A DNA stretch of 64,000 nucleotides, from NCBI GenBank assembly GCA_028690215.1, contig JAQVBQ010000001.1, forward strand, positions 1-64,000. The letters are read 5' to 3'. This stretch comes from Bacteroidales bacterium. Its GTDB lineage: Bacteria; Bacteroidota; Bacteroidia; Bacteroidales; UBA932. This document shows, in pieces, positions 1 through 64,000 of the stretch (positions are counted from its first letter, which is position 1; each line of letters begins with the position of its first letter). Under the pieces are notes generated by a model, which was given only the letters and a program-made list of their open reading frames with translations, had not been told where the DNA came from and searched no databases. Made by a program: the position numbers and the translations under genes.

Positions 1-1
1 G

Positions 2-61
2 CCGGAGCGGGAGTTAGGAGCAATTGAAGCCATAAAGCCGAAAAAGACCTTGATTTTTTAG
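2..61 (+). other. possible 3' tail of an upstream gene
   Basis: This frame is open from the window edge to a TAG at 59-61 and would encode a short tail ending in KKTLIF. It may be the C-terminus of a gene lying before the window, or chance. The tail falls inside the left arm of the hairpin repeat at 21-198, so if real the repeat supplies its last residues and stop codon. I do not recognise the residues. Confidence 0.2.
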
Positions 62-198
62 CCGTTTCGCAGCGTGTTTTCAGGAAAAAGTGCGAGGACC
101 GTTCAACGACCGAAGGGAGGCGTTCCGCAGCACCCTGAAAACACGCAAGAAACGGCGTTAAGAAAAATCAGCGTCTTTGAGGTTTATGACTTCAATGC
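21..198 (+). repeat. long imperfect hairpin repeat, family 1, copy A
   Basis: The segment folds back on itself over almost its whole length. ATTGAAG at 23-29 pairs with CTTCAAT at 190-196; the TGATTTTT near 51-58 pairs with the AAAAATCA near 163-170; CCGTTTC at 62-68 pairs with GAAACGG at 149-155; GCGTG at 72-76 pairs with CACGC at 142-146. The central 67 bases (76-142) match copy B (2856-2922, opposite strand) with only two differences. The outer arms do not match copy B but still pair with each other. Function is unknown; a structured RNA or a mobile hairpin would both fit. Confidence 0.8.
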
Positions 199-384
199 GA
201 CTGAGGATGGACAGCCCTGAGACGATATATCTCCAATATATAAAGCGGCCACAGAGAACAAATAAACACTCGTAACGAAACTTATAGTGCTCGTTTTGTT
301 TCAATTCACTCGCCGTAGACTGTCACATCGAAACAAATTCAGAAAAATAATTTTCGTTTTTGTATATCGTAAAATAATTTTAGA
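199..384. other. intergenic stretch before the glpK promoter
   Basis: No open frame with coding character and no RNA gene that I recognise was seen between the hairpin repeat and the glpK promoter. The stretch is AT-rich with short A/T runs. TTTG at 359-362 is a candidate -33 element for glpK. Confidence 0.5.
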
Positions 385-392
385 TAAATTTG
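385..392 (+). promoter_or_regulatory. -7 promoter box of glpKF
   Basis: TAAATTTG is a perfect match to the Bacteroidetes -7 consensus TAnnTTTG. It lies 27 bases before the glpK ATG, with TTTG at 359-362 as a possible -33 element at slightly long spacing. Confidence 0.5.
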
Positions 393-419
393 TTCTAACA
401 CACCCGCAAAACAAATAAC

Positions 420-1922
420 ATGTCAGATCAATTTGTACTTACACTGGACGAGGGAACTACAAGCGCACGCACAATCCTATTCAACAAAAAAGGAGAAATT
501 GTCGCATCAAGCCAAAAAGAGTTCAGACAAATCTATCCGAAACCAGGATGGGTAGAACACGATCCGGAAGAGATCTGGAAATCACAGTCAGGATCAGCAC
601 ACAAAGTTATTGAAGAGGCAAGCCGTTTCAATGCGAAAGTCGCATGCATAGGCATAACAAACCAACGCGAAACCACAGTCGTATGGGACAGAGAGACCGG
701 AGAGCCAGTCTATAATGCAATAGTCTGGCAAGACAGAAGAACATCGGAGTATTGCGACGGATTGAAGGGCGAAAAGTGGGCCGAAATCATAAAGTACAGA
801 ACAGGACTGATACTCGATTCATATTTTTCGGCAACCAAACTCAGATGGATACTGAACAACGTTGAAGGCGCCATGGAGAAGGCAAAGGCAGGAAAACTCG
901 CTTTCGGAACCATTGACACCTGGCTGATATGGAAACTTACAAACGGCAAGGTACATGTCACAGACGTGAGCAACGCGAGCCGTACAATGATGTACAATAT
1001 TCGCACCCTTTCATGGGACAAGGAACTTCTGGAACTGTTCGGAATCCCGGAGAGTATTCTTCCCGAGGTAAAATCCTCTTCGGAAGTTTACGGTTACACC
1101 ACAAAGGATCTTTTCGGAGTGGAAATACCGATTTCCGGCATTGCAGGCGACCAGCAGGCAGCAACATTCGGGCAGATGTGCTTTGAAAAAGGAGCTGTCA
1201 AGAACACATACGGAACCGGTTGTTTCATGCTTTGCAACACAGGCAGCGAGATTGTCAGCTCCGGAAACAATATGGTGACCACTATCGGATGGCAGATTAA
1301 CGGCCAAACGGTATATGCACTTGAGGGCAGTATCTTCACCGGCGGCTCAATAGTACAATGGTTGCGAGATGAACTCGGCATCATCAAATCCTCTTCCGAG
1401 GTAGAGGCTCTGGCGGCAAAGGTTTCAGACAATGGCGGCGTTTATCTTGTTCCGGCTCTTACAGGCCTCGGCGCTCCGCATTGGGATCAGTATGCCAGGG
1501 GAATGATTATCGGCCTCACAAGGGGTTCCAATGCATCTAATATAGCCCGTGCGGCATTGGAGGGAATAGCTTTTCAGACTTATGACGTTCTTGAGGCAAT
1601 GCAAGAGGATCTCGGTTCTCCTATAAAAGAGCTTAGAGTTGACGGCGGAGCTGCGGTGAATAATCTGCTGATGCAGTTCCAGGCAGACATTCTCGGAATA
1701 CCTGTTTATCGTCCGGTGATTTTCGAGACTACTGCATTGGGAGCGGCCTATCTGGCAGGTCTTGCAACAGGTTTCTGGAAAGATCTGGAAGAGATTAAGG
1801 GGCAGAAGGCAATAGAGAGGACTTTTGTGAAGCAGATGGAGGACAATAAGAGCAAAGAGCTTATAAAAGGATGGCGTAAGGCTCTTTCGAGGGCAAAGAG
1901 CTGGGTTGAACCTGAAAAATAA
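420..1922 (+). CDS. glpK: glycerol kinase
   Basis: Phosphorylates glycerol to sn-glycerol 3-phosphate with ATP in the cytoplasm, trapping glycerol that enters through the facilitator encoded next. The protein has 500 residues, the usual length of FGGY-family glycerol kinases. The N-terminal phosphate-binding loop reads DEGTTSAR at residues 10-17; many homologues have DQGTTSSR. The [10 protein letters not shown] segment sits near residue 243 and the C-terminal ATPase segment [17 protein letters not shown] near residue 409. The ATG follows an A-rich stretch, as expected where Shine-Dalgarno sequences are not used. glpF follows after 12 bases, so the two form an operon. No glycerol-3-phosphate dehydrogenase gene is in the window. 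Confidence 0.97.
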
Positions 1923-1934
1923 AATACAAAATAT

Positions 1935-2672
1935 ATGGGAGAATTTTTAGCTGAACTAATAGGCACAATGGTGCTTATCCTTCTTGGCAACGGAGTTGTT
2001 GCCAACGTAGTTCTTAAAGGGACAAAGGGAAATAACGGCGGATGGATAGTTATTACCATGGGATGGGGAATGGCCGTCTTTACCGGAGTCATTATCGCCG
2101 GCCCGATATCGGGAGCCCACCTGAATCCTGCTGTTACAATCGGCCTTGCTCTTGCCGGACAGTTTGCCTGGTCAAAAGTTGCAATGTTCATAGTCGCCCA
2201 GCTTATCGGTGCATTTTTGGGTGCATTTCTTGTTTGGGCTTTCTACAGACACCACTTTGCAGCCACAGAGGACAAGGACGCCATTATCAGTTGTTTTTGC
2301 ACAAAACCAGCTATCAGAAAAATTCCAAATAATTTCCTTTCGGAGTTGATTGGAACTTTTGTACTGGTATTTGTAATATTTTACGTACAGGGTGCCTGCC
2401 TTACATGCGACACAATGCCTGATGTCAAGATCGGGCTCGGCAGCGTCGGGGCGTTGCCTGTGGCCCTGGTAATTGTCGCTATCGGACTCTCTCTCGGGGG
2501 AACTACCGGATATGCAATCAATCCTGCACGTGACTTCGCTCCAAGACTAATGCACTCAATACTCCCGATAAAAGCCAAGGGGGAGAGTGAGTGGAGCTAT
2601 TCTTTTGTTCCGGTTGTGGCACCGCTTGTTGGAGCCGCTATTGCTGCCGGACTCTATCTCCTAATAAGTTAG
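1935..2672 (+). CDS. glpF: glycerol uptake facilitator (aquaglyceroporin)
   Basis: Inner-membrane MIP channel for passive glycerol entry, working with the kinase encoded just before it. The protein has 245 residues and about six hydrophobic segments. Both pore-forming NPA motifs are present: HLNPAVT near residue 64 and INPARDFAPR near residue 195. The Asp after the second NPA (NPARD) is the signature that separates glycerol facilitators from water-selective aquaporins. It ends before a stem-loop with a GCAA loop and a likely intrinsic terminator, so the operon seems to contain only these two genes. Confidence 0.95.
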   Translation: MGEFLAELIGTMVLILLGNGVVANVVLKGTKGNNGGWIVITMGWGMAVFTGVIIAGPISGAHLNPAVTIGLALAGQFAWSKVAMFIVAQLIGAFLGAFLVWAFYRHHFAATEDKDAIISCFCTKPAIRKIPNNFLSELIGTFVLVFVIFYVQGACLTCDTMPDVKIGLGSVGALPVALVIVAIGLSLGGTTGYAINPARDFAPRLMHSILPIKAKGESEWSYSFVPVVAPLVGAAIAAGLYLLIS

Positions 2673-2733
2673 GAAGGTGACGGACCTGATAACCCTGATT
2701 AATTTTAGGTTAGTAATTATGGGTTGTTATGGA

Positions 2734-2749
2734 GCTCCCGCAAGGGAGC
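2734..2749 (+). other. stem-loop with GNRA tetraloop in the glpF 3' UTR
   Basis: GCTCCC and GGGAGC form a perfect six-base-pair stem closed by a GCAA loop. It lies between the glpF stop codon and the terminator hairpin and may protect the mRNA end or assist termination. Confidence 0.5.
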
Positions 2750-2758
2750 AAAACGAAA

Positions 2759-2790
2759 GGACGACTATTATAAGTCGCCCTTTTTATTTT
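2759..2790 (+). terminator. intrinsic terminator of glpKF
   Basis: GGACGACT and AAGTCGCCC pair with one mismatch around a short AT loop, and a T-rich tract (TTTTTATTTT) follows directly. This is the expected end of the glpKF transcript. Confidence 0.65.
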
Positions 2791-2793
2791 CAT

Positions 2794-2982
2794 TATTTGA
2801 CTATAACAGCATAATCATCGGGTACTGTGTTTTTTCTTAACGCCATTTCTTGCCGGTTTTCAGGGTGCTCCGGAACGCCTCCCTTCGGTCGTTGAACGGT
2901 CCTCGCACTATTTCCTGAAAACCGACTGCGAAAAAGGCTAAAAAAACAACGTACCCTTCTGATTAGCTGTTAAGCTCAAATA
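2794..2982 (-). repeat. long imperfect hairpin repeat, family 1, copy B
   Basis: Opposite-strand copy of the element at 21-198, placed between glpF and the convergent gene at 3011. The conserved 67-base core is 2856-2922. Outer arms pair with each other: TATTTGA at 2794-2800 with TCAAATA at 2976-2982, TAACAGC near 2804-2810 with GCTGTTA near 2966-2972, and GGGTAC at 2820-2825 with GTACCC at 2951-2956. In the stem beside the core, copy A has GCGTG/CACGC where copy B, read on the minus strand, has GTCGG/CCGGC. Pairing is kept on that strand, with one G-U wobble that would be a C-A mismatch on the other strand. This favours the minus strand as the functional one. Confidence 0.8.
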
Positions 2983-3010
2983 CCTCTAATAAAGTCTGTC
3001 TTGTTATTTA

Positions 3011-3901
3011 TCAACGCACATCCTTAACGATTGCGCACCTTTCAACACCGTACCAGGAGCCGAGGAAGAGTTTGCCGCCGATCTTGTCATGCACCAGAAA
3101 GCCTGCAGGAAGTTTTCCGTCGGGAGCATAGTGAACAAAGTAGTATCTGGTGCTGCTGTATTTCAGTTTACCGTTCCTGGCAATAAACGCAGTCTGGCCA
3201 TAATCAAGCTTGTTGGCAAAAGCCCAATCGTCAATATTCCTGATTCTTTTAAGGTCCTCCCAGTCTGCTATCACACACTTACCGCGGAACTCTCTTCTGA
3301 TCTGCTCATCCAGATCCATCCGGTCGCTATATCTGTTAAGAGTCACATTCAGACCACCCATATCTCCCGGACGATTTCTGTCATCGTCTCTATAACTATT
3401 TCCCTTGCTTGCAAGTATGTGGCAGTAATCCCCGTACCATGACCCGAGGAATAATTTCCCGGCAATTTTGTCATGCACCAGGAAACCTGAAGGAACACGT
3501 CCGTTTGGTGAAAAGAGGAAGAAATATACCCTGCTGCCGCTCTGAATGAAACGTCCGTTGTTTTTTACATAATATTTGCGACCCGGGATGAGCTTGGTTG
3601 AATAAATCCAACTGTCAATATCTCTGATTTGCTTTATATCATTCCATTCAGCCAATCTGAAATCGGGACCGAACTCATATGTAACCGCCTCGTCGATATT
3701 GATATCTTTCTCTATATAGGCTCCGATCGATGCCCTGAACTCTTGTCTCATATTCCTGTCATCATGCCTTTCTTGCTGCGGGTTGTTGCGGTACATTCCG
3801 CGTTCCTGAGCAATAGTGACAGTACTTGTGCCTGAAATGGTCAAAAATGCGACGAGGGAGATTACCGCCCCCTTAAAAAATAGATTAGTCTTTAATTTCA
3901 T
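3011..3901 (-). CDS. secreted protein with two homologous modules, function unknown
   Basis: The 296-residue protein begins with a signal peptide (MKLKTNLFFKGAVISLVAFL, cleavage after an SGTSTVTIAQ-like stretch). Two related modules of about 100 residues follow. Each contains a W-(N/E)-D-(I/L)-K-x-I-R-(D/N)-I-D-(S/D)-W segment and ends with GFLVHDKI-x-GKLFLGSWYG, so the gene arose by internal duplication. I do not recognise the family; export suggests a periplasmic or surface role. The ATG at 3901 is chosen over an upstream in-frame ATG at 3931, because a perfect -7 box at 3933-3940 would place transcription start close to or past the longer start. Confidence 0.8.
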   Translation of the reverse strand: MKLKTNLFFKGAVISLVAFLTISGTSTVTIAQERGMYRNNPQQERHDDRNMRQEFRASIGAYIEKDINIDEAVTYEFGPDFRLAEWNDIKQIRDIDSWIYSTKLIPGRKYYVKNNGRFIQSGSRVYFFLFSPNGRVPSGFLVHDKIAGKLFLGSWYGDYCHILASKGNSYRDDDRNRPGDMGGLNVTLNRYSDRMDLDEQIRREFRGKCVIADWEDLKRIRNIDDWAFANKLDYGQTAFIARNGKLKYSSTRYYFVHYAPDGKLPAGFLVHDKIGGKLFLGSWYGVERCAIVKDVR

Positions 3902-3932
3902 TACTGATTTTAGATTGGTTATTATTCTCATG

Positions 3933-3940
3933 CAAAATTA
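3933..3940 (-). promoter_or_regulatory. -7 promoter box of the two-module secreted protein gene
   Basis: On the minus strand this reads TAATTTTG, a perfect TAnnTTTG match, 32 bases before the ATG at 3901. It supports the shorter start and suggests that the gene can be transcribed separately from the deacetylase gene upstream. Confidence 0.45.
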
Positions 3941-3952
3941 ACAAAATCGGCC

Positions 3953-4870
3953 TTATTTAATGTAGTCAGGTGACACCGGGTCTCCATCAAAGAACTCACC
4001 TTTCTTGCCCAAAGAGATTGCCCAACGGTCAATCCATGATATCCCCCACTTCCCATAGCTTGTCACTTTGCTGTTGTATGCCTCATCCCGTAATGCCGTA
4101 TCCATGTCCACGAATTCACATCCATTCCGCTTGTACATCGAGGCAAGGGAATCAAGGTAAACAGCGTTCAACAGACTCGAGTGGATAAGGAGTATCTGAG
4201 GAATCTTCCGTCCGAACAAGGCTATCGATTGTCTCTCGTAATAATGCAATTTCTTTTCCATGTACTCGATGTAATCGCGCCCTATCCTATTCATCAGAAG
4301 AGTATCCTTGACAACACTTGCCTTATTGTATGCGAGGGCAAAGAGGTAGTCTTCATTATCTATTGTGACGGGAGCCACTTTATATCCATGCTCTTTAAGA
4401 AAAAGATCTAAAGAGTCAGCCTTGGCTTTTGTTTCCCCTACATGAAGGAATGGATGCCGGAAATACTTAATGCTTTTACCTGACTCAGACAATATCTCCT
4501 TAAGAATCTTCTCCCCTCTTAAAATATCAGAAGTGTACTCCTTGCAGGAAGTCGTATTATAATCCGGATGGGAATATGTGTGATTTCCCAGTTCCAGTCC
4601 ACTCTTTATCCATTTTTTGAGCAACTCCTTCTGATATCTGCCCCCATCTGCCTCTTTGCGCATTTTCCCTTCATTTACAAATCCAATGGCCGGGATTTCA
4701 TTTTTTACCAAAGAGTTCATAATAGAGTTGAAAATCTGTTTTTGATAATTGGAGTCTTTAATTCCATAAGAGACGACAGGCATGTCGTCTATGGAAAAAC
4801 AGATTTGTGCTTTTTGTCCTGATGCTACCGTTGATATCAGCAGCAATAGTATGATTACCAGTTTTTTCAT
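3953..4870 (-). CDS. polysaccharide deacetylase (NodB-homology domain)
   Basis: Predicted exported metal-dependent carbohydrate esterase of the CE4/NodB type, acting on an N-acetylated or O-acetylated glycan outside the cytoplasm. The 305-residue protein starts with a signal peptide (residues 1-19). The CE4 motif 1 reads SIDD near residues 26-29, metal-binding motif 2 reads HTYSH at 97-101, and motif 3 appears as RHPF near residue 137. The order and spacing fit the family. Its natural substrate cannot be read from the sequence. It lies 51 bases before the start of the two-module secreted protein, possibly in the same transcript. Confidence 0.85.
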   Translation of the reverse strand: MKKLVIILLLLISTVASGQKAQICFSIDDMPVVSYGIKDSNYQKQIFNSIMNSLVKNEIPAIGFVNEGKMRKEADGGRYQKELLKKWIKSGLELGNHTYSHPDYNTTSCKEYTSDILRGEKILKEILSESGKSIKYFRHPFLHVGETKAKADSLDLFLKEHGYKVAPVTIDNEDYLFALAYNKASVVKDTLLMNRIGRDYIEYMEKKLHYYERQSIALFGRKIPQILLIHSSLLNAVYLDSLASMYKRNGCEFVDMDTALRDEAYNSKVTSYGKWGISWIDRWAISLGKKGEFFDGDPVSPDYIK

Positions 4871-4909
4871 TAAGACTAATAACTATAATTAATAATGTGT
4901 AAGATACAC

Positions 4910-4993
4910 TTTTAACTTTTAACTCTTAACTTTTAACTCTTAACTTTTAACTCTCAACTTTTAACTCCTCACTCTTCACTCTCAACTCTCAAC
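4910..4993. repeat. tandem heptamer array, 12 units
   Basis: Twelve consecutive seven-base units occupy the space between the deacetylase start and the ABC-F stop codon. They are variants of TTTTAAC, TCTTAAC and TCTCAAC (GTTAAAA, GTTAAGA and GTTGAGA on the other strand). The array begins directly after the ABC-F stop codon at 4994. Units differ at one or two positions. Such heptamer runs can change length by slippage. Confidence 0.85.
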
Positions 4994-6577
4994 TCATAAT
5001 CTCATCACCCTCCCCGCTCCTATCTCTCGGACAAAATAGCTGTCGTGCGACACCACAAGCAGTGTTCCTTTGTAGTTTCTGACTGTATCTGTAAGTATGC
5101 GCAAGCTTGAGATGTCCAGATTGTTGGTTGGCTCGTCAAGAATAAGAATATCAGGTATCTGGTTTGAAATCATAAGACAACACAAATAGAGACGCATCCT
5201 CTCTCCCCCACTCAATACACGGCAGTTTTTGTCCCACACATCTTTGGGAAACAATGCCCTGTTGAGCCTTATCTTTACCTCATGCTCCGGCAAGTTGGAA
5301 ACATTATAGCGATTAGCAAGTCCAAGTACAGTCATGTCTACATTTACCTCTCTGTACTCCTGGTCAAGATAGAGATATGAGAAAGAGGCACGCTCTATCT
5401 CGCCGGAGGCAGGTTCGAGCTTTCCTGTAATAAGGTTGATCAATGTTGTCTTTCCTGATCCGTTGTCACCCAGGATATGAATCCTCTCTCCACTGAAAAT
5501 CTCGAAATCGAGAGGGTTATTCCAGAACGGGACTCCTTTGCTGAACTCATAATTAAGACCTCGGGCGGAGATGAGTCGCTTGCCCTTATGCAGCCCTGCA
5601 TCTTCAACATCAAGTTTCATCTCTACCCTTCCTATCTTTTGCGACCTGAGGTCGGTCAACTTTTCCCGGCTCTGCTGAACAATCTTTTCGTGTTTCTCCT
5701 TAAGTTTTGCATCTGTATTCTCTCCCCTGTTCGATACCGTTTTCCTCAGAATGCGGATAATCTGAGACTTGTTGCGTTCTCCGCGCCCAACCCTTTTTTC
5801 CTGCCGCTGCTTCACCTCCTGAGCCATCTTCCTTACCTCACGCAATCTCTTCTCCTCATTGTGAATCTTCTCCTGCAATGAGTTCTCCTCCAGACTCCTC
5901 GCCTCACTGTAAAAATAGAAATCTCCCCCATATATCCTGAGCCCTTTCGGGGTCAGCTCCATTGTCGTCTTTATACGTTCCAGAAGGCTCACATCATGGC
6001 TGACAATTATGATGGATGCCTTTACGCTGTCTATATAATCATAAAGAATCTCTCTCGCGGTATAGTCAAGATGGTTTGTAGGTTCATCCATCAATATTAC
6101 CTTCGGATTGTGTATATCCAGCCCGGCAAGGAATACCTTGGTCTTCTCCCCTCCACTGAGATTGTCGAAATCATCGGTCAGCCGGATATTTGACAACCCC
6201 CATTTTGCAAAGGCTTTTTCGCAGCGTGACTCAATATCCCAGTCATCGGAAAGGGTGTCATAATCGGATTGTGAGGTGCTTCCACCGGTTATTGCATGAA
6301 GAGCTTGCAGTTTTTCAGCAACTTTCAGAAACTGCGCGACATATTTCCCCGTTGGGACCACATTCTGTGGAATGTAATAGGGCTCTGAAGAGAACTGTAT
6401 GCTTCCATCAGATTGCCTCAACTCTCCGGCAATGACTCTCAGGAGTGTGGATTTTCCTGTCCCGTTGTCTCCGATAATGGAGACAGTGCTGTTATCAGCC
6501 ACAGAAAAGCTGATGTGTTCAAATATAGTGTTTTGATTTTGGTAGTGATACGAAATATCACTGACAATTATACTCAT
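4994..6577 (-). CDS. ABC-F family ATPase
   Basis: Cytoplasmic protein with two ATP-binding cassettes and no membrane segments, the layout of ABC-F proteins that act on ribosomes as translation factors or antibiotic-protection proteins. Cassette 1 has Walker A GDNGTGKST at residues 36-44, signature LSGGEK near 141 and Walker B ending DEPTNHLD. A basic coiled linker covers roughly residues 225-330. Cassette 2 has GDNGSGKTT near 371, LSGGERMRL near 455 and DEPTNNLD near 484. The 527-residue length fits. Whether it protects from an antibiotic cannot be told from the protein alone, but the leader upstream (6581-6706) resembles the attenuators of inducible resistance genes. Confidence 0.9.
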   Translation of the reverse strand: MSIIVSDISYHYQNQNTIFEHISFSVADNSTVSIIGDNGTGKSTLLRVIAGELRQSDGSIQFSSEPYYIPQNVVPTGKYVAQFLKVAEKLQALHAITGGSTSQSDYDTLSDDWDIESRCEKAFAKWGLSNIRLTDDFDNLSGGEKTKVFLAGLDIHNPKVILMDEPTNHLDYTAREILYDYIDSVKASIIIVSHDVSLLERIKTTMELTPKGLRIYGGDFYFYSEARSLEENSLQEKIHNEEKRLREVRKMAQEVKQRQEKRVGRGERNKSQIIRILRKTVSNRGENTDAKLKEKHEKIVQQSREKLTDLRSQKIGRVEMKLDVEDAGLHKGKRLISARGLNYEFSKGVPFWNNPLDFEIFSGERIHILGDNGSGKTTLINLITGKLEPASGEIERASFSYLYLDQEYREVNVDMTVLGLANRYNVSNLPEHEVKIRLNRALFPKDVWDKNCRVLSGGERMRLYLCCLMISNQIPDILILDEPTNNLDISSLRILTDTVRNYKGTLLVVSHDSYFVREIGAGRVMRL

Positions 6578-6634
6578 GACAATTAATTAAAAGGCCTTTA
6601 AAAAGGCAGTTAAACCTAATCTCTTATTCTTTAC

Positions 6635-6658
6635 TTTAAGGTTTAATGAAACCTTTAA
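6635..6658. other. hairpin in the intergenic region of the divergent ABC-F and HerA-like genes
   Basis: TTTAAGGTTT and AAACCTTTAA pair at nine of ten positions around an AATG loop (plus-strand reading). It is the first helix of the ABC-F leader. Confidence 0.55.
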
Positions 6659-6676
6659 TTAACCGTTAACTCTCAT
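6659..6676 (-). CDS. possible five-residue leader peptide (MRVNG)
   Basis: ATG AGA GTT AAC GGT TAA begins about 16 bases after the expected transcription start and ends at the base of the first leader hairpin. Its start resembles the MRL-type leader peptides known to stall ribosomes before erm and msr genes. Its length makes chance occurrence quite possible. It is supported only by its position. Confidence 0.3.
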   Translation of the reverse strand: MRVNG

Positions 6677-6698
6677 TGGTATAATTTTAATATTTACG

Positions 6699-6706
6699 CA
6701 AATATA
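6699..6706 (-). promoter_or_regulatory. -7 promoter box of the ABC-F gene
   Basis: The minus strand reads TATATTTG, a perfect TAnnTTTG match, 122 bases before the ABC-F ATG. It implies a leader of roughly 115 bases, unusually long for this window, where most genes start 15-50 bases after such a box. Confidence 0.5.
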
Positions 6707-6782
6707 TAAAATTTTTCCAACGGAGAAGTTCTGTTGTTCTTACTTGTTTTTTGTATATTTATATATTTAAAAATTAGAAATT

Positions 6783-8288
6783 ATGCTGGATTCAGAAAAA
6801 AGAATGTATGTGGCGCATGGTAAGGCACCTATATACATAAACCCGAAGATGGTCAACAGACATGGTCTTATAGCCGGTGCCACAGGAACAGGAAAGACAG
6901 TCAGCCTTCAGGTATTGGCAGAAACTTTCAGTGAAGCCGGTATACCATGTTTCATGGCCGACATGAAGGGGGACCTCTCAGGTATAAGTCAGCCGGGTAC
7001 GAGCAACAAATTTATAGAGGCACGGATAGCCGAATTTGGCCTTAAGACTCCAGTATTTCAAAGTTGTCCTGTAAGGTTCTTCGATGTATTCGGACAACAG
7101 GGGCATCCAATGAGGACTACCATATCTGAAATGGGTCCTCTCCTGCTTGCAAGGCTTATGGAGTTGAATGAGACCCAAGCAGGTGTGTTGAATATTGTAT
7201 TCAGGATAGCTGATGAAAAACAGATGTTGCTTATAGATATAAAAGATCTCAGGGCAATGCTCGATTGGGTATCCAAAAATGCCAAGGAGTTCACCTCTCT
7301 ATATGGAAATATATCCTCATCGAGTATCGGAGCAATACAGCGTGCATTATTAAGCATGGAGAGCCAGGGAGCAGACAAGTTTTTTGGGGAACCTGCATTC
7401 AACATCTTTGATCTCATCCAGAATGAAAATGGGAAAGGGGTCCTGAATATACTTGCAGCCGACAAGCTGATGATGGCACCGAAGCTATACTCTACATTCC
7501 TGTTATGGCTGCTTTCAGAGCTTTACGACCAGCTTCCTGAAGCCGGAGACCTGCCTCTTCCAAAGCTAGTATTCTTCTTTGATGAGGCACATATGCTTTT
7601 TGAGGATGCCCCGAAGGCCCTTACTGACAAGATAGAACTGATTGTAAGGTTGATACGTTCAAAAGGTGTTGGTGTATACTTTATAACTCAATCACCGTCT
7701 GATATCCCGAATGATATACTGGGACAACTCGGTAACAGAGTACAACACGCCCTCAGAGCATTCACCCCTCAGGACCAAAAGGTGGTCAGGGCTGCTGCTG
7801 AGACATTCAGGGCAAATCCGGCTTTCAAGACAGAGGATGCCATTCTTGAGTTGGGAACAGGAGAGGCATTGGTCTCATTCCTGGATGAAAAGGGCTCGCC
7901 ATCTGTAGTTGAACGGGCGAAAATGCTTTTCCCGCTGAGCAGCATCGGTGCAATCACGCCGGAACAGAGATCTGCGTTTATCAAAGGGTCCCGATTGTAT
8001 GGAATATATGAAAGAAGCTTCGACAGAGAGTCTGCTTATGAAATTATTACCGACCAGCAACTTGTTGAAAAAAGGAGGGCAGAACAGGAACGGATTGATA
8101 AGGAGCGGGAGGCAGAAGAGATACGCATTGAAAAAGAGCGAATGGCGGAGGAGAGAAGAGTGGGAAGAGGTCGCTCTACAAGCAGGTCTCCTCTTGACAG
8201 GGCTATTGGTTCTGCAGCAACAAGCATTGGAAGAAGTGTCGGTACACAGATTGTCCGAGGGATCCTCGGAGCTATTTTTAAAAAATAA
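6783..8288 (+). CDS. HerA-like ATPase (DUF853 family)
   Basis: Predicted cytoplasmic P-loop ATPase of the HerA/FtsK superfamily, DUF853 group, usually annotated as a DNA double-strand break repair or conjugation-like helicase. Walker A reads GATGTGKT at residues 32-39 and Walker [11 protein letters not shown] near 264-273. [21 protein letters not shown] near residue 308 is typical of the family. Residues from about 430 to 470 are a highly charged, coiled-coil-like segment, followed by a Gly/Ser-rich tail. The 501-residue length is normal. It is divergent from the ABC-F gene and followed, after 62 bases, by a sigma factor gene. Its cellular role is not established by context. Confidence 0.85.
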
Positions 8289-8350
8289 TATCCGGCCTTT
8301 GTAATATAATCCTGCATTTTACGACTAATATCAGAAAAAGAAAAAGCACG

Positions 8351-8833
8351 ATGGATATTGACAGGCAAAAGGAGTTCGTTGAGTTAGTCGAGAGCAATAA
8401 GGGGATAATTTATAAGGTCAGCCTTTTATATTCCGATGACTCGGAGAGCCATAATGACCTCTTTCAGGAGGTGATTGTTAATCTATGGAGGGCTTATCCT
8501 CGCTTCCGGGGCGAGTGTAAGGTCCAGACATGGATTTACAGGATAGCTCTCAACACCTGTGTAAGTTTTCTGAGAAAGAGTAAATCAAAACCATCCATGC
8601 TTCCTATCTCGCCAAACATTGAAGTGTTTGCAGAAGAGTCTGACTTTGCGAGGGTAAAGGAGCTATACAGGATGATTGACTCTCTCAACAAAATCGACAA
8701 GGCACTGGTACTCCTCTATCTGGAAGATAAATCCCACGAGGAGATTTCGCAGATTGTGGGTATATCAAGATCCAATGTTGCCGTCAGGCTTTTCCGCATC
8801 AAAGAGCGGCTGAAGAGTATGTCTAACAATTAA
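8351..8833 (+). CDS. ECF-type RNA polymerase sigma factor
   Basis: A 160-residue sigma-70 family protein. Region 2 spans roughly residues 20-90, with the -10-binding helix around LFQEVIVNLWRAYPRFRG. Region 4, a helix-turn-helix near residues 105-155, includes LEDKSHEEISQIVGISRSNV. There is no region 1 or 3, as in ECF factors. It is followed 11 bases later by a membrane protein gene that itself overlaps a second small membrane protein. That position is where an anti-sigma factor is often encoded. The genes it controls are unknown. Confidence 0.9.
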   Translation: MDIDRQKEFVELVESNKGIIYKVSLLYSDDSESHNDLFQEVIVNLWRAYPRFRGECKVQTWIYRIALNTCVSFLRKSKSKPSMLPISPNIEVFAEESDFARVKELYRMIDSLNKIDKALVLLYLEDKSHEEISQIVGISRSNVAVRLFRIKERLKSMSNN

Positions 8834-8844
8834 AATGCACAAAA

Positions 8845-9432
8845 ATGGAACTTGATGAAATAAAGAGCAACTGGCAGGAAATTTCCGAAAAACTGGAAAA
8901 GTCGGAGGCACTGAATAAAAAGCTGATTGTAAACCTGGCAAAGAAGAGTGTGAGGTCGACTAAAGATAAACTGGAGAGGTTTGAATATTTTTTTCTCAGT
9001 CTCTCCCTTATCTGCGCGATTATTAACATTATGCTAATAGTAGTAAGCGATGGTACTTTTATTAAATATGGTACCCTATATGTAGTCCTCGCTGTTTTCG
9101 TGCTTGATGCGGCCTGGCAGGTATATAAGATATGTCTTTTAAACAGGATTGACTATGAGCGGTGTAATATGGTTGAGCTTATTGAACGGACAACACGTTT
9201 CAGGTTTCTTACTCAAGCCCGTTTGGTTGTGGGAATGCTCCTTCTTGTACCGATTATGGCTTTAATTGCATACTTGCAAAAGGATATGCTTAACAGCGAA
9301 ATGTTGACCGGAGCTCTGTTCGGGGGATTGGTAGGTGCTTTTATGGGTCTGTGGGCTACAGCAAAGCACTGGAAGAATATTAACAACTTGCTTGCGGATC
9401 TTAAAGAGTTAAAAGAGTATGAAAGAGTTTAA
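8845..9432 (+). CDS. membrane protein in sigma factor operon, possible anti-sigma factor
   Basis: A 195-residue protein with a charged, helical N-terminal part (residues 1-50, MELDEIKSNWQEISEKLEKS at the start). About four hydrophobic segments follow (near 50-68, 76-95, 128-146 and 155-172), then a charged tail. I do not recognise a named domain. The soluble N-terminus plus membrane anchor, directly behind an ECF sigma gene, is what a membrane-bound anti-sigma factor would look like, but the usual zinc-binding HxxxCxxC motif is absent. The role is therefore inferred from context only. Confidence 0.75.
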   Translation: MELDEIKSNWQEISEKLEKSEALNKKLIVNLAKKSVRSTKDKLERFEYFFLSLSLICAIINIMLIVVSDGTFIKYGTLYVVLAVFVLDAAWQVYKICLLNRIDYERCNMVELIERTTRFRFLTQARLVVGMLLLVPIMALIAYLQKDMLNSEMLTGALFGGLVGAFMGLWATAKHWKNINNLLADLKELKEYERV

Positions 9433-9661
9433 GAAACACGACTCCCTCGGGAAAGCCGACAAGGTTATGTCAGTTATATTCTTGTCCGGCACTCTGCTTT
9501 TCGGCTTGTCGGCATTAGTGAGGATCTTTTTTATAGAAGATCACAACTTCCCGCTGATTATGATTATTCTGCAAATTGTATCCACATTTTTCCTGCTCAT
9601 CTCTGCAGGTTGGTGTCTGGGAAGGTGGGTGAATCCGTACGGGATTCTTATGAAGAAATAA
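9419..9661 (+). CDS. small membrane protein in sigma factor operon
   Basis: An 80-residue protein with two hydrophobic segments (roughly residues 18-36 and 44-66) and a basic N-terminus. It overlaps the preceding gene by 14 bases, which indicates translational coupling and a shared function with the sigma factor group. No family is recognised. Its stop codon at 9659-9661 directly adjoins the hairpin element at 9664-9786, which may have trimmed or replaced the original end of the gene. Confidence 0.7.
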   Translation: MKEFKKHDSLGKADKVMSVIFLSGTLLFGLSALVRIFFIEDHNFPLIMIILQIVSTFFLLISAGWCLGRWVNPYGILMKK

Positions 9662-9663
9662 TT

Positions 9664-9786
9664 AGTGGCACAGATTTTTGCATTTACTTCATTATAAACA
9701 CATTGCTAAAAACCACCGATGCAAAATCCCCCAGCTTAAAGACACATGTATCTGCAAATCAAATAAATGCAAAAATCTGTGCCACT
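9664..9786. repeat. MITE-like hairpin element, family 2, copy 1
   Basis: Terminal inverted repeats of 23 bases (AGTGGCACAGATTTTTGCAT plus TTA) bound a 123-bp element without coding capacity. The first 16 bases are shared with the copies at 19722 and 33777, while the next seven (GCATTTA) are particular to this copy and still pair across it. It sits between two convergent genes, two bases after the stop codon of one and overlapping the 3' end of ybaK. Confidence 0.85.
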
Positions 9787-10226
9787 GAAACCAAATCCTC
9801 AGGAGAAAGATAAAGCTGCAGCCCGCGCTTGCCTGCGCTTACATAAATCTTGTCGAAATTTTTGCATGAGTGGTGAATGTATGTGGGAAAGTGCTTCTTC
9901 ATTCCAATCGGAGAACAGGCTCCTCTGATATAACCGGTTACAGAGAGGAGATCCTTCATCGGAATCAGGTCACAATTCTTATTGCCCGATACCTTTGCGG
10001 CAAGTTTGAGGTCCAGTTCATCAGCTCCCGGAATCACACAAACGAAATAACCGCTCTTGTCGCCTTTGAGGACAAGTGTCTTGAAAACCTTCTCCACCGG
10101 CTCTCCGAGCTGCTCTGCAACGTGAACGGCGCTAAGATCCTCCTCATCCACCTCGTAGGGGATCAATTCATATTCAATAGCTGCCTTGTCAAGGAGTCTG
10201 GCAGCATTTGTCTTCTCAATTTTCAT
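9759..10226 (-). CDS. ybaK: YbaK-type Cys-tRNA(Pro) deacylase
   Basis: Editing enzyme of the YbaK/EbsC family that hydrolyses Cys-tRNA(Pro) formed in error by prolyl-tRNA synthetase. The 155-residue protein shows the family hallmarks: the VFKTLVLKG strand near residues 47-55, AAKVSG near 76, and the TGYIRGACSPIGMKKHFPTY segment near 97-116. The last residues, AQIFAFI, and the stop codon are encoded inside the terminal repeat of the hairpin element at 9664-9786, so the natural C-terminus appears to have been replaced. Overall length is near normal, so activity may be retained. It overlaps the cyclase gene upstream by 11 bases. Confidence 0.88.
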   Translation of the reverse strand: MKIEKTNAARLLDKAAIEYELIPYEVDEEDLSAVHVAEQLGEPVEKVFKTLVLKGDKSGYFVCVIPGADELDLKLAAKVSGNKNCDLIPMKDLLSVTGYIRGACSPIGMKKHFPTYIHHSCKNFDKIYVSAGKRGLQLYLSPEDLVSVAQIFAFI

Positions 10227-10866
10227 GTTTTTTTACCATGGCCACAGCCCTTGCAGGAGATCCGTCACTATCCTTGATTTTGAGAGGAAGACAAACTAAT
10301 GTGAAATTTTTACCCATCAATTTATCAAGGTTGCAAAGGTTTTCAATTATGATCATATCGCTGCCGAGAAGCAGCTTGTGATTGACCAGATCCTGAGCAG
10401 AGACCGGGTCTGCAGAGATTGAGTCGTACCCGACACCTTTCAGGTTACGTTGAGTCAGCCAGATTGCGGCCTCGTGAGTCAATACCGGGAAATCCCTGTA
10501 GTAATCCTCACTCCCCCATTTTGAATCCCATCCTGAATAAAATAGAAGAAAATCAACCTGAGTCATCTCCTCCTCATACCGTGAAACAAAAGTCTCATCA
10601 ATAATGCCCCCGGGACAGACACTTACATCTATCACCATAGCTTCACCAACGAACTTGTCTGCCCCAAACTTGTCAAGAGATTTCTTACCTGCAAGTATAT
10701 GACAAGGAGCATCAATATGGGTTCCTGTGTGAGAATAGAAGGTTATGAGCTTCTCTGCGAATCCCTCCCACTCAACACTTGTGGCCTGTAATATAGTTGG
10801 CTGCCCGGTGCCCGGATAAACCGGCATCTCAGACGAAATGGTCTGAGTAAGGTCAATAATCTTCAT
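10216..10866 (-). CDS. cyclase-family (kynurenine formamidase-like) hydrolase
   Basis: A 216-residue metal-dependent hydrolase of the cyclase family (PF04199), which includes bacterial kynurenine formamidase and isatin hydrolase. The metal-binding signature SHTGTHIDAPCH is present near residues 45-56. The family active-site histidine and glutamate appear further along in LTHEAA and near the C-terminus. The substrate cannot be assigned; no other tryptophan-degradation genes are nearby. It sits between a STAS protein gene (six bases upstream) and ybaK (overlapping), so all three probably share a transcript. Confidence 0.85.
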   Translation of the reverse strand: MKIIDLTQTISSEMPVYPGTGQPTILQATSVEWEGFAEKLITFYSHTGTHIDAPCHILAGKKSLDKFGADKFVGEAMVIDVSVCPGGIIDETFVSRYEEEMTQVDFLLFYSGWDSKWGSEDYYRDFPVLTHEAAIWLTQRNLKGVGYDSISADPVSAQDLVNHKLLLGSDMIIIENLCNLDKLMGKNFTLVCLPLKIKDSDGSPARAVAMVKKHEN

Positions 10867-10872
10867 TCTTCT

Positions 10873-11199
10873 CTATTTACCTATTGAGGCCTGATCAGGA
10901 TAAATCTCAAATATTTTGCTGAAACCGGAAATGTCAAAAATCTCCTTGATTGAGTTCTGCATACCAAAGAGTTTGAACTTGCCTCCTGAGGCCATCATCT
11001 TTTTCTGGATAACCAAAAAGACCCTAAGCCCCGAGCTGCTGATGTAGTTCATTTCAGAGCAATCCATAAGGATTGTCTTAATTTCATCTGTAATAGCGTT
11101 ATTGACCGAGCTCTCAAACTCCCCGTAATTTGTGGTATCCACCCTTCCCTCGATCTTTAACAGTACTTCACTACCGTTTTTCTCTGCTGTAAGTTTCAT
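10873..11199 (-). CDS. STAS-domain anti-sigma factor antagonist-like protein
   Basis: A 108-residue single STAS domain, similar to SpoIIAA/RsbV-type antagonists. The phosphorylatable serine position lies in the segment MDCSEMNYISSSGLRVFLVI. No partner kinase or anti-sigma factor of the SpoIIAB type is in the window. The ATG at 11199 (MKLTAEKNG) is preferred over an upstream TTG at 11220, because a perfect -7 box at 11218-11225 overlaps that codon and transcription would start after it. In Bacteroidetes, lone STAS proteins also serve unknown roles. Confidence 0.85.
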   Translation of the reverse strand: MKLTAEKNGSEVLLKIEGRVDTTNYGEFESSVNNAITDEIKTILMDCSEMNYISSSGLRVFLVIQKKMMASGGKFKLFGMQNSIKEIFDISGFSKIFEIYPDQASIGK

Positions 11200-11217
11200 G
11201 TCAGTAAATATTTTATA

Positions 11218-11225
11218 CAAATATA
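11218..11225 (-). promoter_or_regulatory. -7 promoter box of the STAS-cyclase-ybaK genes
   Basis: The minus strand reads TATATTTG, a perfect TAnnTTTG match, 19 bases before the STAS ATG. It lies in the 18-base gap plus the first bases of the rejected longer ORF, so these three genes can be transcribed independently of the envelope operon upstream. Confidence 0.5.
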
Positions 11226-11238
11226 TTTATAAATTCAA

Positions 11239-14184
11239 TCAATCACCCAGTAACTTCAAAGATAACATAATCTGATCCTTTCCGCCAAATCCCTTTTCAA
11301 ATCTCCGAGCGTAACCGACAGACCATGTTGTTTTAAGATACGAGAAAGCAACCACCTGAATATCAAGCTGTGCACCAAGGTTAAAAAGGTGCCTTATCTT
11401 ATCACTCTTGTCAAAATCTGTCATAAGATGTGTTGTAAAAAGAGCGGTTTTTATGAATGTCGGATACAACCATGTCGTTCCAACATTATTCAGGCGAATG
11501 GGACGAAGGTTCAACTCACCCATAGTCTTTACATAGTTGTATGCCGGAACCTCATCGATCTCAGCACCCGGAAAGGCCAGCACATTGCGGTACTGTTCTG
11601 ATGGCTGCCAATCCACATAGTTGTTCCGGAATCCTCCGAAGTAAAAATGTGAAAGGCCTGAAGACCTCTTCCCGAACGAGAGCCCTATGCTGTTGCGGAT
11701 CCAGAAACTGGAGTTACGGATAAAAGGTATAAGGAATCCCGCATCCTGACTGGAAACCACTGACGGATAAAACTTTTTCTGTGCGAGATATTGTGTAGAA
11801 CTTATCTCCCAACTGTAACCCTTCTCTTCCATAACACCTCCGAGACTCTTTCTGAACTTTGAAATTCCATAGGAGATAGTTGCAGCCTGCATGCTGCGTA
11901 TTGGCGTACCTACGTTCTGATATTGTGGCAAAACCTCCAGATCTCCGTAGGTGTGTACTCCGAAGCTGTACCAACTCTTCTTTGGAGATTTCAGAGAGTT
12001 ATCCTTTTTGTAATCCAGACCTATCGAGTAGCCTGCACGGCTTCTCCTTGTGGGTCCGAAAATGTCGTAGAAGTGGGTTTTGTTGTAATTGGCAGTAAGT
12101 TGCCAGTTCCAGTACTTCCACTCCAGCATCGCATGTATCTTTTGTTTCGTCTCATAGTTGCTCCATGGAGAAACAGCTATAAATATATTCAGGTTGCTTA
12201 GTCCTATCGGATCTCTCCAGTCCATGCGGTAACCTGCTGCAATAGTCTTCTTGTACCCGCCCAGATCAGGATAGGCAGACGAGAATCTCATCTCCTTCAA
12301 CGGAGAATAGCTTGACTCCACAGCGTTGATTGTGTCGCCGTCAATCCGGGAAGCCGGAGGTAATGACCACTTCTCAACCATTGGACACTTTTCGTGAATC
12401 CTGTTTCCCAAAAAGGAGATTGCATTTGCATCCTCGATTACCTTTGCCGGAATAGTCCCCGGAATCATACCGTCCCTGTGAAACTTGAGTACAATCAGAG
12501 AGTCCCTGCTGATCTGTACGGGCATGAACATTCCTGTTTCAGTGTTTGACAAAAGCTCGAATCTCTTGTCTGACAGATTGATGCGCCAGACATTTGAAAC
12601 GCCGGTATAATATGATGTCCCGACAACAGAGCTGTCGTTATCCGCAAACTTGAACTGGCTCAGCGTGTTATCACTCATTGAGTAGAGAGTTTCCATGTTC
12701 TGTTTCCCCTTTTCGAGCTCTTTAATGTCTATCATTACCAGAGACTGCTCTCCCTTCACTCCCGAGAGCGATGCAATCAGCTTCTCCCCGCTTCCGGAAA
12801 TGTCAAGGTCGAAAAAAACTTTGCCAAAAGGTGCTGTGTACATTGGAATCACCTTGTCGTAAGGTTCGGGAATCATGACAAGAATTGAGTATCCGTTATC
12901 ATGTTGTACACCCCAGATGCTGTTGTCAGCCCCGTTGAACACGAGCTCGCCGGTTCTTGTCATCTCTTTCAGAATCCTCTTTTTCCCGGTTTTGATATCT
13001 ATCTCAACAAGACTCCGGTACTTTGCATTGTTCTCTGTTATAAAAAGCTTCTCCCTCTTCTGGTCGTAAGCAAGATGCGTTGTGTAATACAACTCGGGAG
13101 AGTCCAGAACGGCAAGTTTCCTGATTTTTCCGGAATAACGGTCAATCTCTACTACCTGAGATATGGCTCCGGGATGGTTCACAGCAGCATATATCTTGCC
13201 TGTCGTGCCGTTGTATGCAAACCTTGAGACACTGCCGAGAGGCTTTGCTGTAACAGGATTAAATTCTGTCAAAGGGTACTCTTTTATTGTAGCTATATTC
13301 TCCTTCTGGAACTCATTCTCCCAACTCTTCCAATCATTCCAGACACCTCTTACCGATTTTCCGTAGACCTTTCTGAACTGACCGGCATAGAATGATTTGC
13401 TGTCATCACTCCTGTTGTAAAACTGCAATAACTTGTCAATTCCGTATTTATCGGCAAGATATGACACAAACCGGGTCCCGTAGAGGTAAGAGTTTGCCCC
13501 GACCTGAAAATCTATGGTTGTACCCTCTGTCTCAAGCCCTACCAGAGAGTAGAGAGGCTTCTCCTCATTGATTATGCTGCGGAAATACATCTCGTCATAG
13601 TTGCCCATAGCTCTACCGAGTCCACCGGACATCCATGTCTCCATAAAGCAGGCAATCCCCTCGTGATACCATCGGGGAGAGTACCATCTCGGCGCTGTCA
13701 GGTAGCTCCATACAGCAGAGAGAGGCATCTCCTCGTCTCTTCTGATCTTCCCCATCATAAGCCGTCTGAACATAAGGTCTCGTTTGTTTGGCTTATCTGC
13801 CATGACGACATGGGTGAGTTCGTGGTTGAAGAGCCATTGAAACCTCTCACTCGATGGGATGATACTAAATGCAAAGCTGTATGGTTCAATTCCCAACTGA
13901 ACCTGGTTGAATGGCATAATCAGAGCACCACCATGCCCCATATCCTGAAAATCATTCAGAATGACATAGGTGGTAGTGTCTCTGTAACCCCACAAATCGG
14001 AATGAAACCTCATTGCATTGCGAAACGTCTGGGATACATGGGGGACAAGATTTGTGTACCTCTTCCCGAAATATATCAGGTCCAGGTTGTCAACCTTATG
14101 TTGTTGAATCATCTGAGCCTTAATACTTCCTGAGCAGATAAGCAAAGCAACAGGTAACAATACCTTTAGAATCGTCTTGTTCAA
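11239..14184 (-). CDS. secreted gluzincin-like peptidase with predicted propeller and barrel regions
   Basis: A 981-residue exported protein with signal peptide at residues 1-23. Near residues 115-195 it has FNHELTHVV followed by WYHEGIACFMETW; HExxH plus a downstream Glu motif is the zinc site of MA-clan (gluzincin) metallopeptidases. Residues of about 310-600 contain repeated short strands typical of a TolB/WD40-like beta-propeller. From about 650 to the end, alternating aromatic and polar strands resemble an outer-membrane beta-barrel, ending in LSLKLLGD. The start codon is TTG; no upstream in-frame ATG exists before a stop. It follows the Leu-Gly repeat protein gene by 18 bases. The substrate is unknown. 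Confidence 0.75.
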   Translation of the reverse strand: MNKTILKVLLPVALLICSGSIKAQMIQQHKVDNLDLIYFGKRYTNLVPHVSQTFRNAMRFHSDLWGYRDTTTYVILNDFQDMGHGGALIMPFNQVQLGIEPYSFAFSIIPSSERFQWLFNHELTHVVMADKPNKRDLMFRRLMMGKIRRDEEMPLSAVWSYLTAPRWYSPRWYHEGIACFMETWMSGGLGRAMGNYDEMYFRSIINEEKPLYSLVGLETEGTTIDFQVGANSYLYGTRFVSYLADKYGIDKLLQFYNRSDDSKSFYAGQFRKVYGKSVRGVWNDWKSWENEFQKENIATIKEYPLTEFNPVTAKPLGSVSRFAYNGTTGKIYAAVNHPGAISQVVEIDRYSGKIRKLAVLDSPELYYTTHLAYDQKREKLFITENNAKYRSLVEIDIKTGKKRILKEMTRTGELVFNGADNSIWGVQHDNGYSILVMIPEPYDKVIPMYTAPFGKVFFDLDISGSGEKLIASLSGVKGEQSLVMIDIKELEKGKQNMETLYSMSDNTLSQFKFADNDSSVVGTSYYTGVSNVWRINLSDKRFELLSNTETGMFMPVQISRDSLIVLKFHRDGMIPGTIPAKVIEDANAISFLGNRIHEKCPMVEKWSLPPASRIDGDTINAVESSYSPLKEMRFSSAYPDLGGYKKTIAAGYRMDWRDPIGLSNLNIFIAVSPWSNYETKQKIHAMLEWKYWNWQLTANYNKTHFYDIFGPTRRSRAGYSIGLDYKKDNSLKSPKKSWYSFGVHTYGDLEVLPQYQNVGTPIRSMQAATISYGISKFRKSLGGVMEEKGYSWEISSTQYLAQKKFYPSVVSSQDAGFLIPFIRNSSFWIRNSIGLSFGKRSSGLSHFYFGGFRNNYVDWQPSEQYRNVLAFPGAEIDEVPAYNYVKTMGELNLRPIRLNNVGTTWLYPTFIKTALFTTHLMTDFDKSDKIRHLFNLGAQLDIQVVAFSYLKTTWSVGYARRFEKGFGGKDQIMLSLKLLGD

Positions 14185-14202
14185 AACAGAGGAAATTCAA
14201 AA

Positions 14203-15177
14203 TTAAATCCTATTCATTCCCAAGCTCTCCATATCGTTGACGAGTCCTAAGGTTTCGCTGTCAAAAGCTATGAGACCAAGCTTTTCGACATCATAAATCC
14301 CTAGATGCTCAATATCCATCATTCCCAAAGAGGATGCGTCCAAATATATAATGTTCAGTTTCTCAAAACTATCAAACCCTAATTTTTCCTGATCTGTAAA
14401 ACCTGCTCCAAGACGCTCAGAATCTTCTATCTCTATACCTTTTAGAGACTCCATGTCCTTAGTGATGCTCTCCTCTATGTTTATCCCGCCGGCTGCAGGC
14501 ATAACGCTTCCGAACATAACCTTTTTGTCAAAGTATTTCATAAGAACCTTGTCCTGGAAAACAAGGGCATTGCCAACCTGATTTCTCACCAATAGGTCGT
14601 GGGCTAGCTTTATCTGCTTGTCGGCAGATTTCTCTTTTGTAATATATTGCTCAAGACCTGAAATAAGATTCAACACAGCATTGTTGCCATAATTCATCTG
14701 TGCAATAGTCTCTTTTGCCCTGGTAACAGAGTGCCTGAGAAGTACCGGATTGATCCCCTTTGCATTGCTGCACGCAACAACGGTTAAAAGAAAGTTTGGT
14801 TTTGATGTTTCCAGAAATGTCCTGAACTTCTCCACGCTTGATAGCAATTCAGGATTTTTAGCCTTGAAGTTTTTCTCTTTTTCGATCTCTGCTGCTGCCT
14901 GATTTAAGACCGCCGAAAGCTGGACAGCCTTCACATACTGCAACTGCATATATTTCATTATATTGCTTGCCATAAGCGTATCAGTAACAATCTGATCCCT
15001 GAGGCGGATATCCTCCTCCGAGGCTTTTGCATTCCGGTAATTATTCACTTTTCCTACCGTTCCTGAAAGTTCATCACTGTCTATCTTAGGGTAATTAACA
15101 GATATCCCGATCAGAAAACCGGCCACTAAAGCCAGTAAAATTGCAGATGCAACAAAAATGTTACTTTTAGTTTTCAT
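14203..15177 (-). CDS. membrane-anchored protein with C-terminal Leu-Gly repeats, function unknown
   Basis: A 324-residue protein with an N-terminal membrane segment (IFVASAILLALVAGFLIGIS, residues 7-26) and a mainly helical middle that resembles LemA in having long amphipathic helices. From about residue 240 to the end there are nine tandem units of 8-10 residues with the consensus hhxxD-x-E-x-L-G, for example IEIEDSERLG, AGFTDQEKLG, IYDVEKLG and LIAFDSETLG. I know no named family with this repeat. It is encoded seven bases after the PrsW-like protease gene, which makes it a candidate substrate or partner of that protease. Confidence 0.75.
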   Translation of the reverse strand: MKTKSNIFVASAILLALVAGFLIGISVNYPKIDSDELSGTVGKVNNYRNAKASEEDIRLRDQIVTDTLMASNIMKYMQLQYVKAVQLSAVLNQAAAEIEKEKNFKAKNPELLSSVEKFRTFLETSKPNFLLTVVACSNAKGINPVLLRHSVTRAKETIAQMNYGNNAVLNLISGLEQYITKEKSADKQIKLAHDLLVRNQVGNALVFQDKVLMKYFDKKVMFGSVMPAAGGINIEESITKDMESLKGIEIEDSERLGAGFTDQEKLGFDSFEKLNIIYLDASSLGMMDIEHLGIYDVEKLGLIAFDSETLGLVNDMESLGMNRI

Positions 15178-15183
15178 AGATGT

Positions 15184-16137
15184 TTATTTTAATAAGTTAA
15201 GTTTCCATAAATCCCGGTAATTCATACTCAGCAAAGGCATGAGAGTTATCTCACCCACCTTCCCTATTCTCTTTTTGAGAGCCTTTAGTTCTGCCAGCTT
15301 TATATCAATATCATCCTCAACAACCACGGGAAAATCATTCTCGCGGAGCATCAGGTTTCTTTTTGCCTTTATAGAGAGTTCCAGATAAAGCTGTATATAA
15401 CAATATAAATCCAGTATACTCTCCGGAGGAAAGCTTGTTTTAAGGGAGTCAAGATATTTACCGGCCTTGGTTGAGAGCATCTCTCCCCTGTTCATCATGT
15501 TTAGCAGGGCTACCTCACTGCTGAACTCCACCTCAAGCCAATTATGCAACTTCTGTTCTGAATATCTGAAGATAAGAATGAACAGTGCTGCAAGCAATAC
15601 GACTATTCCCAATGTCTGCAAAACAGGGTTTATGTAGAAAAGATTGAATGTGTAATGAATTATAGAAACAGCAATAAAAGCTAAGATCAGAAAGACGATT
15701 CCATTTTTGTCAAGATTCTTGCCAAAAACAACAATCATTGCCACTATTGCGGTACAGCCGCCATGCATGAATGCAGTGCCGAATCCCCTTATTATCCATG
15801 TCAGGATAGATGCTTCCGGCATGGCATGGAGGTAGAATAGATTTTCGGCTAGTGCAAATCCGGCTCCTGATGCAAACCCGTATATGGCGGCATCAATTAT
15901 GAATCCCACTTTTCCTCTCCTGATAAGATATAATACAAATGACGCTTTCAGCAGCTCCTCTGCCATGGGTGCAAATATGGGATGTGAGACTTTTAGAAGG
16001 TATAAAAGAATGGCAATCAGAGCGCCCCACATCAGTGAAGCAAAAAGTACCCCTTTGAATACCAGCTTAAAGCTATCCAAAAGAAATAAGAAAAACAGGA
16101 AAACGAGTACAGGGAATATACTGAAAAGGATCTCCAT
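15184..16137 (-). CDS. PrsW-family intramembrane protease
   Basis: A 317-residue polytopic membrane protein. The N-terminal two thirds carry about seven hydrophobic segments with the conserved PrsW features: MAEELLKA near residue 58 (EExxK), GFALAENLFY near 97 (a glutamate in the membrane) and AFMHGG near 122 (a histidine). The C-terminal third (residues from about 200) is soluble and helical. PrsW of Bacillus cleaves the anti-sigma factor RsiW; here no RsiW-like gene is adjacent, and the likely partners are the neighbouring Leu-Gly repeat protein or the LiaF-like protein. It follows the LytTR gene by 36 bases in the same direction. Confidence 0.82.
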   Translation of the reverse strand: MEILFSIFPVLVFLFFLFLLDSFKLVFKGVLFASLMWGALIAILLYLLKVSHPIFAPMAEELLKASFVLYLIRRGKVGFIIDAAIYGFASGAGFALAENLFYLHAMPEASILTWIIRGFGTAFMHGGCTAIVAMIVVFGKNLDKNGIVFLILAFIAVSIIHYTFNLFYINPVLQTLGIVVLLAALFILIFRYSEQKLHNWLEVEFSSEVALLNMMNRGEMLSTKAGKYLDSLKTSFPPESILDLYCYIQLYLELSIKAKRNLMLRENDFPVVVEDDIDIKLAELKALKKRIGKVGEITLMPLLSMNYRDLWKLNLLK

Positions 16138-16173
16138 ATATCATTTTTACCCTATAAATATAAGGAGATTTTT

Positions 16174-16956
16174 TCAGAGAGAGAGTTTCTCCTTGAGGAA
16201 TTTGTATCCGGTTGTACTTGCCTTGAGAGTGTTGCCATCCTTCAGGTATACGTTGTAGCTCTCTTTTCCGAATAGCTCGACCCTGGCAATAACCTCCGAG
16301 TTGACAATGCATGAGCGGTGAATCCTGACAAATGCAGGAGGAAGGTGTGACTCGAAGTACTTCATTGTCTGCTCCTTTATATACCTCCCCTTTGCTGTTA
16401 CAAGTATGACATAATCACCATAAGCCTGGATGTAGTGAACCTCTTCCACATGTACAATGTGTATCTGAGTACCCTCCTTGACCGATATCCTTGAGACAAG
16501 ATCCTCCTCGGGAGATGGTGCTACAGCCTCCTTAAGCTCCTGTTCAACCTCGGTCATCTGAGATTTTCCAACAATCTGGCCATACCACATCAGCAGAACA
16601 ACCCAGCAGAATATACCATATATCACCATCAGCGGAACCTGTACGAGAAAGTGTTTCGGCTGCTCTATGCCACACAACAGAAGGGCCACAAATGCCCCGG
16701 TGAGGCTAACAAGCAGCACCAGAATTGCCATCACCACCTTACCCGGAATCGAGGAGATGTAGCTGTTGATGTACCAGTACATGTACCCGGAGGCGGCCTG
16801 GATAAGTCCGAAAGTCATGCCGGCCGCCGCCGCACTGCACAATGAGAGACCACCGTAATAGAAAATCAGGAACGAGAGCAGCAATGCGGATAAAAGCGCT
16901 ATTGCCACTCCAGATTCTCTCCTGACCAATGTTTCTGTTAAAGGGTGTTGACTCAT
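16174..16956 (-). CDS. membrane-bound LytTR-family transcriptional regulator
   Basis: A 260-residue protein with four hydrophobic segments (residues of about 17-140) joined to a C-terminal LytTR DNA-binding domain. That domain shows HVEEVHYIQAYGDYVILVTA near residues 174-193, FVRIHRSCIVN near 216, and a final GYKFLKEKL. There is no receiver or kinase domain, so the protein may sense membrane state directly. Its position between the LiaF-like and PrsW-like genes suggests regulation of this operon or of the envelope stress response. It lies 17 bases after the LiaF-like gene. Confidence 0.88.
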   Translation of the reverse strand: MSQHPLTETLVRRESGVAIALLSALLLSFLIFYYGGLSLCSAAAAGMTFGLIQAASGYMYWYINSYISSIPGKVVMAILVLLVSLTGAFVALLLCGIEQPKHFLVQVPLMVIYGIFCWVVLLMWYGQIVGKSQMTEVEQELKEAVAPSPEEDLVSRISVKEGTQIHIVHVEEVHYIQAYGDYVILVTAKGRYIKEQTMKYFESHLPPAFVRIHRSCIVNSEVIARVELFGKESYNVYLKDGNTLKASTTGYKFLKEKLSL

Positions 16957-16973
16957 TCTTTTTCTTTAATATA

Positions 16974-17726
16974 TCAGCTTTTGATCTCTATTCCGCCAAA
17001 GGTGTTGCTTCCCCTGATTATCAACTTGTGCTCGAAATCAATGTTCTCCCTTGAGGTGAAACGTTTGTCATCACTACCTCCGGCAACGTTGCTGGTCTTG
17101 ATATCGACAAACCATGAAGATGGAACATATATCTCAATACCACCGAATGTGCTGTCAAGGTCTATATAGGTCTCCGGTGCGGCCAGAGATGTACGTCTGA
17201 GATCAAGCACTGTTCCGCCGAATGTGTTTGAAATCTTTGCACCCTTGAACACAGGATCCAGGACAATCTGGCGTACCGATCCGAATGTGTTGGAAGAGGT
17301 TACAAAACCATCATCGTTTCTGGAAACGCCCCCTCCATTGTTCTGCGATCTGTCTCTCCTGTATGTTCCGCAGCAGGTGCCACTCTTTCCTATGTTGAAA
17401 AGCAAGCCTACACCCACTATTACAAAGATAACAGGCCAATATGTGCCGAGCCAGTCATGAGGATATCCGATGACTCTAGGCAGAAGGAAAAATGCGCCGA
17501 TGCCTACCAGAATAAATCCAGCAGTGTCGTTTCTCTTGATAAACTGGCTGATTCCAATTACTATAAGTAGCATCTGCCATGATATCAATATACGGAACAG
17601 GTTGTAATCCACCAGACCCATATTTCTGCCTATCAGCAGGACTCCGACGGCAATAAAGCATAAGGCGACAAGTAAGGGGTTCAGCCATCCCTGGTTAAAT
17701 CTCCTTGGTTTTTCAATTACATGCAT
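16974..17726 (-). CDS. LiaF-like membrane protein (DUF5668 plus C-terminal beta domain)
   Basis: A 250-residue protein with four hydrophobic segments in residues 15-115 (the DUF5668 region) and a soluble C-terminal half. That half contains repeated N-T-F-G-G/S motifs (SSNTFGSVRQI, ISNTFGGTVLDL, DSTFGGIEIYV, SNTFGGIEI) typical of LiaF/VraT-type cell-wall-stress proteins, predicted to form a beta-helix. LiaF proteins restrain envelope-stress regulators in Firmicutes. The start at 17726 (MHVIEKPRRF) replaces a longer frame to 17786, because a perfect -7 box lies between them. It is the first gene of the envelope operon. Confidence 0.85.
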   Translation of the reverse strand: MHVIEKPRRFNQGWLNPLLVALCFIAVGVLLIGRNMGLVDYNLFRILISWQMLLIVIGISQFIKRNDTAGFILVGIGAFFLLPRVIGYPHDWLGTYWPVIFVIVGVGLLFNIGKSGTCCGTYRRDRSQNNGGGVSRNDDGFVTSSNTFGSVRQIVLDPVFKGAKISNTFGGTVLDLRRTSLAAPETYIDLDSTFGGIEIYVPSSWFVDIKTSNVAGGSDDKRFTSRENIDFEHKLIIRGSNTFGGIEIKS

Positions 17727-17752
17727 AATCGTGTTTGTTTTAAAGTTTGATG

Positions 17753-17760
17753 CAAAAGTA
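17753..17760 (-). promoter_or_regulatory. -7 promoter box of the envelope operon
   Basis: The minus strand reads TACTTTTG, a perfect TAnnTTTG match, 26 bases before the LiaF-like ATG. GTTG about 20 bases further upstream (17781-17784) is close to the TTTG -33 element. Confidence 0.55.
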
Positions 17761-17857
17761 TCCCCCGCTGCCGCCCGGAACAACACTTTTTCGTCATTTT
17801 ACGGCAAAAAATCGTTGAATCGCCGGATTTCCCCGATAAAAATAGAAAATTATATGG

Positions 17858-17865
17858 TACTTTTA
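17858..17865 (+). promoter_or_regulatory. probable -7 promoter box of the cupin gene
   Basis: TACTTTTA matches TAnnTTTG at seven of eight positions and lies 35 bases before the ATG. It faces away from the envelope operon promoter. Confidence 0.3.
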
Positions 17866-17900
17866 GCATTCAAAATCACATTTAAACACAATCAGGTCAG

Positions 17901-18314
17901 ATGAAAAGAGCTATATTTACCATTGCAGCCATATTGTTATGCCTTACACTCAAGGCACAATACAACAAAGAGATTATAAGAGAGGTATTAATGCAGAGCG
18001 ACACCACTTACTCCGGTCAGAATATTAACTTTCCTGCAGGAAATGCCGCAATCTCGATAACTAAAGTAATAATCCCCAAAGGTACCTCAACAGGTTGGCA
18101 CAAACATGAAAACCATGTTTTTGCTTATGTAAAGCAGGGAACACTTACTCTTGAAGTTGAAAACGGATGCAACAGGGAGTTCAAACAAGATTCCACAATC
18201 GCCGAGGTTGTTAACCTGTCGCACAATGGTGTGAACCGAGGAGATGAAGATGTGGTTCTGATCGTATTCCAGACTTTGCCGGGTAAGAACCGGACGTTGC
18301 CGGGCAAGAAGTAG
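17901..18314 (+). CDS. secreted cupin-domain protein
   Basis: A 137-residue protein with signal peptide (residues 1-19) and one cupin barrel. Motif 1 includes GTSTGWHKHENHVFAYVKQG near residues 61-80, with two metal-binding histidines and the following glutamate position occupied by asparagine. Motif 2 around HNGVNRGDEDVVLIV supplies the third histidine. The enzymatic role is unknown; small exported cupins are common and mostly uncharacterised. The C-terminus repeats itself (TLPGKN then TLPGKK) from a short direct duplication in the DNA. It is transcribed alone and converges on the aldehyde dehydrogenase gene with only two bases between the stop codons. Confidence 0.82.
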   Translation: MKRAIFTIAAILLCLTLKAQYNKEIIREVLMQSDTTYSGQNINFPAGNAAISITKVIIPKGTSTGWHKHENHVFAYVKQGTLTLEVENGCNREFKQDSTIAEVVNLSHNGVNRGDEDVVLIVFQTLPGKNRTLPGKK

Positions 18315-18316
18315 TC

Positions 18317-19678
18317 TCAGACGATTTTATCCACCCATTTTTTCTTGGAGTCTGTATAAGGAGGGTATTTAAGATCGAACTCTCCCTTGTTGGGCTTCTC
18401 GAAAACCGGTTTCTGGTGAGAAAAAGTCATAAATCCGAATTTTCCGTGGTAGTTTCCTGTTCCTGAATTCCCAACTCCTCCGAAAGGGAGTTTGTCGTTT
18501 GCAATGTGCATTATAGTGTCATTGATGCAACCACCGCCGAATGAGATTTTGTCTACAAAACTTCTCTTCTGCTTTTCATCATTTGAGAAAAGATATGCAG
18601 AGAGCGGTTTCTCGAAGGAGAGTATTTTATCAAGTATCTCTTCGAAATTTGTAAACCCGATAACCGGCAATAGTGGTCCGAAGATCTCTTCCTGCATCAC
18701 GGGATCACCCCACCCTACATTATTCATAATAGTAGGTTGGATATAAAGTGTCTCTTGCTTGAATCCTCCACCGTATACGACCTTTGAACTCTCAATCATT
18801 TTAACTACCCGTTCAAAATTGCGACTGTTGATAATTTTCACATAGTTATCAGAGCCGTCCACATAATTGGAACTCTCAATCCTCTCCTTTATAAGCTCCA
18901 GCAACCTCTCCTGCACACACTCCTCCACCAGCAGATAGTCAGGAGCAATGCAGGTCTGCCCTGCGTTAAGGAATTTTCCCCAAACAATCCTTTTCGCAGC
19001 AATCTTGAGATCAGCACTCTTTGTGACAATAACGGGAGACTTTCCTCCAAGCTCCAGTGTAACAGGAGTCAGATTCTTCGCCGCTGCCTCATACACTATC
19101 TTGCCCACCTTGGTACTTCCGGTAAAAAATATCTTGTCATAGGAAAACTTCAGCAGCTCAGTGGTCTCCTCTACCCCACCCTGAACTACATAGAGAAACT
19201 CCGGCGGGAAGTTGTTATTGATTATCTCCGCCATGACCCTCATGGTGTTGGCCGGCAACTCACTTGGCTTGATAATACATGTGTTTCCTGCAGCCACAGC
19301 TGTTATCACCGGCAGCAGTGTAAGCTGATACGGATAATTCCACGCCCCGATTATCAATGTGCATCCCAAAGGCTCACAATAGATCCTGCTCTTCCCGGGA
19401 AAATTTATCATATTGGTCTTCACCCTCTCAGGTTTGCTCAATCTGGAGATGTTCTTCATGAAATAGTCTATCTCAGCATACATTATACTGAGTTCCGTCG
19501 TATATGTGTCAAATTTAGATTTAGCAAAATCCTCATATATAGCCTCATAGAGCTTATCCTCATTTGCCTTGAGCAACCCCTTCAGCTTCAGAAGCTGCCT
19601 CTTTCTGAATACAATCTCTTTAGTTTGCTGCGACCTGAAAAAGGCCTGCTGCGATTGAAATATTGACTGGAGATTCAT
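18317..19678 (-). CDS. aldehyde dehydrogenase (class 3-like)
   Basis: NAD(P)-dependent oxidation of an aldehyde to the acid. The 453-residue length and lack of an N-terminal extension fit the class 3/fatty aldehyde group. Visible motifs are IIGAWNYP near residue 110 (cofactor binding), FTGSTKVGK near 185, the general base in LELGGKSP near 207, and the catalytic cysteine in NAGQTCIAPDYLL near 240. The C-terminal FSHQKPVF is typical of the class. The gene stands alone. Its upstream region contains the hairpin element at 19722-19834. The substrate is not evident. Confidence 0.92.
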   Translation of the reverse strand: MNLQSIFQSQQAFFRSQQTKEIVFRKRQLLKLKGLLKANEDKLYEAIYEDFAKSKFDTYTTELSIMYAEIDYFMKNISRLSKPERVKTNMINFPGKSRIYCEPLGCTLIIGAWNYPYQLTLLPVITAVAAGNTCIIKPSELPANTMRVMAEIINNNFPPEFLYVVQGGVEETTELLKFSYDKIFFTGSTKVGKIVYEAAAKNLTPVTLELGGKSPVIVTKSADLKIAAKRIVWGKFLNAGQTCIAPDYLLVEECVQERLLELIKERIESSNYVDGSDNYVKIINSRNFERVVKMIESSKVVYGGGFKQETLYIQPTIMNNVGWGDPVMQEEIFGPLLPVIGFTNFEEILDKILSFEKPLSAYLFSNDEKQKRSFVDKISFGGGCINDTIMHIANDKLPFGGVGNSGTGNYHGKFGFMTFSHQKPVFEKPNKGEFDLKYPPYTDSKKKWVDKIV

Positions 19679-19721
19679 TTTTTTCGGTTTTAATACACAT
19701 TAAAATTAGTTAATTATTTTT

Positions 19722-19834
19722 AGTGGCACAGATTTTTCTATATACCAAAATATCAATAATATAAATAAGTGAATGTTCTATTTGAGCATGTATATCTTGC
19801 CGATTGTGAGGAAAATAGAAAAATCTGTGCCACT
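19722..19834. repeat. MITE-like hairpin element, family 2, copy 2
   Basis: AGTGGCACAGATTTTTCTAT at the left end is repeated inverted at the right end, giving a 113-bp element with no coding capacity; the flanking TTTT/AAAA extends the pairing. It lies between two divergent genes, so it is not simply a terminator. The S9 peptidase promoter box begins 11 bases beyond its right end. Confidence 0.85.
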
Positions 19835-19845
19835 AAAATTTTCTC

Positions 19846-19853
19846 TATCTTTG
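19846..19853 (+). promoter_or_regulatory. -7 promoter box of the S9 peptidase gene
   Basis: TATCTTTG is a perfect TAnnTTTG match, 22 bases before the ATG. The -33 position falls inside the terminal repeat of the adjacent hairpin element, where TCTG at 19824-19827 is the nearest match. Confidence 0.5.
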
Positions 19854-19875
19854 TACCAAATAACCCAACAAGAAA

Positions 19876-22479
19876 ATGAGTTCCACTATAGCAAAAATGC
19901 TGCTTTCTGCAGCTATCTTTATCCCGGCCACATTTATAAACAACAGCAATCTTCAGGCTCAGGGCAAACAGCTTGACAGTACGGTTTTTGAAACATGGAG
20001 GACATGTGAGTCTTTGACAATCGCGGAAGATGCCTCATGGAATATTGCAGCATATAAGAGCAAGAAAGAGGGGACGATCCTCGTAGTCAAGATTGACAAG
20101 CTCAGATTAAAAAAGGAGATAAAGGGGGGTAAGGATGTGGAGATGATTGACGGACAAAAGTCTGCCATATTTTTTGTAAAGGATACTCTCTATTGCATCA
20201 ATGGTATTAACGGAAAAATAGATACTCTTGGCTTTACTAAAAGTGCAGTAGTAGACAAGAAATCACCTTTTATAACTTATATGAAGGGCAAGACCCTCTA
20301 TCTTAAAAACTCCTCAGACGGCAGGATAGACTCAATTCAACAGGTTCAAAAGAGATTATTTGCAACACCGGAAATGTTGGTAGTCCTCTCAGGTCAGAAT
20401 GGTACACGAACAATTACAGCTCTCAACCTGAAAGGTAAGAAGGGCATTGAGAAGAGCATCCTCTACACCGGAGATCTCTACATAGATGGAATATCATCAA
20501 GCAAAAACGGGAAAACTCTGGTTTTCTATTCCGACAAGGATTCGCTTTTCAAAGACCCAAGAATTTCGGCTATCGATATAAAGACCAAATCATTTACCAC
20601 TTTCAACTTAGAGAAGAGCGTGTTCCCTCAGAACAGGATATTCAACATAAAGAAAGGTGTTGAATTCTCCTCTGACGAGAGTTATCTCAAATTTGAGATT
20701 GCATTGGTGACCGATTCAGTGGCAAAACCTAAGGGTAAAGTGGCAAAACCTGCCTATGAGTATGAATTGTGGAGATGGAACGACACACTTATTCCCCTCA
20801 AGCAAAAGAAAGGGCCTACTCAGTTTGAAAAAAGTCTGAAATCTGTCTACTACCCTCAGACAAATAAATTTATTGTGCTTTCAACAGGAAAGGGCGTTTT
20901 TCTGCAGGTTGAGGATGAATCACCATACGGGTTTGAATTTGATGAGACTCCACATAGAATGACTGCTGACTGGGAAGATCCAACTCCAAGAGATTATTGG
21001 TGCACAGATATTAAAACAGGAGAGAGAAAGATGCTTCTCCGAAAATTCAAGGGTGGTTTCGCAATTTCTCCGAGGACTCCTCATATGTTTATTTTTGAAC
21101 CGGAAGCTGCGGCCTGGTTTATCCTGGATATCAAGAGCGGTGAGAAAGTATGCATATCAGACCTTTTACCATACCCTGTAATCAACGAGGAGTTTGATCA
21201 GCCGCAGCCTGCCGGAAACTACGGACAAGCGGGGCTTTCAAACGACAACCAGTACTTCATTGTCTATGATAAGTACGATGTCTGGGCACTTCCTACTTCA
21301 GGAATAGGAGAACCAATATCTGTTACAAACGGATACGGCAGGAAAAACAATATCCGGTTGAGAGTTCTTAAACTCGAGGAGAAGGGAGAAAAGAAGATAG
21401 GCATTAATCTTAAAGAGGATATCTTTCTTGAGTCAACCAACCTTGATAATATGCATAACGGATTTTACAAGGTAAGCATTGGAAAAGACCCTGTTATACT
21501 TCTCGAGGATGCATGTAAATTCACTTTCAACAGAAAGCTCGGCAAGAACAATTATATTGTAAAACGCGAGAGATTTGAGGAGGCTCCTGACTTCTGGCTT
21601 ACAGACAAGAATTTCAGACTTCTCATGAGACTCACAGACCTGAACGAGCAGACCAAAAACTACGCCATCGGCACCTCTGAGGTGATTAAATGGAAGGACA
21701 GTGCCGGTGTTGAGCAAAAGGGCGTACTTTACACTCCGGAGGGATATGATTCGACCAAGAGATATCCGGTGATTGTCTATTTTTATGAGACCATGACTCA
21801 GGATGCATTTAAATTCTATGTACCTGAGCCGACAGAGTCTACAATTAATCCGACAATGTTCGTAAGCCGCGGATATGTGGTCTTTATGCCTGACATTCAC
21901 TACGAAATCGGATGGCCGGGTAAAAGTTGCGTCAATGCAGTTGTCAGCGGCACCGAACACATTATAAACAAAGGCATTGCAGATCCGGAGAGAATCGGAG
22001 TACAGGGCCACAGTTGGGGAGGATACCAGGTAGCATTCCTGATCACCCAGTCGGACATCTTTAAATGTGCCTGCTCGGAGACAGCTGTTGCAAACATGAC
22101 CTCTGCCTATACCGGTATAAGAAGTACTGCCGGAGCACCTAGGATGTTTATGTACGAGTGCACACAGAGCCGCATCGGAGGCAGTCTGTGGGAAAAACAG
22201 GAGAACTACATAAAGAATTCGCCCGCTTTCTATCTGGATCAGGTGACAACACCACTTCTCTCGAGACACTGTGATGCAGACGAGGCTGTCCCTTATTCTC
22301 AGGGACTTGAGCTATTCCTTGGTCTCAAGAGGCTTGGCAAGGAGGTGTGGATGTTCAACTACAAGGGTGTAGGGCACAATATCCGCCCTTGGGAGGTCAA
22401 AATGGACTGGTCAAGGAGGATGGATGAGTACTTTGACTACTATCTGATGGATAAGCAAAAACCATCCTGGATGAAGTGA
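19876..22479 (+). CDS. secreted prolyl oligopeptidase-family (S9) peptidase
   Basis: An 867-residue exported serine peptidase with signal peptide (residues 1-29). The long N-terminal part has propeller-like repeats, and the C-terminal alpha/beta hydrolase domain starts near residue 600. The catalytic triad is visible: serine in GHSWGGYQ near residue 713, aspartate in HCDADEAVP near 798-802, and histidine in GVGHNIRP near 835. This order and spacing is that of S9 dipeptidyl/acylaminoacyl peptidases. It probably cleaves peptides in the periplasm to feed amino-acid fermentation. It is transcribed alone. Confidence 0.92.
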   Translation: MSSTIAKMLLSAAIFIPATFINNSNLQAQGKQLDSTVFETWRTCESLTIAEDASWNIAAYKSKKEGTILVVKIDKLRLKKEIKGGKDVEMIDGQKSAIFFVKDTLYCINGINGKIDTLGFTKSAVVDKKSPFITYMKGKTLYLKNSSDGRIDSIQQVQKRLFATPEMLVVLSGQNGTRTITALNLKGKKGIEKSILYTGDLYIDGISSSKNGKTLVFYSDKDSLFKDPRISAIDIKTKSFTTFNLEKSVFPQNRIFNIKKGVEFSSDESYLKFEIALVTDSVAKPKGKVAKPAYEYELWRWNDTLIPLKQKKGPTQFEKSLKSVYYPQTNKFIVLSTGKGVFLQVEDESPYGFEFDETPHRMTADWEDPTPRDYWCTDIKTGERKMLLRKFKGGFAISPRTPHMFIFEPEAAAWFILDIKSGEKVCISDLLPYPVINEEFDQPQPAGNYGQAGLSNDNQYFIVYDKYDVWALPTSGIGEPISVTNGYGRKNNIRLRVLKLEEKGEKKIGINLKEDIFLESTNLDNMHNGFYKVSIGKDPVILLEDACKFTFNRKLGKNNYIVKRERFEEAPDFWLTDKNFRLLMRLTDLNEQTKNYAIGTSEVIKWKDSAGVEQKGVLYTPEGYDSTKRYPVIVYFYETMTQDAFKFYVPEPTESTINPTMFVSRGYVVFMPDIHYEIGWPGKSCVNAVVSGTEHIINKGIADPERIGVQGHSWGGYQVAFLITQSDIFKCACSETAVANMTSAYTGIRSTAGAPRMFMYECTQSRIGGSLWEKQENYIKNSPAFYLDQVTTPLLSRHCDADEAVPYSQGLELFLGLKRLGKEVWMFNYKGVGHNIRPWEVKMDWSRRMDEYFDYYLMDKQKPSWMK

Positions 22480-22527
22480 TATTTTTACTGTTTGATAAAT
22501 AAATAGTTGATTGTGGATTTATTGTCG

Positions 22528-22535
22528 TACCTTTG
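22528..22535 (+). promoter_or_regulatory. -7 promoter box of the DEAD-box helicase gene
   Basis: TACCTTTG is a perfect TAnnTTTG match with a near-match -33 element (GTTG at 22506-22509). Transcription would begin near 22542, leaving a leader of about 50 bases. Confidence 0.5.
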
Positions 22536-22566
22536 CGTTCTATACAAAAAGGCCGGCGTTCTATAC
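22535..22566 (+). repeat. 11-base direct repeat in the helicase leader
   Basis: GCGTTCTATAC occurs at 22535-22545 and again at 22556-22566. The second copy is enclosed by GCCG and CGGC, which can pair to form a small hairpin. It lies at the transcription start and in the leader of the DEAD-box gene, a class often controlled through its 5' UTR. Confidence 0.6.
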
Positions 22567-22591
22567 GGCTGAATATTTCCAAAAATCATAA

Positions 22592-23716
22592 ATGACATTT
22601 AACGAACTGAACATTATTGAGCCTATATTGAAGGCTCTCACCGTAGAGGGTTATACTACCCCTACACCAATCCAGGAACAGGCTATTCCAATTATTCTAA
22701 ATAATTCCGACATATTAGGCTGCGCTCAGACAGGAACAGGAAAGACCGCGGCATTTTCGATCCCTATTTTGCAAAAGCTCTACAGAAATGTAAAGCAGGG
22801 AAGAGATAAAGAGATCAAGGCACTTGTACTGACACCCACAAGGGAACTCGCAATACAGATAGGAGAAAGCTTTGAAGCTTACGGTAAGTACACATCACTC
22901 CGCCACACCGTCATATTCGGGGGTGTTGGGCAGAGACCGCAGACTGACGCCATAAGAAACGGTGTAGATATACTGATAGCCACACCGGGCAGGCTTCTTG
23001 ACCTGATAAACCAGGGCTACATAAATCTTAAAAAAATTGACTTCTTTGTCCTTGATGAGGCAGACAGAATGCTTGACATGGGATTTATCCATGATATCAA
23101 GAGAATTCTGCCCCTTCTCCCGGCAAACAAGCAGACCCTCTTCTTCTCGGCCACAATGCCACAAGAGATTGCCTCGCTTGCAAACTCAATATTGAAGAAT
23201 CCTAAGAAGGTTGCAGTCACTCCTGTGTCATCAACTGTTGACACAATTGACCAATACCTTCTCTATGCAGGGAAAAAGGAGAAAACAGCACTGTTGATTG
23301 ACCTTCTGAAAGATAAAAGCAAAAAATCCGTTTTGGTCTTCTCCCGCACAAAACATGGTGCAGATAAAATTGCAAAGTCACTCTGCAATGCAGGTATAGG
23401 AACCGCAGCTATTCATGGTAACAAGTCACAGAACGCAAGGCAAAGTGCACTGCTCAATTTCAAGAGCCACAAGACCCGCGTCCTGATAGCCACAGACATT
23501 GCTGCTCGTGGTATTGATATCGACCATCTCTCACATGTCATAAATTATGACCTCCCTGAGGTGCCTGAAACATACGTTCACAGAATCGGAAGAACCGGCA
23601 GGGCCGGTAACAGCGGTATTGCCATGTCATTCTGCGACCCTATGGAAGAGATTAGCAGACTGAAGGATATCCAGAAACTTATAGGCAGGAAGATTCCTGT
23701 GCTTGCTGACAGGTAA
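22592..23716 (+). CDS. DEAD-box ATP-dependent RNA helicase (RhlE-like)
   Basis: RNA-remodelling helicase of the cytoplasm. All family motifs are present in order: Q motif TPIQEQAIP near residue 23, Walker A AQTGTGKT near 46, PTRELAIQ near 83, DEAD near 150, SAT near 182, and HRIGRTGRAG near 331. At 374 residues it has only the helicase core and lacks the basic C-terminal extension found in many RhlE/DeaD proteins. It converges on the STN-domain protein gene with one base between stops. Confidence 0.95.
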   Translation: MTFNELNIIEPILKALTVEGYTTPTPIQEQAIPIILNNSDILGCAQTGTGKTAAFSIPILQKLYRNVKQGRDKEIKALVLTPTRELAIQIGESFEAYGKYTSLRHTVIFGGVGQRPQTDAIRNGVDILIATPGRLLDLINQGYINLKKIDFFVLDEADRMLDMGFIHDIKRILPLLPANKQTLFFSATMPQEIASLANSILKNPKKVAVTPVSSTVDTIDQYLLYAGKKEKTALLIDLLKDKSKKSVLVFSRTKHGADKIAKSLCNAGIGTAAIHGNKSQNARQSALLNFKSHKTRVLIATDIAARGIDIDHLSHVINYDLPEVPETYVHRIGRTGRAGNSGIAMSFCDPMEEISRLKDIQKLIGRKIPVLADR

Positions 23717-23717
23717 T

Positions 23718-25265
23718 CTATCTGTCAATAGAGAAATCATATTTTCTTATAAGCTCTATCAGAGATTTTTCCGGGATCAGTGTATTGAACTGACCCCAGA
23801 ATTTCTCGTCATAGACATAAGATTGCTCAGAGAAGAAGTCTCTAGTCGAAACTCTCTCCTCTGCTGAAAATCTTTTTACATTTACGGTATCTGTCTCACA
23901 GTTTGCCATTTCGAACCAGACATGGACATTCGAACCGAAAATCTTTCCCCTCTTTTTCATTCTCAGATCCAGATCGGCTCTTACATGGTTAATGTAATAC
24001 TTCCCGCTATACGGAGCATAGGAGACCTCATACCTGGCGCTTAACGGTGTTGCCTTTACGTGTCTGCTCTGCTTAAGCACCAGAGTCTCTGATGATTTGT
24101 GCACATAAGCCGGGTTAATCTCAAAGGTAGCCTTGAGTAAAGCGTAATTCTCGGCATCAACATATAATTTCCCCGTAAAGAGCGGATCCGTAACATCCTC
24201 CTTCTGTGCAAAAGAGAATACCCACACCCTCCTATTGTCCAGTACGGTTATGTCTGTATGGGTAAAATCATAGTAATGGTTGTACTGAAGGTCCAGAAAA
24301 TCGGGCAGATTTTTTACCAAATCGAGCATTTGACAAGAGTTGATGCTGGACTTGAGTCTTGTCACCAATGTGTCATTGTATCCCGGAGATGTAAGCCTGC
24401 GCATCTTCAATATCTTCACCTGTTCACTTGAAAGGGATCCCTGAATGCCGGTCTTGTATACCTTAAGAACCGCCTCGGTCAGGTTAAATCCATTCTTGTT
24501 CTCCATCCCCTCACGGAAGAACGTGGTCATATAGACAGGTCTGATCTGATTATTCTCCTCCCTGCGCCTGAGCATCTCGCGCAAAGCTGTCTTAGGGTCA
24601 ATAATCCGCACCACAATCTCCTGAAGAGGTATTACCTTCTGGTCAAGAAAGATGTCAATATTATGCCCTGCAATCAATGATGCATCGATTAGTCTGTTCA
24701 GGTATCCCATGTGTGATATCCTGATCAGGGAAGTAGAGAGTGAGTCGGGAATCTTGAGCATAAACTCTCCGTTTCGGTTTGAGAGGGCAGCCATAGAACT
24801 TCCCTCTACATTTACAGTCCCATAAATCACCGGTTCTCCGGTTATCCGATCCACCAATTTTCCCCTTATAACAAGCATGCTGTCAATTTGGATGACAGGT
24901 TCGGTAACTGCCTCCGGAGTATCCTTTACATATGGCAAATAGATCAGGAGGTAGCTCCCCTGTATCCTCAGCTCAATATTATCGTTACCTGTAATCTTCC
25001 TGACAAGATCCCGCAAATGATAATCACCGGGAACCACCCGGACTTTTTTCTCATTATCTACAAGTTCGCTGTCATAAATGAAATAGTATCCTGTAAGATC
25101 TGAAACCCTGTTGATCATCTGGTACACTGTCCCTTTTTTCATATCAAAACGAACATTGATCTCCGAAGGGTCCGGGGTTGTCTGCTCCTGTGCCCGCAGG
25201 AATTGCGGGCGAAACTGCATGGCGCAGCATATAAGCAAGACAATCAGGATATATTTTTTACTCAT
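23718..25265 (-). CDS. STN plus carboxypeptidase-regulatory domain envelope protein
   Basis: A 515-residue exported protein with signal peptide (residues 1-25). Residues of about 35-112 form an STN (secretin/TonB short N-terminus) domain, the module that normally talks to FecR in TonB-dependent transducers. A carboxypeptidase-regulatory-like domain (GKLVDRITGEPVIYGTVNVE near 134) follows, and then a long C-terminal part related to the protein encoded at 26701. No TonB-dependent receptor barrel is present. It overlaps the FecR gene by eight bases, so the STN domain is probably FecR's signal partner. Confidence 0.8.
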   Translation of the reverse strand: MSKKYILIVLLICCAMQFRPQFLRAQEQTTPDPSEINVRFDMKKGTVYQMINRVSDLTGYYFIYDSELVDNEKKVRVVPGDYHLRDLVRKITGNDNIELRIQGSYLLIYLPYVKDTPEAVTEPVIQIDSMLVIRGKLVDRITGEPVIYGTVNVEGSSMAALSNRNGEFMLKIPDSLSTSLIRISHMGYLNRLIDASLIAGHNIDIFLDQKVIPLQEIVVRIIDPKTALREMLRRREENNQIRPVYMTTFFREGMENKNGFNLTEAVLKVYKTGIQGSLSSEQVKILKMRRLTSPGYNDTLVTRLKSSINSCQMLDLVKNLPDFLDLQYNHYYDFTHTDITVLDNRRVWVFSFAQKEDVTDPLFTGKLYVDAENYALLKATFEINPAYVHKSSETLVLKQSRHVKATPLSARYEVSYAPYSGKYYINHVRADLDLRMKKRGKIFGSNVHVWFEMANCETDTVNVKRFSAEERVSTRDFFSEQSYVYDEKFWGQFNTLIPEKSLIELIRKYDFSIDR

Positions 25266-26112
25266 ATATCAATATAGCATCCTCTTTGGTCTCATATTTC
25301 AAATTCAGGGCTATACAAATCATTTGTGCTATCGATTCCGGTGAATTGTCAGTAAAAGTTGCGGTCAGCCTACGCTCTTCGAGCGTTTTGTCAACGGAGA
25401 TAGTGACTCCCTGAGCACCGCTGTTTGTCATTCTGTTTATAACATTGATCACATCAGCAAGTCTTTCGTCCTTGAAGTGTATCTGATCTGAATATCTTGA
25501 AAACTGTGTTATGTCAATTGTAGGTACTACTTTGAGAGACTTCTCATTTACCGTTGCGGTCTCTCCTGCTGCCACCTTGCCGCTTGATCCACCAGATCTT
25601 AGAGTAACCTGTACTAGACCTGTCCTGACTGAGAGTGACGGAGCCAAGGTGTCTGTTGTCCTTACATTGAACGAAGTCCCGAGAACCTTAATCTCCATAA
25701 CGTTTGCATCTATTATGAAAGGTGCATTTTTATCTTTGGCAACCTCAAAAAAGGCATCTCCCTTAAGTTTTATCTCTCTTTTCTCTTTATCAAATTTTGA
25801 AGGATATGTAATCTGTGACCCTGAAGCCAGATATACCACAGACCCGTCTGCGAGGGTCTTAACCAGTGTTGTGCTTTCACTGTTGCTGAGTATCATCATC
25901 TCTCTCTTTGAACCGGAGAGATCGGAGAGAATGTAAATTGTTGCACAGGCTATCAGAACCAAGGAGGCTGCAAGGCTGAGAGCAAATCTTCCTTTGAATG
26001 AATAGCCCTCTCTTCTCACAGCATTATCATCCAACAGACCGTCCCTCTCAAGTCGATCGTGAAGCTTGTCCCATGCAAGGTCTGTCATTCTTTTGTTTTC
26101 TGCTGAGTTCAT
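25258..26112 (-). CDS. FecR-family anti-sigma factor
   Basis: A 284-residue inner-membrane regulator. The N-terminal cytoplasmic part (residues 1-45) would bind the sigma factor, a single membrane segment lies at about 46-65, and the periplasmic FecR domain follows, with LADGSVVYLASGSQITYPSK near residues 88-107 and EIKVLGTSFNVRT near 145. The C-terminal DUF4974-type segment ends in LKYETKEDAILIYE. Its ATG overlaps the stop of the sigma gene (ATGA), showing translational coupling. Confidence 0.92.
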   Translation of the reverse strand: MNSAENKRMTDLAWDKLHDRLERDGLLDDNAVRREGYSFKGRFALSLAASLVLIACATIYILSDLSGSKREMMILSNSESTTLVKTLADGSVVYLASGSQITYPSKFDKEKREIKLKGDAFFEVAKDKNAPFIIDANVMEIKVLGTSFNVRTTDTLAPSLSVRTGLVQVTLRSGGSSGKVAAGETATVNEKSLKVVPTIDITQFSRYSDQIHFKDERLADVINVINRMTNSGAQGVTISVDKTLEERRLTATFTDNSPESIAQMICIALNLKYETKEDAILIYE

Positions 26113-26657
26113 AATAATTCCGTATGTAATTCTATCTCTTTCCGTATTGTCTTGAGAGCTTTGGTTATCTCTGCCTCTATGGTCTTAACCGAGAGTGAGA
26201 GTGCCTCGGCAATCTCTGTATATTTTTTATTCTCGAAACGATGCATTCTGAATATCTCAACTCTTCTTCGGGGCATCTTAGTCATGCTTTTTTTGAGTAT
26301 CTCCTCCAGCTCCCTCAACTCCAGCATCTCCTGACCATCCGGCTGGCTGTCATATCCCCAGACCTCGTTTCTCCCTTTAAATCTTTCATCAACCTTTTCA
26401 TGTTCCAGGTATTGAAGAGAACGGTTTCTCACCGATCTGTAGAGGTATCCCTTTAACGAGTGCATTATCTGCAGACTCTCCCTCTCCTTCCAGATGTAGT
26501 AGAAAAGATCCTGTATTATCTCCTCCGAAACATCTCTTCTCCCTGTGATTCCTGCTGAATAAAGGAGAAGAGGGGTATAGACTGACTTGAAAAGTGTCTC
26601 GAAAGCCTCAATATCCCCCTCCTTTATTCTCTTTATGATGAACAGTTCCTGAACCAT
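26109..26657 (-). CDS. ECF sigma factor (FecI/SigV-like, Bacteroidetes type)
   Basis: A 182-residue ECF sigma factor. Region 2 includes FETLFKSVYTPLLLYSAGIT and LFYYIWKERESL, and region 4 has FRMHRFENKKYTEIAEALSL with the helix-turn-helix near residues 140-165. It is the first gene of a sigma/anti-sigma/STN-protein operon, controlled by a perfect -7 box just upstream. The usual target of such units is a TonB-dependent uptake system; here the STN domain is on a different kind of protein. Confidence 0.92.
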   Translation of the reverse strand: MVQELFIIKRIKEGDIEAFETLFKSVYTPLLLYSAGITGRRDVSEEIIQDLFYYIWKERESLQIMHSLKGYLYRSVRNRSLQYLEHEKVDERFKGRNEVWGYDSQPDGQEMLELRELEEILKKSMTKMPRRRVEIFRMHRFENKKYTEIAEALSLSVKTIEAEITKALKTIRKEIELHTELL

Positions 26658-26678
26658 TTTGAATTAGTAAAACTTACT

Positions 26679-26686
26679 CAAATATA
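26679..26686 (-). promoter_or_regulatory. -7 promoter box of the ECF sigma operon
   Basis: The minus strand reads TATATTTG, a perfect TAnnTTTG match, 21 bases before the ATG and within the 43-base gap to the paralogous envelope protein gene upstream. Confidence 0.5.
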
Positions 26687-26700
26687 CAAAAAGGAACTGT

Positions 26701-27963
26701 TTAATTCTTAATTGATTTTCTCAGTTTGTTTACAGCGCTCTCAAGTGACTGTTCAGGCTCAATGATGTTGTAGTCTTCCCAGAAGTTCTCGTCATAGAAG
26801 TTGTCTACCTTATCTGAGAGTGAGTATGCGTCATTGAATGCATATTTTCTAGGAGCCTTGAGAAGAAGTTTGTCAGATCTCTTTGTTACTACAGTCTCTG
26901 AAACAATGGTGTAGTTTGTTGAGAACAGACGTCTCTTCCAGTCGCATTTGAAGCGCAGCTCACTTCTTACATAGTTCAGATAGCTCTTGTCACCCATCCT
27001 CTTGTAGTTAACCATAAAGGATACCTCCTCCGGTTTGAATCTCAGGCTGAATGGTTTTTTCTTCAAAATCATCTGTGTTGCCTTGTTCTTGTCGTCCATG
27101 CTTAGGCTGAACTCCACCCTTGAGAATGTCAGTGTTTCCCTGTCAATATAGTACTTACCAAAGTATAGAGGGTAAGGAAGTACAACCTGTGGCTCAAAGC
27201 TGACAACGTAGTGAGGTCTGTCGTCTATCATGACAGGAAGCTCCATTCTGTAGTAATAATCGCTCATGTTAATATTTGTGAGCATCAGATCTGGATTCTT
27301 CACAGCGTCGATATATATTGAGAGGTTTGGACCTCCAAGGAGTTTAACCAGAAGAGTATCATCCATTTTTGGAGATATGATTCTTCTGCCCTTGTATACT
27401 TGTACAAGATCTCCCTCAAGTCTCTGGTCATTGTATTTAGTCTTGTATATCTCAACTATAGCCTCAGCAACGTTGACGAAAGTGCTTCTCTTTTTGATTG
27501 TTTCTCTATAAAAACCTGAGAGAAGATTGTCCCCGTTACTGTAGTTATCTCCAATTCTGTTTATTGCCTCCTGTACAAGCTCTGCAGGATCTTTTCCAAG
27601 AATTGTTATGGCCTCAAGAATATTTTCCTTCGGAGTAAGATAGACAACCAGTTTCTCAATCTTCACGCCTTTTACGGGAATCACCTCTGTCTGGTAACCT
27701 AGACGTGATACCTCAATCGATTCGGCTTTAAGGTCGTTTTTAATCTTGATGGAAAATTCGCCGTCCTTGTTAGCAACGGTTCCAATGTTTGTACCGGTTA
27801 TCGAGATATTTGCATACTCGAGTATCCTATTTGTCGTTTTGTCCTTTACAACACCCTTAACCACATAAAAATCTTTATCGGCTTGGGCCCAGGCTGGTGT
27901 AATTATAGAAATGGACAATGCTACCAACATTAGCCTGAAGAAAAGATTAAATCTTGTTTTCAT
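26701..27963 (-). CDS. carboxypeptidase-regulatory-domain envelope protein
   Basis: A 420-residue exported protein: signal peptide (1-26), carboxypeptidase-regulatory-like domain (KGVVKDKTTNRILEYANISI near residues 34-53), and a C-terminal region paralogous to that of the STN protein at 23718. Both share an aromatic tail, YDENFWEDYNIIEPEQSLE here and YDEKFWGQFNTLIPEKSLIE there. It lacks the STN domain. It is probably a membrane-associated or surface protein of unknown function. Adjacent paralogues on either side of a sigma/FecR pair suggest a duplicated output gene. Confidence 0.78.
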   Translation of the reverse strand: MKTRFNLFFRLMLVALSISIITPAWAQADKDFYVVKGVVKDKTTNRILEYANISITGTNIGTVANKDGEFSIKIKNDLKAESIEVSRLGYQTEVIPVKGVKIEKLVVYLTPKENILEAITILGKDPAELVQEAINRIGDNYSNGDNLLSGFYRETIKKRSTFVNVAEAIVEIYKTKYNDQRLEGDLVQVYKGRRIISPKMDDTLLVKLLGGPNLSIYIDAVKNPDLMLTNINMSDYYYRMELPVMIDDRPHYVVSFEPQVVLPYPLYFGKYYIDRETLTFSRVEFSLSMDDKNKATQMILKKKPFSLRFKPEEVSFMVNYKRMGDKSYLNYVRSELRFKCDWKRRLFSTNYTIVSETVVTKRSDKLLLKAPRKYAFNDAYSLSDKVDNFYDENFWEDYNIIEPEQSLESAVNKLRKSIKN

Positions 27964-28202
27964 ATTTGTCTGAATTAAAGTTTACAATCCGTTTACACAT
28001 TAAAGACCGGCAACTGAAGAAATACCCTATTACTTTTTTACATTTTCCCCCGATTTTGCAATCGTGTAATTATTTTATTAAATTTACTATAATATTGCAT
28101 GTGTTGTTTGATGTGCCGGGATAATGCCGTATGATTACCTTCATGCACCGCTTTCCTAAAAGAATATTCTGTACCAGATATTATAAACTAACACACAATT
28201 CA

Positions 28203-28739
28203 ATGGACACTAATGCTGAAATTCTTGTCGATAAAAGAACTATCGATGAGATTATTTCCAAAAATGAGGGAAAGCCGGGAAAGCTGCTCACTGCCATGGA
28301 AGAGATTCAGGAGGCAAATGAGTACAAATTCCTAGACCCTCAGAGTATGGATTATCTATCCTCCCGGACAAAGGTGCCACTTTCACAGATCTACAGCGTG
28401 GCTACCTTTTACTCTTTTTTCAACCTGAAACCTCAGGGCAAGCATACCATAATTGTGTGCAGAGGCACAGCCTGTCACACAAAGGGCTCTAAGGTTCTAC
28501 TTGACGACCTGGATGCACTTCCGGGCTGCAAGGAGGCTTTTGAAGCAGGTGAAACCTGTTTCACTACTGAAGACAGACAAATAACAGTCAAAACCGTTGC
28601 CTGTTTCGGACAGTGTGCTCTTGCACCTGTTGTGGCAGTAGATGGTATTATCTACAGTAATGTTACATCTGAGAAGATTATGAAGTTATTACAAAACCTT
28701 AGGGAGGACAAAAAAGATGAAAATATCAAACTTTGCTAG
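28203..28739 (+). CDS. hydC: NuoE-like [2Fe-2S] subunit of bifurcating hydrogenase
   Basis: A 178-residue thioredoxin-like [2Fe-2S] protein, the NuoE/HydC/HndA subunit of NAD(P)-linked hydrogenases. The cluster ligands are CRGTACHTKGS near residues 87-97 and CFGQCALAP near 139-147. The helical N-terminal part reads IISKNEGKPGKLLTAMEEIQ. The ATG at 28203 is chosen because it gives the family's normal start; the frame stays open 24 codons further upstream. It overlaps the next gene by 23 bases. It would pass electrons between the flavin subunit and the hydrogenase. Confidence 0.92.
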   Translation: MDTNAEILVDKRTIDEIISKNEGKPGKLLTAMEEIQEANEYKFLDPQSMDYLSSRTKVPLSQIYSVATFYSFFNLKPQGKHTIIVCRGTACHTKGSKVLLDDLDALPGCKEAFEAGETCFTTEDRQITVKTVACFGQCALAPVVAVDGIIYSNVTSEKIMKLLQNLREDKKDENIKLC

Positions 28740-31700
28740 TTTGGACGGCATCCGTAAGAAGGCAGCCGCCAAGATCCTTCCCGACAAGCCATATATCGCC
28801 ATCGGTATGGGTACCTGCGGGATAGGAAGGGGCGCAGAGGTCCTCTATGACAGTTTTGAACGCATAATTAAAGAGAGAGGACTTGACATAATTTTGAAAA
28901 AAACCGGGTGCTTCGGCTTTTGCGCCGAAGAGCCTCTTGTTAACGTCTATATTCCGGGAAAACCCCTGGTTATTTTGCACAGGGTATCGGAGGTGGATGT
29001 AATTCCCGTAATCTCCGGCATACAGAAGGGCATAATGCCTTTCAGAAATGTTCTTTGCCGTATTGAGGAGTGGGATTTTATTACAGGCAAGTATGAATTC
29101 GGAAAGGGTCTTCCCGAGCATCCGCTCTGGAACGAAATACCTTTCTTCAAATGGCAGAAAAAGATTGTACTCCGCAACTGTGGGCTGATTGTTCCTGATG
29201 ACATAGAGGAGTATATTGCTGTCGGGGGATATTTTCCTCTGCATAGTGTACTTACAGGTAAATCACCCAAGGATGTGATTGATGAGGTGAAAATTTCCAA
29301 ACTCCGCGGACGCGGGGGGGCTGGGTTCCCTACAGAACAGAAATGGGAGTTGATGGCCAGGGTAAATGCTGAACAAAAATATGTTATCTGTAATGCAGAC
29401 GAGGGTGACCCGGGGGCTTTCATGAACAGAAATGAGATTGAGAGCGACCCGTTCATGCTTCTTGAGGGTATGACCATAGGTGCATACGCTATGGGGGCAT
29501 CAAAAGGGGTTGTCTATATCAGAGCCGAGTATCCACTTGCAGTCAAGCGTCTTAAGGGTGCAATAGATCAGGCCAAGTCTCTCGGTCTTCTGGGACAAAA
29601 CATTATGGGTACCCATTTCAATTTTGATATTGATATTGTTGAGGGAGCAGGTGCTTTTGTCTGCGGAGAGGAGACAGCTCTTATACGCAGTATAGAGGGA
29701 AGGGCCGGAAGACCAACTCCAAGGCCGCCTTATCCGGCTGTAAAGGGTGTATTCGGATTCCCTACCAACATAAACAATGTTGAAACATGGTGTAATATTC
29801 CTGTTGTTATGTCAAAGGGTGGCGCATGGTTCACCGGGACAGGAACAGAAAAGAGCGCAGGGACAAAGGTCTTCTCGCTTGTAGGCAAGGTAAAGAACAC
29901 CGGGCTGGTGGAGCTTCCGTTGGGTTCAACTCTGGAGACGATTGTCTTCAAAATCGGCGAAGGTACAGGCAGTCAGAAAAGGGTGAAGGCTGTACAGAGC
30001 GGAGGACCTTCCGGAGGGTGTATTCCGGTAGACTATCTCAAGACTCCTGTGGATTATGAGTCCCTTAATGCACTGGGTGCTATTATGGGTTCAGGAGGCA
30101 TGGTTGTTATGGATCAGGACAACTGTATGGTCGATGTTGCCAGGTATTTTACAGAGTTCTCGAATTCTGAATCCTGCGGAAAATGTACCCCTTGTCGTGA
30201 AGGTCTTGCTCAGACACTTGAGATATTGAAGAAATTCACAAACGGTACAGCTGTCGAACAAGACATAAGCACACTTGAGGAGCTGGGCAAGGTCATTAAA
30301 GCTACAGCACTCTGCGGTCTTGGCCAGACAGCGCCGAATCCCGTACTCACAACCCTCAGATACTTCAAGGATGAGTATGACCACCACATGATAGAGAAGA
30401 AGTGTGAACCGGGAATTTGCCAGGATCTCTTTACTGCCCTCTGTGAAAACAGTTGCCCGATGCACATGAATATTCCGAGATACCTGCAGCTTCTCAAAGA
30501 GGATAAGCTGGAGGAGGCATTTGAGTCAACTTTGAGGGATAATCCGCTTCCTTCGACAATCGGGCGTATCTGCCACTTCCACTGTCAGATGAAGTGCCGC
30601 AGGGAAGGTATCGATGCCCCTGTGTCACAGGGCGAGATTCACCGTTATATCTCCGACACAATCTATGCAGAGGGTAAGACCAGAAAGATATATGACAGAA
30701 TTATCAGTGAAAAGATGCCTCCTACATACAAGAAGATAGCTGTCATCGGAGGAGGCCCTGCCGGGCTCACCGCGGCTTATTATCTTGTAAGGCTCGGACA
30801 TGATGTGACTGTATATGATTCCGAAACAGAAGCCGGAGGAGTACTCAGATGGGGAATTCCTAAGTACAGGCTTCCTCTTGATGTCCTTCAACGGGAGATA
30901 GAGTTTATCAGAGAGCTGGGTGTCAAATTCGTTTTCAACACTGCAGTAGGGAAAGATATCTCCATGGAACAGCTAGAGCATAACAATCATGCCGTCATCA
31001 TCGCAGTCGGTGCAAACAAAGACACCGAGCTTCAGATACCTGGCTGTAAGCTGAACGGAGTTATTTCCGGAATGGAGTTTCTAAAGGATGTATCTCTGGG
31101 TAAGAAACCTGAATTGGGACACCATGTCGTGATAGTAGGTGCCGGCAACGTTGCTATCGATGCGGCCCGCACGGCTCAGAGATTCGGATCAGAAGTAACA
31201 GTAGTATATAGGAGACTCAAGGCTGACATGCCTGCAAACAAAGATGAGATTAAGGAGGCCGAGAATGAAGGTGTTAACTTCCTATTCCTCTGCAATCCTG
31301 ACGAGATCCTTGCTGACGCAAATGATAAGGTCAGGGGAATTAATCTGATGAAGATGGCATGCGGTGAGATTGATCTTTCTAACAGACGCAAACCTGTTCC
31401 TACCGGTGAAAGTTTCACAATAAACTGCGACACAGTAATTATGGCCATTGGAGAGGAGGTTGAGGCCGGTTTTGCAAAGGAACACGGAATCAAGACTCTG
31501 AGCAATGGTAATATCTATGTTGATCACTTCACTCAGGAGACATCACGCCCTAAATTCTATGCTATAGGAGATGCCACTACCGGCCCTGCAACAGCTGCAG
31601 AGGCAATGGGACTTGCAAAGAAGGCCGCAGAGATTGTCGACTACAAGCTGATGGACAAGAGACGTTTCCACAGACTCTTCAGAGAGTTTGAGTACAGCGA

Positions 31701-31881
31701 TGAGGTTCCTCTCAAACCTGAAGGCGGAAACCGCCACTACTCTGTAAAACGGCCGCTCGAAGAGAGGATTGGCAACTTCAACGAGATCAGTCTCGGTTAC
31801 ACACCGGCACAAGCCTATGCCGAAGCAGCAAGGTGCCTGCGTTGCGATGTCCGTACTACCGTCAAAAAAGAGGAGGAATAA
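28717..31881 (+). CDS. hydB: NuoF-like flavin subunit fused to an NfnB/GltD-like module
   Basis: A 1054-residue fusion. Residues 25-115 are a thioredoxin-like [2Fe-2S] domain (CGIGRG, then CFGFC). Residues of about 140-545 are NuoF/HydB with FMN/NADH site GRGGAGFP near 195, NADEGDPGAFMNR near 226, and [4Fe-4S] ligands SCGKCTPCREG near 487. From about 562, CEPGICQDLFTALCENSCP begins a GltD/NfnB-type iron-sulfur domain, followed by an FAD fold (GGGPAGLTAAYYL near 678) and an NAD(P)H fold (GAGNVAIDAARTAQ near 808). The usual HydB C-terminal ferredoxin domain is replaced by this module. It probably handles NADH at one site and NADPH at the other, within an electron-bifurcating or confurcating hydrogenase. 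Confidence 0.9.
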   Translation: MKISNFASLDGIRKKAAAKILPDKPYIAIGMGTCGIGRGAEVLYDSFERIIKERGLDIILKKTGCFGFCAEEPLVNVYIPGKPLVILHRVSEVDVIPVISGIQKGIMPFRNVLCRIEEWDFITGKYEFGKGLPEHPLWNEIPFFKWQKKIVLRNCGLIVPDDIEEYIAVGGYFPLHSVLTGKSPKDVIDEVKISKLRGRGGAGFPTEQKWELMARVNAEQKYVICNADEGDPGAFMNRNEIESDPFMLLEGMTIGAYAMGASKGVVYIRAEYPLAVKRLKGAIDQAKSLGLLGQNIMGTHFNFDIDIVEGAGAFVCGEETALIRSIEGRAGRPTPRPPYPAVKGVFGFPTNINNVETWCNIPVVMSKGGAWFTGTGTEKSAGTKVFSLVGKVKNTGLVELPLGSTLETIVFKIGEGTGSQKRVKAVQSGGPSGGCIPVDYLKTPVDYESLNALGAIMGSGGMVVMDQDNCMVDVARYFTEFSNSESCGKCTPCREGLAQTLEILKKFTNGTAVEQDISTLEELGKVIKATALCGLGQTAPNPVLTTLRYFKDEYDHHMIEKKCEPGICQDLFTALCENSCPMHMNIPRYLQLLKEDKLEEAFESTLRDNPLPSTIGRICHFHCQMKCRREGIDAPVSQGEIHRYISDTIYAEGKTRKIYDRIISEKMPPTYKKIAVIGGGPAGLTAAYYLVRLGHDVTVYDSETEAGGVLRWGIPKYRLPLDVLQREIEFIRELGVKFVFNTAVGKDISMEQLEHNNHAVIIAVGANKDTELQIPGCKLNGVISGMEFLKDVSLGKKPELGHHVVIVGAGNVAIDAARTAQRFGSEVTVVYRRLKADMPANKDEIKEAENEGVNFLFLCNPDEILADANDKVRGINLMKMACGEIDLSNRRKPVPTGESFTINCDTVIMAIGEEVEAGFAKEHGIKTLSNGNIYVDHFTQETSRPKFYAIGDATTGPATAAEAMGLAKKAAEIVDYKLMDKRRFHRLFREFEYSDEVPLKPEGGNRHYSVKRPLEERIGNFNEISLGYTPAQAYAEAARCLRCDVRTTVKKEEE

Positions 31882-31883
31882 TC

Positions 31884-33656
31884 ATGGAAAATAATAATGT
31901 GAATATAACCGTAGACGGCAGGGGATATCAAGTACCGGCCGATTCTACCATTCTTGAGGCCTGCCGTGGCATAGGGATACAGATACCGTCACTATGTTAT
32001 ATGAAAGATGTCTCCAGCAATGCATCCTGCGCTGTATGCGTGGTTGAGGTAAAGGGAGCAAAAGCCCTTGTACGTTCATGCATAAGCAATGTAGCAGAGG
32101 GGATGGAGATAAAGACCCACTCTCCGCTTGTAGATCAGGCCAGAAAAATCAATCTTGAACTCATACTCGCCAACCACCCGAAAGACTGCCTTATTTGCGA
32201 GAGGAATGGCAACTGCGAGTTGCAGGACCTTACAGCAACCATAGGTATAAAGGAGACTCTCTTTACAAGGACTAAACCTGCAGGTAAGGTGGATGACACA
32301 TCTGTATCGCTTCTGAGAACACCTGAAAAGTGTATTTTATGCGGAAGATGCGTTGCTGTGTGCTCTCAGGTACAGACTGTACATGCAATCGACTTTACAG
32401 GTAGGGGACTCAAGACTAAAATCTCCACCTATCTGGACAAAGGTCTCGGCAATGTTGCCTGCACCAACTGCGGTCAATGTGCCCTTGTGTGCCCTACTGC
32501 TGCAATAACCGAAAAAGATGAGTCCAGGAGTGTTTTCAACGAGATATACAACGAGAACAAGTATGTAATTGTACAGACAGCCCCAGCTATCCGTGTAGGT
32601 ATAGGTGAGGCAATGGGTATGGAATACGGTGCCCTTGTCACAGGTAAAATGGTTGCTGCTCTTAGAAGAGTGGGATTTGACAAGGTTTTCGACACCCAGT
32701 TCACTGCAGACCTTACAATCATGGAGGAGGGGTTTGAGCTAATACATCGTATTAAGAATAAAGGTGTTTTACCTATGGTTACATCCTGCTCTCCGGGCTG
32801 GATAAAATTCATAGAACACTTTTTCCCGAAATCCCTTGATCACCTTTCAACATGCAAATCTCCCCAGCAGATGTTTGGAGCAGTTGCAAAGACCTACTAT
32901 GCAGAGAAGCTTGGAATTGATCCGAGGAAGATTGTCGTTGTCTCAATCATGCCTTGTACCGCCAAGAAGTTCGAGTGCAAAAGACCTGAGATGAAGTCAG
33001 CTTTTGATTACTGGAAAGAGAAGATGGGACTCAGTGAAAGCGAGTCATTCTTCGATGTTGACTATGTGCTTACAACCAGAGAACTGGCAAGGATGTTCAG
33101 GCAATCCGGCATCGATTTCAAGAATCTGCCTGAAGAGGAGTTTGACGAACCGCTCGGAATATCTACCGGTGCCGGAGTTATTTTTGGTGCCACCGGAGGT
33201 GTGATGGAGGCTGCCGTTCGCACCGCCTATGAGGTTCTGACCGGGAAACCTCTTCCAAAAATTGACCTCAATGTTGTCAGAGGATTCGAGGGTATTAAGG
33301 AGGCTGAACTTGACATTGACGGTCTGAAGCTGAAGGTTGCCGTAGCCCACACCCTAAAAAATGCCCGCACATTGCTGGATCAGATTGAGGAGGGAAAATC
33401 TCCTTATGCTTTCATAGAGGTTATGACCTGCCCTGGAGGATGTCTGGGGGGTGGTGGACAATCAATCCCTACCACATGGGAGATCCGGCAAAAGAGAGCC
33501 GACTCGATTTACAAGGAGGACTCTCTCAAACCGATCCGTAAATCACATGAAAATCCGGCCATTAAAGCTATTTATGATGAATTTTTAAAAGAGCCTCTTG
33601 GCCATCACTCTCACGAACTGCTCCATACCAAGTACACTGAGCGTGGAATATTCTGA
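31884..33656 (+). CDS. hydA: [FeFe] hydrogenase catalytic subunit
   Basis: A 590-residue cytoplasmic enzyme that reduces protons or oxidises H2. N-terminal domains in order: plant-type [2Fe-2S] (residues 1-75), a His-Cys3 [4Fe-4S] segment HPKDCLICERNGNCELQ near 94-110, and two [4Fe-4S] clusters (CILCGRCVAVC, CTNCGQCALVCP near 150-205). The H-cluster motifs are TSCSPGW near residue 305, MPCTAKKFE near 356, and EVMTCPGGCLGGGGQ near 513. In the first motif the second cysteine of the common TSCCPGW is serine. The ATG at 31884, after AGGAGG, replaces an upstream frame to 31833. Together with the two genes before it, this forms a HydABC-type complex. Confidence 0.95.
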   Translation: MENNNVNITVDGRGYQVPADSTILEACRGIGIQIPSLCYMKDVSSNASCAVCVVEVKGAKALVRSCISNVAEGMEIKTHSPLVDQARKINLELILANHPKDCLICERNGNCELQDLTATIGIKETLFTRTKPAGKVDDTSVSLLRTPEKCILCGRCVAVCSQVQTVHAIDFTGRGLKTKISTYLDKGLGNVACTNCGQCALVCPTAAITEKDESRSVFNEIYNENKYVIVQTAPAIRVGIGEAMGMEYGALVTGKMVAALRRVGFDKVFDTQFTADLTIMEEGFELIHRIKNKGVLPMVTSCSPGWIKFIEHFFPKSLDHLSTCKSPQQMFGAVAKTYYAEKLGIDPRKIVVVSIMPCTAKKFECKRPEMKSAFDYWKEKMGLSESESFFDVDYVLTTRELARMFRQSGIDFKNLPEEEFDEPLGISTGAGVIFGATGGVMEAAVRTAYEVLTGKPLPKIDLNVVRGFEGIKEAELDIDGLKLKVAVAHTLKNARTLLDQIEEGKSPYAFIEVMTCPGGCLGGGGQSIPTTWEIRQKRADSIYKEDSLKPIRKSHENPAIKAIYDEFLKEPLGHHSHELLHTKYTERGIF

Positions 33657-33699
33657 CCCTATTAACCCAAAATATGCCCCAAAGTACTAATTACTTAAA

Positions 33700-33720
33700 T
33701 CAACCTTAAAAAACGGTTGA
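33700..33720 (+). other. small hairpin downstream of hydA
   Basis: TCAACC and GGTTGA pair perfectly around a nine-base loop. It lies 44 bases after the hydA stop codon and no T-tract follows, so it is more likely a 3' UTR structure than a terminator. Confidence 0.35.
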
Positions 33721-33741
33721 AAAGAACAAGCGGAAGCAGGG

Positions 33742-33768
33742 TGGCAAAAAAAAAATTTTTTTGCCACT
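33742..33768. terminator. A/T hairpin, possible bidirectional terminator of the hydrogenase operon
   Basis: GTGGCAAAAAAA and TTTTTTTGCCAC form a perfect 12-base-pair inverted repeat. The built-in T run plus the T-rich sequence after it could terminate the hydrogenase transcript. Its GTGGCA ends resemble the ends of the neighbouring family 2 element, so it may be a shrunken relative. Confidence 0.45.
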
Positions 33769-33776
33769 CTTTTTTA

Positions 33777-33874
33777 GTGGCACTGATTTTTCTAATTCGC
33801 TGAAATACTGACAAATACATATTACATAGTTATAAGTGTTGATAATATGCGAATTAGAAAAATCAGTACCACTA
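33777..33874. repeat. MITE-like hairpin element, family 2, copy 3
   Basis: A 98-bp element bounded by inverted repeats of 25 bases that differ at one position (AGTGGCACTGATTTTT on one end, AGTGGTACTGATTTTT on the other, then CTAATTCGC on both). The outer 16 bases are shared with copies 1 and 2, the CTAATTCGC part is not, yet it pairs across the element. It lies between hydA and the SIMPL protein gene, both on the plus strand. Confidence 0.85.
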
Positions 33875-33928
33875 TAAGTAACATGGTATAATTTATGTAA
33901 TCAGAAAATCAACCAAAACATCAAAATC

Positions 33929-34630
33929 ATGAAGAAGATATTGACCGCAATCGTAATTTTGATTGCAACAACTGCTCTTTCGGCTCAGGATAAGAACTTT
34001 ATTGATCAAAATTACATAGAGATCAATGCCTCAGCCACTAAGGAGGTTTCTCCAGATGAGATCTTCGTAAGTATCACCATTGAAGAGAAGGACAATAAAA
34101 GTAAGTCCCTGGAAAAGCAGGAGAAGGAGATGTTTGCTAGGTTGAAAGCACTGGGGATAGATCTTGAAAAAGATATGCTGGTCAAAGATATGGCTACCCA
34201 GGTGCAGGAGTATATTCTTAGAAAAAATACAGTCGTAACCTCAAAGTCTTACCAACTCAAGATAACCAGTACAGATATGCTGATTAAGGTTTTCAAAGAG
34301 CTGGAGAAACTTTCCATTCCGAATGTTTCCATTGTAAAGACAGATGTATCTGACAAGGAGAAGGTAAAGAACGAAGTTATGATAATGGCTTCGGAAAAGG
34401 CTAAAAGCAGGGCAGAGATACTTGCAAACTCTTTTGGCAAAAAGCTTGGTAAAGCAATCTACATACAGCATAACGAAGGATATCAGAGAGACATTGTAAT
34501 CAGAGGGATGTATGCATTAGGTGCTAAGGCGGCTGATGTGAATGTAGCTGAAGATTATGCAGGACCGGATCTTGCCTTTGGCAAAATCAGCTTTACCCAG
34601 AATATCTTTGTGAGATTCTCTCTGGAATAA
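33929..34630 (+). CDS. SIMPL-domain (DUF541) exported protein
   Basis: A 233-residue protein with signal peptide (residues 1-19) and a single SIMPL/DUF541 domain, characterised by INASATKEVSPDEIFVSITI near residues 31-50, repeated alternation of strands and helices, and the C-terminal AFGKISFTQNIFVRFSLE. Family members are periplasmic or membrane-associated and of uncertain function; some are linked to oxidative-stress tolerance. It is followed 29 bases later by a serine hydrolase gene that it may be co-transcribed with. Confidence 0.85.
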   Translation: MKKILTAIVILIATTALSAQDKNFIDQNYIEINASATKEVSPDEIFVSITIEEKDNKSKSLEKQEKEMFARLKALGIDLEKDMLVKDMATQVQEYILRKNTVVTSKSYQLKITSTDMLIKVFKELEKLSIPNVSIVKTDVSDKEKVKNEVMIMASEKAKSRAEILANSFGKKLGKAIYIQHNEGYQRDIVIRGMYALGAKAADVNVAEDYAGPDLAFGKISFTQNIFVRFSLE

Positions 34631-34659
34631 CCTTAAACTAAACAAAAGACTCCCTATTA

Positions 34660-36018
34660 ATGACTTCCAGAAGAAGACGCCGTCACCCGGTTAAAATTTC
34701 CGGGCTAATACTTACTTTCATAATTATAACCGCACTCCTTTTATTTACAAAATCGCTACTCACAAAAGAGCAGAGCAGTGAGGAACCGGAATACAAGGAA
34801 CCGCTGCAAGCCCTGAACCATATTTTATCAAATGAAAAATCGGAGTTGCCGGAGACAAAGAAGCTGGATGGTTACATCAGGCAGTTCATGCGCCAGTGGG
34901 GGATTAAAGGGGCATCTGTTGCCATAATGAAGGATGAGCGTCTTATCTATGCTAAAGGATATGGTTGGGCAGATGAGGAGGACTCTTTAAAAACAGAGGT
35001 TCGCCACATTTTCAGGATTGCATCTGTTTCGAAACTGATTACTGCGGCAACAGTTATGAAGCTGGTTGAAAAGGGCATTCTCTCACTGGACCAGAAGCCT
35101 TTTGCAAAGGGTGGGCTTATGGATATACCTGAATTCAGTGAGATTAAGGATAAGCGTGTCAGAGATATAACAATAGAGGAGTTGCTCAGGCACAGGGGAG
35201 GTTTCTCACGAAGAGGCGGTGACCCTATGTTTATCCCTAACATTATCCGTAACAGGATGAATTTAGACTCAGCCCCGAAAACAGACGACATTATACGATA
35301 TGTTCTCAGCCGGAATCTCAGTTATGAGCCGGGTAACGGGACTAAATACTCGAATTTCGGATATGTTCTGCTTTCCAGGATAATCGAACAGGCTACCGGG
35401 ATTCCCTACGAGTCTTATGTGAAGAATGTAATCCTGGCACCTATTGGCATATATGACATGCATATTGCACGCAATTTCCACGAACAGAAGTTTCCGAACG
35501 AGGTGAGATATTATGAGCCCCACGACGAGTTGTTGGTCGAATCGTTTGACGGGAGTGGAGTAATGCGTCCTAAATGTTACGGTGGAAATGATGTTGCCGG
35601 TTTGTTGGGTGCAGGAGGATGGGTTGCCTCACCAAGCGAACTCATCCGATTCATTGCATCAATAGATGGCAGGCCGACAATACCGGACATCCTATCCCCT
35701 GAGAGCATAAAAATCATGATGACAGCTGATCCGCAACATTTACCGATAGGCTGGGCTAAAGCCCGCCCGAACGGTGACTGTACAAGGACCGGCACTCTTT
35801 CTGGTATAAGCGCAATGCTGAAATGTCAGAAAGATGGGTTGACATGGGTATTTCTTGCAAACACCAGTTCATGGAAGGGGGCTCGCTTCCCGAGAATTGT
35901 AGAGGGGATGTTCAATAAGGCATTTTCAAGGATAGACTCACTGCCTCAGAGAGATCTTTTCGGAGTTACCTCTGATGAGTACTCTGAAACAGATCTCCAA
36001 TCAGAAGGTGAAGAGTAA
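34660..36018 (+). CDS. membrane-anchored serine hydrolase (beta-lactamase/class C-like)
   Basis: A 452-residue protein with an N-terminal membrane anchor (residues 14-31) and a periplasmic beta-lactamase/penicillin-binding fold. Catalytic motifs are SVSK near residue 124 (the nucleophile and lysine), YSNFGY near 228 (the YxN motif) and RTGTLSG near 372 (the KTG-type motif). Members act as D-amino-acid amidases, esterases or carboxypeptidases; this one cannot be assigned to true beta-lactam resistance. Its last 53 bases overlap the 3' end of the convergent TolC-like gene. Confidence 0.85.
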   Translation: MTSRRRRRHPVKISGLILTFIIITALLLFTKSLLTKEQSSEEPEYKEPLQALNHILSNEKSELPETKKLDGYIRQFMRQWGIKGASVAIMKDERLIYAKGYGWADEEDSLKTEVRHIFRIASVSKLITAATVMKLVEKGILSLDQKPFAKGGLMDIPEFSEIKDKRVRDITIEELLRHRGGFSRRGGDPMFIPNIIRNRMNLDSAPKTDDIIRYVLSRNLSYEPGNGTKYSNFGYVLLSRIIEQATGIPYESYVKNVILAPIGIYDMHIARNFHEQKFPNEVRYYEPHDELLVESFDGSGVMRPKCYGGNDVAGLLGAGGWVASPSELIRFIASIDGRPTIPDILSPESIKIMMTADPQHLPIGWAKARPNGDCTRTGTLSGISAMLKCQKDGLTWVFLANTSSWKGARFPRIVEGMFNKAFSRIDSLPQRDLFGVTSDEYSETDLQSEGEE

Positions 36019-37285
36019 TCTCTGATATCTTTGCCTGATAGACCGCCTCCAGCATTCTGTCGGATGCATCAAGATATGAGAGCTGAATGTCACGGAATTC
36101 AATTCCCGAGAGACCTCCCAGACGGTATTTCTCCATTGCTGCCTCAAGGTTGAAATATGCTGTCTCCTTGTTCTCTCTCTCAAATCCCACCATACGGATA
36201 TTGTTTATATACAGATTGTAAAGTGAACGCAGATTGCTCTCAAGATCCTGTTTCTCCCTTTCGAGATTCAATCTTGAATTTTCCTGAAGGATTTTTGCAT
36301 TTTTAATCTTTCGATTTACCTCCAGCCCGTCAAATAAAGGGACAGAGAGATTCAGCCCGAAATTATATCCGTTATAGCGATCAAATTTAGAGGGATAATA
36401 ATTGTTGTCATAGAGATTGTAGTTGTATCCGGCCGAAAGATCCAACACCGGATACCTTGAGGATTTTGCAATTTTCAGATCGAGACCTGCCACCCTCTCC
36501 CCTGCCTTAGCCGCCAGTACAGATGTATTGTTTTCCATGCCTTTTCCCAGCAGGTAATCAAGACTCATTACAGGCTCCGGCAATATAGTATCTTTGATTA
36601 TATAATTCGAGCCTGTAGGAACATTCATGAGCCGGAAAAGCTCAATATAGGCATTCTTGAGATTCTCTCTCTGTAGCAACAGCTGCGATGAGTCACTGTT
36701 AAGGTTAATCTTTGCCTGTTTATACTCTAGCCCTGAATCTTTACCGATTCTGTACCTTGTCAGGGCCTGATTGTACCTTGTATCAGAAATTCCCAGGAGT
36801 TGATCCAGCAATTTAACGCGATTTTGAAGACTTATTATCTTGAAATACTGAGCAGAAACATCCATAACCAGATTCTCCACAACAGAGCGGAACGCATACT
36901 CGCCCTTCCTGAGCAACTCTACTTGTTTATCTCTCTCGGCAAACATCGAGAATCCGTCAAACAATCTCCAGTTCAATGTTGCACTGCTGAGAATGGTTGT
37001 TGATTTTGATATTCCTTCAGAAACCGAGCCCTGTTGATTGTATGCCCTTTCATTGAGCTCAGTTGTTGTCTGCTTTGACCCGAGTGTCACAGAGGGCAGA
37101 AAAGGGGCAAGAGTTACGTTATTCTTTGATATCTCCAGTTCGTTTGAGGAGATAATAACAGAGTAGTTGTCCTTGAGGGCAACTGCTATGCACTGTTGCA
37201 ATGTTACAGGCTCCGGCTCCTGAGCCCCGGCTGTAAGGCCAAGAATCAACACAGTGGCGAGAGTTATGTATCTTTTTCTATTCAT
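35966..37285 (-). CDS. TolC-family outer-membrane efflux protein
   Basis: A 439-residue exported protein (signal peptide 1-21, ending in TAGAQ) with two repeats of long helices around short beta segments, as in TolC/OprM outer-membrane factors. Recognisable family stretches are ITLQQCIAVALKDNYSVIIS-like at the N-terminus (VTLQQCIAVALKDN near residue 28), LNWRLFDGFSMFAERD near 109, and YNFGLNLSVPLFDGLE near 310. It overlaps the RND pump gene by eight bases and completes a tripartite efflux system. Its 3' end overlaps the convergent serine hydrolase gene. Confidence 0.9.
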   Translation of the reverse strand: MNRKRYITLATVLILGLTAGAQEPEPVTLQQCIAVALKDNYSVIISSNELEISKNNVTLAPFLPSVTLGSKQTTTELNERAYNQQGSVSEGISKSTTILSSATLNWRLFDGFSMFAERDKQVELLRKGEYAFRSVVENLVMDVSAQYFKIISLQNRVKLLDQLLGISDTRYNQALTRYRIGKDSGLEYKQAKINLNSDSSQLLLQRENLKNAYIELFRLMNVPTGSNYIIKDTILPEPVMSLDYLLGKGMENNTSVLAAKAGERVAGLDLKIAKSSRYPVLDLSAGYNYNLYDNNYYPSKFDRYNGYNFGLNLSVPLFDGLEVNRKIKNAKILQENSRLNLEREKQDLESNLRSLYNLYINNIRMVGFERENKETAYFNLEAAMEKYRLGGLSGIEFRDIQLSYLDASDRMLEAVYQAKISEITLHLLIGDLFQSTHQR

Positions 37286-40200
37286 TTATATCTTTAAGAT
37301 CTTTTGAGGATGAAATGTAGGAGTACATCGCAGGAATAATGTAGAGTGTGAAGAATGTCGCAAATACGAGACCTCCGGCAACGGCAACGCCCATTGCCAC
37401 ACGGCTCTCAGCGCCTGCTCCTGTTGCGTATACCATCGGAAGTATACCGAGTATTGTGGAGAGACTGGTCATAAGTATCGGTCTGAAACGTGATGCCGAA
37501 GACTCGAGTATCGCCTTTTGCTTATCAATGCCGGCAATCCTTCTCTGGTTTGCAAATTCAACAATAAGGATTCCATTCTTTGAGACAAGCCCGATAAGCA
37601 TTATGAGTCCTATCTCACTGAATATGTTCATTGTCTGTGAAGCAAGCTTCATGCACAAAAGTGCACCTACAAGAGCCAAAGGAACAGTGAGCATTATTAC
37701 AAGAGGGTCCCTGAAGCTTTCAAACTGCGCAGAAAGAACGAGATATATCAACACAAGAGCAAGCACGAATGCAAAAAAGAGGCTGGATGTACTCTCGACA
37801 AAATCCTTTGACTGTCCGGACAAGGCTGTTGAGAAGCTGTCCGGATTGAGTACCTTATCTGCAATCCTGTCCATCTCCTCGATTCCCTGGCCTAAGGTGT
37901 AGCCATGTTCCAGGGATGCGGAGACGGTTGCTGCAACAAAGCGGTTATACCTGTACAATTGCGGCGGCATGCTGCTCTCCTCCATTTTTATGAGATTGTC
38001 GAGAGGAATAAGGTCTCCTGTGTCATTCCTAACAAAGATATTTGCCATGTCAAGCGGCTTGTTTCTGTCGCTCTGGTTTATCTCGCTTAATATCTGGTAC
38101 TGCTTGCCGTTCCTGATGAAATAGCCTATTCTCTGCTCACTCATTGTCAGCTGAAGGGTCTGGGCTATGTTCTGAATAGATATTCCCATTAACGAGGTCT
38201 TATCCCTGTCTATCGATATGCTCAGCTCCGGCTTTGTAAACCTCAGGTTGACATCCGAATTTGAAAATATATCGCTCGGTGCAACTTCAGACATAAATAC
38301 CGGCAGGACACTCTTGAGGGAGTCAAGGTTTTTTGCCTGGATCACATATTGAACCGGCATGCCGCCCCTTCTTCCACCAAATGTCTGCTGTTGGGTAACA
38401 AAGCTTTTTGCCCCTGTCATCCTGGCCACCTTAGGGGAGAGCTCATCTGCTATATCCTGCTGCTTCCTTGACCTTTTATCCGGTTGTACCAAAGAAAGCT
38501 GGAAGTTAGATCTGTTTGAACCGCCCATGCCTACCATCTGCAGAGCTCTATCTTTCTCCGGGACCGATGCGTCAATCATATCCCACATCTGATCTGAATA
38601 ATCAAGCATATAGTAGAATGTTGCACCCTCCTGTGCAGTACTCGAGACAGTTATCATAGACCTGTCCTCAAGAGGAGCCATCTCTGATGGGATGCTAACC
38701 CATAACCAGACTATCACTCCGGTTGTTATCAGAAGGAACAGCGGAGCGAGCCACTTTCTTGACATAAACCACTGCAATGAACTCCTGTATGCTCCATTCA
38801 ACCAAATAAAGAATGGTTCTGTCTTTCTGTAGAATGCACCTTCATTGACACCAGCCTTTATCATCTTTGAAGTGATCATCGGGGTGAATGTGAGTGCCAC
38901 AAAACAAGATATCAGCACGGACCCGGCTATAACCACAGAGAACTCCCGGAACAGACGTCCGGTAACACCCTGCAGGAATACAATCGGGAAGAATACGGAA
39001 ACGAGGGTAATAGTTGTTGCTATAATCGCAAAGAAAATCTCTTTTGAACCCTCGATGCTTGCCTCTTTTGGAGAAACCCCTCTCTCAATCTTTGTGTAGA
39101 TGTTCTCCATAACCACAATAGCATCATCCACAACAAGGCCTATCGAGAGTACAATGGCAAGAAGAGTGAGAATATTGATGGAGAAACCGGCGAGGTACAT
39201 TATAAAGAAGACACCTACCAATGATATTGGGATTGCCAGCACCGGTATGAGTGTAGTTCTCCAGTTCCTGAGGAACAGGAATATAATCAGAACTACCAGG
39301 AAGAATGCTTCCATGATAGTCGATTTCACCTCACTGATCGAATCCCTTATAAAGATCGTATTATCAAAACCTACCCCTACCTCGATATCCTCAGGAAGTG
39401 ACTTTTTTAGCTCATCAATTGCCTTCTCGGCATCATCCACAATATTGATATAGTTGGCACCCGGCTGAGGTATCAGCACACAGGCAACCATAGGGACACC
39501 GTTTCTCTTCAGTATTGATCTTGTATTCTCGGCATCTACCTCCGCAACTCCGATATCTGAGAAACGTACTATCCTGCCCTCATTTTTGGAAATAATCAGG
39601 TTGTTGAAATCTTCAATGGTCTTGAGACGGCCCAATGTTCTTACGGTAAGCTCCATTGTCGATCCCATAATGGTTCCTGAAGGTAATTCGACATTTTCCC
39701 TATTGACAGCTGTCCTGACATCAAGTGGAGTCACCTTGTAGGCAGCCAGTAAAAGAGGATCCATCCTTAGTCTTACAGAATATCTTTTTGATCCCCAAAC
39801 ATTAACACTACTTACACCGCTGATTGTCTGAAGCCTCTCCTTGAAGTTTACCTCCGCATACTCGCTGAGGTCTATGATATCTCTTGTCTGGCTCTGCAAA
39901 GTAACAGAGTATATAGGCTGAGCATCTGCATCGGATTTTTCCACAACCGGTGCATCTATATCCTGAGGCAGTCTCCGCATTGCTCCTGAGACCTTATCTC
40001 TGACATCATTTGCAGCAGTCTCAAGATCAACCTCAAGGTTGAACTCTATGTTTATTGAACTTTGACCGTCACGACTGGTGCTGGAGATGGCACGTATGCC
40101 CGGTATTCCGTTAACTGCAGCCTCCAGAGGTTCTGTAATCTGAGTCTCAATAACATCTGCGTTAGCGCCGGGGAAGGAGCATCTGACAGATATAACCGGG

Positions 40201-40325
40201 TTGTCCACACTCGGGTAATCCCTTACTCCCAGCGAAACATACCCTATAGCCCCGAATATCATGATCACGAGGCTCATTACGGTTGTAAATACCGGCCTTT
40301 TGATGGAGGTTGTGGATAGACTCAT
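37278..40325 (-). CDS. RND-family efflux pump inner-membrane transporter
   Basis: A 1015-residue proton-driven exporter of the hydrophobe/amphiphile (AcrB/MexB) type. It has 12 membrane segments with two large periplasmic loops; the N-terminus KRPVFTTVMSLVIMIFGAIG is typical. The fourth segment carries the proton-relay residues in IGLVVDDAIVVMENI near residues 399-413. The second half repeats the plan, with a GLVSKNGILIVEFANQRR segment near 934. It sits between the TolC-like gene and the membrane-fusion gene, overlapping both. The substrate range is unknown; drugs, bile salts or fatty acids are usual for the family. Confidence 0.95.
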   Translation of the reverse strand: MSLSTTSIKRPVFTTVMSLVIMIFGAIGYVSLGVRDYPSVDNPVISVRCSFPGANADVIETQITEPLEAAVNGIPGIRAISSTSRDGQSSINIEFNLEVDLETAANDVRDKVSGAMRRLPQDIDAPVVEKSDADAQPIYSVTLQSQTRDIIDLSEYAEVNFKERLQTISGVSSVNVWGSKRYSVRLRMDPLLLAAYKVTPLDVRTAVNRENVELPSGTIMGSTMELTVRTLGRLKTIEDFNNLIISKNEGRIVRFSDIGVAEVDAENTRSILKRNGVPMVACVLIPQPGANYINIVDDAEKAIDELKKSLPEDIEVGVGFDNTIFIRDSISEVKSTIMEAFFLVVLIIFLFLRNWRTTLIPVLAIPISLVGVFFIMYLAGFSINILTLLAIVLSIGLVVDDAIVVMENIYTKIERGVSPKEASIEGSKEIFFAIIATTITLVSVFFPIVFLQGVTGRLFREFSVVIAGSVLISCFVALTFTPMITSKMIKAGVNEGAFYRKTEPFFIWLNGAYRSSLQWFMSRKWLAPLFLLITTGVIVWLWVSIPSEMAPLEDRSMITVSSTAQEGATFYYMLDYSDQMWDMIDASVPEKDRALQMVGMGGSNRSNFQLSLVQPDKRSRKQQDIADELSPKVARMTGAKSFVTQQQTFGGRRGGMPVQYVIQAKNLDSLKSVLPVFMSEVAPSDIFSNSDVNLRFTKPELSISIDRDKTSLMGISIQNIAQTLQLTMSEQRIGYFIRNGKQYQILSEINQSDRNKPLDMANIFVRNDTGDLIPLDNLIKMEESSMPPQLYRYNRFVAATVSASLEHGYTLGQGIEEMDRIADKVLNPDSFSTALSGQSKDFVESTSSLFFAFVLALVLIYLVLSAQFESFRDPLVIMLTVPLALVGALLCMKLASQTMNIFSEIGLIMLIGLVSKNGILIVEFANQRRIAGIDKQKAILESSASRFRPILMTSLSTILGILPMVYATGAGAESRVAMGVAVAGGLVFATFFTLYIIPAMYSYISSSKDLKDINE

Positions 40326-41431
40326 TCGGACTTCAGATTTGTTGGGGTTATTGAGTTGCCTTCGCGGAGCTGCATTAGACCTGTTGTGATAACAGTGTCA
40401 CCTTTTTCAATCCCGGAAATAATTTCCATCATATCAACTGTCCTGAGTCCGGTCCTTACCTGTACCATTGTGGCTTTACCATCCCTGAGCAACCATACAG
40501 AGTGACCCTTGACTCCTGAGACGACAGCCTGATTAGGCACATAAACGCTCAGCGCATTTTTCTGTGAACTTATACTCACCTTGGCATACATACCCGGTCT
40601 GAGTAATCCGCGACTGTTATCAAATCTTGCCCGCAACATCAAAGTACGAGTCTTTACATCAACCTCGGGGTCCATGGCATATACCTGCGCGTGAAAAGGC
40701 TCACTCATACCCTCTACAGTGAAGTTGACTGTTGTGCCGATAAGTTTGTTCCTGACATATTTCTCAGGAATAGAGAACTCAAGTATCATGTGGGCAACGT
40801 CAACTATTGTGGCAACCTTGGAATTTTGAACCAACATGGCTCCCAGACTGATATTTCTGAATCCTATGACTCCGTCGAACGGTGCCCTTATCTTCATCTT
40901 CTCAATCTTTATCTTAAGCTGCTCTATATCCTGCTTTAGCACATTAAATTCTGTTGATACCTGATCATAATCCTCCCTGCTGACAGCCTCTTTGCTGAGA
41001 AGAATCTTCTGTCTCTCAAGCTTTTCCGACAAGAGTGTGTGCTGATACTCAGCCCTTAATAACTGCGCCTGTAGTTCATCATCGTTGAGTTTGACCAGCA
41101 CCTCTCCCCTACGGACATATTGTCCCTCCTTAAAGTTGATGCTCACGACCCTGCCCGAAAGCTCACTTGCCATCTCCACTCTCTCCCTGGCTATAAGGGT
41201 GCCGGGAAGTGTAAGCCCATCCTCGGATCTTTGCAGGTCTGCAATATATACAGAGACAGGAAGAGACCTTTTATCGCCTCCTCCCTTTTTGGATTTTTCT
41301 CCCTTTGAACCGGAAGAAATATCTCCATTACCCATCTTTACTTCGGAGTAAAATGAGTTATAGATAATTATTGCTAAAACTAGTAAAACCGGAATACTGA
41401 TATAAGTTATATACCTCTGCCTCTTTTTCAT
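40322..41431 (-). CDS. RND efflux membrane-fusion (periplasmic adaptor) protein
   Basis: A 369-residue adaptor linking the RND pump to the TolC-like channel. It has an N-terminal membrane anchor (residues 8-26) and a basic linker. The lipoyl-like half-motifs follow: VVSINFKEGQYVRRGEVLVKL and APFDGVIGFRNISLGAMLV. A coiled-coil hairpin lies between them, with beta-barrel and membrane-proximal domains after. The start is the ATG at 41431; the codon before it is TTG. It is the first gene of the efflux operon. Confidence 0.92.
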   Translation of the reverse strand: MKKRQRYITYISIPVLLVLAIIIYNSFYSEVKMGNGDISSGSKGEKSKKGGGDKRSLPVSVYIADLQRSEDGLTLPGTLIARERVEMASELSGRVVSINFKEGQYVRRGEVLVKLNDDELQAQLLRAEYQHTLLSEKLERQKILLSKEAVSREDYDQVSTEFNVLKQDIEQLKIKIEKMKIRAPFDGVIGFRNISLGAMLVQNSKVATIVDVAHMILEFSIPEKYVRNKLIGTTVNFTVEGMSEPFHAQVYAMDPEVDVKTRTLMLRARFDNSRGLLRPGMYAKVSISSQKNALSVYVPNQAVVSGVKGHSVWLLRDGKATMVQVRTGLRTVDMMEIISGIEKGDTVITTGLMQLREGNSITPTNLKSE

Positions 41432-41500
41432 CAAAACTTTATCTTAGTGTTGTATTTGACAATAAAGATAGCAAATGGTTTAAAGATTCCGCAACAACAA

Positions 41501-41671
41501 TTACTTGGCGTGAGAGCCGTCGCACCAAGGTTTATTGCCGGATTTGCCGCATCTGCATATATAGCAGTTACTTTTCTGCTCCTCCTTACCGTCAGGATGG
41601 ATTACCACAACTGTTCCCTCGACCTTGAGGGGACCGTTCTGGATTAACTTCAGTTTAACATCTGTACTCAT
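41501..41671 (-). CDS. small CDGSH iron-sulfur domain protein
   Basis: A 56-residue protein that contains the CDGSH/mitoNEET [2Fe-2S] signature: CYICRCGKSGNKPWCDGSH, with the C-x-C-x(n)-C-D-G-S-H ligands near residues 36-54. The three cysteines and one histidine fit the family exactly. Its N-terminal half (STDVKLKLIQNGPLKVEGTV) forms the usual beta strands. Small bacterial CDGSH proteins bind a redox-active, labile cluster; their role is unclear. It lies between the efflux operon and a divergent rRNA/tRNA methyltransferase gene. Confidence 0.9.
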   Translation of the reverse strand: MSTDVKLKLIQNGPLKVEGTVVVIHPDGKEEQKSNCYICRCGKSGNKPWCDGSHAK

Positions 41672-41701
41672 AGTCGTAGAAATTTTTTGAGGTTAAATCC
41701 C

Positions 41702-41709
41702 TATATTTG
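41702..41709 (+). promoter_or_regulatory. -7 promoter box of the SpoU-type methyltransferase gene
   Basis: TATATTTG is a perfect TAnnTTTG match, 18 bases before the ATG. No good -33 element was seen at normal spacing. Confidence 0.45.
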
Positions 41710-41726
41710 CAAATATAATAATAAAA

Positions 41727-42278
41727 ATGTTCAGAAAACTAAAAGTTTACGAACTAGGAAGGCTATCCGGAGAAGAATTTAAAAGTGCCCCTAAGAGCCC
41801 GATAGTTATAGTCTTAGACAATATACGAAGCCAACACAATATAGGAGCGGCATTCCGTACTGCAGACGCATTTGCGGCGGAAGAGATTATACTTTGCGGC
41901 ATTTGTGCCACCCCTCCTAATGCCGAGATTCATAAATCCGCACTTGGGGCAGAGGAGAGTGTTGAATGGAGGTATGAAGAGGATGCCGTAAAAGTTGTAA
42001 AGGGGCTGAAAGAGAAGGGTTATATAATACTTACAGCCGAACAGACAGAGAACTCCACATCGCTGGAAGACCTCAGGGTTGATTGTTCAAAAAAATATGC
42101 AATTGTGTTCGGGAATGAGGTAAAAGGTGTCCAACAGGAGGTTGCAGACCTTAGCGATATAGTTGTCGAGATACCACAGGAGGGTACGAAACACTCACTT
42201 AATGTCTCAGTGAGCATTGGAATTATTCTTTGGGAGCTTTTCAGTCAGATACGAGCTACAGCAAGAAAAACAGAGTGA
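41727..42278 (+). CDS. SpoU/TrmH-family RNA 2'-O-methyltransferase
   Basis: A 183-residue AdoMet-dependent methyltransferase of the SPOUT class that methylates ribose in tRNA or rRNA. Motif 1 reads IVLDNIRSQHNIGAAFRTAD near residues 28-47, motif 2 IVFGNEVKGV near 125, and motif 3 EIPQEGTKHSLNVSVSIGI near 150. The short length means it has only the catalytic domain, like TrmH/TrmL types; the substrate cannot be chosen from sequence. The 3' end overlaps the convergent NapH-like gene by 34 bases. Confidence 0.9.
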   Translation: MFRKLKVYELGRLSGEEFKSAPKSPIVIVLDNIRSQHNIGAAFRTADAFAAEEIILCGICATPPNAEIHKSALGAEESVEWRYEEDAVKVVKGLKEKGYIILTAEQTENSTSLEDLRVDCSKKYAIVFGNEVKGVQQEVADLSDIVVEIPQEGTKHSLNVSVSIGIILWELFSQIRATARKTE

Positions 42279-43231
42279 AGCGCGACTGTGATTATTATCC
42301 ATAACCTCTCCGAAACCTCGGGAGAGAGTCCTGCGAAACTGTATCCGAGCCCGTTATGGCGACAATAGTTGAGGCAATCGCCGCAATATGTACATGTCAT
42401 ACCCACCTTCCCGTTCTTAACAGCCGTATCATTCAAAGCCATATAGCTGCAGCCTTTTATGCAAGCATTACACTTGGTACAGTCAGAGGTGAATCTGAAC
42501 CTGAAAGGGGAGATATATTTAATATGACTGACAATTGTACCTATAGGGCAATAGTGGGTGCAATGGAACATTACCCCCTTTCTTAGTGAAATCAAAGATA
42601 TGACCAGAAGCCCTGCAACTCCGGTCAGAATAGCCAAAAGGGTCGTCGTTCCTGACGAGGCTCTTACAAATCTCAAAACCAGGGCAACTATAACTATTAT
42701 CAGTAATATTGAATATTTTACAACCGGGATAATCACTGATTTTCTATCTCTTTTACCTCGGCCGGCTCTTGAAGCAACTGCATCCAGAGAGCCGAAATAA
42801 CAGAGTTGGCTGCACCATGCTGGTCCTGCAATCAGAACGGTACTGAAGAAGATTATAATCATGAACCATGAGCTGAATCTATATAGCGGACCTGCAAGTA
42901 TGATTGCAGGAACAGGAACATGCAGCTTGCCTGTCAATAGGAAGAGAGAGTCGACACAAAGGCCCAATACCAACTGGGAGTAAAAGACGACTGTAAATAG
43001 TACCCAGGAATAGATCCTCCATTTGCTTCTGCGCTCTCTGAACTGCATATTGTACGAAAGAAGGATACTGTAAAGAGTGATAATGGTCACCTGTATCCAC
43101 CCCCCATTATGGATAAACCGCTCTGCAAGCAGTAGCGGTTTATCCGGGATGGCCTGAACAATCGTCAGAAGAGAAAATACGACTAAGCCGACGATTGCTG
43201 GTATTTGTATGTTCCGATTACTTATCAGCAC
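42245..43231 (-). CDS. NapH/CcoG-like membrane ferredoxin protein
   Basis: A 328-residue polytopic membrane protein with about seven hydrophobic segments. Cysteine pairs at membrane boundaries (AWCSQLCYFGSLD near residue 138 and HCTHYCPIG near 224) resemble NapH/NosR polyferredoxins. The C-terminus has two [4Fe-4S] motifs, CTKCNACIKGC near 246 and CTYCGDCLNYC near 272. It would move electrons at the membrane, possibly to or from the Rnf complex encoded upstream. The start codon is GTG at 43231, overlapping the metalloprotease gene by 14 bases. It is the last gene of the long minus-strand run. Confidence 0.82.
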   Translation of the reverse strand: MLISNRNIQIPAIVGLVVFSLLTIVQAIPDKPLLLAERFIHNGGWIQVTIITLYSILLSYNMQFRERRSKWRIYSWVLFTVVFYSQLVLGLCVDSLFLLTGKLHVPVPAIILAGPLYRFSSWFMIIIFFSTVLIAGPAWCSQLCYFGSLDAVASRAGRGKRDRKSVIIPVVKYSILLIIVIVALVLRFVRASSGTTTLLAILTGVAGLLVISLISLRKGVMFHCTHYCPIGTIVSHIKYISPFRFRFTSDCTKCNACIKGCSYMALNDTAVKNGKVGMTCTYCGDCLNYCRHNGLGYSFAGLSPEVSERLWIIITVALHSVFLAVARI

Positions 43232-45716
43232 TCAAAATTTTCTCCATATAGCGTGCCAGATATGCGTAGTGTGCGTCTGAGAGATAGTCACCTGTCTTGA
43301 TACCCTTTATATGTTTGAGGGTTTTGATTATCTGACTGTATGCAACGCCCGATGCCTCTGTCATATCCTTAGGATTTGAGGTGATTACAGGAGGACCGAA
43401 GAAAGAGAATGAATTGGCTCCTGTGAAAAGATCACAAAGGCCAATTACATATGCCTTCTGAAGTATCCTGTCGTATGAATCTGTGACTTTTTTCTTCCAT
43501 ACAACTTTGTCAAGAGAAGAGAACATATCCTCAGCAGTGTATGCAGCTTTACCATACTTTCTTTCAGCAGAGGTAAGGTTCATTATCACCCTTTTGCTTA
43601 GCATTGATCCTAAAGCAGCACTGTAAGCACGTTCAATATAGATTTCAGGGCGGCTGACAAATTTGTCCATATAATTATTCGGGATGAGCCAAACCGGAGC
43701 ATTCTCAAATAGATGCTTGTTAAGGAAATCCATTGCCTCCTGTTGTCTCTCCTTTTCTACAACTCTGTAAACATCACCCTCCATCTCAACAGTCTTAGGA
43801 TCTTCATATACACCACCTATCCATTTGGCAACATGACCGATATAGCGGCGGAACTGGTTGGCTACCTCGCCATGCATTGTCCTGAGATTGGTATAATCTT
43901 CATTTGGTTCTTTGGTCCACTCTGCAAGGCCATTCATCACAAACTTCAGGTTTTTGATTCCGAGCTCATTAGCCTTCATCTGGTTTTCACCTAGGTCTTC
44001 GCTCTGAAGTCTAGGATCATTCTGACTCGATTCAGTACCGAATAGGAAGTAAGGATTCTTTGTCTTCTCAATTATCCATTTATTGATCTTAGGAAGCTCG
44101 TTTTTAGGATTGTCAATCTCAGGGAATCTCCTGTAACCCCACTCTATAGCCCATAGGTCATAGTGGCTGATTCTAGGGAAAAGGAGGTTTCTGTCAATCT
44201 TGTCCTCTGGTTGTGCAACATAGTTGAACCTTGAGTAGTCCATGATTGATATTGTATGGCCGTTTTCCTTAAGGAATTCAGGGTCTCTGAGCTGCTCGAC
44301 TGTATAGTGGCTTGTGCCTCCGAAGTTGTGTCTAAGTCCGAGAGTATGTCCCACCTCATGAGATGAGACGAATCTTATAAGCTGTCCCATAAGTTCTGTG
44401 TCAAACTCCATCTTTCTTGCTGATGGGTCAACAGGACCGCACTGAAGCATGTACCAGTTCCTTACAAGGGACATTACATTGTGATACCAGTTTACATGGC
44501 TCTCGATAATCTCACCTGAACGAGGGTCGCTTACGTGAGGGCCGCTTGCATTAGGAGTCGCAGAGGCTTTGTATACAATTGCGCAATATCTTGCATCTTC
44601 CAGCGACCATGTCGAATCCTGCTCCTTTGTAGGGGCAACCTTTCCCATTATCGCATTCTTGAAGCCTGCTTTCTCGAAAGCGACCTGCCAGTCGTTCACA
44701 CCCTGTATAAGATATGGAACCCACTCCTTAGGGGTGGCAGGATCTATATAATAAATTATTGGTTTTGCAGGTTCAACAAGTTCGCCTCTCTTATACTTTT
44801 CAAGATCTTCAGGTTTTGGTTCAAGTCTGAAACGGGTTATAAGCGAAACTTTCTCAACACCTTGAGGATTCCTGTCAAAGTCAGTATAGTTCTCTGTAAA
44901 GTAACCTACCCTGCTGTCCGCATATCTTGCAACCATAGGAACCTTAGGAAGAAGTACAAATGAGTTGTTTATCTCGAATGTAGCATTATCCCCTCCGCTG
45001 GTTTTCTGATATGTCTTGACACTCTTAATCTCGGTATTTATCGGATATGTCCTGACAGCCGAGAGATAAGAGGTCTCCTTCTGGATACCACCCAACTTGA
45101 ATTCTGTTTTTGATCTCTTTGTGAAGAATAGCATCTCAGAGTCGCCATTGAAGAGGTCTGTTATATCAATTATATTATCTTTTTTGTCTTCAGATAGAGC
45201 CTTGATCTCAAATGATGCAGCTATCGGCTCTGTATTTGATTTTACAACCGATACAAACATAGAGCTGGAACTGTCTGAACGTTCTCTGTTTAAAACCTTC
45301 CTGAGGAAAATCTTGTTATTGGGTCCCTTTTCAAAACGGTAGACTCCCTGGTTAATCTGGTCCCCGGCATAACCCTCAAAATCTGTGCGTACTCCTGAAG
45401 CTCCAAGTGATATTCTTGTTACCATCATAAGGTCTCTTCCCAAGAGAGAATCATTGATGTTGATAAAGAATTTATTATCCTGATTGTAGACTGTTGTCAT
45501 ACCCTTCATTATATGGGCATCAGATTTAATAAACTTCTCAATTGTCTGAGGCGCTTTTTCAGGGCCCTTCTTTGTAGAGTCGGCAGCCGAAGTTTTTACC
45601 TCTGTCTGCTGTAGCTTTGCAATACTTCCCTTTGTTTTTTGGGCTGGAAGAGTGGTGCTCAGACACACAATAAGTGCGAATGTGAGCAGGGTTCTTAATG
45701 AAATGGTTTTTGACAT
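43218..45716 (-). CDS. zinc metalloprotease of the DUF5117/DUF4953 type
   Basis: An 832-residue exported protein with signal peptide (residues 1-25). The metzincin zinc signature HEVGHTLGLRH lies near residues 456-466, with the Met-turn expected around SIMDYSRFN near 493. Long flanking regions (DUF5117/5118-like N-terminal part, DUF4953 core) are typical of secreted proteases common in Bacteroidetes. It probably acts in the periplasm or at the cell surface. It lies 12 bases after the TPR gene, at the tail of the rnf genes. Confidence 0.9.
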   Translation of the reverse strand: MSKTISLRTLLTFALIVCLSTTLPAQKTKGSIAKLQQTEVKTSAADSTKKGPEKAPQTIEKFIKSDAHIMKGMTTVYNQDNKFFININDSLLGRDLMMVTRISLGASGVRTDFEGYAGDQINQGVYRFEKGPNNKIFLRKVLNRERSDSSSSMFVSVVKSNTEPIAASFEIKALSEDKKDNIIDITDLFNGDSEMLFFTKRSKTEFKLGGIQKETSYLSAVRTYPINTEIKSVKTYQKTSGGDNATFEINNSFVLLPKVPMVARYADSRVGYFTENYTDFDRNPQGVEKVSLITRFRLEPKPEDLEKYKRGELVEPAKPIIYYIDPATPKEWVPYLIQGVNDWQVAFEKAGFKNAIMGKVAPTKEQDSTWSLEDARYCAIVYKASATPNASGPHVSDPRSGEIIESHVNWYHNVMSLVRNWYMLQCGPVDPSARKMEFDTELMGQLIRFVSSHEVGHTLGLRHNFGGTSHYTVEQLRDPEFLKENGHTISIMDYSRFNYVAQPEDKIDRNLLFPRISHYDLWAIEWGYRRFPEIDNPKNELPKINKWIIEKTKNPYFLFGTESSQNDPRLQSEDLGENQMKANELGIKNLKFVMNGLAEWTKEPNEDYTNLRTMHGEVANQFRRYIGHVAKWIGGVYEDPKTVEMEGDVYRVVEKERQQEAMDFLNKHLFENAPVWLIPNNYMDKFVSRPEIYIERAYSAALGSMLSKRVIMNLTSAERKYGKAAYTAEDMFSSLDKVVWKKKVTDSYDRILQKAYVIGLCDLFTGANSFSFFGPPVITSNPKDMTEASGVAYSQIIKTLKHIKGIKTGDYLSDAHYAYLARYMEKILSADK

Positions 45717-45728
45717 AATATTATTTTA

Positions 45729-46004
45729 TCAGGGATTCATCAGATCTGTATTCTGAAAACTCAGAATTTCATAGATAGAGTCGATAGCATAGGCTGCAGG
45801 GCCTGTCGGATTGAGGAATTTTGCTTTGTTAAGGGCGTTTATGGCCTCTCCCCACAATTGTTCTCTTCTTAACAATCCGCCTAACATATACCAAGCGGTG
45901 TCGTTTTCAGGTTCTCTCTCCAGGAATTCCAGCAACTCTTCGTGTGCCTTCTGGAGGCTTCCCTCTCTGAGGGTTTGTTCAATTTCGAGCAAACTCTTTT
46001 TCAT
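45729..46004 (-). CDS. small tetratricopeptide-repeat protein
   Basis: A 91-residue soluble protein of about two TPR units: QKAHEELLEFLEREPENDTA (near residues 18-37) and AWYMLGGLLRREQLWGEAIN (near 37-56), followed by ALNKAKFLNPTGPAAYAIDS. It has no signal peptide. It probably serves as a protein-interaction partner. It is encoded 20 bases after rnfA and 12 bases before the metalloprotease gene, and it could assist assembly of the complex, which is an inference from position only. Confidence 0.8.
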   Translation of the reverse strand: MKKSLLEIEQTLREGSLQKAHEELLEFLEREPENDTAWYMLGGLLRREQLWGEAINALNKAKFLNPTGPAAYAIDSIYEILSFQNTDLMNP

Positions 46005-46024
46005 AACTTGAATTTTTAGGGCAA

Positions 46025-46624
46025 CTATACCAACCCTGCAAAACCCATAAATGCAAGGGCAAGTATACCTGCGGTAATAAGTGCTATCGGTGTACCTTTG
46101 AAAGCCTTGGGAACATTGTTCAGTTCCAATTGTTCCCTCAGACCGGCAAAGAGTACCATTGCTAAACCAAATCCAACTGCACTGGCTGTTGAATAAACTA
46201 CAGCCTCAGCTAAATTTAACATATGCGGGTCTCCACCAAATGCGAATTCCTTTGAAACAACAATGATTGCAAGACCCAACACACAACAGTTGGTTGTAAT
46301 TAACGGAAGAAATATACCTAATGCCTGATACAAAGAGGGGCTGATTTTTTTGAGAATTATCTCAACCATCTGTACAAGAGCTGCAATAACAAGGATAAAC
46401 GCCACTGTCTGCATGAACTCAATGCCAAGGGGAATCAGAACATAGTATTGAAGAAGGTATGTTACAAGAGTAGATAGTGCTATTACAAATACCACAGCTC
46501 CGGACATTCCGGCAGCTGTGCTGATTTTATTAGATACACCCAGGAAAGGGCATATACCCAGAAATTGCGATAGTAGTACGTTGTTAACGAATACGGCAGC
46601 TATTATTATAATTATGTATTCCAT
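46025..46624 (-). CDS. rnfA: Rnf complex subunit A
   Basis: A 199-residue integral membrane protein with six hydrophobic segments, homologous to RnfA/NqrE. Family segments include [19 protein letters not shown] near residues 13-31 and [18 protein letters not shown] near 106-123. The conserved cysteines C25 and C113-C114 region are the half-membrane iron-sulfur ligands shared with RnfE. It is the last rnf gene, five bases after rnfE. Confidence 0.95.
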
Positions 46625-46629
46625 ACTCT

Positions 46630-47223
46630 TTACTTATCTGTGAATTTTGATTTGTACATATTAAACAGGACCATCAGGTATCCAAGAACCATAAAGGCTC
46701 CCGGTGCCAGGACAAAAGCAAGCATTCCGTCACCATCTATCAGTTTAAAACCGAATATTGACGCTGTACCCAGAAGCTCTCTGACAGCTCCTAAAACAGT
46801 AAGTGACAATGTAAAACCGAGCCCGATACCAATGCCGTCCAGTGCAGAATCCAAGACTGTATTCTTTGAGGCAAAAGCCTCCGCCCTTCCTAAAACTATA
46901 CAGTTAACAACTATAAGAGGTATGAATATTCCCAATGTCTGGTAAAGCCCCGGTGTATAGGCTTGCATCAACAGTTGAAGTACTGTGACGACAGCGGCAA
47001 TAAGTACAATGTATACAGGAATCCTTACCTTGTCAGGAACCTGTTTGGCAACAAGTGAAATCAGCACGTTTGAGAAGATCAGGACGAAAGTTGTAGCCAC
47101 TCCCATACCTAATCCGTTTATTGCCGAGGTTGTAGTCGCAAGTGTAGGGCACATACCCAGCACTAAAACGAATGTAGGATTGTCTTTTACAAATCCTTTT
47201 GTTATAAGGCTTAACTTACTCAT
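46630..47223 (-). CDS. rnfE: Rnf complex subunit E
   Basis: A 197-residue membrane protein, paralogue of RnfA with inverted topology. Family segments are [20 protein letters not shown] near residues 15-34 and [20 protein letters not shown] near 101-120, each containing the conserved cysteine of the RnfA/E cluster. It overlaps rnfG by eight bases and is part of the Na+/H+-pumping ferredoxin:NAD+ oxidoreductase. Confidence 0.95.
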
Positions 47224-47818
47224 TTACTGCCTCCTTTTCTGTTTTGTCTGCCACACATAGTTTAAATACCTCGTATGCAGAGGTCATTGCTCCGCAAAAA
47301 GCTCTTGAAGATATAGTCGAAGCTGTGATTGCATCAACATCTCCTCCGTCTTTCTTAACCAAGAGTTTGAAATCAGCTGGATTCTTCCCGTTAAACTGAA
47401 GGCTGAAATCGCTTTTTCCTGCAACCATCTTGTCTCCCAGACCAGGAGTTTCGGAGTGGTTGAGTACAACTGTATTTATTATTGTACCGTCCATGCTGAA
47501 ACCTACCATCAGAGTTACTCTTCCGCCAAATCCGGCATTTGAGAATGTCTCTATTGCATAGCCAATTGTCTCTCCTCCCTTAACGGCGGGATATACTTTA
47601 TATTGAGAGCCGTTGTACTCTTTTGTGAAAGCCTCTCCGTTAGGGTCGTTGTCAAAAGGTGGAACCACACCGGCTATGGATTGGTTTATCTTTGCCAGCT
47701 GTGCAGCCTCAATCGGCTCTTTTGTCAGAACATATGCCCCGCCCAGCAGAGCAGATGATGCAAGACAGATAAGTGTAAGCACCATCACCATATTCTTTAA
47801 TGTAGACTCTCTAGCCAT
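47216..47818 (-). CDS. rnfG: Rnf complex subunit G (FMN-binding)
   Basis: A 200-residue protein with one N-terminal membrane segment (residues 8-30) and a periplasmic FMN-binding domain. The NHSETPGLGDKM stretch near residues 123-134 is typical. The covalent FMN attachment site lies in AITASTISSRA near 164-174, a variant of the usual SGATxTS. Overlaps by eight bases on both sides (rnfD and rnfE) show tight coupling. Confidence 0.93.
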   Translation of the reverse strand: MARESTLKNMVMVLTLICLASSALLGGAYVLTKEPIEAAQLAKINQSIAGVVPPFDNDPNGEAFTKEYNGSQYKVYPAVKGGETIGYAIETFSNAGFGGRVTLMVGFSMDGTIINTVVLNHSETPGLGDKMVAGKSDFSLQFNGKNPADFKLLVKKDGGDVDAITASTISSRAFCGAMTSAYEVFKLCVADKTEKEAVNE

Positions 47819-48812
47819 TCTTTACCTCCTTTCCGAAATATGCCGGTTTCATGAACTTGTTGATCAGTGGTACAAAAGCATTCATAATAAGGATTGCGAA
47901 CGATATTCCCTCAGGATATGATCCGAAGTACCTTATCAGGACTGTGATTATTCCTATTCCCACTCCATATAGTATCATACCTTTCTTGCTCATAGGAGAT
48001 GTCACATAGTCTGTGGCCATAAATATGGAGCCTAACAATATACCTCCTGAGAGGATATTAAAGAGAGGATCTGTGTACTGTTCCGGATTGACAACCCAGA
48101 AGATACCTGTGAATAGTGCTACTGTAATTATGATTGAAAGAGGAATATGTACTGAAATCACCCTTCTGTATAGAAGATATGCAAAACCTATTAGTAGTGC
48201 CAGTGCCGATACCTCGCCGACAGAGCCTCCTATCTTACTGAAGAGCATCTGCATATAAGAGAAATTGTGTGTCTGGAATATCTGTTCCAATGACAAGCCT
48301 TGTGCAAGTCCCTCTTTTACAATTGAAAGGGCTGTTGCCCCTGAGGAGGCATCTATACCCTCCCTGAACCATGATGCCGGTATTGTCCAATCCGTCATTA
48401 GCACCGGAAAGGATACCAGGAGGAATACTCGGCCGACAAGCGCAGGATTGAATAGATTCTGGCCAAGCCCGCCGAATGTAAGTTTGGCAACACCTATGGC
48501 AACTATTGAGCCGATAAGCATAAGCCACCATGGTGAGTTTGGAGGCAGGTTCAGTGCCAAAAGCAATCCTGTTACCGCTGCCGAATAATCACCAATTGTA
48601 ACAGTACACTTTATTAGATATCTCTGAATTACATATTCAACTGCAACACATGTCACAACTCCGACAAGGGCCAGTTTTATTGCCGAGAATCCGAAGAAAT
48701 ATATGGATACCAACAATGAGGGCACCAGGGCGATGATGACATCTCTCATAAGGCTCTTGGTGGTCTGTGGACCATGTATGTGGGGAGCCGGAGATACAAG
48801 TAATTTTTTCAT
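47811..48812 (-). CDS. rnfD: Rnf complex subunit D
   Basis: A 333-residue membrane subunit with about nine hydrophobic segments and covalently bound FMN. The attachment motif SGATALS lies near residues 157-163, and GLGQNLFNPALVGRVFLLVS near 118 is a family signature. It lies 33 bases after rnfC. It carries electrons in the membrane part of the ion-pumping complex. Confidence 0.95.
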   Translation of the reverse strand: MKKLLVSPAPHIHGPQTTKSLMRDVIIALVPSLLVSIYFFGFSAIKLALVGVVTCVAVEYVIQRYLIKCTVTIGDYSAAVTGLLLALNLPPNSPWWLMLIGSIVAIGVAKLTFGGLGQNLFNPALVGRVFLLVSFPVLMTDWTIPASWFREGIDASSGATALSIVKEGLAQGLSLEQIFQTHNFSYMQMLFSKIGGSVGEVSALALLIGFAYLLYRRVISVHIPLSIIITVALFTGIFWVVNPEQYTDPLFNILSGGILLGSIFMATDYVTSPMSKKGMILYGVGIGIITVLIRYFGSYPEGISFAILIMNAFVPLINKFMKPAYFGKEVKNG

Positions 48813-48845
48813 CCGTAAATTATTAAATTATCCAATCCTTATTCT

Positions 48846-50183
48846 CTACTTTTTTGGCCTGCTTCTCATGATTTTCAAGACTTTAGCCTTGGAAAGCCTT
48901 ATGGTGTCCAGTAATGGAATGTTTGCAGGACATGAATAGAGGCAACATCCGCACTCAATACAATCCTGAACCATGTTCTCCTCCAGCTCCTCCATCCTGT
49001 CGGCTCTTGCCAGTCTGTTGAGCAGATATGGCTGTAACCCCATCGGACAAGCTTCGACACACTTTGCACACCTGATACAGTTTCTTTCGTGACCTCTCTT
49101 TGTCTCCTCTTCTGTCAGCAAAAGAAGGCCGGAAGTACTTTTTACAGATGCGGCATCCATACAGGCAACAGCTTTTCCCATCATCGGACCTCCGCTGATA
49201 AGCTTGACTGCATCTTTCGGGAATCCGCCGATTGCAAACATCATTGTATCAAATGTTGTCCCCACTCTGAGCCTGAAGTTACGCTGTTCAGTCATACATT
49301 TTCCTGTAACTGTGACTATTCCGTCAATAAGAGGTTTGTTTTTCTGAACTGCTTCATATACTGCAAGTGCTGTTCCAACATTCTGGACAACAGCGCCGGT
49401 ATCTATAGGCAAACCCATTGAAGGTACCCTTCTTCCGGTTATTGCATCAATAAGCTGCTTCTCACCTCCTTGCGGATATCTCTTTTTCAATGATACAATC
49501 TTTATATCGGGATAGCCTTTCTCAGCAATGCTTTTCATGCTCTTTACAGCCTTTGGCTTATTCTCCTCTATGCCCACATAAGCCTTTGACACACCAAGAG
49601 CCTTCATCATGATTCTCACACCGATGAGTATCTCTTCAGGATTTTCCAACATTATCCTATAGTCTGATGTAAGATATGGCTCACACTCGGAACCGTTTAT
49701 AAGCAGCACATCAGCCACCTTACCCGGAGGAGGGGTCAGCTTAATATGTGTCGGGAAGGCCGCTCCGCCCAGACCAACAACGCCGCACTCTGCTATTCTC
49801 TTTATTATCTCCTCTTTCCCGAGTTTGATATCCCGGACAATCTCATTGCTTCTGTCAATAGTCTCAATCCATTCGTCCCCTTCAACATCTACAACTACAT
49901 GTTGAACCGGATTCCCGGCAAGGTCAGGTAACATCTCAACTGATCTTACTGTTCCTGATACAGATGAGTGAATATTACCGGAGATGAAACCGGAAGCCTT
50001 TGCTATCAACTGCCCTACCTTAACTTTGTCACCTTTAGCCACTATTGGTTCAGCCGGTGCACCAAGATGCTGCGACATAGAAATATATGCTGTCTCCACC
50101 AACGGGAAGTTCTCTATAGCCGCATCTTTGGATATTTTATTGTCGTGAGGATGAATTCCTCCTATTGAAAATGTTTTGCTCAT
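48846..50183 (-). CDS. rnfC: Rnf complex subunit C (NADH-binding)
   Basis: A 445-residue peripheral subunit that binds NADH and FMN. It has a biotin/lipoyl-like N-terminal segment, a NuoF-like domain (GLGGAAFPTHIKL near 136, LINGSECEPYLTSD near 158), a SLBB domain, and two C-terminal [4Fe-4S] motifs (CIRCAKCVEACP and CIECGCCLYSCP near residues 370-425). This compact length is normal outside gammaproteobacteria, where long Ala/Lys-rich tails are added. It lies ten bases after rnfB. Confidence 0.95.
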   Translation of the reverse strand: MSKTFSIGGIHPHDNKISKDAAIENFPLVETAYISMSQHLGAPAEPIVAKGDKVKVGQLIAKASGFISGNIHSSVSGTVRSVEMLPDLAGNPVQHVVVDVEGDEWIETIDRSNEIVRDIKLGKEEIIKRIAECGVVGLGGAAFPTHIKLTPPPGKVADVLLINGSECEPYLTSDYRIMLENPEEILIGVRIMMKALGVSKAYVGIEENKPKAVKSMKSIAEKGYPDIKIVSLKKRYPQGGEKQLIDAITGRRVPSMGLPIDTGAVVQNVGTALAVYEAVQKNKPLIDGIVTVTGKCMTEQRNFRLRVGTTFDTMMFAIGGFPKDAVKLISGGPMMGKAVACMDAASVKSTSGLLLLTEEETKRGHERNCIRCAKCVEACPMGLQPYLLNRLARADRMEELEENMVQDCIECGCCLYSCPANIPLLDTIRLSKAKVLKIMRSRPKK

Positions 50184-50193
50184 ATCCTCTCAA

Positions 50194-51051
50194 TTACTGT
50201 TCAACCAATGGAGAATCCTCCTTTTTTGGAACCCTTACAGGGAAGTTAACCTCCCATATGGCATGTGTCGGGCACTCGACTACACATTTACGGCAAAGCT
50301 TACATTTATTATAGTCTATGTAAGCAAGGTTGGATGTTATGGTAATTGCATCGTAGGCACAAACCTTCTGACACTTTGTACATCCAATACATGCAACCGC
50401 ACAAGCCTTCTTGGCAACCCCGCCTTTATCTTTATTCACACAGGACACAAAAATTCGCCTGCTCTTTATACCCTTATTTCTCAGTTCTATTATCATCTTA
50501 GGGCAAGCCTTCACACAAGCCCCGCATGCAGTACATTTATTCTCGTCAACCTCAGGAAGACCTGTCCTCGGATCCATTTTAATTGCATCAAACTGACAAG
50601 AGAGTACACAATCACCGTGACCAAGGCATCCATACTTACATGCCGTATCACCCGAGTAGAACGAAGCCATCACTGCACATGATGAAAAACCATCATAGTT
50701 ATTTGTTTTGGGTCTGTTATCGCAGTTCCCGTTACATCTCACAACTGCCACCTGAGGGGTCTTTTCTGCCACCTCCATACCGAGATACTTTGCAACCTGC
50801 TTCATAACCTCATTTCCACCTACCGGGCAGAAATTCTTTTCAAGGTTTTCAGCTTTAACACATGATTCTGCAAAAGCCCTGCAGCCGGCAAAACCGCAAC
50901 CTCCGCAGTTGGCACCGGGGAGAATTGCCTGAACATCGTCAATCCTTGGGTCTTCCTCAACCTTAAACTTCTGGGCGACGAAATAGAGTATCAGCGCCAG
51001 AAGGATGCCGAGAATACTTAAGGACAAGATCGTAAACAATACAGTATTCAT
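50194..51051 (-). CDS. rnfB: Rnf complex subunit B (ferredoxin-like)
   Basis: A 285-residue electron-entry subunit that accepts electrons from ferredoxin. N-terminal membrane anchor (residues 5-25), then the Fe-S motif GANCGGCGFAGCRAFAE near 46-62, followed by several [4Fe-4S] motifs: CKYGCLGHGDC, CTACGACVKACP, CIGCTKCQKVC and CKLCRKCVVECP. The multi-cluster arrangement exceeds that of the E. coli protein and is typical of anaerobes. It shares one base with the stop of the RseC-like gene. Confidence 0.95.
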   Translation of the reverse strand: MNTVLFTILSLSILGILLALILYFVAQKFKVEEDPRIDDVQAILPGANCGGCGFAGCRAFAESCVKAENLEKNFCPVGGNEVMKQVAKYLGMEVAEKTPQVAVVRCNGNCDNRPKTNNYDGFSSCAVMASFYSGDTACKYGCLGHGDCVLSCQFDAIKMDPRTGLPEVDENKCTACGACVKACPKMIIELRNKGIKSRRIFVSCVNKDKGGVAKKACAVACIGCTKCQKVCAYDAITITSNLAYIDYNKCKLCRKCVVECPTHAIWEVNFPVRVPKKEDSPLVEQ

Positions 51052-51482
51052 TATTTATCTAATTTCTCTAAAGTAAATACAAATTCCTTTTTTATTCTAT
51101 CCTTTAGAAGGTAAATGATTAAAAAGTAGAAGGCTAAGGCACCTATAATGGACAGACCTATTAGTATCTCCGAAACTTTAAAAGTTGACAAAAGTAGCAA
51201 TAAAAACAAAAGAATGATCAAAGGAATCAAATAAGATAGCCATAGGGCCTTAAAACCCAAACTCCTTTTCAGGACTACCTTAACCCTCTCTCCCTTCTCG
51301 TATAAATCAAATCCATTTGCCGGTATCTGAATAACACCACTCTCCGAATCCGCTGCACTGCACATGCCTTTTGCCCCACATGATGAACACGCTGATTGGC
51401 GCACCATCTCCACTGAGACAAAATTTTGATCTACATCAATTACAACGCCCTCATGCTCAACATTATCATTTTTTTTGCTCAT
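51051..51482 (-). CDS. RseC/MucC-family protein of the rnf operon
   Basis: A 143-residue membrane protein with an N-terminal cysteine-rich soluble part (SACSSCGAKGMCSA near residues 30-43, four cysteines) and two membrane segments (near 83-99 and 104-124). This is the SoxR-reducing/RseC family that accompanies rnf genes in many bacteria. It may take part in cluster assembly or regulation of the complex. It overlaps the gene upstream by four bases and rnfB by one. Confidence 0.88.
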   Translation of the reverse strand: MSKKNDNVEHEGVVIDVDQNFVSVEMVRQSACSSCGAKGMCSAADSESGVIQIPANGFDLYEKGERVKVVLKRSLGFKALWLSYLIPLIILLFLLLLLSTFKVSEILIGLSIIGALAFYFLIIYLLKDRIKKEFVFTLEKLDK

Positions 51483-52279
51483 TTTATCTTGCTTTTTAAT
51501 GGATATTTTAAATTTGAAAACTCTGTAAGTCTTGCCATTATATCTCCCACCTGTATTGGTGTCTCTATCTGGAGAGGAACCCTGTTTTCGTCAGCCGACA
51601 ACCAGATAACAATGTTCTCGCTACCCTTGAATACATTTCCCGACAGAGCTGCCACCTCGATTTTGTATGTGTTGAAAACACCAAGCCCGATTACTTTTTT
51701 AACCTCCCTACCACTATATGTATACTTAATTGTGTAAAGTTTACCATCAAGGGCGAAACTCGCTTTAGAGGCCTCGCCAAGACTCTTTGTGGAAAAATTC
51801 TCGTTTCTTATGGCATATATAAGAGAGAGCAAGTCGTATGTCTTTGTCTGGACTTTGTGGAGAGTATCTCTATAGGGAGCCTCCCTCTTTTTAAAAGATG
51901 CCTTTATTCTGTTATCCTTAAGGAAATAGATATGATTCTTCATCTTATACTTACCCTCAAGGACATCCCTGTAAAAATAGAGAGGGACCACCCCTTCCGG
52001 GTAGAAACGGGATTCATAGTAATCCCTTACCTTAAAAAAGATATCATAGAATTTGAAACTCCTTCCGTTTGCCTTGGCCACGTAATACAGCCCAGAGCTA
52101 TCTTTCATCTGATCGATTGTGAAAACGACATCACCCACATCAGTATTTATGGAGGCCCACTGATATCTTAACAGATAACGCAATCTCTCTCCGGGACCGA
52201 ATGCCTGAAGACTCTCCTTTTGTGCAAAACCCTCGACATTGAGGAGAAGTATGACAATCAATGAGAGGAGCCTTTTCAT
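51479..52279 (-). CDS. DUF3108-family exported protein
   Basis: A 266-residue protein with signal peptide (residues 1-19) and a DUF3108 domain, consisting mainly of beta strands. Recognisable are FGPGERLRYLLRYQWASINT near residue 27, FKVRDYYESRFYPEGVVPLY near 81, and VFKGSENIVIWLSADENRVP near 215. Family members are periplasmic, predicted to have a lipocalin-like or outer-membrane-associated fold, and of unknown role. It starts one base before the end of dnaB's region and overlaps the RseC-like gene, so it belongs to the same transcript. Confidence 0.82.
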   Translation of the reverse strand: MKRLLSLIVILLLNVEGFAQKESLQAFGPGERLRYLLRYQWASINTDVGDVVFTIDQMKDSSGLYYVAKANGRSFKFYDIFFKVRDYYESRFYPEGVVPLYFYRDVLEGKYKMKNHIYFLKDNRIKASFKKREAPYRDTLHKVQTKTYDLLSLIYAIRNENFSTKSLGEASKASFALDGKLYTIKYTYSGREVKKVIGLGVFNTYKIEVAALSGNVFKGSENIVIWLSADENRVPLQIETPIQVGDIMARLTEFSNLKYPLKSKIK

Positions 52280-53782
52280 CTAAAAATCCTTGTCAAATTC
52301 TGAGTTTGACATAAACTCGGCACCATTCATCTTTGATGAGAAGGTCTCTATCCTGTCATTTGAGAATACATCCATATCAAGCTTGGCATCTGTGGAATCC
52401 ACAAACCTCACCTCAGAGTGGCGGAATTTCATCTGTACATCCCTTACTTCACCGTTTCTGTGCTTAGCTATGATTATATCTGTCAAACCGACCAGTTCCG
52501 GATGCTCTTCAGAAGATGCATAATAGTCCGGTCTATGAATGAACATTACAATATCGGCATCCTGCTCAATTGCACCCGACTCACGAAGGTCGCTCAACTG
52601 AGGCCTCTTGGTGCCACCTCTTGTCTCTACGGCACGACTCAACTGAGAAAGTGCTATTATCGGAATATTCAACTCTTTTGCAATGGCTTTAAGTGAGCGT
52701 GAAATTGCAGATACCTCCTGCTCCCTCATACCCTTCAATTCAGGAGGACCTGTCATGAGCTGAAGGTAGTCAATTATGATCATTTTTACCCCTGCATTAG
52801 CTACCAGCCTCCTTGCCTTTGAACGGAACTCGTATATTGATAATGACGGGGTGTCATCTATATAAAGAGGTGCTTTCACCAATTTGTTAAGCTTTGTGTT
52901 CAGCTGTTCCCACTCATAGTCCTCCAGCTTCTTACCTCCCTTAATCTTATCCGGCTCAAGACCGGTTTCACTTATCATCAACCTCTTTGCAAGAAGCAGT
53001 GATGACATCTCAAGAGAGAAAAAGGCAACAGGCACATTGTGATCAACAGACATGTTTCTGGCCATTGTAAGGACGAATGCAGTCTTACCCATTGAAGGAC
53101 GAGCTGCAACAATAATAAGGTCTGAAGGTTGCCATCCTAAAGTAACCCTGTCAATAGAGGTATAACCCGAAGGTACTCCACTGAGTCCGTTTGCCTGAGT
53201 CTGGGTATTCTGCAAATCCTCTATGGCTTCAGATATGATATATTGAATAGCCTGTGTATCCCTCTTCATATTCCTGTCGGAAAGAGTGAATATCTTCTGC
53301 TGGGTAGAATCCAGCAGATCATCCACAGGCAGTGTGTCATCAAACGAATCTCTCTGAATCTGGTATGAGATAGATATGAGCTCTCTCTGGATATATTTCT
53401 GAAGAAGTATCTTTGAGTGGTAGTCAATATGAGCTGCAGCTCCAATCTTCATACTTAGCTGGCTAAGGTAAAGTGTACCTCCTACAGCATCAAGCTCTCC
53501 GGTTTTGTTTAGCTCCTCAGATACTGTGAATATGTCCACAGGAGCGTGTCTGGTAGCAAGGGCAACTATTGCAGAAAAAATCTTTCTGTTGCTCTCCTTG
53601 TAGAAACAGTCAGGAATCAAGGTGTCCACAACATCAGTCACAGCATCGGGCTCAAGCATCAGTGCTCCGAGTACTGCCTCTTCTATGTCTATGGCCTGAG
53701 GCGGTTTCTTACCCATCTCAAGACTAAGTACATCTATGCCTTTATCGGGATTCTCCTTCTTTTTGAACTGTGTTTTAGCCAT
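52280..53782 (-). CDS. dnaB: replicative DNA helicase
   Basis: A 500-residue hexameric helicase of the replication fork. N-terminal DnaG-interaction domain (residues 25-130), linker, and RecA-like C-terminal domain with Walker A ARPSMGKT near residues 224-231, the FFSLEMS segment near 250, the Walker B IIDYLQLM near 327, and SRAVETRGGTKRPQLSDLRE near 368. No intein is present. It is unexpectedly placed directly before DUF3108 and the rnf genes, with no gap. Confidence 0.96.
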   Translation of the reverse strand: MAKTQFKKKENPDKGIDVLSLEMGKKPPQAIDIEEAVLGALMLEPDAVTDVVDTLIPDCFYKESNRKIFSAIVALATRHAPVDIFTVSEELNKTGELDAVGGTLYLSQLSMKIGAAAHIDYHSKILLQKYIQRELISISYQIQRDSFDDTLPVDDLLDSTQQKIFTLSDRNMKRDTQAIQYIISEAIEDLQNTQTQANGLSGVPSGYTSIDRVTLGWQPSDLIIVAARPSMGKTAFVLTMARNMSVDHNVPVAFFSLEMSSLLLAKRLMISETGLEPDKIKGGKKLEDYEWEQLNTKLNKLVKAPLYIDDTPSLSIYEFRSKARRLVANAGVKMIIIDYLQLMTGPPELKGMREQEVSAISRSLKAIAKELNIPIIALSQLSRAVETRGGTKRPQLSDLRESGAIEQDADIVMFIHRPDYYASSEEHPELVGLTDIIIAKHRNGEVRDVQMKFRHSEVRFVDSTDAKLDMDVFSNDRIETFSSKMNGAEFMSNSEFDKDF

Positions 53783-53800
53783 CTAATACTCCTTTATCTT

Positions 53801-55006
53801 TCAAAATGTCATTTTATCCAAAACCCGTAAAATCTTTTCAACTGCAAAATCTATCTCATCCTCTGATATACAGAGTGGCGGTGCAATTCTGAAAGCTGTA
53901 TCGCTGGAGAGGAACCAATCTGTCATGACATCCTCCTCCAGAAGTAACCTTACAGCCCTCTCTCCTGCTCCGGGGTGACCAAGCTCAACCGCCATCAACA
54001 GTCCTGAAGACCTTATCTCCTTGACTCCCGGGTGTTTTTTTATCTTATCAGCAAACCTCTCCGATTTCTCCTCAACCTTGTCTATCCACCCTTCACGCAA
54101 TAATACTCTCAACGATGCAAGAGCTGCAGCACATGATACCGGATGCCCCCCAAATGTGGTTATGTGTCCCAATGCGGGGTTATATTGCCACTTCTCCATC
54201 AACTCCCGGGATGCAACAAGCGCACCCAACGGCATACCTCCACCCAATGCTTTTGCTAAGGTAATAATATCCGGTATAATTCCATACTTCTGGAAAGCAA
54301 AAAGTCGTCCGCAACGGCCGAACCCTGTCTGTATCTCATCTAAAATAAGGAGAGCACCAACTTCATCACATTTTTTTCTCAATGCTTCCAGATAACCGGG
54401 TATCGGAGGAATTATCCCTGCCTCACCCTGTACAGGCTCAATGATAACTGCCGCAGTCCTTCTGTTTATTAATTTTAGATCCTCTGTACTGTTGAATCTT
54501 ATATGACTTACACCCGGAATAAGAGGCCTGAAGGAGCGTTTCAACTCCTCATCCGTCATCAGGCTCATTACTCCCTGGGTACTGCCGTGGTAGCAGTTAT
54601 AGCAACTGATAATCTCTCCTCTGCCTGTAACTCGTTTCGCCAGCTTTATTGCCGCCTCGTTGGCTTCGCTTCCCGAATTGACATAATATACACTGTTCAG
54701 GCTCTCCGGCAATAATGAAGTCAGCAAGGTTGCATGCTCAACTTGTGGTGCTTGTATTACCTCCCCGTAGACCATAAGGTGCATATGGCTCTCAACCTGA
54801 CGTACCACAGCATCCATAACCTCTCTGTTTGCGTGTCCCACATTGGAGACAGCCACGCCCGAGACAAGATCCAGAATTTTCCTGCCATCAGTGCCGTATA
54901 AAAAAACGCCCTCTGCCCTATTGATCTCAAGACCAAAAGGAGAGGGGGACGTTTGAGCTACATGCCTGAAGAAAAGTTCCCTTAAAGTATAGGGCATCTT
55001 TGACAT
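53801..55006 (-). CDS. class III pyridoxal-phosphate aminotransferase
   Basis: A 401-residue aminotransferase of the acetylornithine/ornithine type. The catalytic lysine is in TLAKALGGGMPLGA near residue 256, the cofactor-binding aspartate in LDEIQTGFGRCGRL near 228, and the N-terminal GSEANEAAIKLA motif near 107. It probably transfers an amino group in arginine, lysine or GABA-related metabolism; the substrate cannot be fixed. The gene is part of a long co-directional run but has no pathway neighbours. Confidence 0.9.
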   Translation of the reverse strand: MSKMPYTLRELFFRHVAQTSPSPFGLEINRAEGVFLYGTDGRKILDLVSGVAVSNVGHANREVMDAVVRQVESHMHLMVYGEVIQAPQVEHATLLTSLLPESLNSVYYVNSGSEANEAAIKLAKRVTGRGEIISCYNCYHGSTQGVMSLMTDEELKRSFRPLIPGVSHIRFNSTEDLKLINRRTAAVIIEPVQGEAGIIPPIPGYLEALRKKCDEVGALLILDEIQTGFGRCGRLFAFQKYGIIPDIITLAKALGGGMPLGALVASRELMEKWQYNPALGHITTFGGHPVSCAAALASLRVLLREGWIDKVEEKSERFADKIKKHPGVKEIRSSGLLMAVELGHPGAGERAVRLLLEEDVMTDWFLSSDTAFRIAPPLCISEDEIDFAVEKILRVLDKMTF

Positions 55007-55822
55007 TTATTCCTTCTCGTAGTCTGCACTTACGAGGATTCTTCCACAATATTCACAAACGATTATCTTCTTGCTGGAAGCGATATCCATCTGTCTTTGA
55101 GGTGGTATCTTATTGAAACAGCCGGCACATGCATCCCTTCTTACTGTAACCACTGCAAGGCCATTTCTTGCATTTGAACGTACCTTTTTGTATGCTGCAA
55201 GCATTCTCATATCGATTTGAGAAGCTATCTCCTCTGACTTCTTGATCAGTTCCTTCTCCTCCTTGGCTGTTTCAGCAATAATTGAGTCAAGCTCACTCTT
55301 CTTGTTCTCAAGATCTATCGCTCTCTCCTTTATTGCATCCTGTGCAGCAGCAACGGCCTCTTTCTTCTCTGCAAGCGCTAAGGTCTTCTCCTTAATAATC
55401 TTCTCAGCATGCTGAACTTCAAGACCCTGATACTCTATCTCCTTTGTAAGAGAGTCGTATTCACGGTTGTTCTTTACATTGTTTTGCTGACTAGTGTATT
55501 TTTCAATAAGAGATTTTGAATTATCCAGATCTATCTTCTTCTGGGAAACCAGCTTCTCAATCTCCTTGAGTTCAACCTGAAGATTATCAAGCCTGGTCTT
55601 AAGTCCCTGTATATCATCCTCCAGATCCTGAACCTCAAGCGGGAGCTCTCCTCTAAGAAGATGTATCTTATCTATCTTACTGTCTGTCTGTTGTAGATCG
55701 TATAAAAGACGCAGCTTTGTCTCCATACTGAGGTCACCCTCATTGGAAGTCTTCTGCAAAGAAATGAAAGTTCCTCCGTCCAGAGGGGTTTCAATAGTGA
55801 TTTTTGGTTTAGCTGTTGCCAT
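55007..55822 (-). CDS. coiled-coil protein with C4 zinc ribbon
   Basis: A 271-residue soluble protein. Residues of about 30-200 are long coiled coil and the C-terminus carries two cysteine pairs (CAGCFNKIPPQ near 232 and CEYCGRIL near 256) forming a zinc ribbon. The family (PF02591, CdsZ-like) is widespread and may act on nucleic acids or translation; no function is settled. It lies nine bases after the Nif3-family gene, a pairing found in many genomes. Confidence 0.88.
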   Translation of the reverse strand: MATAKPKITIETPLDGGTFISLQKTSNEGDLSMETKLRLLYDLQQTDSKIDKIHLLRGELPLEVQDLEDDIQGLKTRLDNLQVELKEIEKLVSQKKIDLDNSKSLIEKYTSQQNNVKNNREYDSLTKEIEYQGLEVQHAEKIIKEKTLALAEKKEAVAAAQDAIKERAIDLENKKSELDSIIAETAKEEKELIKKSEEIASQIDMRMLAAYKKVRSNARNGLAVVTVRRDACAGCFNKIPPQRQMDIASSKKIIVCEYCGRILVSADYEKE

Positions 55823-55831
55823 AATCTATTA

Positions 55832-56608
55832 TTAAAAGTAGTGTATGGGATTATTATTTTTCGCTGCAATGCGAACTGCAAATGTAGGCAATTTTTTTAA
55901 AAGAATATCTTTTATCACTTCGAGTACACCCGTCTCACTTTCATAATGACCTATATCCATTATTGTAAAGCCTTTTTCTGTGAAAAAGAGATGATATGAG
56001 ATGTCTCCTGTAATATATACCTGTGCTCCGATGTTGAAAGCGTCATCTGCAAACGAAGAGCCACTACCTCCGCAAAGGGCAACTCTGCTTACCTTATCCT
56101 TAGGAGCAGCGGAACTTTTTATACACATTACATTGAACTCTCTCTTTACTTTTTCCACAAGTTCGCCATAGGACATTGGCTGCGGAAGATCCCCGACCAA
56201 ACCTGTGCCTGTCTCTCCTGAAGGATCCGGTTTAAGAAAAGATAAATTTTCAAGACCCAGTTTCTGAGCCATTTTTCCGCTTACGCCACTGATTACTTTA
56301 TCCATATTTGTATGGAGCGAGTATATCACCAGATCTTCCTTTATAGCTTTGATGAGCATCCTTCCTGTGTTGGTATCCGGCGTAATCTGTTTTACACCCC
56401 TGAATATTAAGGGATGATGCGTAATGATCATATTTGTTCCTGTAGCAACTGCCTCTTCTATAACCTCTTCAGTACAATCAAGGGCAAGTATGGCGGATTT
56501 AACCTCCGTTCCTAAGTCTCCCACAGATAATCCTGAATTATCCCAACTCTCCTGTATGGCAGTCGGTGCAACAGATTCAAGCAACTCTATAATATCGCCG
56601 GCCTTCAT
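55832..56608 (-). CDS. Nif3-like dinuclear metal-center protein
   Basis: A 258-residue protein of the Nif3/YbgI (GTP cyclohydrolase 1 type 2-like) family, which binds two metal ions; it is widely conserved with no firm activity. Metal-site residues appear in ITHHPLIFRG near residues 62-71, SLHTNMD near 97, and DIGHYESE near 220-227. The ATG at 56608 shares a base with the stop of the MerR gene; a GTG codon precedes it in frame. Confidence 0.9.
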   Translation of the reverse strand: MKAGDIIELLESVAPTAIQESWDNSGLSVGDLGTEVKSAILALDCTEEVIEEAVATGTNMIITHHPLIFRGVKQITPDTNTGRMLIKAIKEDLVIYSLHTNMDKVISGVSGKMAQKLGLENLSFLKPDPSGETGTGLVGDLPQPMSYGELVEKVKREFNVMCIKSSAAPKDKVSRVALCGGSGSSFADDAFNIGAQVYITGDISYHLFFTEKGFTIMDIGHYESETGVLEVIKDILLKKLPTFAVRIAAKNNNPIHYF

Positions 56609-56946
56609 CACAACGAATCTGCAATCTCTGTCAATCTGGTCTTTATGCTGTTCAGAGAGGTTATAACATCAACCCTCCGGTCAACACCGCTTTTGTTGTC
56701 CTTCATCCTGCTTGCCGCCCCTTCCAGTGTCATGCCCCGCTCTTTTACAAGATAATGGATAACCTTAAAATTTGAAACATCGTCAGCAGTGAAGAGTCTG
56801 TTTCCCTTCTTGTTCCTTGCCGGCCTGATATAATCCGGGAACTTCTGTGCCCAGAACCTTACAAGAGATGTGTTCTCATCAAGGATTTCAGCCACCTCAC
56901 CTATTGTGTAGTACAGCTTCTCTACTTTGAATTCTTTGTACGGCAT
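56608..56946 (-). CDS. MerR-family transcriptional regulator
   Basis: A 112-residue MerR-type protein: winged helix-turn-helix starting YYTIGEVAEILDENTSLVRF (near residues 11-30), the conserved NKKGNRLFTADDV near 45-57, and a short helical dimerisation region. There is no C-terminal ligand-binding domain, so it belongs to the short group seen in Bacteroidetes. Position between the M23 peptidase and Nif3 genes suggests housekeeping rather than metal response. Confidence 0.9.
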   Translation of the reverse strand: MPYKEFKVEKLYYTIGEVAEILDENTSLVRFWAQKFPDYIRPARNKKGNRLFTADDVSNFKVIHYLVKERGMTLEGAASRMKDNKSGVDRRVDVITSLNSIKTRLTEIADSL

Positions 56947-56965
56947 GGTTGAATATTTTAAATTA

Positions 56966-57922
56966 CTAATCCAGAGACTGACCGCTGCTCATGGCAATCA
57001 CCTTCATCTCCCGGTACTCCTCGGGAGAGAGGTCTGCAAAGAAATAATCCACAGGGTCCATAATATCATCGTTATGTAATATTTCATAGTGAAGGTGAGG
57101 AGCGAAAGAGAGACCACTGTTTCCCACACGGGCTACAACAGATCCCTGCTTTACAGGCTGGCCCTTTCTGACCAGAATATCGCCAAGGTGCGCATATTTT
57201 GTCATGTAACCGTTCTGATGTGCAATAATCAGGACATTTCCCCTACCCTTGTCGCCTGTCTTTGTAATATCCTTAACAACACCATCTGCGGTTGCCACCA
57301 CTTGAGTTCCCAAAGATGCGAGAAGATCAAGTCCTGTGTGTTCGACAGATGTCTTAAAAAAAGGATGGATTCTTTTTCCCACACCTGCTCCTGTCTGTGA
57401 AACATCCAGCCCTTTGACAGGAAGAATAGACGGAATCGATTTTACATCCGGATTGTTTTTCAGAACATTTTTTATCGCCTCAATCTTTGCATTATGTTCA
57501 ACTAGCAAAGTCTCTGCATTCTTGACCTTTGAGGCAGTCAATGCAACTAGTCGAATATCGGATGATGAATCCAGCTGTGCATAAAGACTGGCTCTGTTTT
57601 TCACGGGAAAAATATCAGGTGGTTCCGACTTGAAAATACTTTGGTATATCTCCTTATCTCTCTCCTCAAGGTTTGCAATGACATTGTCAAGGACCTCCAT
57701 CTTCTCAACCGCCTTTTTGTACTCCTGTGCCTTAAGCTGGTTCTCCTTCACAAGAAGCTCCTCCTTGGAGGTGTTGAAAAAGACCGCAACAATCAAATAA
57801 TAGAAAATGGCAAGCAGGATACTAATCAGCACATAGTTCATCACAACACGGACCTTGCCCGTGATGCCTAACTTATCCTCAACAAATTTTAACTGATCTT
57901 TATTGAATTTGTACTTACTCAT
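56966..57922 (-). CDS. membrane-anchored M23-family peptidase, copy 1
   Basis: A 318-residue inner-membrane protein with a single membrane segment (residues 28-48), a periplasmic coiled coil (about 50-110), and a C-terminal LytM/M23 domain. The zinc ligands are in HTGLDLLA near residue 192 and APHLHYEI near 280. Thus it is probably an active peptidoglycan endopeptidase or an activator of amidases. It lies nine bases after a paralogue. It shares its plan (anchor, coil, M23) with cell-division activators of the EnvC/MepM type. Confidence 0.9.
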   Translation of the reverse strand: MSKYKFNKDQLKFVEDKLGITGKVRVVMNYVLISILLAIFYYLIVAVFFNTSKEELLVKENQLKAQEYKKAVEKMEVLDNVIANLEERDKEIYQSIFKSEPPDIFPVKNRASLYAQLDSSSDIRLVALTASKVKNAETLLVEHNAKIEAIKNVLKNNPDVKSIPSILPVKGLDVSQTGAGVGKRIHPFFKTSVEHTGLDLLASLGTQVVATADGVVKDITKTGDKGRGNVLIIAHQNGYMTKYAHLGDILVRKGQPVKQGSVVARVGNSGLSFAPHLHYEILHNDDIMDPVDYFFADLSPEEYREMKVIAMSSGQSLD

Positions 57923-57931
57923 AACATTCTA

Positions 57932-58894
57932 TTATCCCTTAGGTGTCACCATGGCAAGGAACTCATCGGGCTTAATATCTCTGTTATAGTAATTCAAAGG
58001 ATTTACAGGACGACCCTGATAGATTACCTCATAGTGGAGATGTGGTCCTTTTGACCTGCCGGTATTTCCCATCAATGCAATCTGCTCCCCTCTCCTTACC
58101 TGTCTGCCCATAACAACAAGAGTTGCCTTCAGGTGGGCATAACGGGTTTTATATCCAAAACCATGGTCAACAAGAATAAAGTTCCCGTATCCGAAGAAGT
58201 CATATCCTATTTCAACAATCTTTCCGTTTCCTGTCGCATAGACAGGTTCTCCGATAGGTCCCGAAAGGTCAATGCCTGAGTGCATCCTGTAGCGACCGTT
58301 GAAAGGATCGGGACGATATCCGAAGCTGCTTGAGAAGCGAATTCTGTGTCCGGCAACATTTATCGGGGGAATTGCAGGAACACTCAGAGCCAGTTTATCC
58401 GCGTTCTTTGCCTGAAGCAAAACTTCATCAAAAGATTTCGACTGAACGAATGCCTTTTTGTAAAGCACATCCATATTTTCAGCTGTTCTGGTCAGAATCC
58501 CCGAATTGTCAATATTTTTTAGATAGGAGTATCTGTCCACTCCTCCGAAGCCCGCATCACGCACCTCTTGAGGAATCTCCTCCATACCGAAAATAGGTCT
58601 GTAGATATAGTTGTCCCTCATCTGTAATGAGAGCAGAGAGTTGTTAGCCTCCTTAAACCTTTTGTTCATAAGGTCTAGCTTGTTTGTAAGCTCCTCTGAC
58701 TCCCTCAAAAGAGTCATCATCTTAGGTGTTTCCAGCCCGAAGTACCTCGTATAAACCAGATAATAGACTGAACTGGTAAGTATACTGAGTAGAAATATTA
58801 TAAAACCCTTTGAAAACTTGGCGCGTAACGGTATCTTGTGAATCTCGTATGCCAACGTCTCCGGATTGAATTTATATCTACGTTTTTTGGGCAT
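57932..58894 (-). CDS. membrane-anchored M23-family peptidase, copy 2
   Basis: A 320-residue paralogue of the following gene product: a membrane segment near residues 27-47, a coiled coil near 60-95, and the M23 domain with HSGIDLSG near 208 and GPHLHYEV near 288, so the zinc ligands are intact. The start at 58894 (MPKKRRYKFN) is used instead of the frame to 58921, since a perfect -7 box overlaps the longer start. It is the first gene of the long minus-strand run that ends at 42245. Confidence 0.9.
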   Translation of the reverse strand: MPKKRRYKFNPETLAYEIHKIPLRAKFSKGFIIFLLSILTSSVYYLVYTRYFGLETPKMMTLLRESEELTNKLDLMNKRFKEANNSLLSLQMRDNYIYRPIFGMEEIPQEVRDAGFGGVDRYSYLKNIDNSGILTRTAENMDVLYKKAFVQSKSFDEVLLQAKNADKLALSVPAIPPINVAGHRIRFSSSFGYRPDPFNGRYRMHSGIDLSGPIGEPVYATGNGKIVEIGYDFFGYGNFILVDHGFGYKTRYAHLKATLVVMGRQVRRGEQIALMGNTGRSKGPHLHYEVIYQGRPVNPLNYYNRDIKPDEFLAMVTPKG

Positions 58895-58918
58895 ATAAAA
58901 ATTGAGGCTAAATTTGTG

Positions 58919-58926
58919 CAAATTTA
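58919..58926 (-). promoter_or_regulatory. -7 promoter box of the M23-to-NapH-like gene run
   Basis: The minus strand reads TAAATTTG, a perfect TAnnTTTG match, 24 bases before the chosen ATG at 58894. It lies back-to-back with the alaS promoter. Confidence 0.5.
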
Positions 58927-58946
58927 AATAATTTTAAATAAAAACC

Positions 58947-58954
58947 TATTTTTG
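58947..58954 (+). promoter_or_regulatory. -7 promoter box of the alaS genes
   Basis: TATTTTTG is a perfect TAnnTTTG match, 24 bases before the alaS ATG. The box is separated from the opposite promoter by 20 bases. Confidence 0.5.
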
Positions 58955-58978
58955 TGGTCCATTTAGAACCAACCAAAT

Positions 58979-61597
58979 ATGACATCAAAAGAAATCCGAG
59001 ATAAATTTCTGACGTTTTTTGCAAGCAAACATCACGCCATAGTACCATCAGCACCGATGGTTGTTAAGAACGACCCGACGCTAATGTTCACAAATGCCGG
59101 TATGAACCAGTTCAAAGACTGGTTTTTGGGGAACTCCCCGGCCAAACACACAAGAGTGACAGACTCTCAGAAATGCCTTCGTGTAAGCGGCAAGCACAAC
59201 GACCTTGAGGAGGTTGGACACGACAGCTATCACCACACAATGTTCGAGATGCTCGGCAACTGGAGCTTCGGCGACTATTTCAAGAAAGAGGCAATCGAGT
59301 GGGCGTGGGAACTGCTCTATAATGTTTATGGAATTGATAAAGACCGGCTTTACGTCACAGTCTTTGAGGGAAGTACGGAAGACAAGATATCTGCTGATGA
59401 TGAGGCCAGGAACTTCTGGCTGCAGTATCTTCCTGCCGAGAGAATAATAAACGGGAACAAGAAGGATAACTTCTGGGAGATGGGCGATACAGGTCCATGC
59501 GGCCCTTGCAGCGAGATACACGTGGATATCCGAAACGAAGAGGACAGAAAAAAAATTGATGGTGCATCTCTTGTCAACAAGGGCAATCCTTTGGTAATTG
59601 AGATATGGAATCTCGTTTTCATCCAGTATAACAGAAAAGCAAGCGGAGAACTTGTACAGCTTCCGCAAAAACATGTTGACACAGGAATGGGGCTCGAGAG
59701 ATTGTGCATGGTTCTTCAGGGAAAACAGAGCAACTATGACACTGATCTCTTTACAACTATGATTTCCTCGATTTCCCGTCTTTGCGGGAAAAGTTATCTT
59801 GAATCACCGCAGATATCTGTTGCAATGAGGGTTATAGCAGACCATATCAGAGCTATAAGCTTCTCAATCGCAGACGGACAACTTCCGTCAAATGTCAAGG
59901 CCGGATATGTGATAAGAAGAATCCTGCGTAGAGCAGTGCGTTATTCATACACCTTCCTCGATATGGATCAGCCGTTCCTCTGCAGGCTTGTTCCGACCCT
60001 TGTGGATGATCTCGGCTCTGCATATCCAGAATTGGTGAAGCAACAGCAACTCATAGAGAAGGTAATCAGAGAGGAGGAGGAGGCATTCCTCAGGACTTTA
60101 GACAAGGGCATCCGACTCATGGACACTTTGATGGAGAAAAGCAAGGAGACCAAACTAATATCGGGAGAAGAGGCCTTTACGCTATACGACACTTATGGTT
60201 TCCCGATCGACCTCAGCGAATTGATTGCCAAGGAACACGGTTACAAGATTGATCTGACAGCATTTGAAAACGAACTGGCAAAACAGAAAGAGAGGAGCCG
60301 CAATGCAACCTCCACAGAAGAGGGAGACTGGATTGACGTTCATCCTTACAACGGGGTAATCTTTGTTGGTTACGACAAGATTGAGGAGCAGGTAAAGATT
60401 GTAAGATACAGGAAAGTAAAGGCTAAGAACAAAGAGTACTACCAGCTTGTATTTGACAAGAGTCCTTTTTACGCTGAAAGCGGAGGACAGATAGGTGATA
60501 CAGGATACATCGAATCTCCTGACGGAACAAGGACAGCTATCACCAACACCATTAAGGAGAACAATCTCATAATACATATTTCCGATACTCTTCCGGCTTC
60601 ACTGGAATCCACATTCACTGCCAGGATTGATCTGAAAAAGAGAGAGACCACTGCAAACAACCATACAGCGACCCACTTGCTTCACAAGGCGTTGAGAGAG
60701 TTGCTCGGAACACATATCGAACAAAAGGGATCACTTGTCAACTATAACTATTTCAGATTTGACTTCTCTCACTATGAAAAGATTGACGATGCAATGATCC
60801 GTCGGGTGGAAAATCGCGTGAATGAGCTGATCAGAGAGAATGCGCAGAAAGATGAGATGAGGGAGATTCCTGTGGACGAGGCAAGAAAAATGGGGGCAAT
60901 GGCACTCTTTGGAGAGAAGTACGGAGATAAGGTAAGGGTCATACGTTTCAACGACTCTATCGAACTCTGCGGAGGAACACACACATCAGCCACCGGAAAT
61001 ATCGGTTATTTCAAGATTCTTTCAGAGTCTGCAATTGCCGCAGGTGTACGAAGGATTGAGGCCACAACAGGCGAATATGCCGAAAAGATAATTGAACAAC
61101 AGGAGGATATGATCAGGACCATCAAAGGTTTGCTGAACAACAATCCAAACCCTGTATCGAGTATCCAGAAGCTTGTAGAGGAAAATGAGGCTCTGCGTAA
61201 GAGTGTTGAAGAGGAGATGAGGGAGAAGGCAAAACGTGTGAAAGATGCCCTTATCGCCAATGCCACTACAATTAATGGAATGAATATTGTAACAATGTCA
61301 GGGGTTTACCCTGCAGACTTCGTCAAGAACATTGCCTTCATGATTCACAAAGAGATGACCAAGACAGTTTTTGTCGCAGGTTGCGAGTTTGAAGGAAAGG
61401 CAAATCTCTCGCTGATGTACACTGATGACATTATCGCCATGGGATATAACGCCTCTAAAGACATCAGAGAGGCTGCTCCTCTGATCAACGGCGGAGGCGG
61501 AGGCCAAAACTTCTTCGCCAGTGCGGGAGGTAAAAAACCTGAGGGATTGGCAGCTGCCATCTCCAAATTAACAGAACTGGCTACACAACACAAGTGA
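58979..61597 (+). CDS. alaS: alanyl-tRNA synthetase
   Basis: Class II aminoacyl-tRNA synthetase charging tRNA(Ala). Its 872 residues hold the N-terminal class II catalytic domain (PTLMFTNAGMNQFKDWFLG near residues 36-54), the editing domain with zinc ligands in HTATHLLH near 561-568 and CGGTHTSATG near 663-672, and the C-terminal DHHA1 domain (GGGGGGQNFFASAGG near 840). All functional residues are intact. The LptF/G-type gene starts inside its stop codon. Confidence 0.97.
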   Translation: MTSKEIRDKFLTFFASKHHAIVPSAPMVVKNDPTLMFTNAGMNQFKDWFLGNSPAKHTRVTDSQKCLRVSGKHNDLEEVGHDSYHHTMFEMLGNWSFGDYFKKEAIEWAWELLYNVYGIDKDRLYVTVFEGSTEDKISADDEARNFWLQYLPAERIINGNKKDNFWEMGDTGPCGPCSEIHVDIRNEEDRKKIDGASLVNKGNPLVIEIWNLVFIQYNRKASGELVQLPQKHVDTGMGLERLCMVLQGKQSNYDTDLFTTMISSISRLCGKSYLESPQISVAMRVIADHIRAISFSIADGQLPSNVKAGYVIRRILRRAVRYSYTFLDMDQPFLCRLVPTLVDDLGSAYPELVKQQQLIEKVIREEEEAFLRTLDKGIRLMDTLMEKSKETKLISGEEAFTLYDTYGFPIDLSELIAKEHGYKIDLTAFENELAKQKERSRNATSTEEGDWIDVHPYNGVIFVGYDKIEEQVKIVRYRKVKAKNKEYYQLVFDKSPFYAESGGQIGDTGYIESPDGTRTAITNTIKENNLIIHISDTLPASLESTFTARIDLKKRETTANNHTATHLLHKALRELLGTHIEQKGSLVNYNYFRFDFSHYEKIDDAMIRRVENRVNELIRENAQKDEMREIPVDEARKMGAMALFGEKYGDKVRVIRFNDSIELCGGTHTSATGNIGYFKILSESAIAAGVRRIEATTGEYAEKIIEQQEDMIRTIKGLLNNNPNPVSSIQKLVEENEALRKSVEEEMREKAKRVKDALIANATTINGMNIVTMSGVYPADFVKNIAFMIHKEMTKTVFVAGCEFEGKANLSLMYTDDIIAMGYNASKDIREAAPLINGGGGGQNFFASAGGKKPEGLAAAISKLTELATQHK

Positions 61598-63039
61598 AAA
61601 AGATTGACCAATTCATACTAAAATCATTTTTAGGACCTTTTGTCTTAACATTTTTGATAGTCACCTTCGCCCTGCTATTACAATTCCTTTGGTTGTACAT
61701 AGATGAACTTGTGGGCAAGGGACTGGGTTTTGGTGTGATTGCCGAGTTTCTGGGATGGGGTGCGGCAACATTGATTCCTCTTGCACTTCCGCTTGCAACA
61801 TTGTTCTCATCAATCATGACTATGGGTGGATTCGGGGAGAACAGCGAGCTGCTGGCCATGAAAGCTGCCGGCATCTCATTGCCGAGAATCCTTTCACCAT
61901 TGATTGTACTCTCTTTCTTCATAAGCATAGGAGCATTCTTCGCCGCCAACAACCTTATCCCAGTGGCATACAACAACATATATGCACTCAGGGATGATAT
62001 TGGAAAGACAAAGGAGGAGATCAGGATTCCGACAGGAGTATTCTATGATGGTATTGAGGGTTACAACATCAGGATAGACAGAAGGGATAAAAAGACCGGG
62101 AACATATATGGTGTGATGGTTTACAACCACGCATCCAGGAGCAGCAACAGCCTCACAATAGCAGACTCCGGATCCATAAAGCTCACATCAGACAAGGCGA
62201 ATCTGATCTTTACACTTCACAACGGATACTCATACGAGGAGCCGTATCACAATATGTCAGATACTGCCTATGCCCTTCAAAGAATCGGATTCAACAAGCA
62301 GGAGCTGATTATCTCTCTGGAGAATTACGCTTTTAAACGCTCTGATGCAAACAGATTCAGCAAAGAGGTTATGTCGCAGAATCTTAAGCAACTCTCCCAC
62401 GCAAGGGATTCTCTTGATTCTGCCTATGTGATAGTTAAAGGAAGACAATTACAGGATCTTCTTGCATCCGGAGGCCTTACTTCGCCGAATCAGCTGGACT
62501 CCTTTCAGTTCAAACAATACCAGACAGAGTTTGATATAGACTCTCTTGCTAAGTTCGAGACCCTGTATGATGAACAACTTGCGTTGGAGGGAGCACTCTC
62601 TGCAACACTTGAGGCAACATCCGTGCTGGACAATTACCAGCTTGATGAATACCGCTACTCATATCCTCTGAGAAAAGTAAGAGTGGAACGTTTCAGAAAG
62701 TTCACACTCTCATTTGCGTGTTTCATTTTCTTCTTCATCGGGGCACCTCTGGGGGCGATTATCCGTAAAGGAGGTCTGGGAACCCCGGTTGTTGTTTCGA
62801 TGTTCTTCTTTGTCATCTACTGGGTAGTTGACATAAGCGGAAAGAAACTTGCAACGGACGGAGTTGTTACACCGGCCATGGGAACACTTATCTCAACCTT
62901 TGTCCTTCTTCCTATGGGTGTCTATCTGACATGGAAATCGACAAAGGACTCATCGCTCTTCAATGCAGAGATATATAAGAACTTCTTCAAAAGAGTTATA
63001 AGATTGAATTTTAAGAAAGAGAGATATGAGGAAGAGTGA
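61594..63039 (+). CDS. LptF/LptG-family permease
   Basis: A 481-residue membrane protein of the LptF/LptG (YjgP/YjgQ) family, which with LptB extracts lipopolysaccharide from the inner membrane. It has membrane segments near residues 14-36, 52-76, 98-118 and three more at the C-terminus around 370-460, with a periplasmic beta-jellyroll between. The start is GTG at 61594, four bases overlapping alaS (GTGA). Longer than E. coli LptF/G because of a larger periplasmic part, as is usual in Bacteroidetes. It overlaps fmt by 14 bases. Confidence 0.88.
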   Translation: MKKIDQFILKSFLGPFVLTFLIVTFALLLQFLWLYIDELVGKGLGFGVIAEFLGWGAATLIPLALPLATLFSSIMTMGGFGENSELLAMKAAGISLPRILSPLIVLSFFISIGAFFAANNLIPVAYNNIYALRDDIGKTKEEIRIPTGVFYDGIEGYNIRIDRRDKKTGNIYGVMVYNHASRSSNSLTIADSGSIKLTSDKANLIFTLHNGYSYEEPYHNMSDTAYALQRIGFNKQELIISLENYAFKRSDANRFSKEVMSQNLKQLSHARDSLDSAYVIVKGRQLQDLLASGGLTSPNQLDSFQFKQYQTEFDIDSLAKFETLYDEQLALEGALSATLEATSVLDNYQLDEYRYSYPLRKVRVERFRKFTLSFACFIFFFIGAPLGAIIRKGGLGTPVVVSMFFFVIYWVVDISGKKLATDGVVTPAMGTLISTFVLLPMGVYLTWKSTKDSSLFNAEIYKNFFKRVIRLNFKKERYEEE

Positions 63040-63994
63040 TTTAAAGATAGTCTTCATGGGCACACCGGGTTTCGCTGTGGCTCAGTTGGAAAAGATTCTG
63101 GAAAACGGATTTAATGTGGTTGCTGTTGTTACGGCTCCCGACAAACCTGCCGGCAGAGGTATGGCTCTCACCAGCAGTGAAGTAAAAAAGTATGCCATAA
63201 CCAGAGATATACCTGTTCTTCAGCCGCTCTCTCTCAAAAGCGAGGAGTTCCTTGAAACACTGAAATCATATCAGGCAGATCTCTTTATAGTGGTTGCATT
63301 CCGTATGCTTCCTAAGATTGTCTGGTCAATGCCCGCTCTGGGAACATTCAACCTGCACGCTTCACTCCTGCCCGATTACCGTGGCGCAGCCCCGATAAAT
63401 CATGTAATAATCAACGGAGAGACAAAGACTGGTGTTACAACCTTCATGCTTGACGAGGAGATTGACACAGGAGAGCTCCTTAACAGAGAGGAGTGTGAGA
63501 TAGAACCTAATGACGATTTCGGCACCCTTCACGACAAGCTGATGCATATCGGAGGCGAACTTGTTGTAAAGACTATTGATGATATAATTAATGGAATAAC
63601 CGAGCCGATATTGCAGTCTTCTGTAGAGGCTCAGATGGGAGATGTCCATACAGCCCCCAAGCTGAACAAAGAGAACACAAGGATAAACTGGGAACTTCCT
63701 TCACAAAGTGTACACAACCTTGTGAGAGGGCTGAGCCCATATCCTACAGCACATACGGTTATTTCCGGAAAAGGGAAAGAGATCCCTGTAAAGATATTCA
63801 GGACATCATACAACGATCAGTCGCACGGATTGAAGCAAGGGACGATAATTTCCGACGGCAAACAGGAGCTTAAAGTAGCATGCGGGAGCGGATTTGTCAA
63901 CATTCTCGAACTCCAGATTGCAGGCAAGAAAAGAATGACAATCAAAGAATTCCTGGCAGGCTTCAGAGATTCTGAACTCTACATGTTTATCTAA
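63026..63994 (+). CDS. fmt: methionyl-tRNA formyltransferase
   Basis: Formylates the initiator Met-tRNA using 10-formyltetrahydrofolate. The 322-residue protein has the N-terminal formyltransferase Rossmann fold with the catalytic signature FNLHASLLPDYRGAAPINH near residues 108-126 and the C-terminal OB-like domain from about 205. The aspartate of DEEIDTGELL near 145 completes the active site. An ATG at 63994-63996 sharing one base with its stop may start the next gene, which runs off the window. Confidence 0.96.
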   Translation: MRKSDLKIVFMGTPGFAVAQLEKILENGFNVVAVVTAPDKPAGRGMALTSSEVKKYAITRDIPVLQPLSLKSEEFLETLKSYQADLFIVVAFRMLPKIVWSMPALGTFNLHASLLPDYRGAAPINHVIINGETKTGVTTFMLDEEIDTGELLNREECEIEPNDDFGTLHDKLMHIGGELVVKTIDDIINGITEPILQSSVEAQMGDVHTAPKLNKENTRINWELPSQSVHNLVRGLSPYPTAHTVISGKGKEIPVKIFRTSYNDQSHGLKQGTIISDGKQELKVACGSGFVNILELQIAGKKRMTIKEFLAGFRDSELYMFI

Positions 63995-64000
63995 TGAAAG

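Follow-up and report, generated by a model that had tools for sequence, protein, structure and literature searches.

The hairpins and their layout

The window (the whole 64-kb stretch of DNA analysed, which belongs to genome G000) contains two long hairpins near its left end, both of which are copies of one repeat family, referred to here as F1 (Table 1). The predicted fold of copy 1 has an energy of −76.9 kcal/mol, and 0 of 200 dinucleotide shuffles folded as well; copy 2 folds at −79.2 kcal/mol, likewise scored against 200 dinucleotide shuffles. Copy 1 is nested inside a longer palindrome, the shell, which reaches to ~263. The left part of this shell is missing beyond a short tip-proximal piece, because the first base of the window is also the start of contig C39 of G000. 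An open reading frame that adjoins copy 2 (3011-3931, minus strand) has an internal duplication (3048-3157 and 3432-3541, 72% identity). No tRNA or tmRNA gene was found in the 64-kb window.

Table 1. Coordinates of the two F1 copies and of the palindrome that encloses copy 1
Feature	Position	Strand	Description	Basis
F1 hairpin, copy 1	21..198	+	~80-bp stem; arms of the 'shell-associated' subfamily	fold z −8.5; BLAST places
Conserved F1 unit, copy 1	52..170	+	TTTTTTAGC ... core ... GCGTTAAGAAAAA	27-copy alignment; model R1, E 1.4e-24 at C39:52-170
Apical core motif, copy 1	90..108	+	GTGCGAGGACCGTTCAACG	exact pattern match
Outer 'shell' palindrome, right arm, encloses copy 1	199..263	+	TGAGGATGGACAGCCCTGAGACGATATATCTCCA...AAGCGGCCACAGAG	near-identical CF arm upstream of glpK; shell alignment
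Shell palindrome, tip-proximal left part	1..20	+	GCCGGAGCGGGAGTTAGGAG; cut by contig start	
F1 hairpin, copy 2	2794..2982	−	different arms, of AACAGCTAATCAGAAGGGTACG / GTACCCGATGATTATGCTGTT type	fold z −9.2
Conserved F1 unit, copy 2	2828..2947	−		R1 match, E 1.5e-24
Apical core motif, copy 2	2890..2908	−		pattern match

The first-pass annotation of this DNA had described a pair of hairpins, and both of them are where it placed them and fold well; the genome as a whole, on the other hand, has 17 copies rather than two. The core of ~67 nt with two differences that it had noted can be read from the sequence, but the likeness of the copies reaches further, with 84% identity across 135 nt (54-188 against 2810-2944). 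Equally readable are the stems next to the core, GCGTG/CACGC in one copy and GTCGG/CCGGC in the other, in which pairing is kept, a G-U pair included, as the annotation had said. The outer arms had been called private to each copy. Those of copies 1 and 2 are indeed unlike each other, but neither type is unique: the arms of copy 1 are common to many F1 copies (arm comparison), and those of copy 2 are also found in the C144, C115 and CF copies.

Anatomy and covariation of F1

Each F1 copy is a hairpin of ~80-95 bp, in which an apical unit of ~120-145 nt is conserved and the self-complementary arms change faster. The outer arms (~25-45 bp) differ between subfamilies and are complementary within each copy. 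Inside them, GTTTTTTAGC pairs with GCGTTAAGAAAAAC across a conserved bulge, and further in are two more stems, followed by the apical core GAGGACCGTTCAACGACCGAAGGGAGGCGTTCC. Conservation is apical, and termini conserved across the copies are absent, as the arm ends differ from one subfamily to another.

When the structure of one copy, which has 41 pairs, is applied to 27 sequences, pairing amounts to 92%, and 20 of the 41 pairs have changed on both sides. Covariation beyond chance, as the paired changes noted in the annotation had led one to expect, was found in the covariance-model alignment of genomic copies: the score is 0.280, against 0.113 ± 0.009 for shuffled and 0.033-0.078 for slid controls, in a set that is made up of related sequences, not independent events, and whose relatedness the slid controls preserve.

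Copy number and range

F1 was found at 22 places in the window's genome by DNA search (BLAST), whereas a pattern search allowing up to 3 mismatches gave 11 sites of the core motif, and R1, a covariance model built from the alignment of 27 F1 copies, gave 17 matches. Across the genus, the R1 search detected F1 in 19 of 25 genomes, at 1-20 copies each, with 20 in a relative, Bacteroidales bacterium CF (G001; hereafter CF). At least one copy is carried by all 12 high-quality genomes of the genus, and this retention hints at a function; five genomes of the genus have exactly one. In a family-wide sample of 150 genomes, F1 was present in 11/12 of the genus and in 0/138 of other genera, and an exact scan for the core in public genomes, a collection that may omit the window's species, returned only CF (CP006772) and two related MAGs. 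Many of the matches sit at contig ends, as expected, because repeats break assemblies. In G012 and G022 (L128, L129, L130), diverged F1 copies stand two or three in a row as short tandem arrays, at a spacing of ~380-420 bp.

Carriage of F1 by phages or plasmids was considered and rejected, as viral contigs gave no match to the core and plasmids no match to the unit. A literature search found no description of the repeat, nor of such repeats in this bacterial group. F1 is an undescribed family, and within the genomes sampled it is confined to a single genus of Bacteroidales.

Genomic sites

F1 copies sit at the 3' ends of genes, at non-homologous sites and in both orientations relative to their neighbours; the 48 hairpins with callable neighbours occupy 19 convergent, 27 tandem and 2 divergent gaps. 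Gene neighbours are not the same for the single copies of G003, G006, G018 and the G004/G017 pair, and a syntenic, functional single-copy gene was rejected on this ground. In the gap between ftcD and nifJ, the hairpins of G004/G017 and of G009 have opposite orientation and other arms, and they are therefore read as independent insertions.

Comparison of G000 with CF reveals several states of a site. At the C101 site, the flanks are ~405 bp apart in G000, where the site is filled, and 161 bp apart in CF, which has one bidirectional terminator there and neither F1 arms nor core. The sequence GAGAGGGC stands on both sides of this site, as a possible target-site duplication, but the target itself is a palindromic terminator. 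Fold-back duplication of the flank as the source of the arms is not supported here, since CF's empty site has neither arm. At the C19 site, CF has the arms ATTCCAATCTCAGCAACAGC/GCTGCTGAGATTGGAAT, which form a coreless palindrome of ~20 bp closed by a short loop, and G000 has related arms together with F1. Upstream of glpK, the locus of copy 1, the shell palindrome of CF is complete, has a tip of its own, GGAGCGAGCGAAGTGAGTGAGGATGG, and lacks the F1 core; G000 and CF are 97.8% identical over 229 nt to the right of the shell, on whose upstream side CF has a piece of an F1 left arm. The differences at C19 and glpK could be due to gain of F1 in G000 or to its loss in CF. Copy 2 is downstream of glpF, where CF has a shell palindrome in place of the F1 hairpin, and in L022 the nesting is the converse, with the shell between F1 arm pieces. 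F1 and the shell are thus separable modules that nest in one another.

Hairpins also lie between HsdR, DUF2130, GNAT and HipA genes, both in CF at 1932-1950 kb (L124) and on contig C134 of G000 (L132). The identity of this defence/toxin-antitoxin array between CF and G000 (~98%) is above that of other shared loci, and recent transfer is therefore suggested. With HsdR, DUF2130, GNAT, HipA and AbiEii genes in series and hairpins between them in the same orientation, F1 copies might be taken for integron-like attC sites that bound gene cassettes. The attC sites, however, have conserved R/L boxes at the base of the stem and a variable apex, whereas F1 is conserved at the apex and variable at the base. 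Since most copies are in ordinary gaps between chromosomal genes and conservation is at the opposite end of the hairpin from that in attC, the integron-cassette idea was set aside as extremely improbable. As separate observations, a 1448-aa Cas9 gene (L125, 9087-13433) starts ~400 bp from an F1 hairpin in CF, and two other F1 copies have DUF6088 and AbiEii genes between them.

IS110-family elements and other palindromes

An element encoding a 333-aa IS110-family transposase (PF01548 and PF02371 above cut-off) splits the F1 apex at the same position in G000 (C115) and in CF (near 299 kb), in different gene contexts. F1 is an IS110 target in the sense that insertion has occurred repeatedly at one place in the repeat. 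In G000, two relatives of this element (66-68% identity) occupy the tip of the shell, and all four members of the subgroup that were found by a search of the genus (E 1e-30) sit in palindrome tips (L304, L305, L306 and L307, in F1 and shell tips).

These insertions bear on the idea that the private arms were there before F1 as palindromes (terminators) unrelated to one another, and that F1 inserts only into their tips, as IS110 elements do into REP. Such tip insertion would agree with the IS110 elements that occupy both kinds of tip, with the shell without F1 at the glpK site of CF, with the coreless private arms at the C19 site, and with the nesting of shell and F1 both ways. It does not account for the empty C101 site of CF, where neither arm is present. 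Long perfect palindromes that lack the core are also rare, the 64-kb window having clear ones only from the TAGTGGCAC family. In addition, the arms of L011 and L015 and the outer flank of L045, the CF copy at 186 kb, are related but diverged, and the arms therefore seem to travel with F1. Insertion of F1 into unrelated palindromes is considered possible, if doubtful.

Two further palindromes were observed. In the window, 9664-9786, 19718-19838 and 33772-33877 belong to a second family, which has conserved outer ends and changing inner arms; its outer ends read TTTTAGTGGCAC(A/T)GATTTTT, and the same motif is found beside several F1 copies. In CF downstream of glpF (L174, L145), a palindrome GACCTTGCCAAGG...CCTTGGCAAGGTC lies near a shell copy, and pieces of it recur to the left of other shell copies.

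RNA or DNA

The first-pass annotation had taken the paired changes for the pattern of either a structured RNA or a hairpin-mobilised DNA element. If F1 were a conserved RNA structure transcribed from the core strand, either as a small RNA or as part of a 3' UTR, it would owe its covariation to selection for pairing. The very stable fold of both copies, the strong covariation, the location at gene 3' ends and the presence of at least one copy in 12/12 high-quality genomes of the genus would all be in keeping with this.

Under selection at the RNA level, G-U mismatches on the transcribed strand should be tolerated and A-C mismatches should not. On the core strand, the outer-arm mismatches of 117 hairpins comprise 150 G-T and 148 A-C, raw counts that include misaligned flank. 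In the inner stems of 117 hairpins there are 30 G-T against 18 A-C, mostly the same changes repeated in related copies. When only isolated outer-arm mismatches are counted, which have three paired bases on either side and a distinct context, there are 7 G-T against 16 A-C (P 0.09; a small set of low power). Six orthologous F1 pairs have 7 double Watson-Crick changes, where by a rough estimate <1 is expected by chance, against 27 one-sided losses of pairing, which consist of 5 G-T, 10 A-C and 12 transversions. Furthermore, 61 of the 105 double-changed cells in the covariation table are of the transversion type (a tally from which pair 14/108 is excluded), and since such changes cannot pass via G-U, they count against an RNA. 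The lack of a G-U excess leaves the RNA reading not supported, which is an absence of support and not a disproof.

Searches of Rfam (4227 families) at the gathering threshold gave no match anywhere in the window, and the best sub-threshold match of a relaxed search scored 23.8 bits where the cut-off is 100, with nothing convincing among the matches; the annotation's statement that no named RNA family is recognised stands. The arms, moreover, can persist with the whole core absent, as at the C19 site of CF. An RNA is unsupported because there is no G-U bias, because more than half of the double changes are of the transversion type, and because the copies vary in number, are found at sites that are not homologous and have either orientation relative to their neighbours; it is judged distinctly unlikely. 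The DNA-element reading, in contrast, has support from polymorphic insertion, from nesting and from the targeting by IS110 elements. Thus one half of the annotation's alternative is favoured over the other, while mobilisation by way of the hairpin stays putative.

Relation to known repeats and proposed mechanism

F1 is probably a non-autonomous, genus-restricted, palindromic intergenic DNA repeat of the ERIC/REP/MITE kind, the pairing of which, we infer, is maintained by template switching. The ERIC, YPAL, RPE and Correia-type repeats are short intergenic stem-loop elements of ~105-170 bp, which are dispersed and genus- or group-specific (PMC2229807). F1 may be likened to them, as it is also intergenic, dispersed and genus-specific and forms a long stem-loop. 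Unlike these repeats, F1 has longer stems (~80-95 bp, and more when nested), is conserved at its apex instead of its termini, has arms that change yet stay paired, and nests with a second palindrome. MITEs are comparable in being short, non-autonomous, of inverted-repeat structure and insertion-polymorphic, as F1 is at C101 (filled in G000, empty in CF), but F1 has no termini conserved across copies, and no mobiliser or partner transposase was seen in the loci examined (searches for PF01797 and one IS110).

REP/BIME palindromes are landing sites for the IS110-family elements IS621, ISPa11 and ISPpu9/10 (PMC1525189, PMC11208160). F1 is likewise an extragenic palindrome hit by IS110-family elements; it differs in being far longer and low in copy number, in having no link to RAYT genes, and in that the target is a Bacteroidales-specific sequence. 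That F1 is a REP-like repeat moved by a RAYT (Y1 HUH transposase) might be suspected from the RAYT-like genes (~270 aa, PF01797) in most genomes of the genus. Among the 31 loci scanned, however, which are mostly RAYT loci with one counted twice, an F1 hairpin is near only that of G012, and linkage to RAYT was rejected; RAYTs also occur in genomes without an F1 match, and F1 reaches only 1-20 copies. Mobilisation by RAYT is accordingly very unlikely. By analogy, F1 works like a member of the ERIC/REP/RPE class, although it has neither the conserved termini of MITEs nor the RAYT linkage of REPs.

With F1 as a palindromic DNA repeat, the arms would belong to the mobile unit and drift in sequence, and during replication one arm would be copied from the other by template switching, so that complementarity is kept. 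Template switching during replication creates and mends hairpins and brings about multibase compensatory changes (PMC8794818). Between the arms of F1, it would therefore produce compensatory double changes without a G-U preference. For instance, shell-associated arms have either ATTGAAGACATAA/TTATGACTTCAAT or ATTACAGATATAA/TTATATCTGTAAT, in which three adjacent pairs have changed on both sides, and this may be an example of such a switch, judging from the sequences. As in the template-switched hairpins of the literature, the double changes of F1 are compensatory, often multibase, and keep the stems perfect; the published cases, however, were described for RNA genes (PMC8794818), whereas F1 copies are intergenic palindromes without an RNA signature, to which the process would apply by extension.

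Hairpin tips may, in addition, be preferred and tolerated integration points in this genus, and palindromes would therefore pile up as nested modules. In a more specific version, palindromic modules would enter each other's tips by means of a tip-directed recombinase, possibly an RNA-bridged one of the IS110 type, so that nested hairpins grow from the inside and the F1 apex is the recognition site; this version is regarded as unlikely.

Implications

F1 behaves as a mobile-looking palindrome that lies inside, and hosts, other palindromes, and not as a conserved RNA gene. F1 and the shell show the nesting of palindromes in palindromes, in bacteria for which no description of such repeats was found in the literature. 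They also form a new pair of palindromic IS110 targets, and bridge-RNA guides can be checked against both tips. In addition, F1 provides a natural test case for the maintenance of hairpins at the DNA level by template switching. It is common to regard covariation in stems as proof that an RNA is functional; F1, in which strong covariation is found with no sign of RNA-level selection, serves as a warning for covariation-based RNA discovery.
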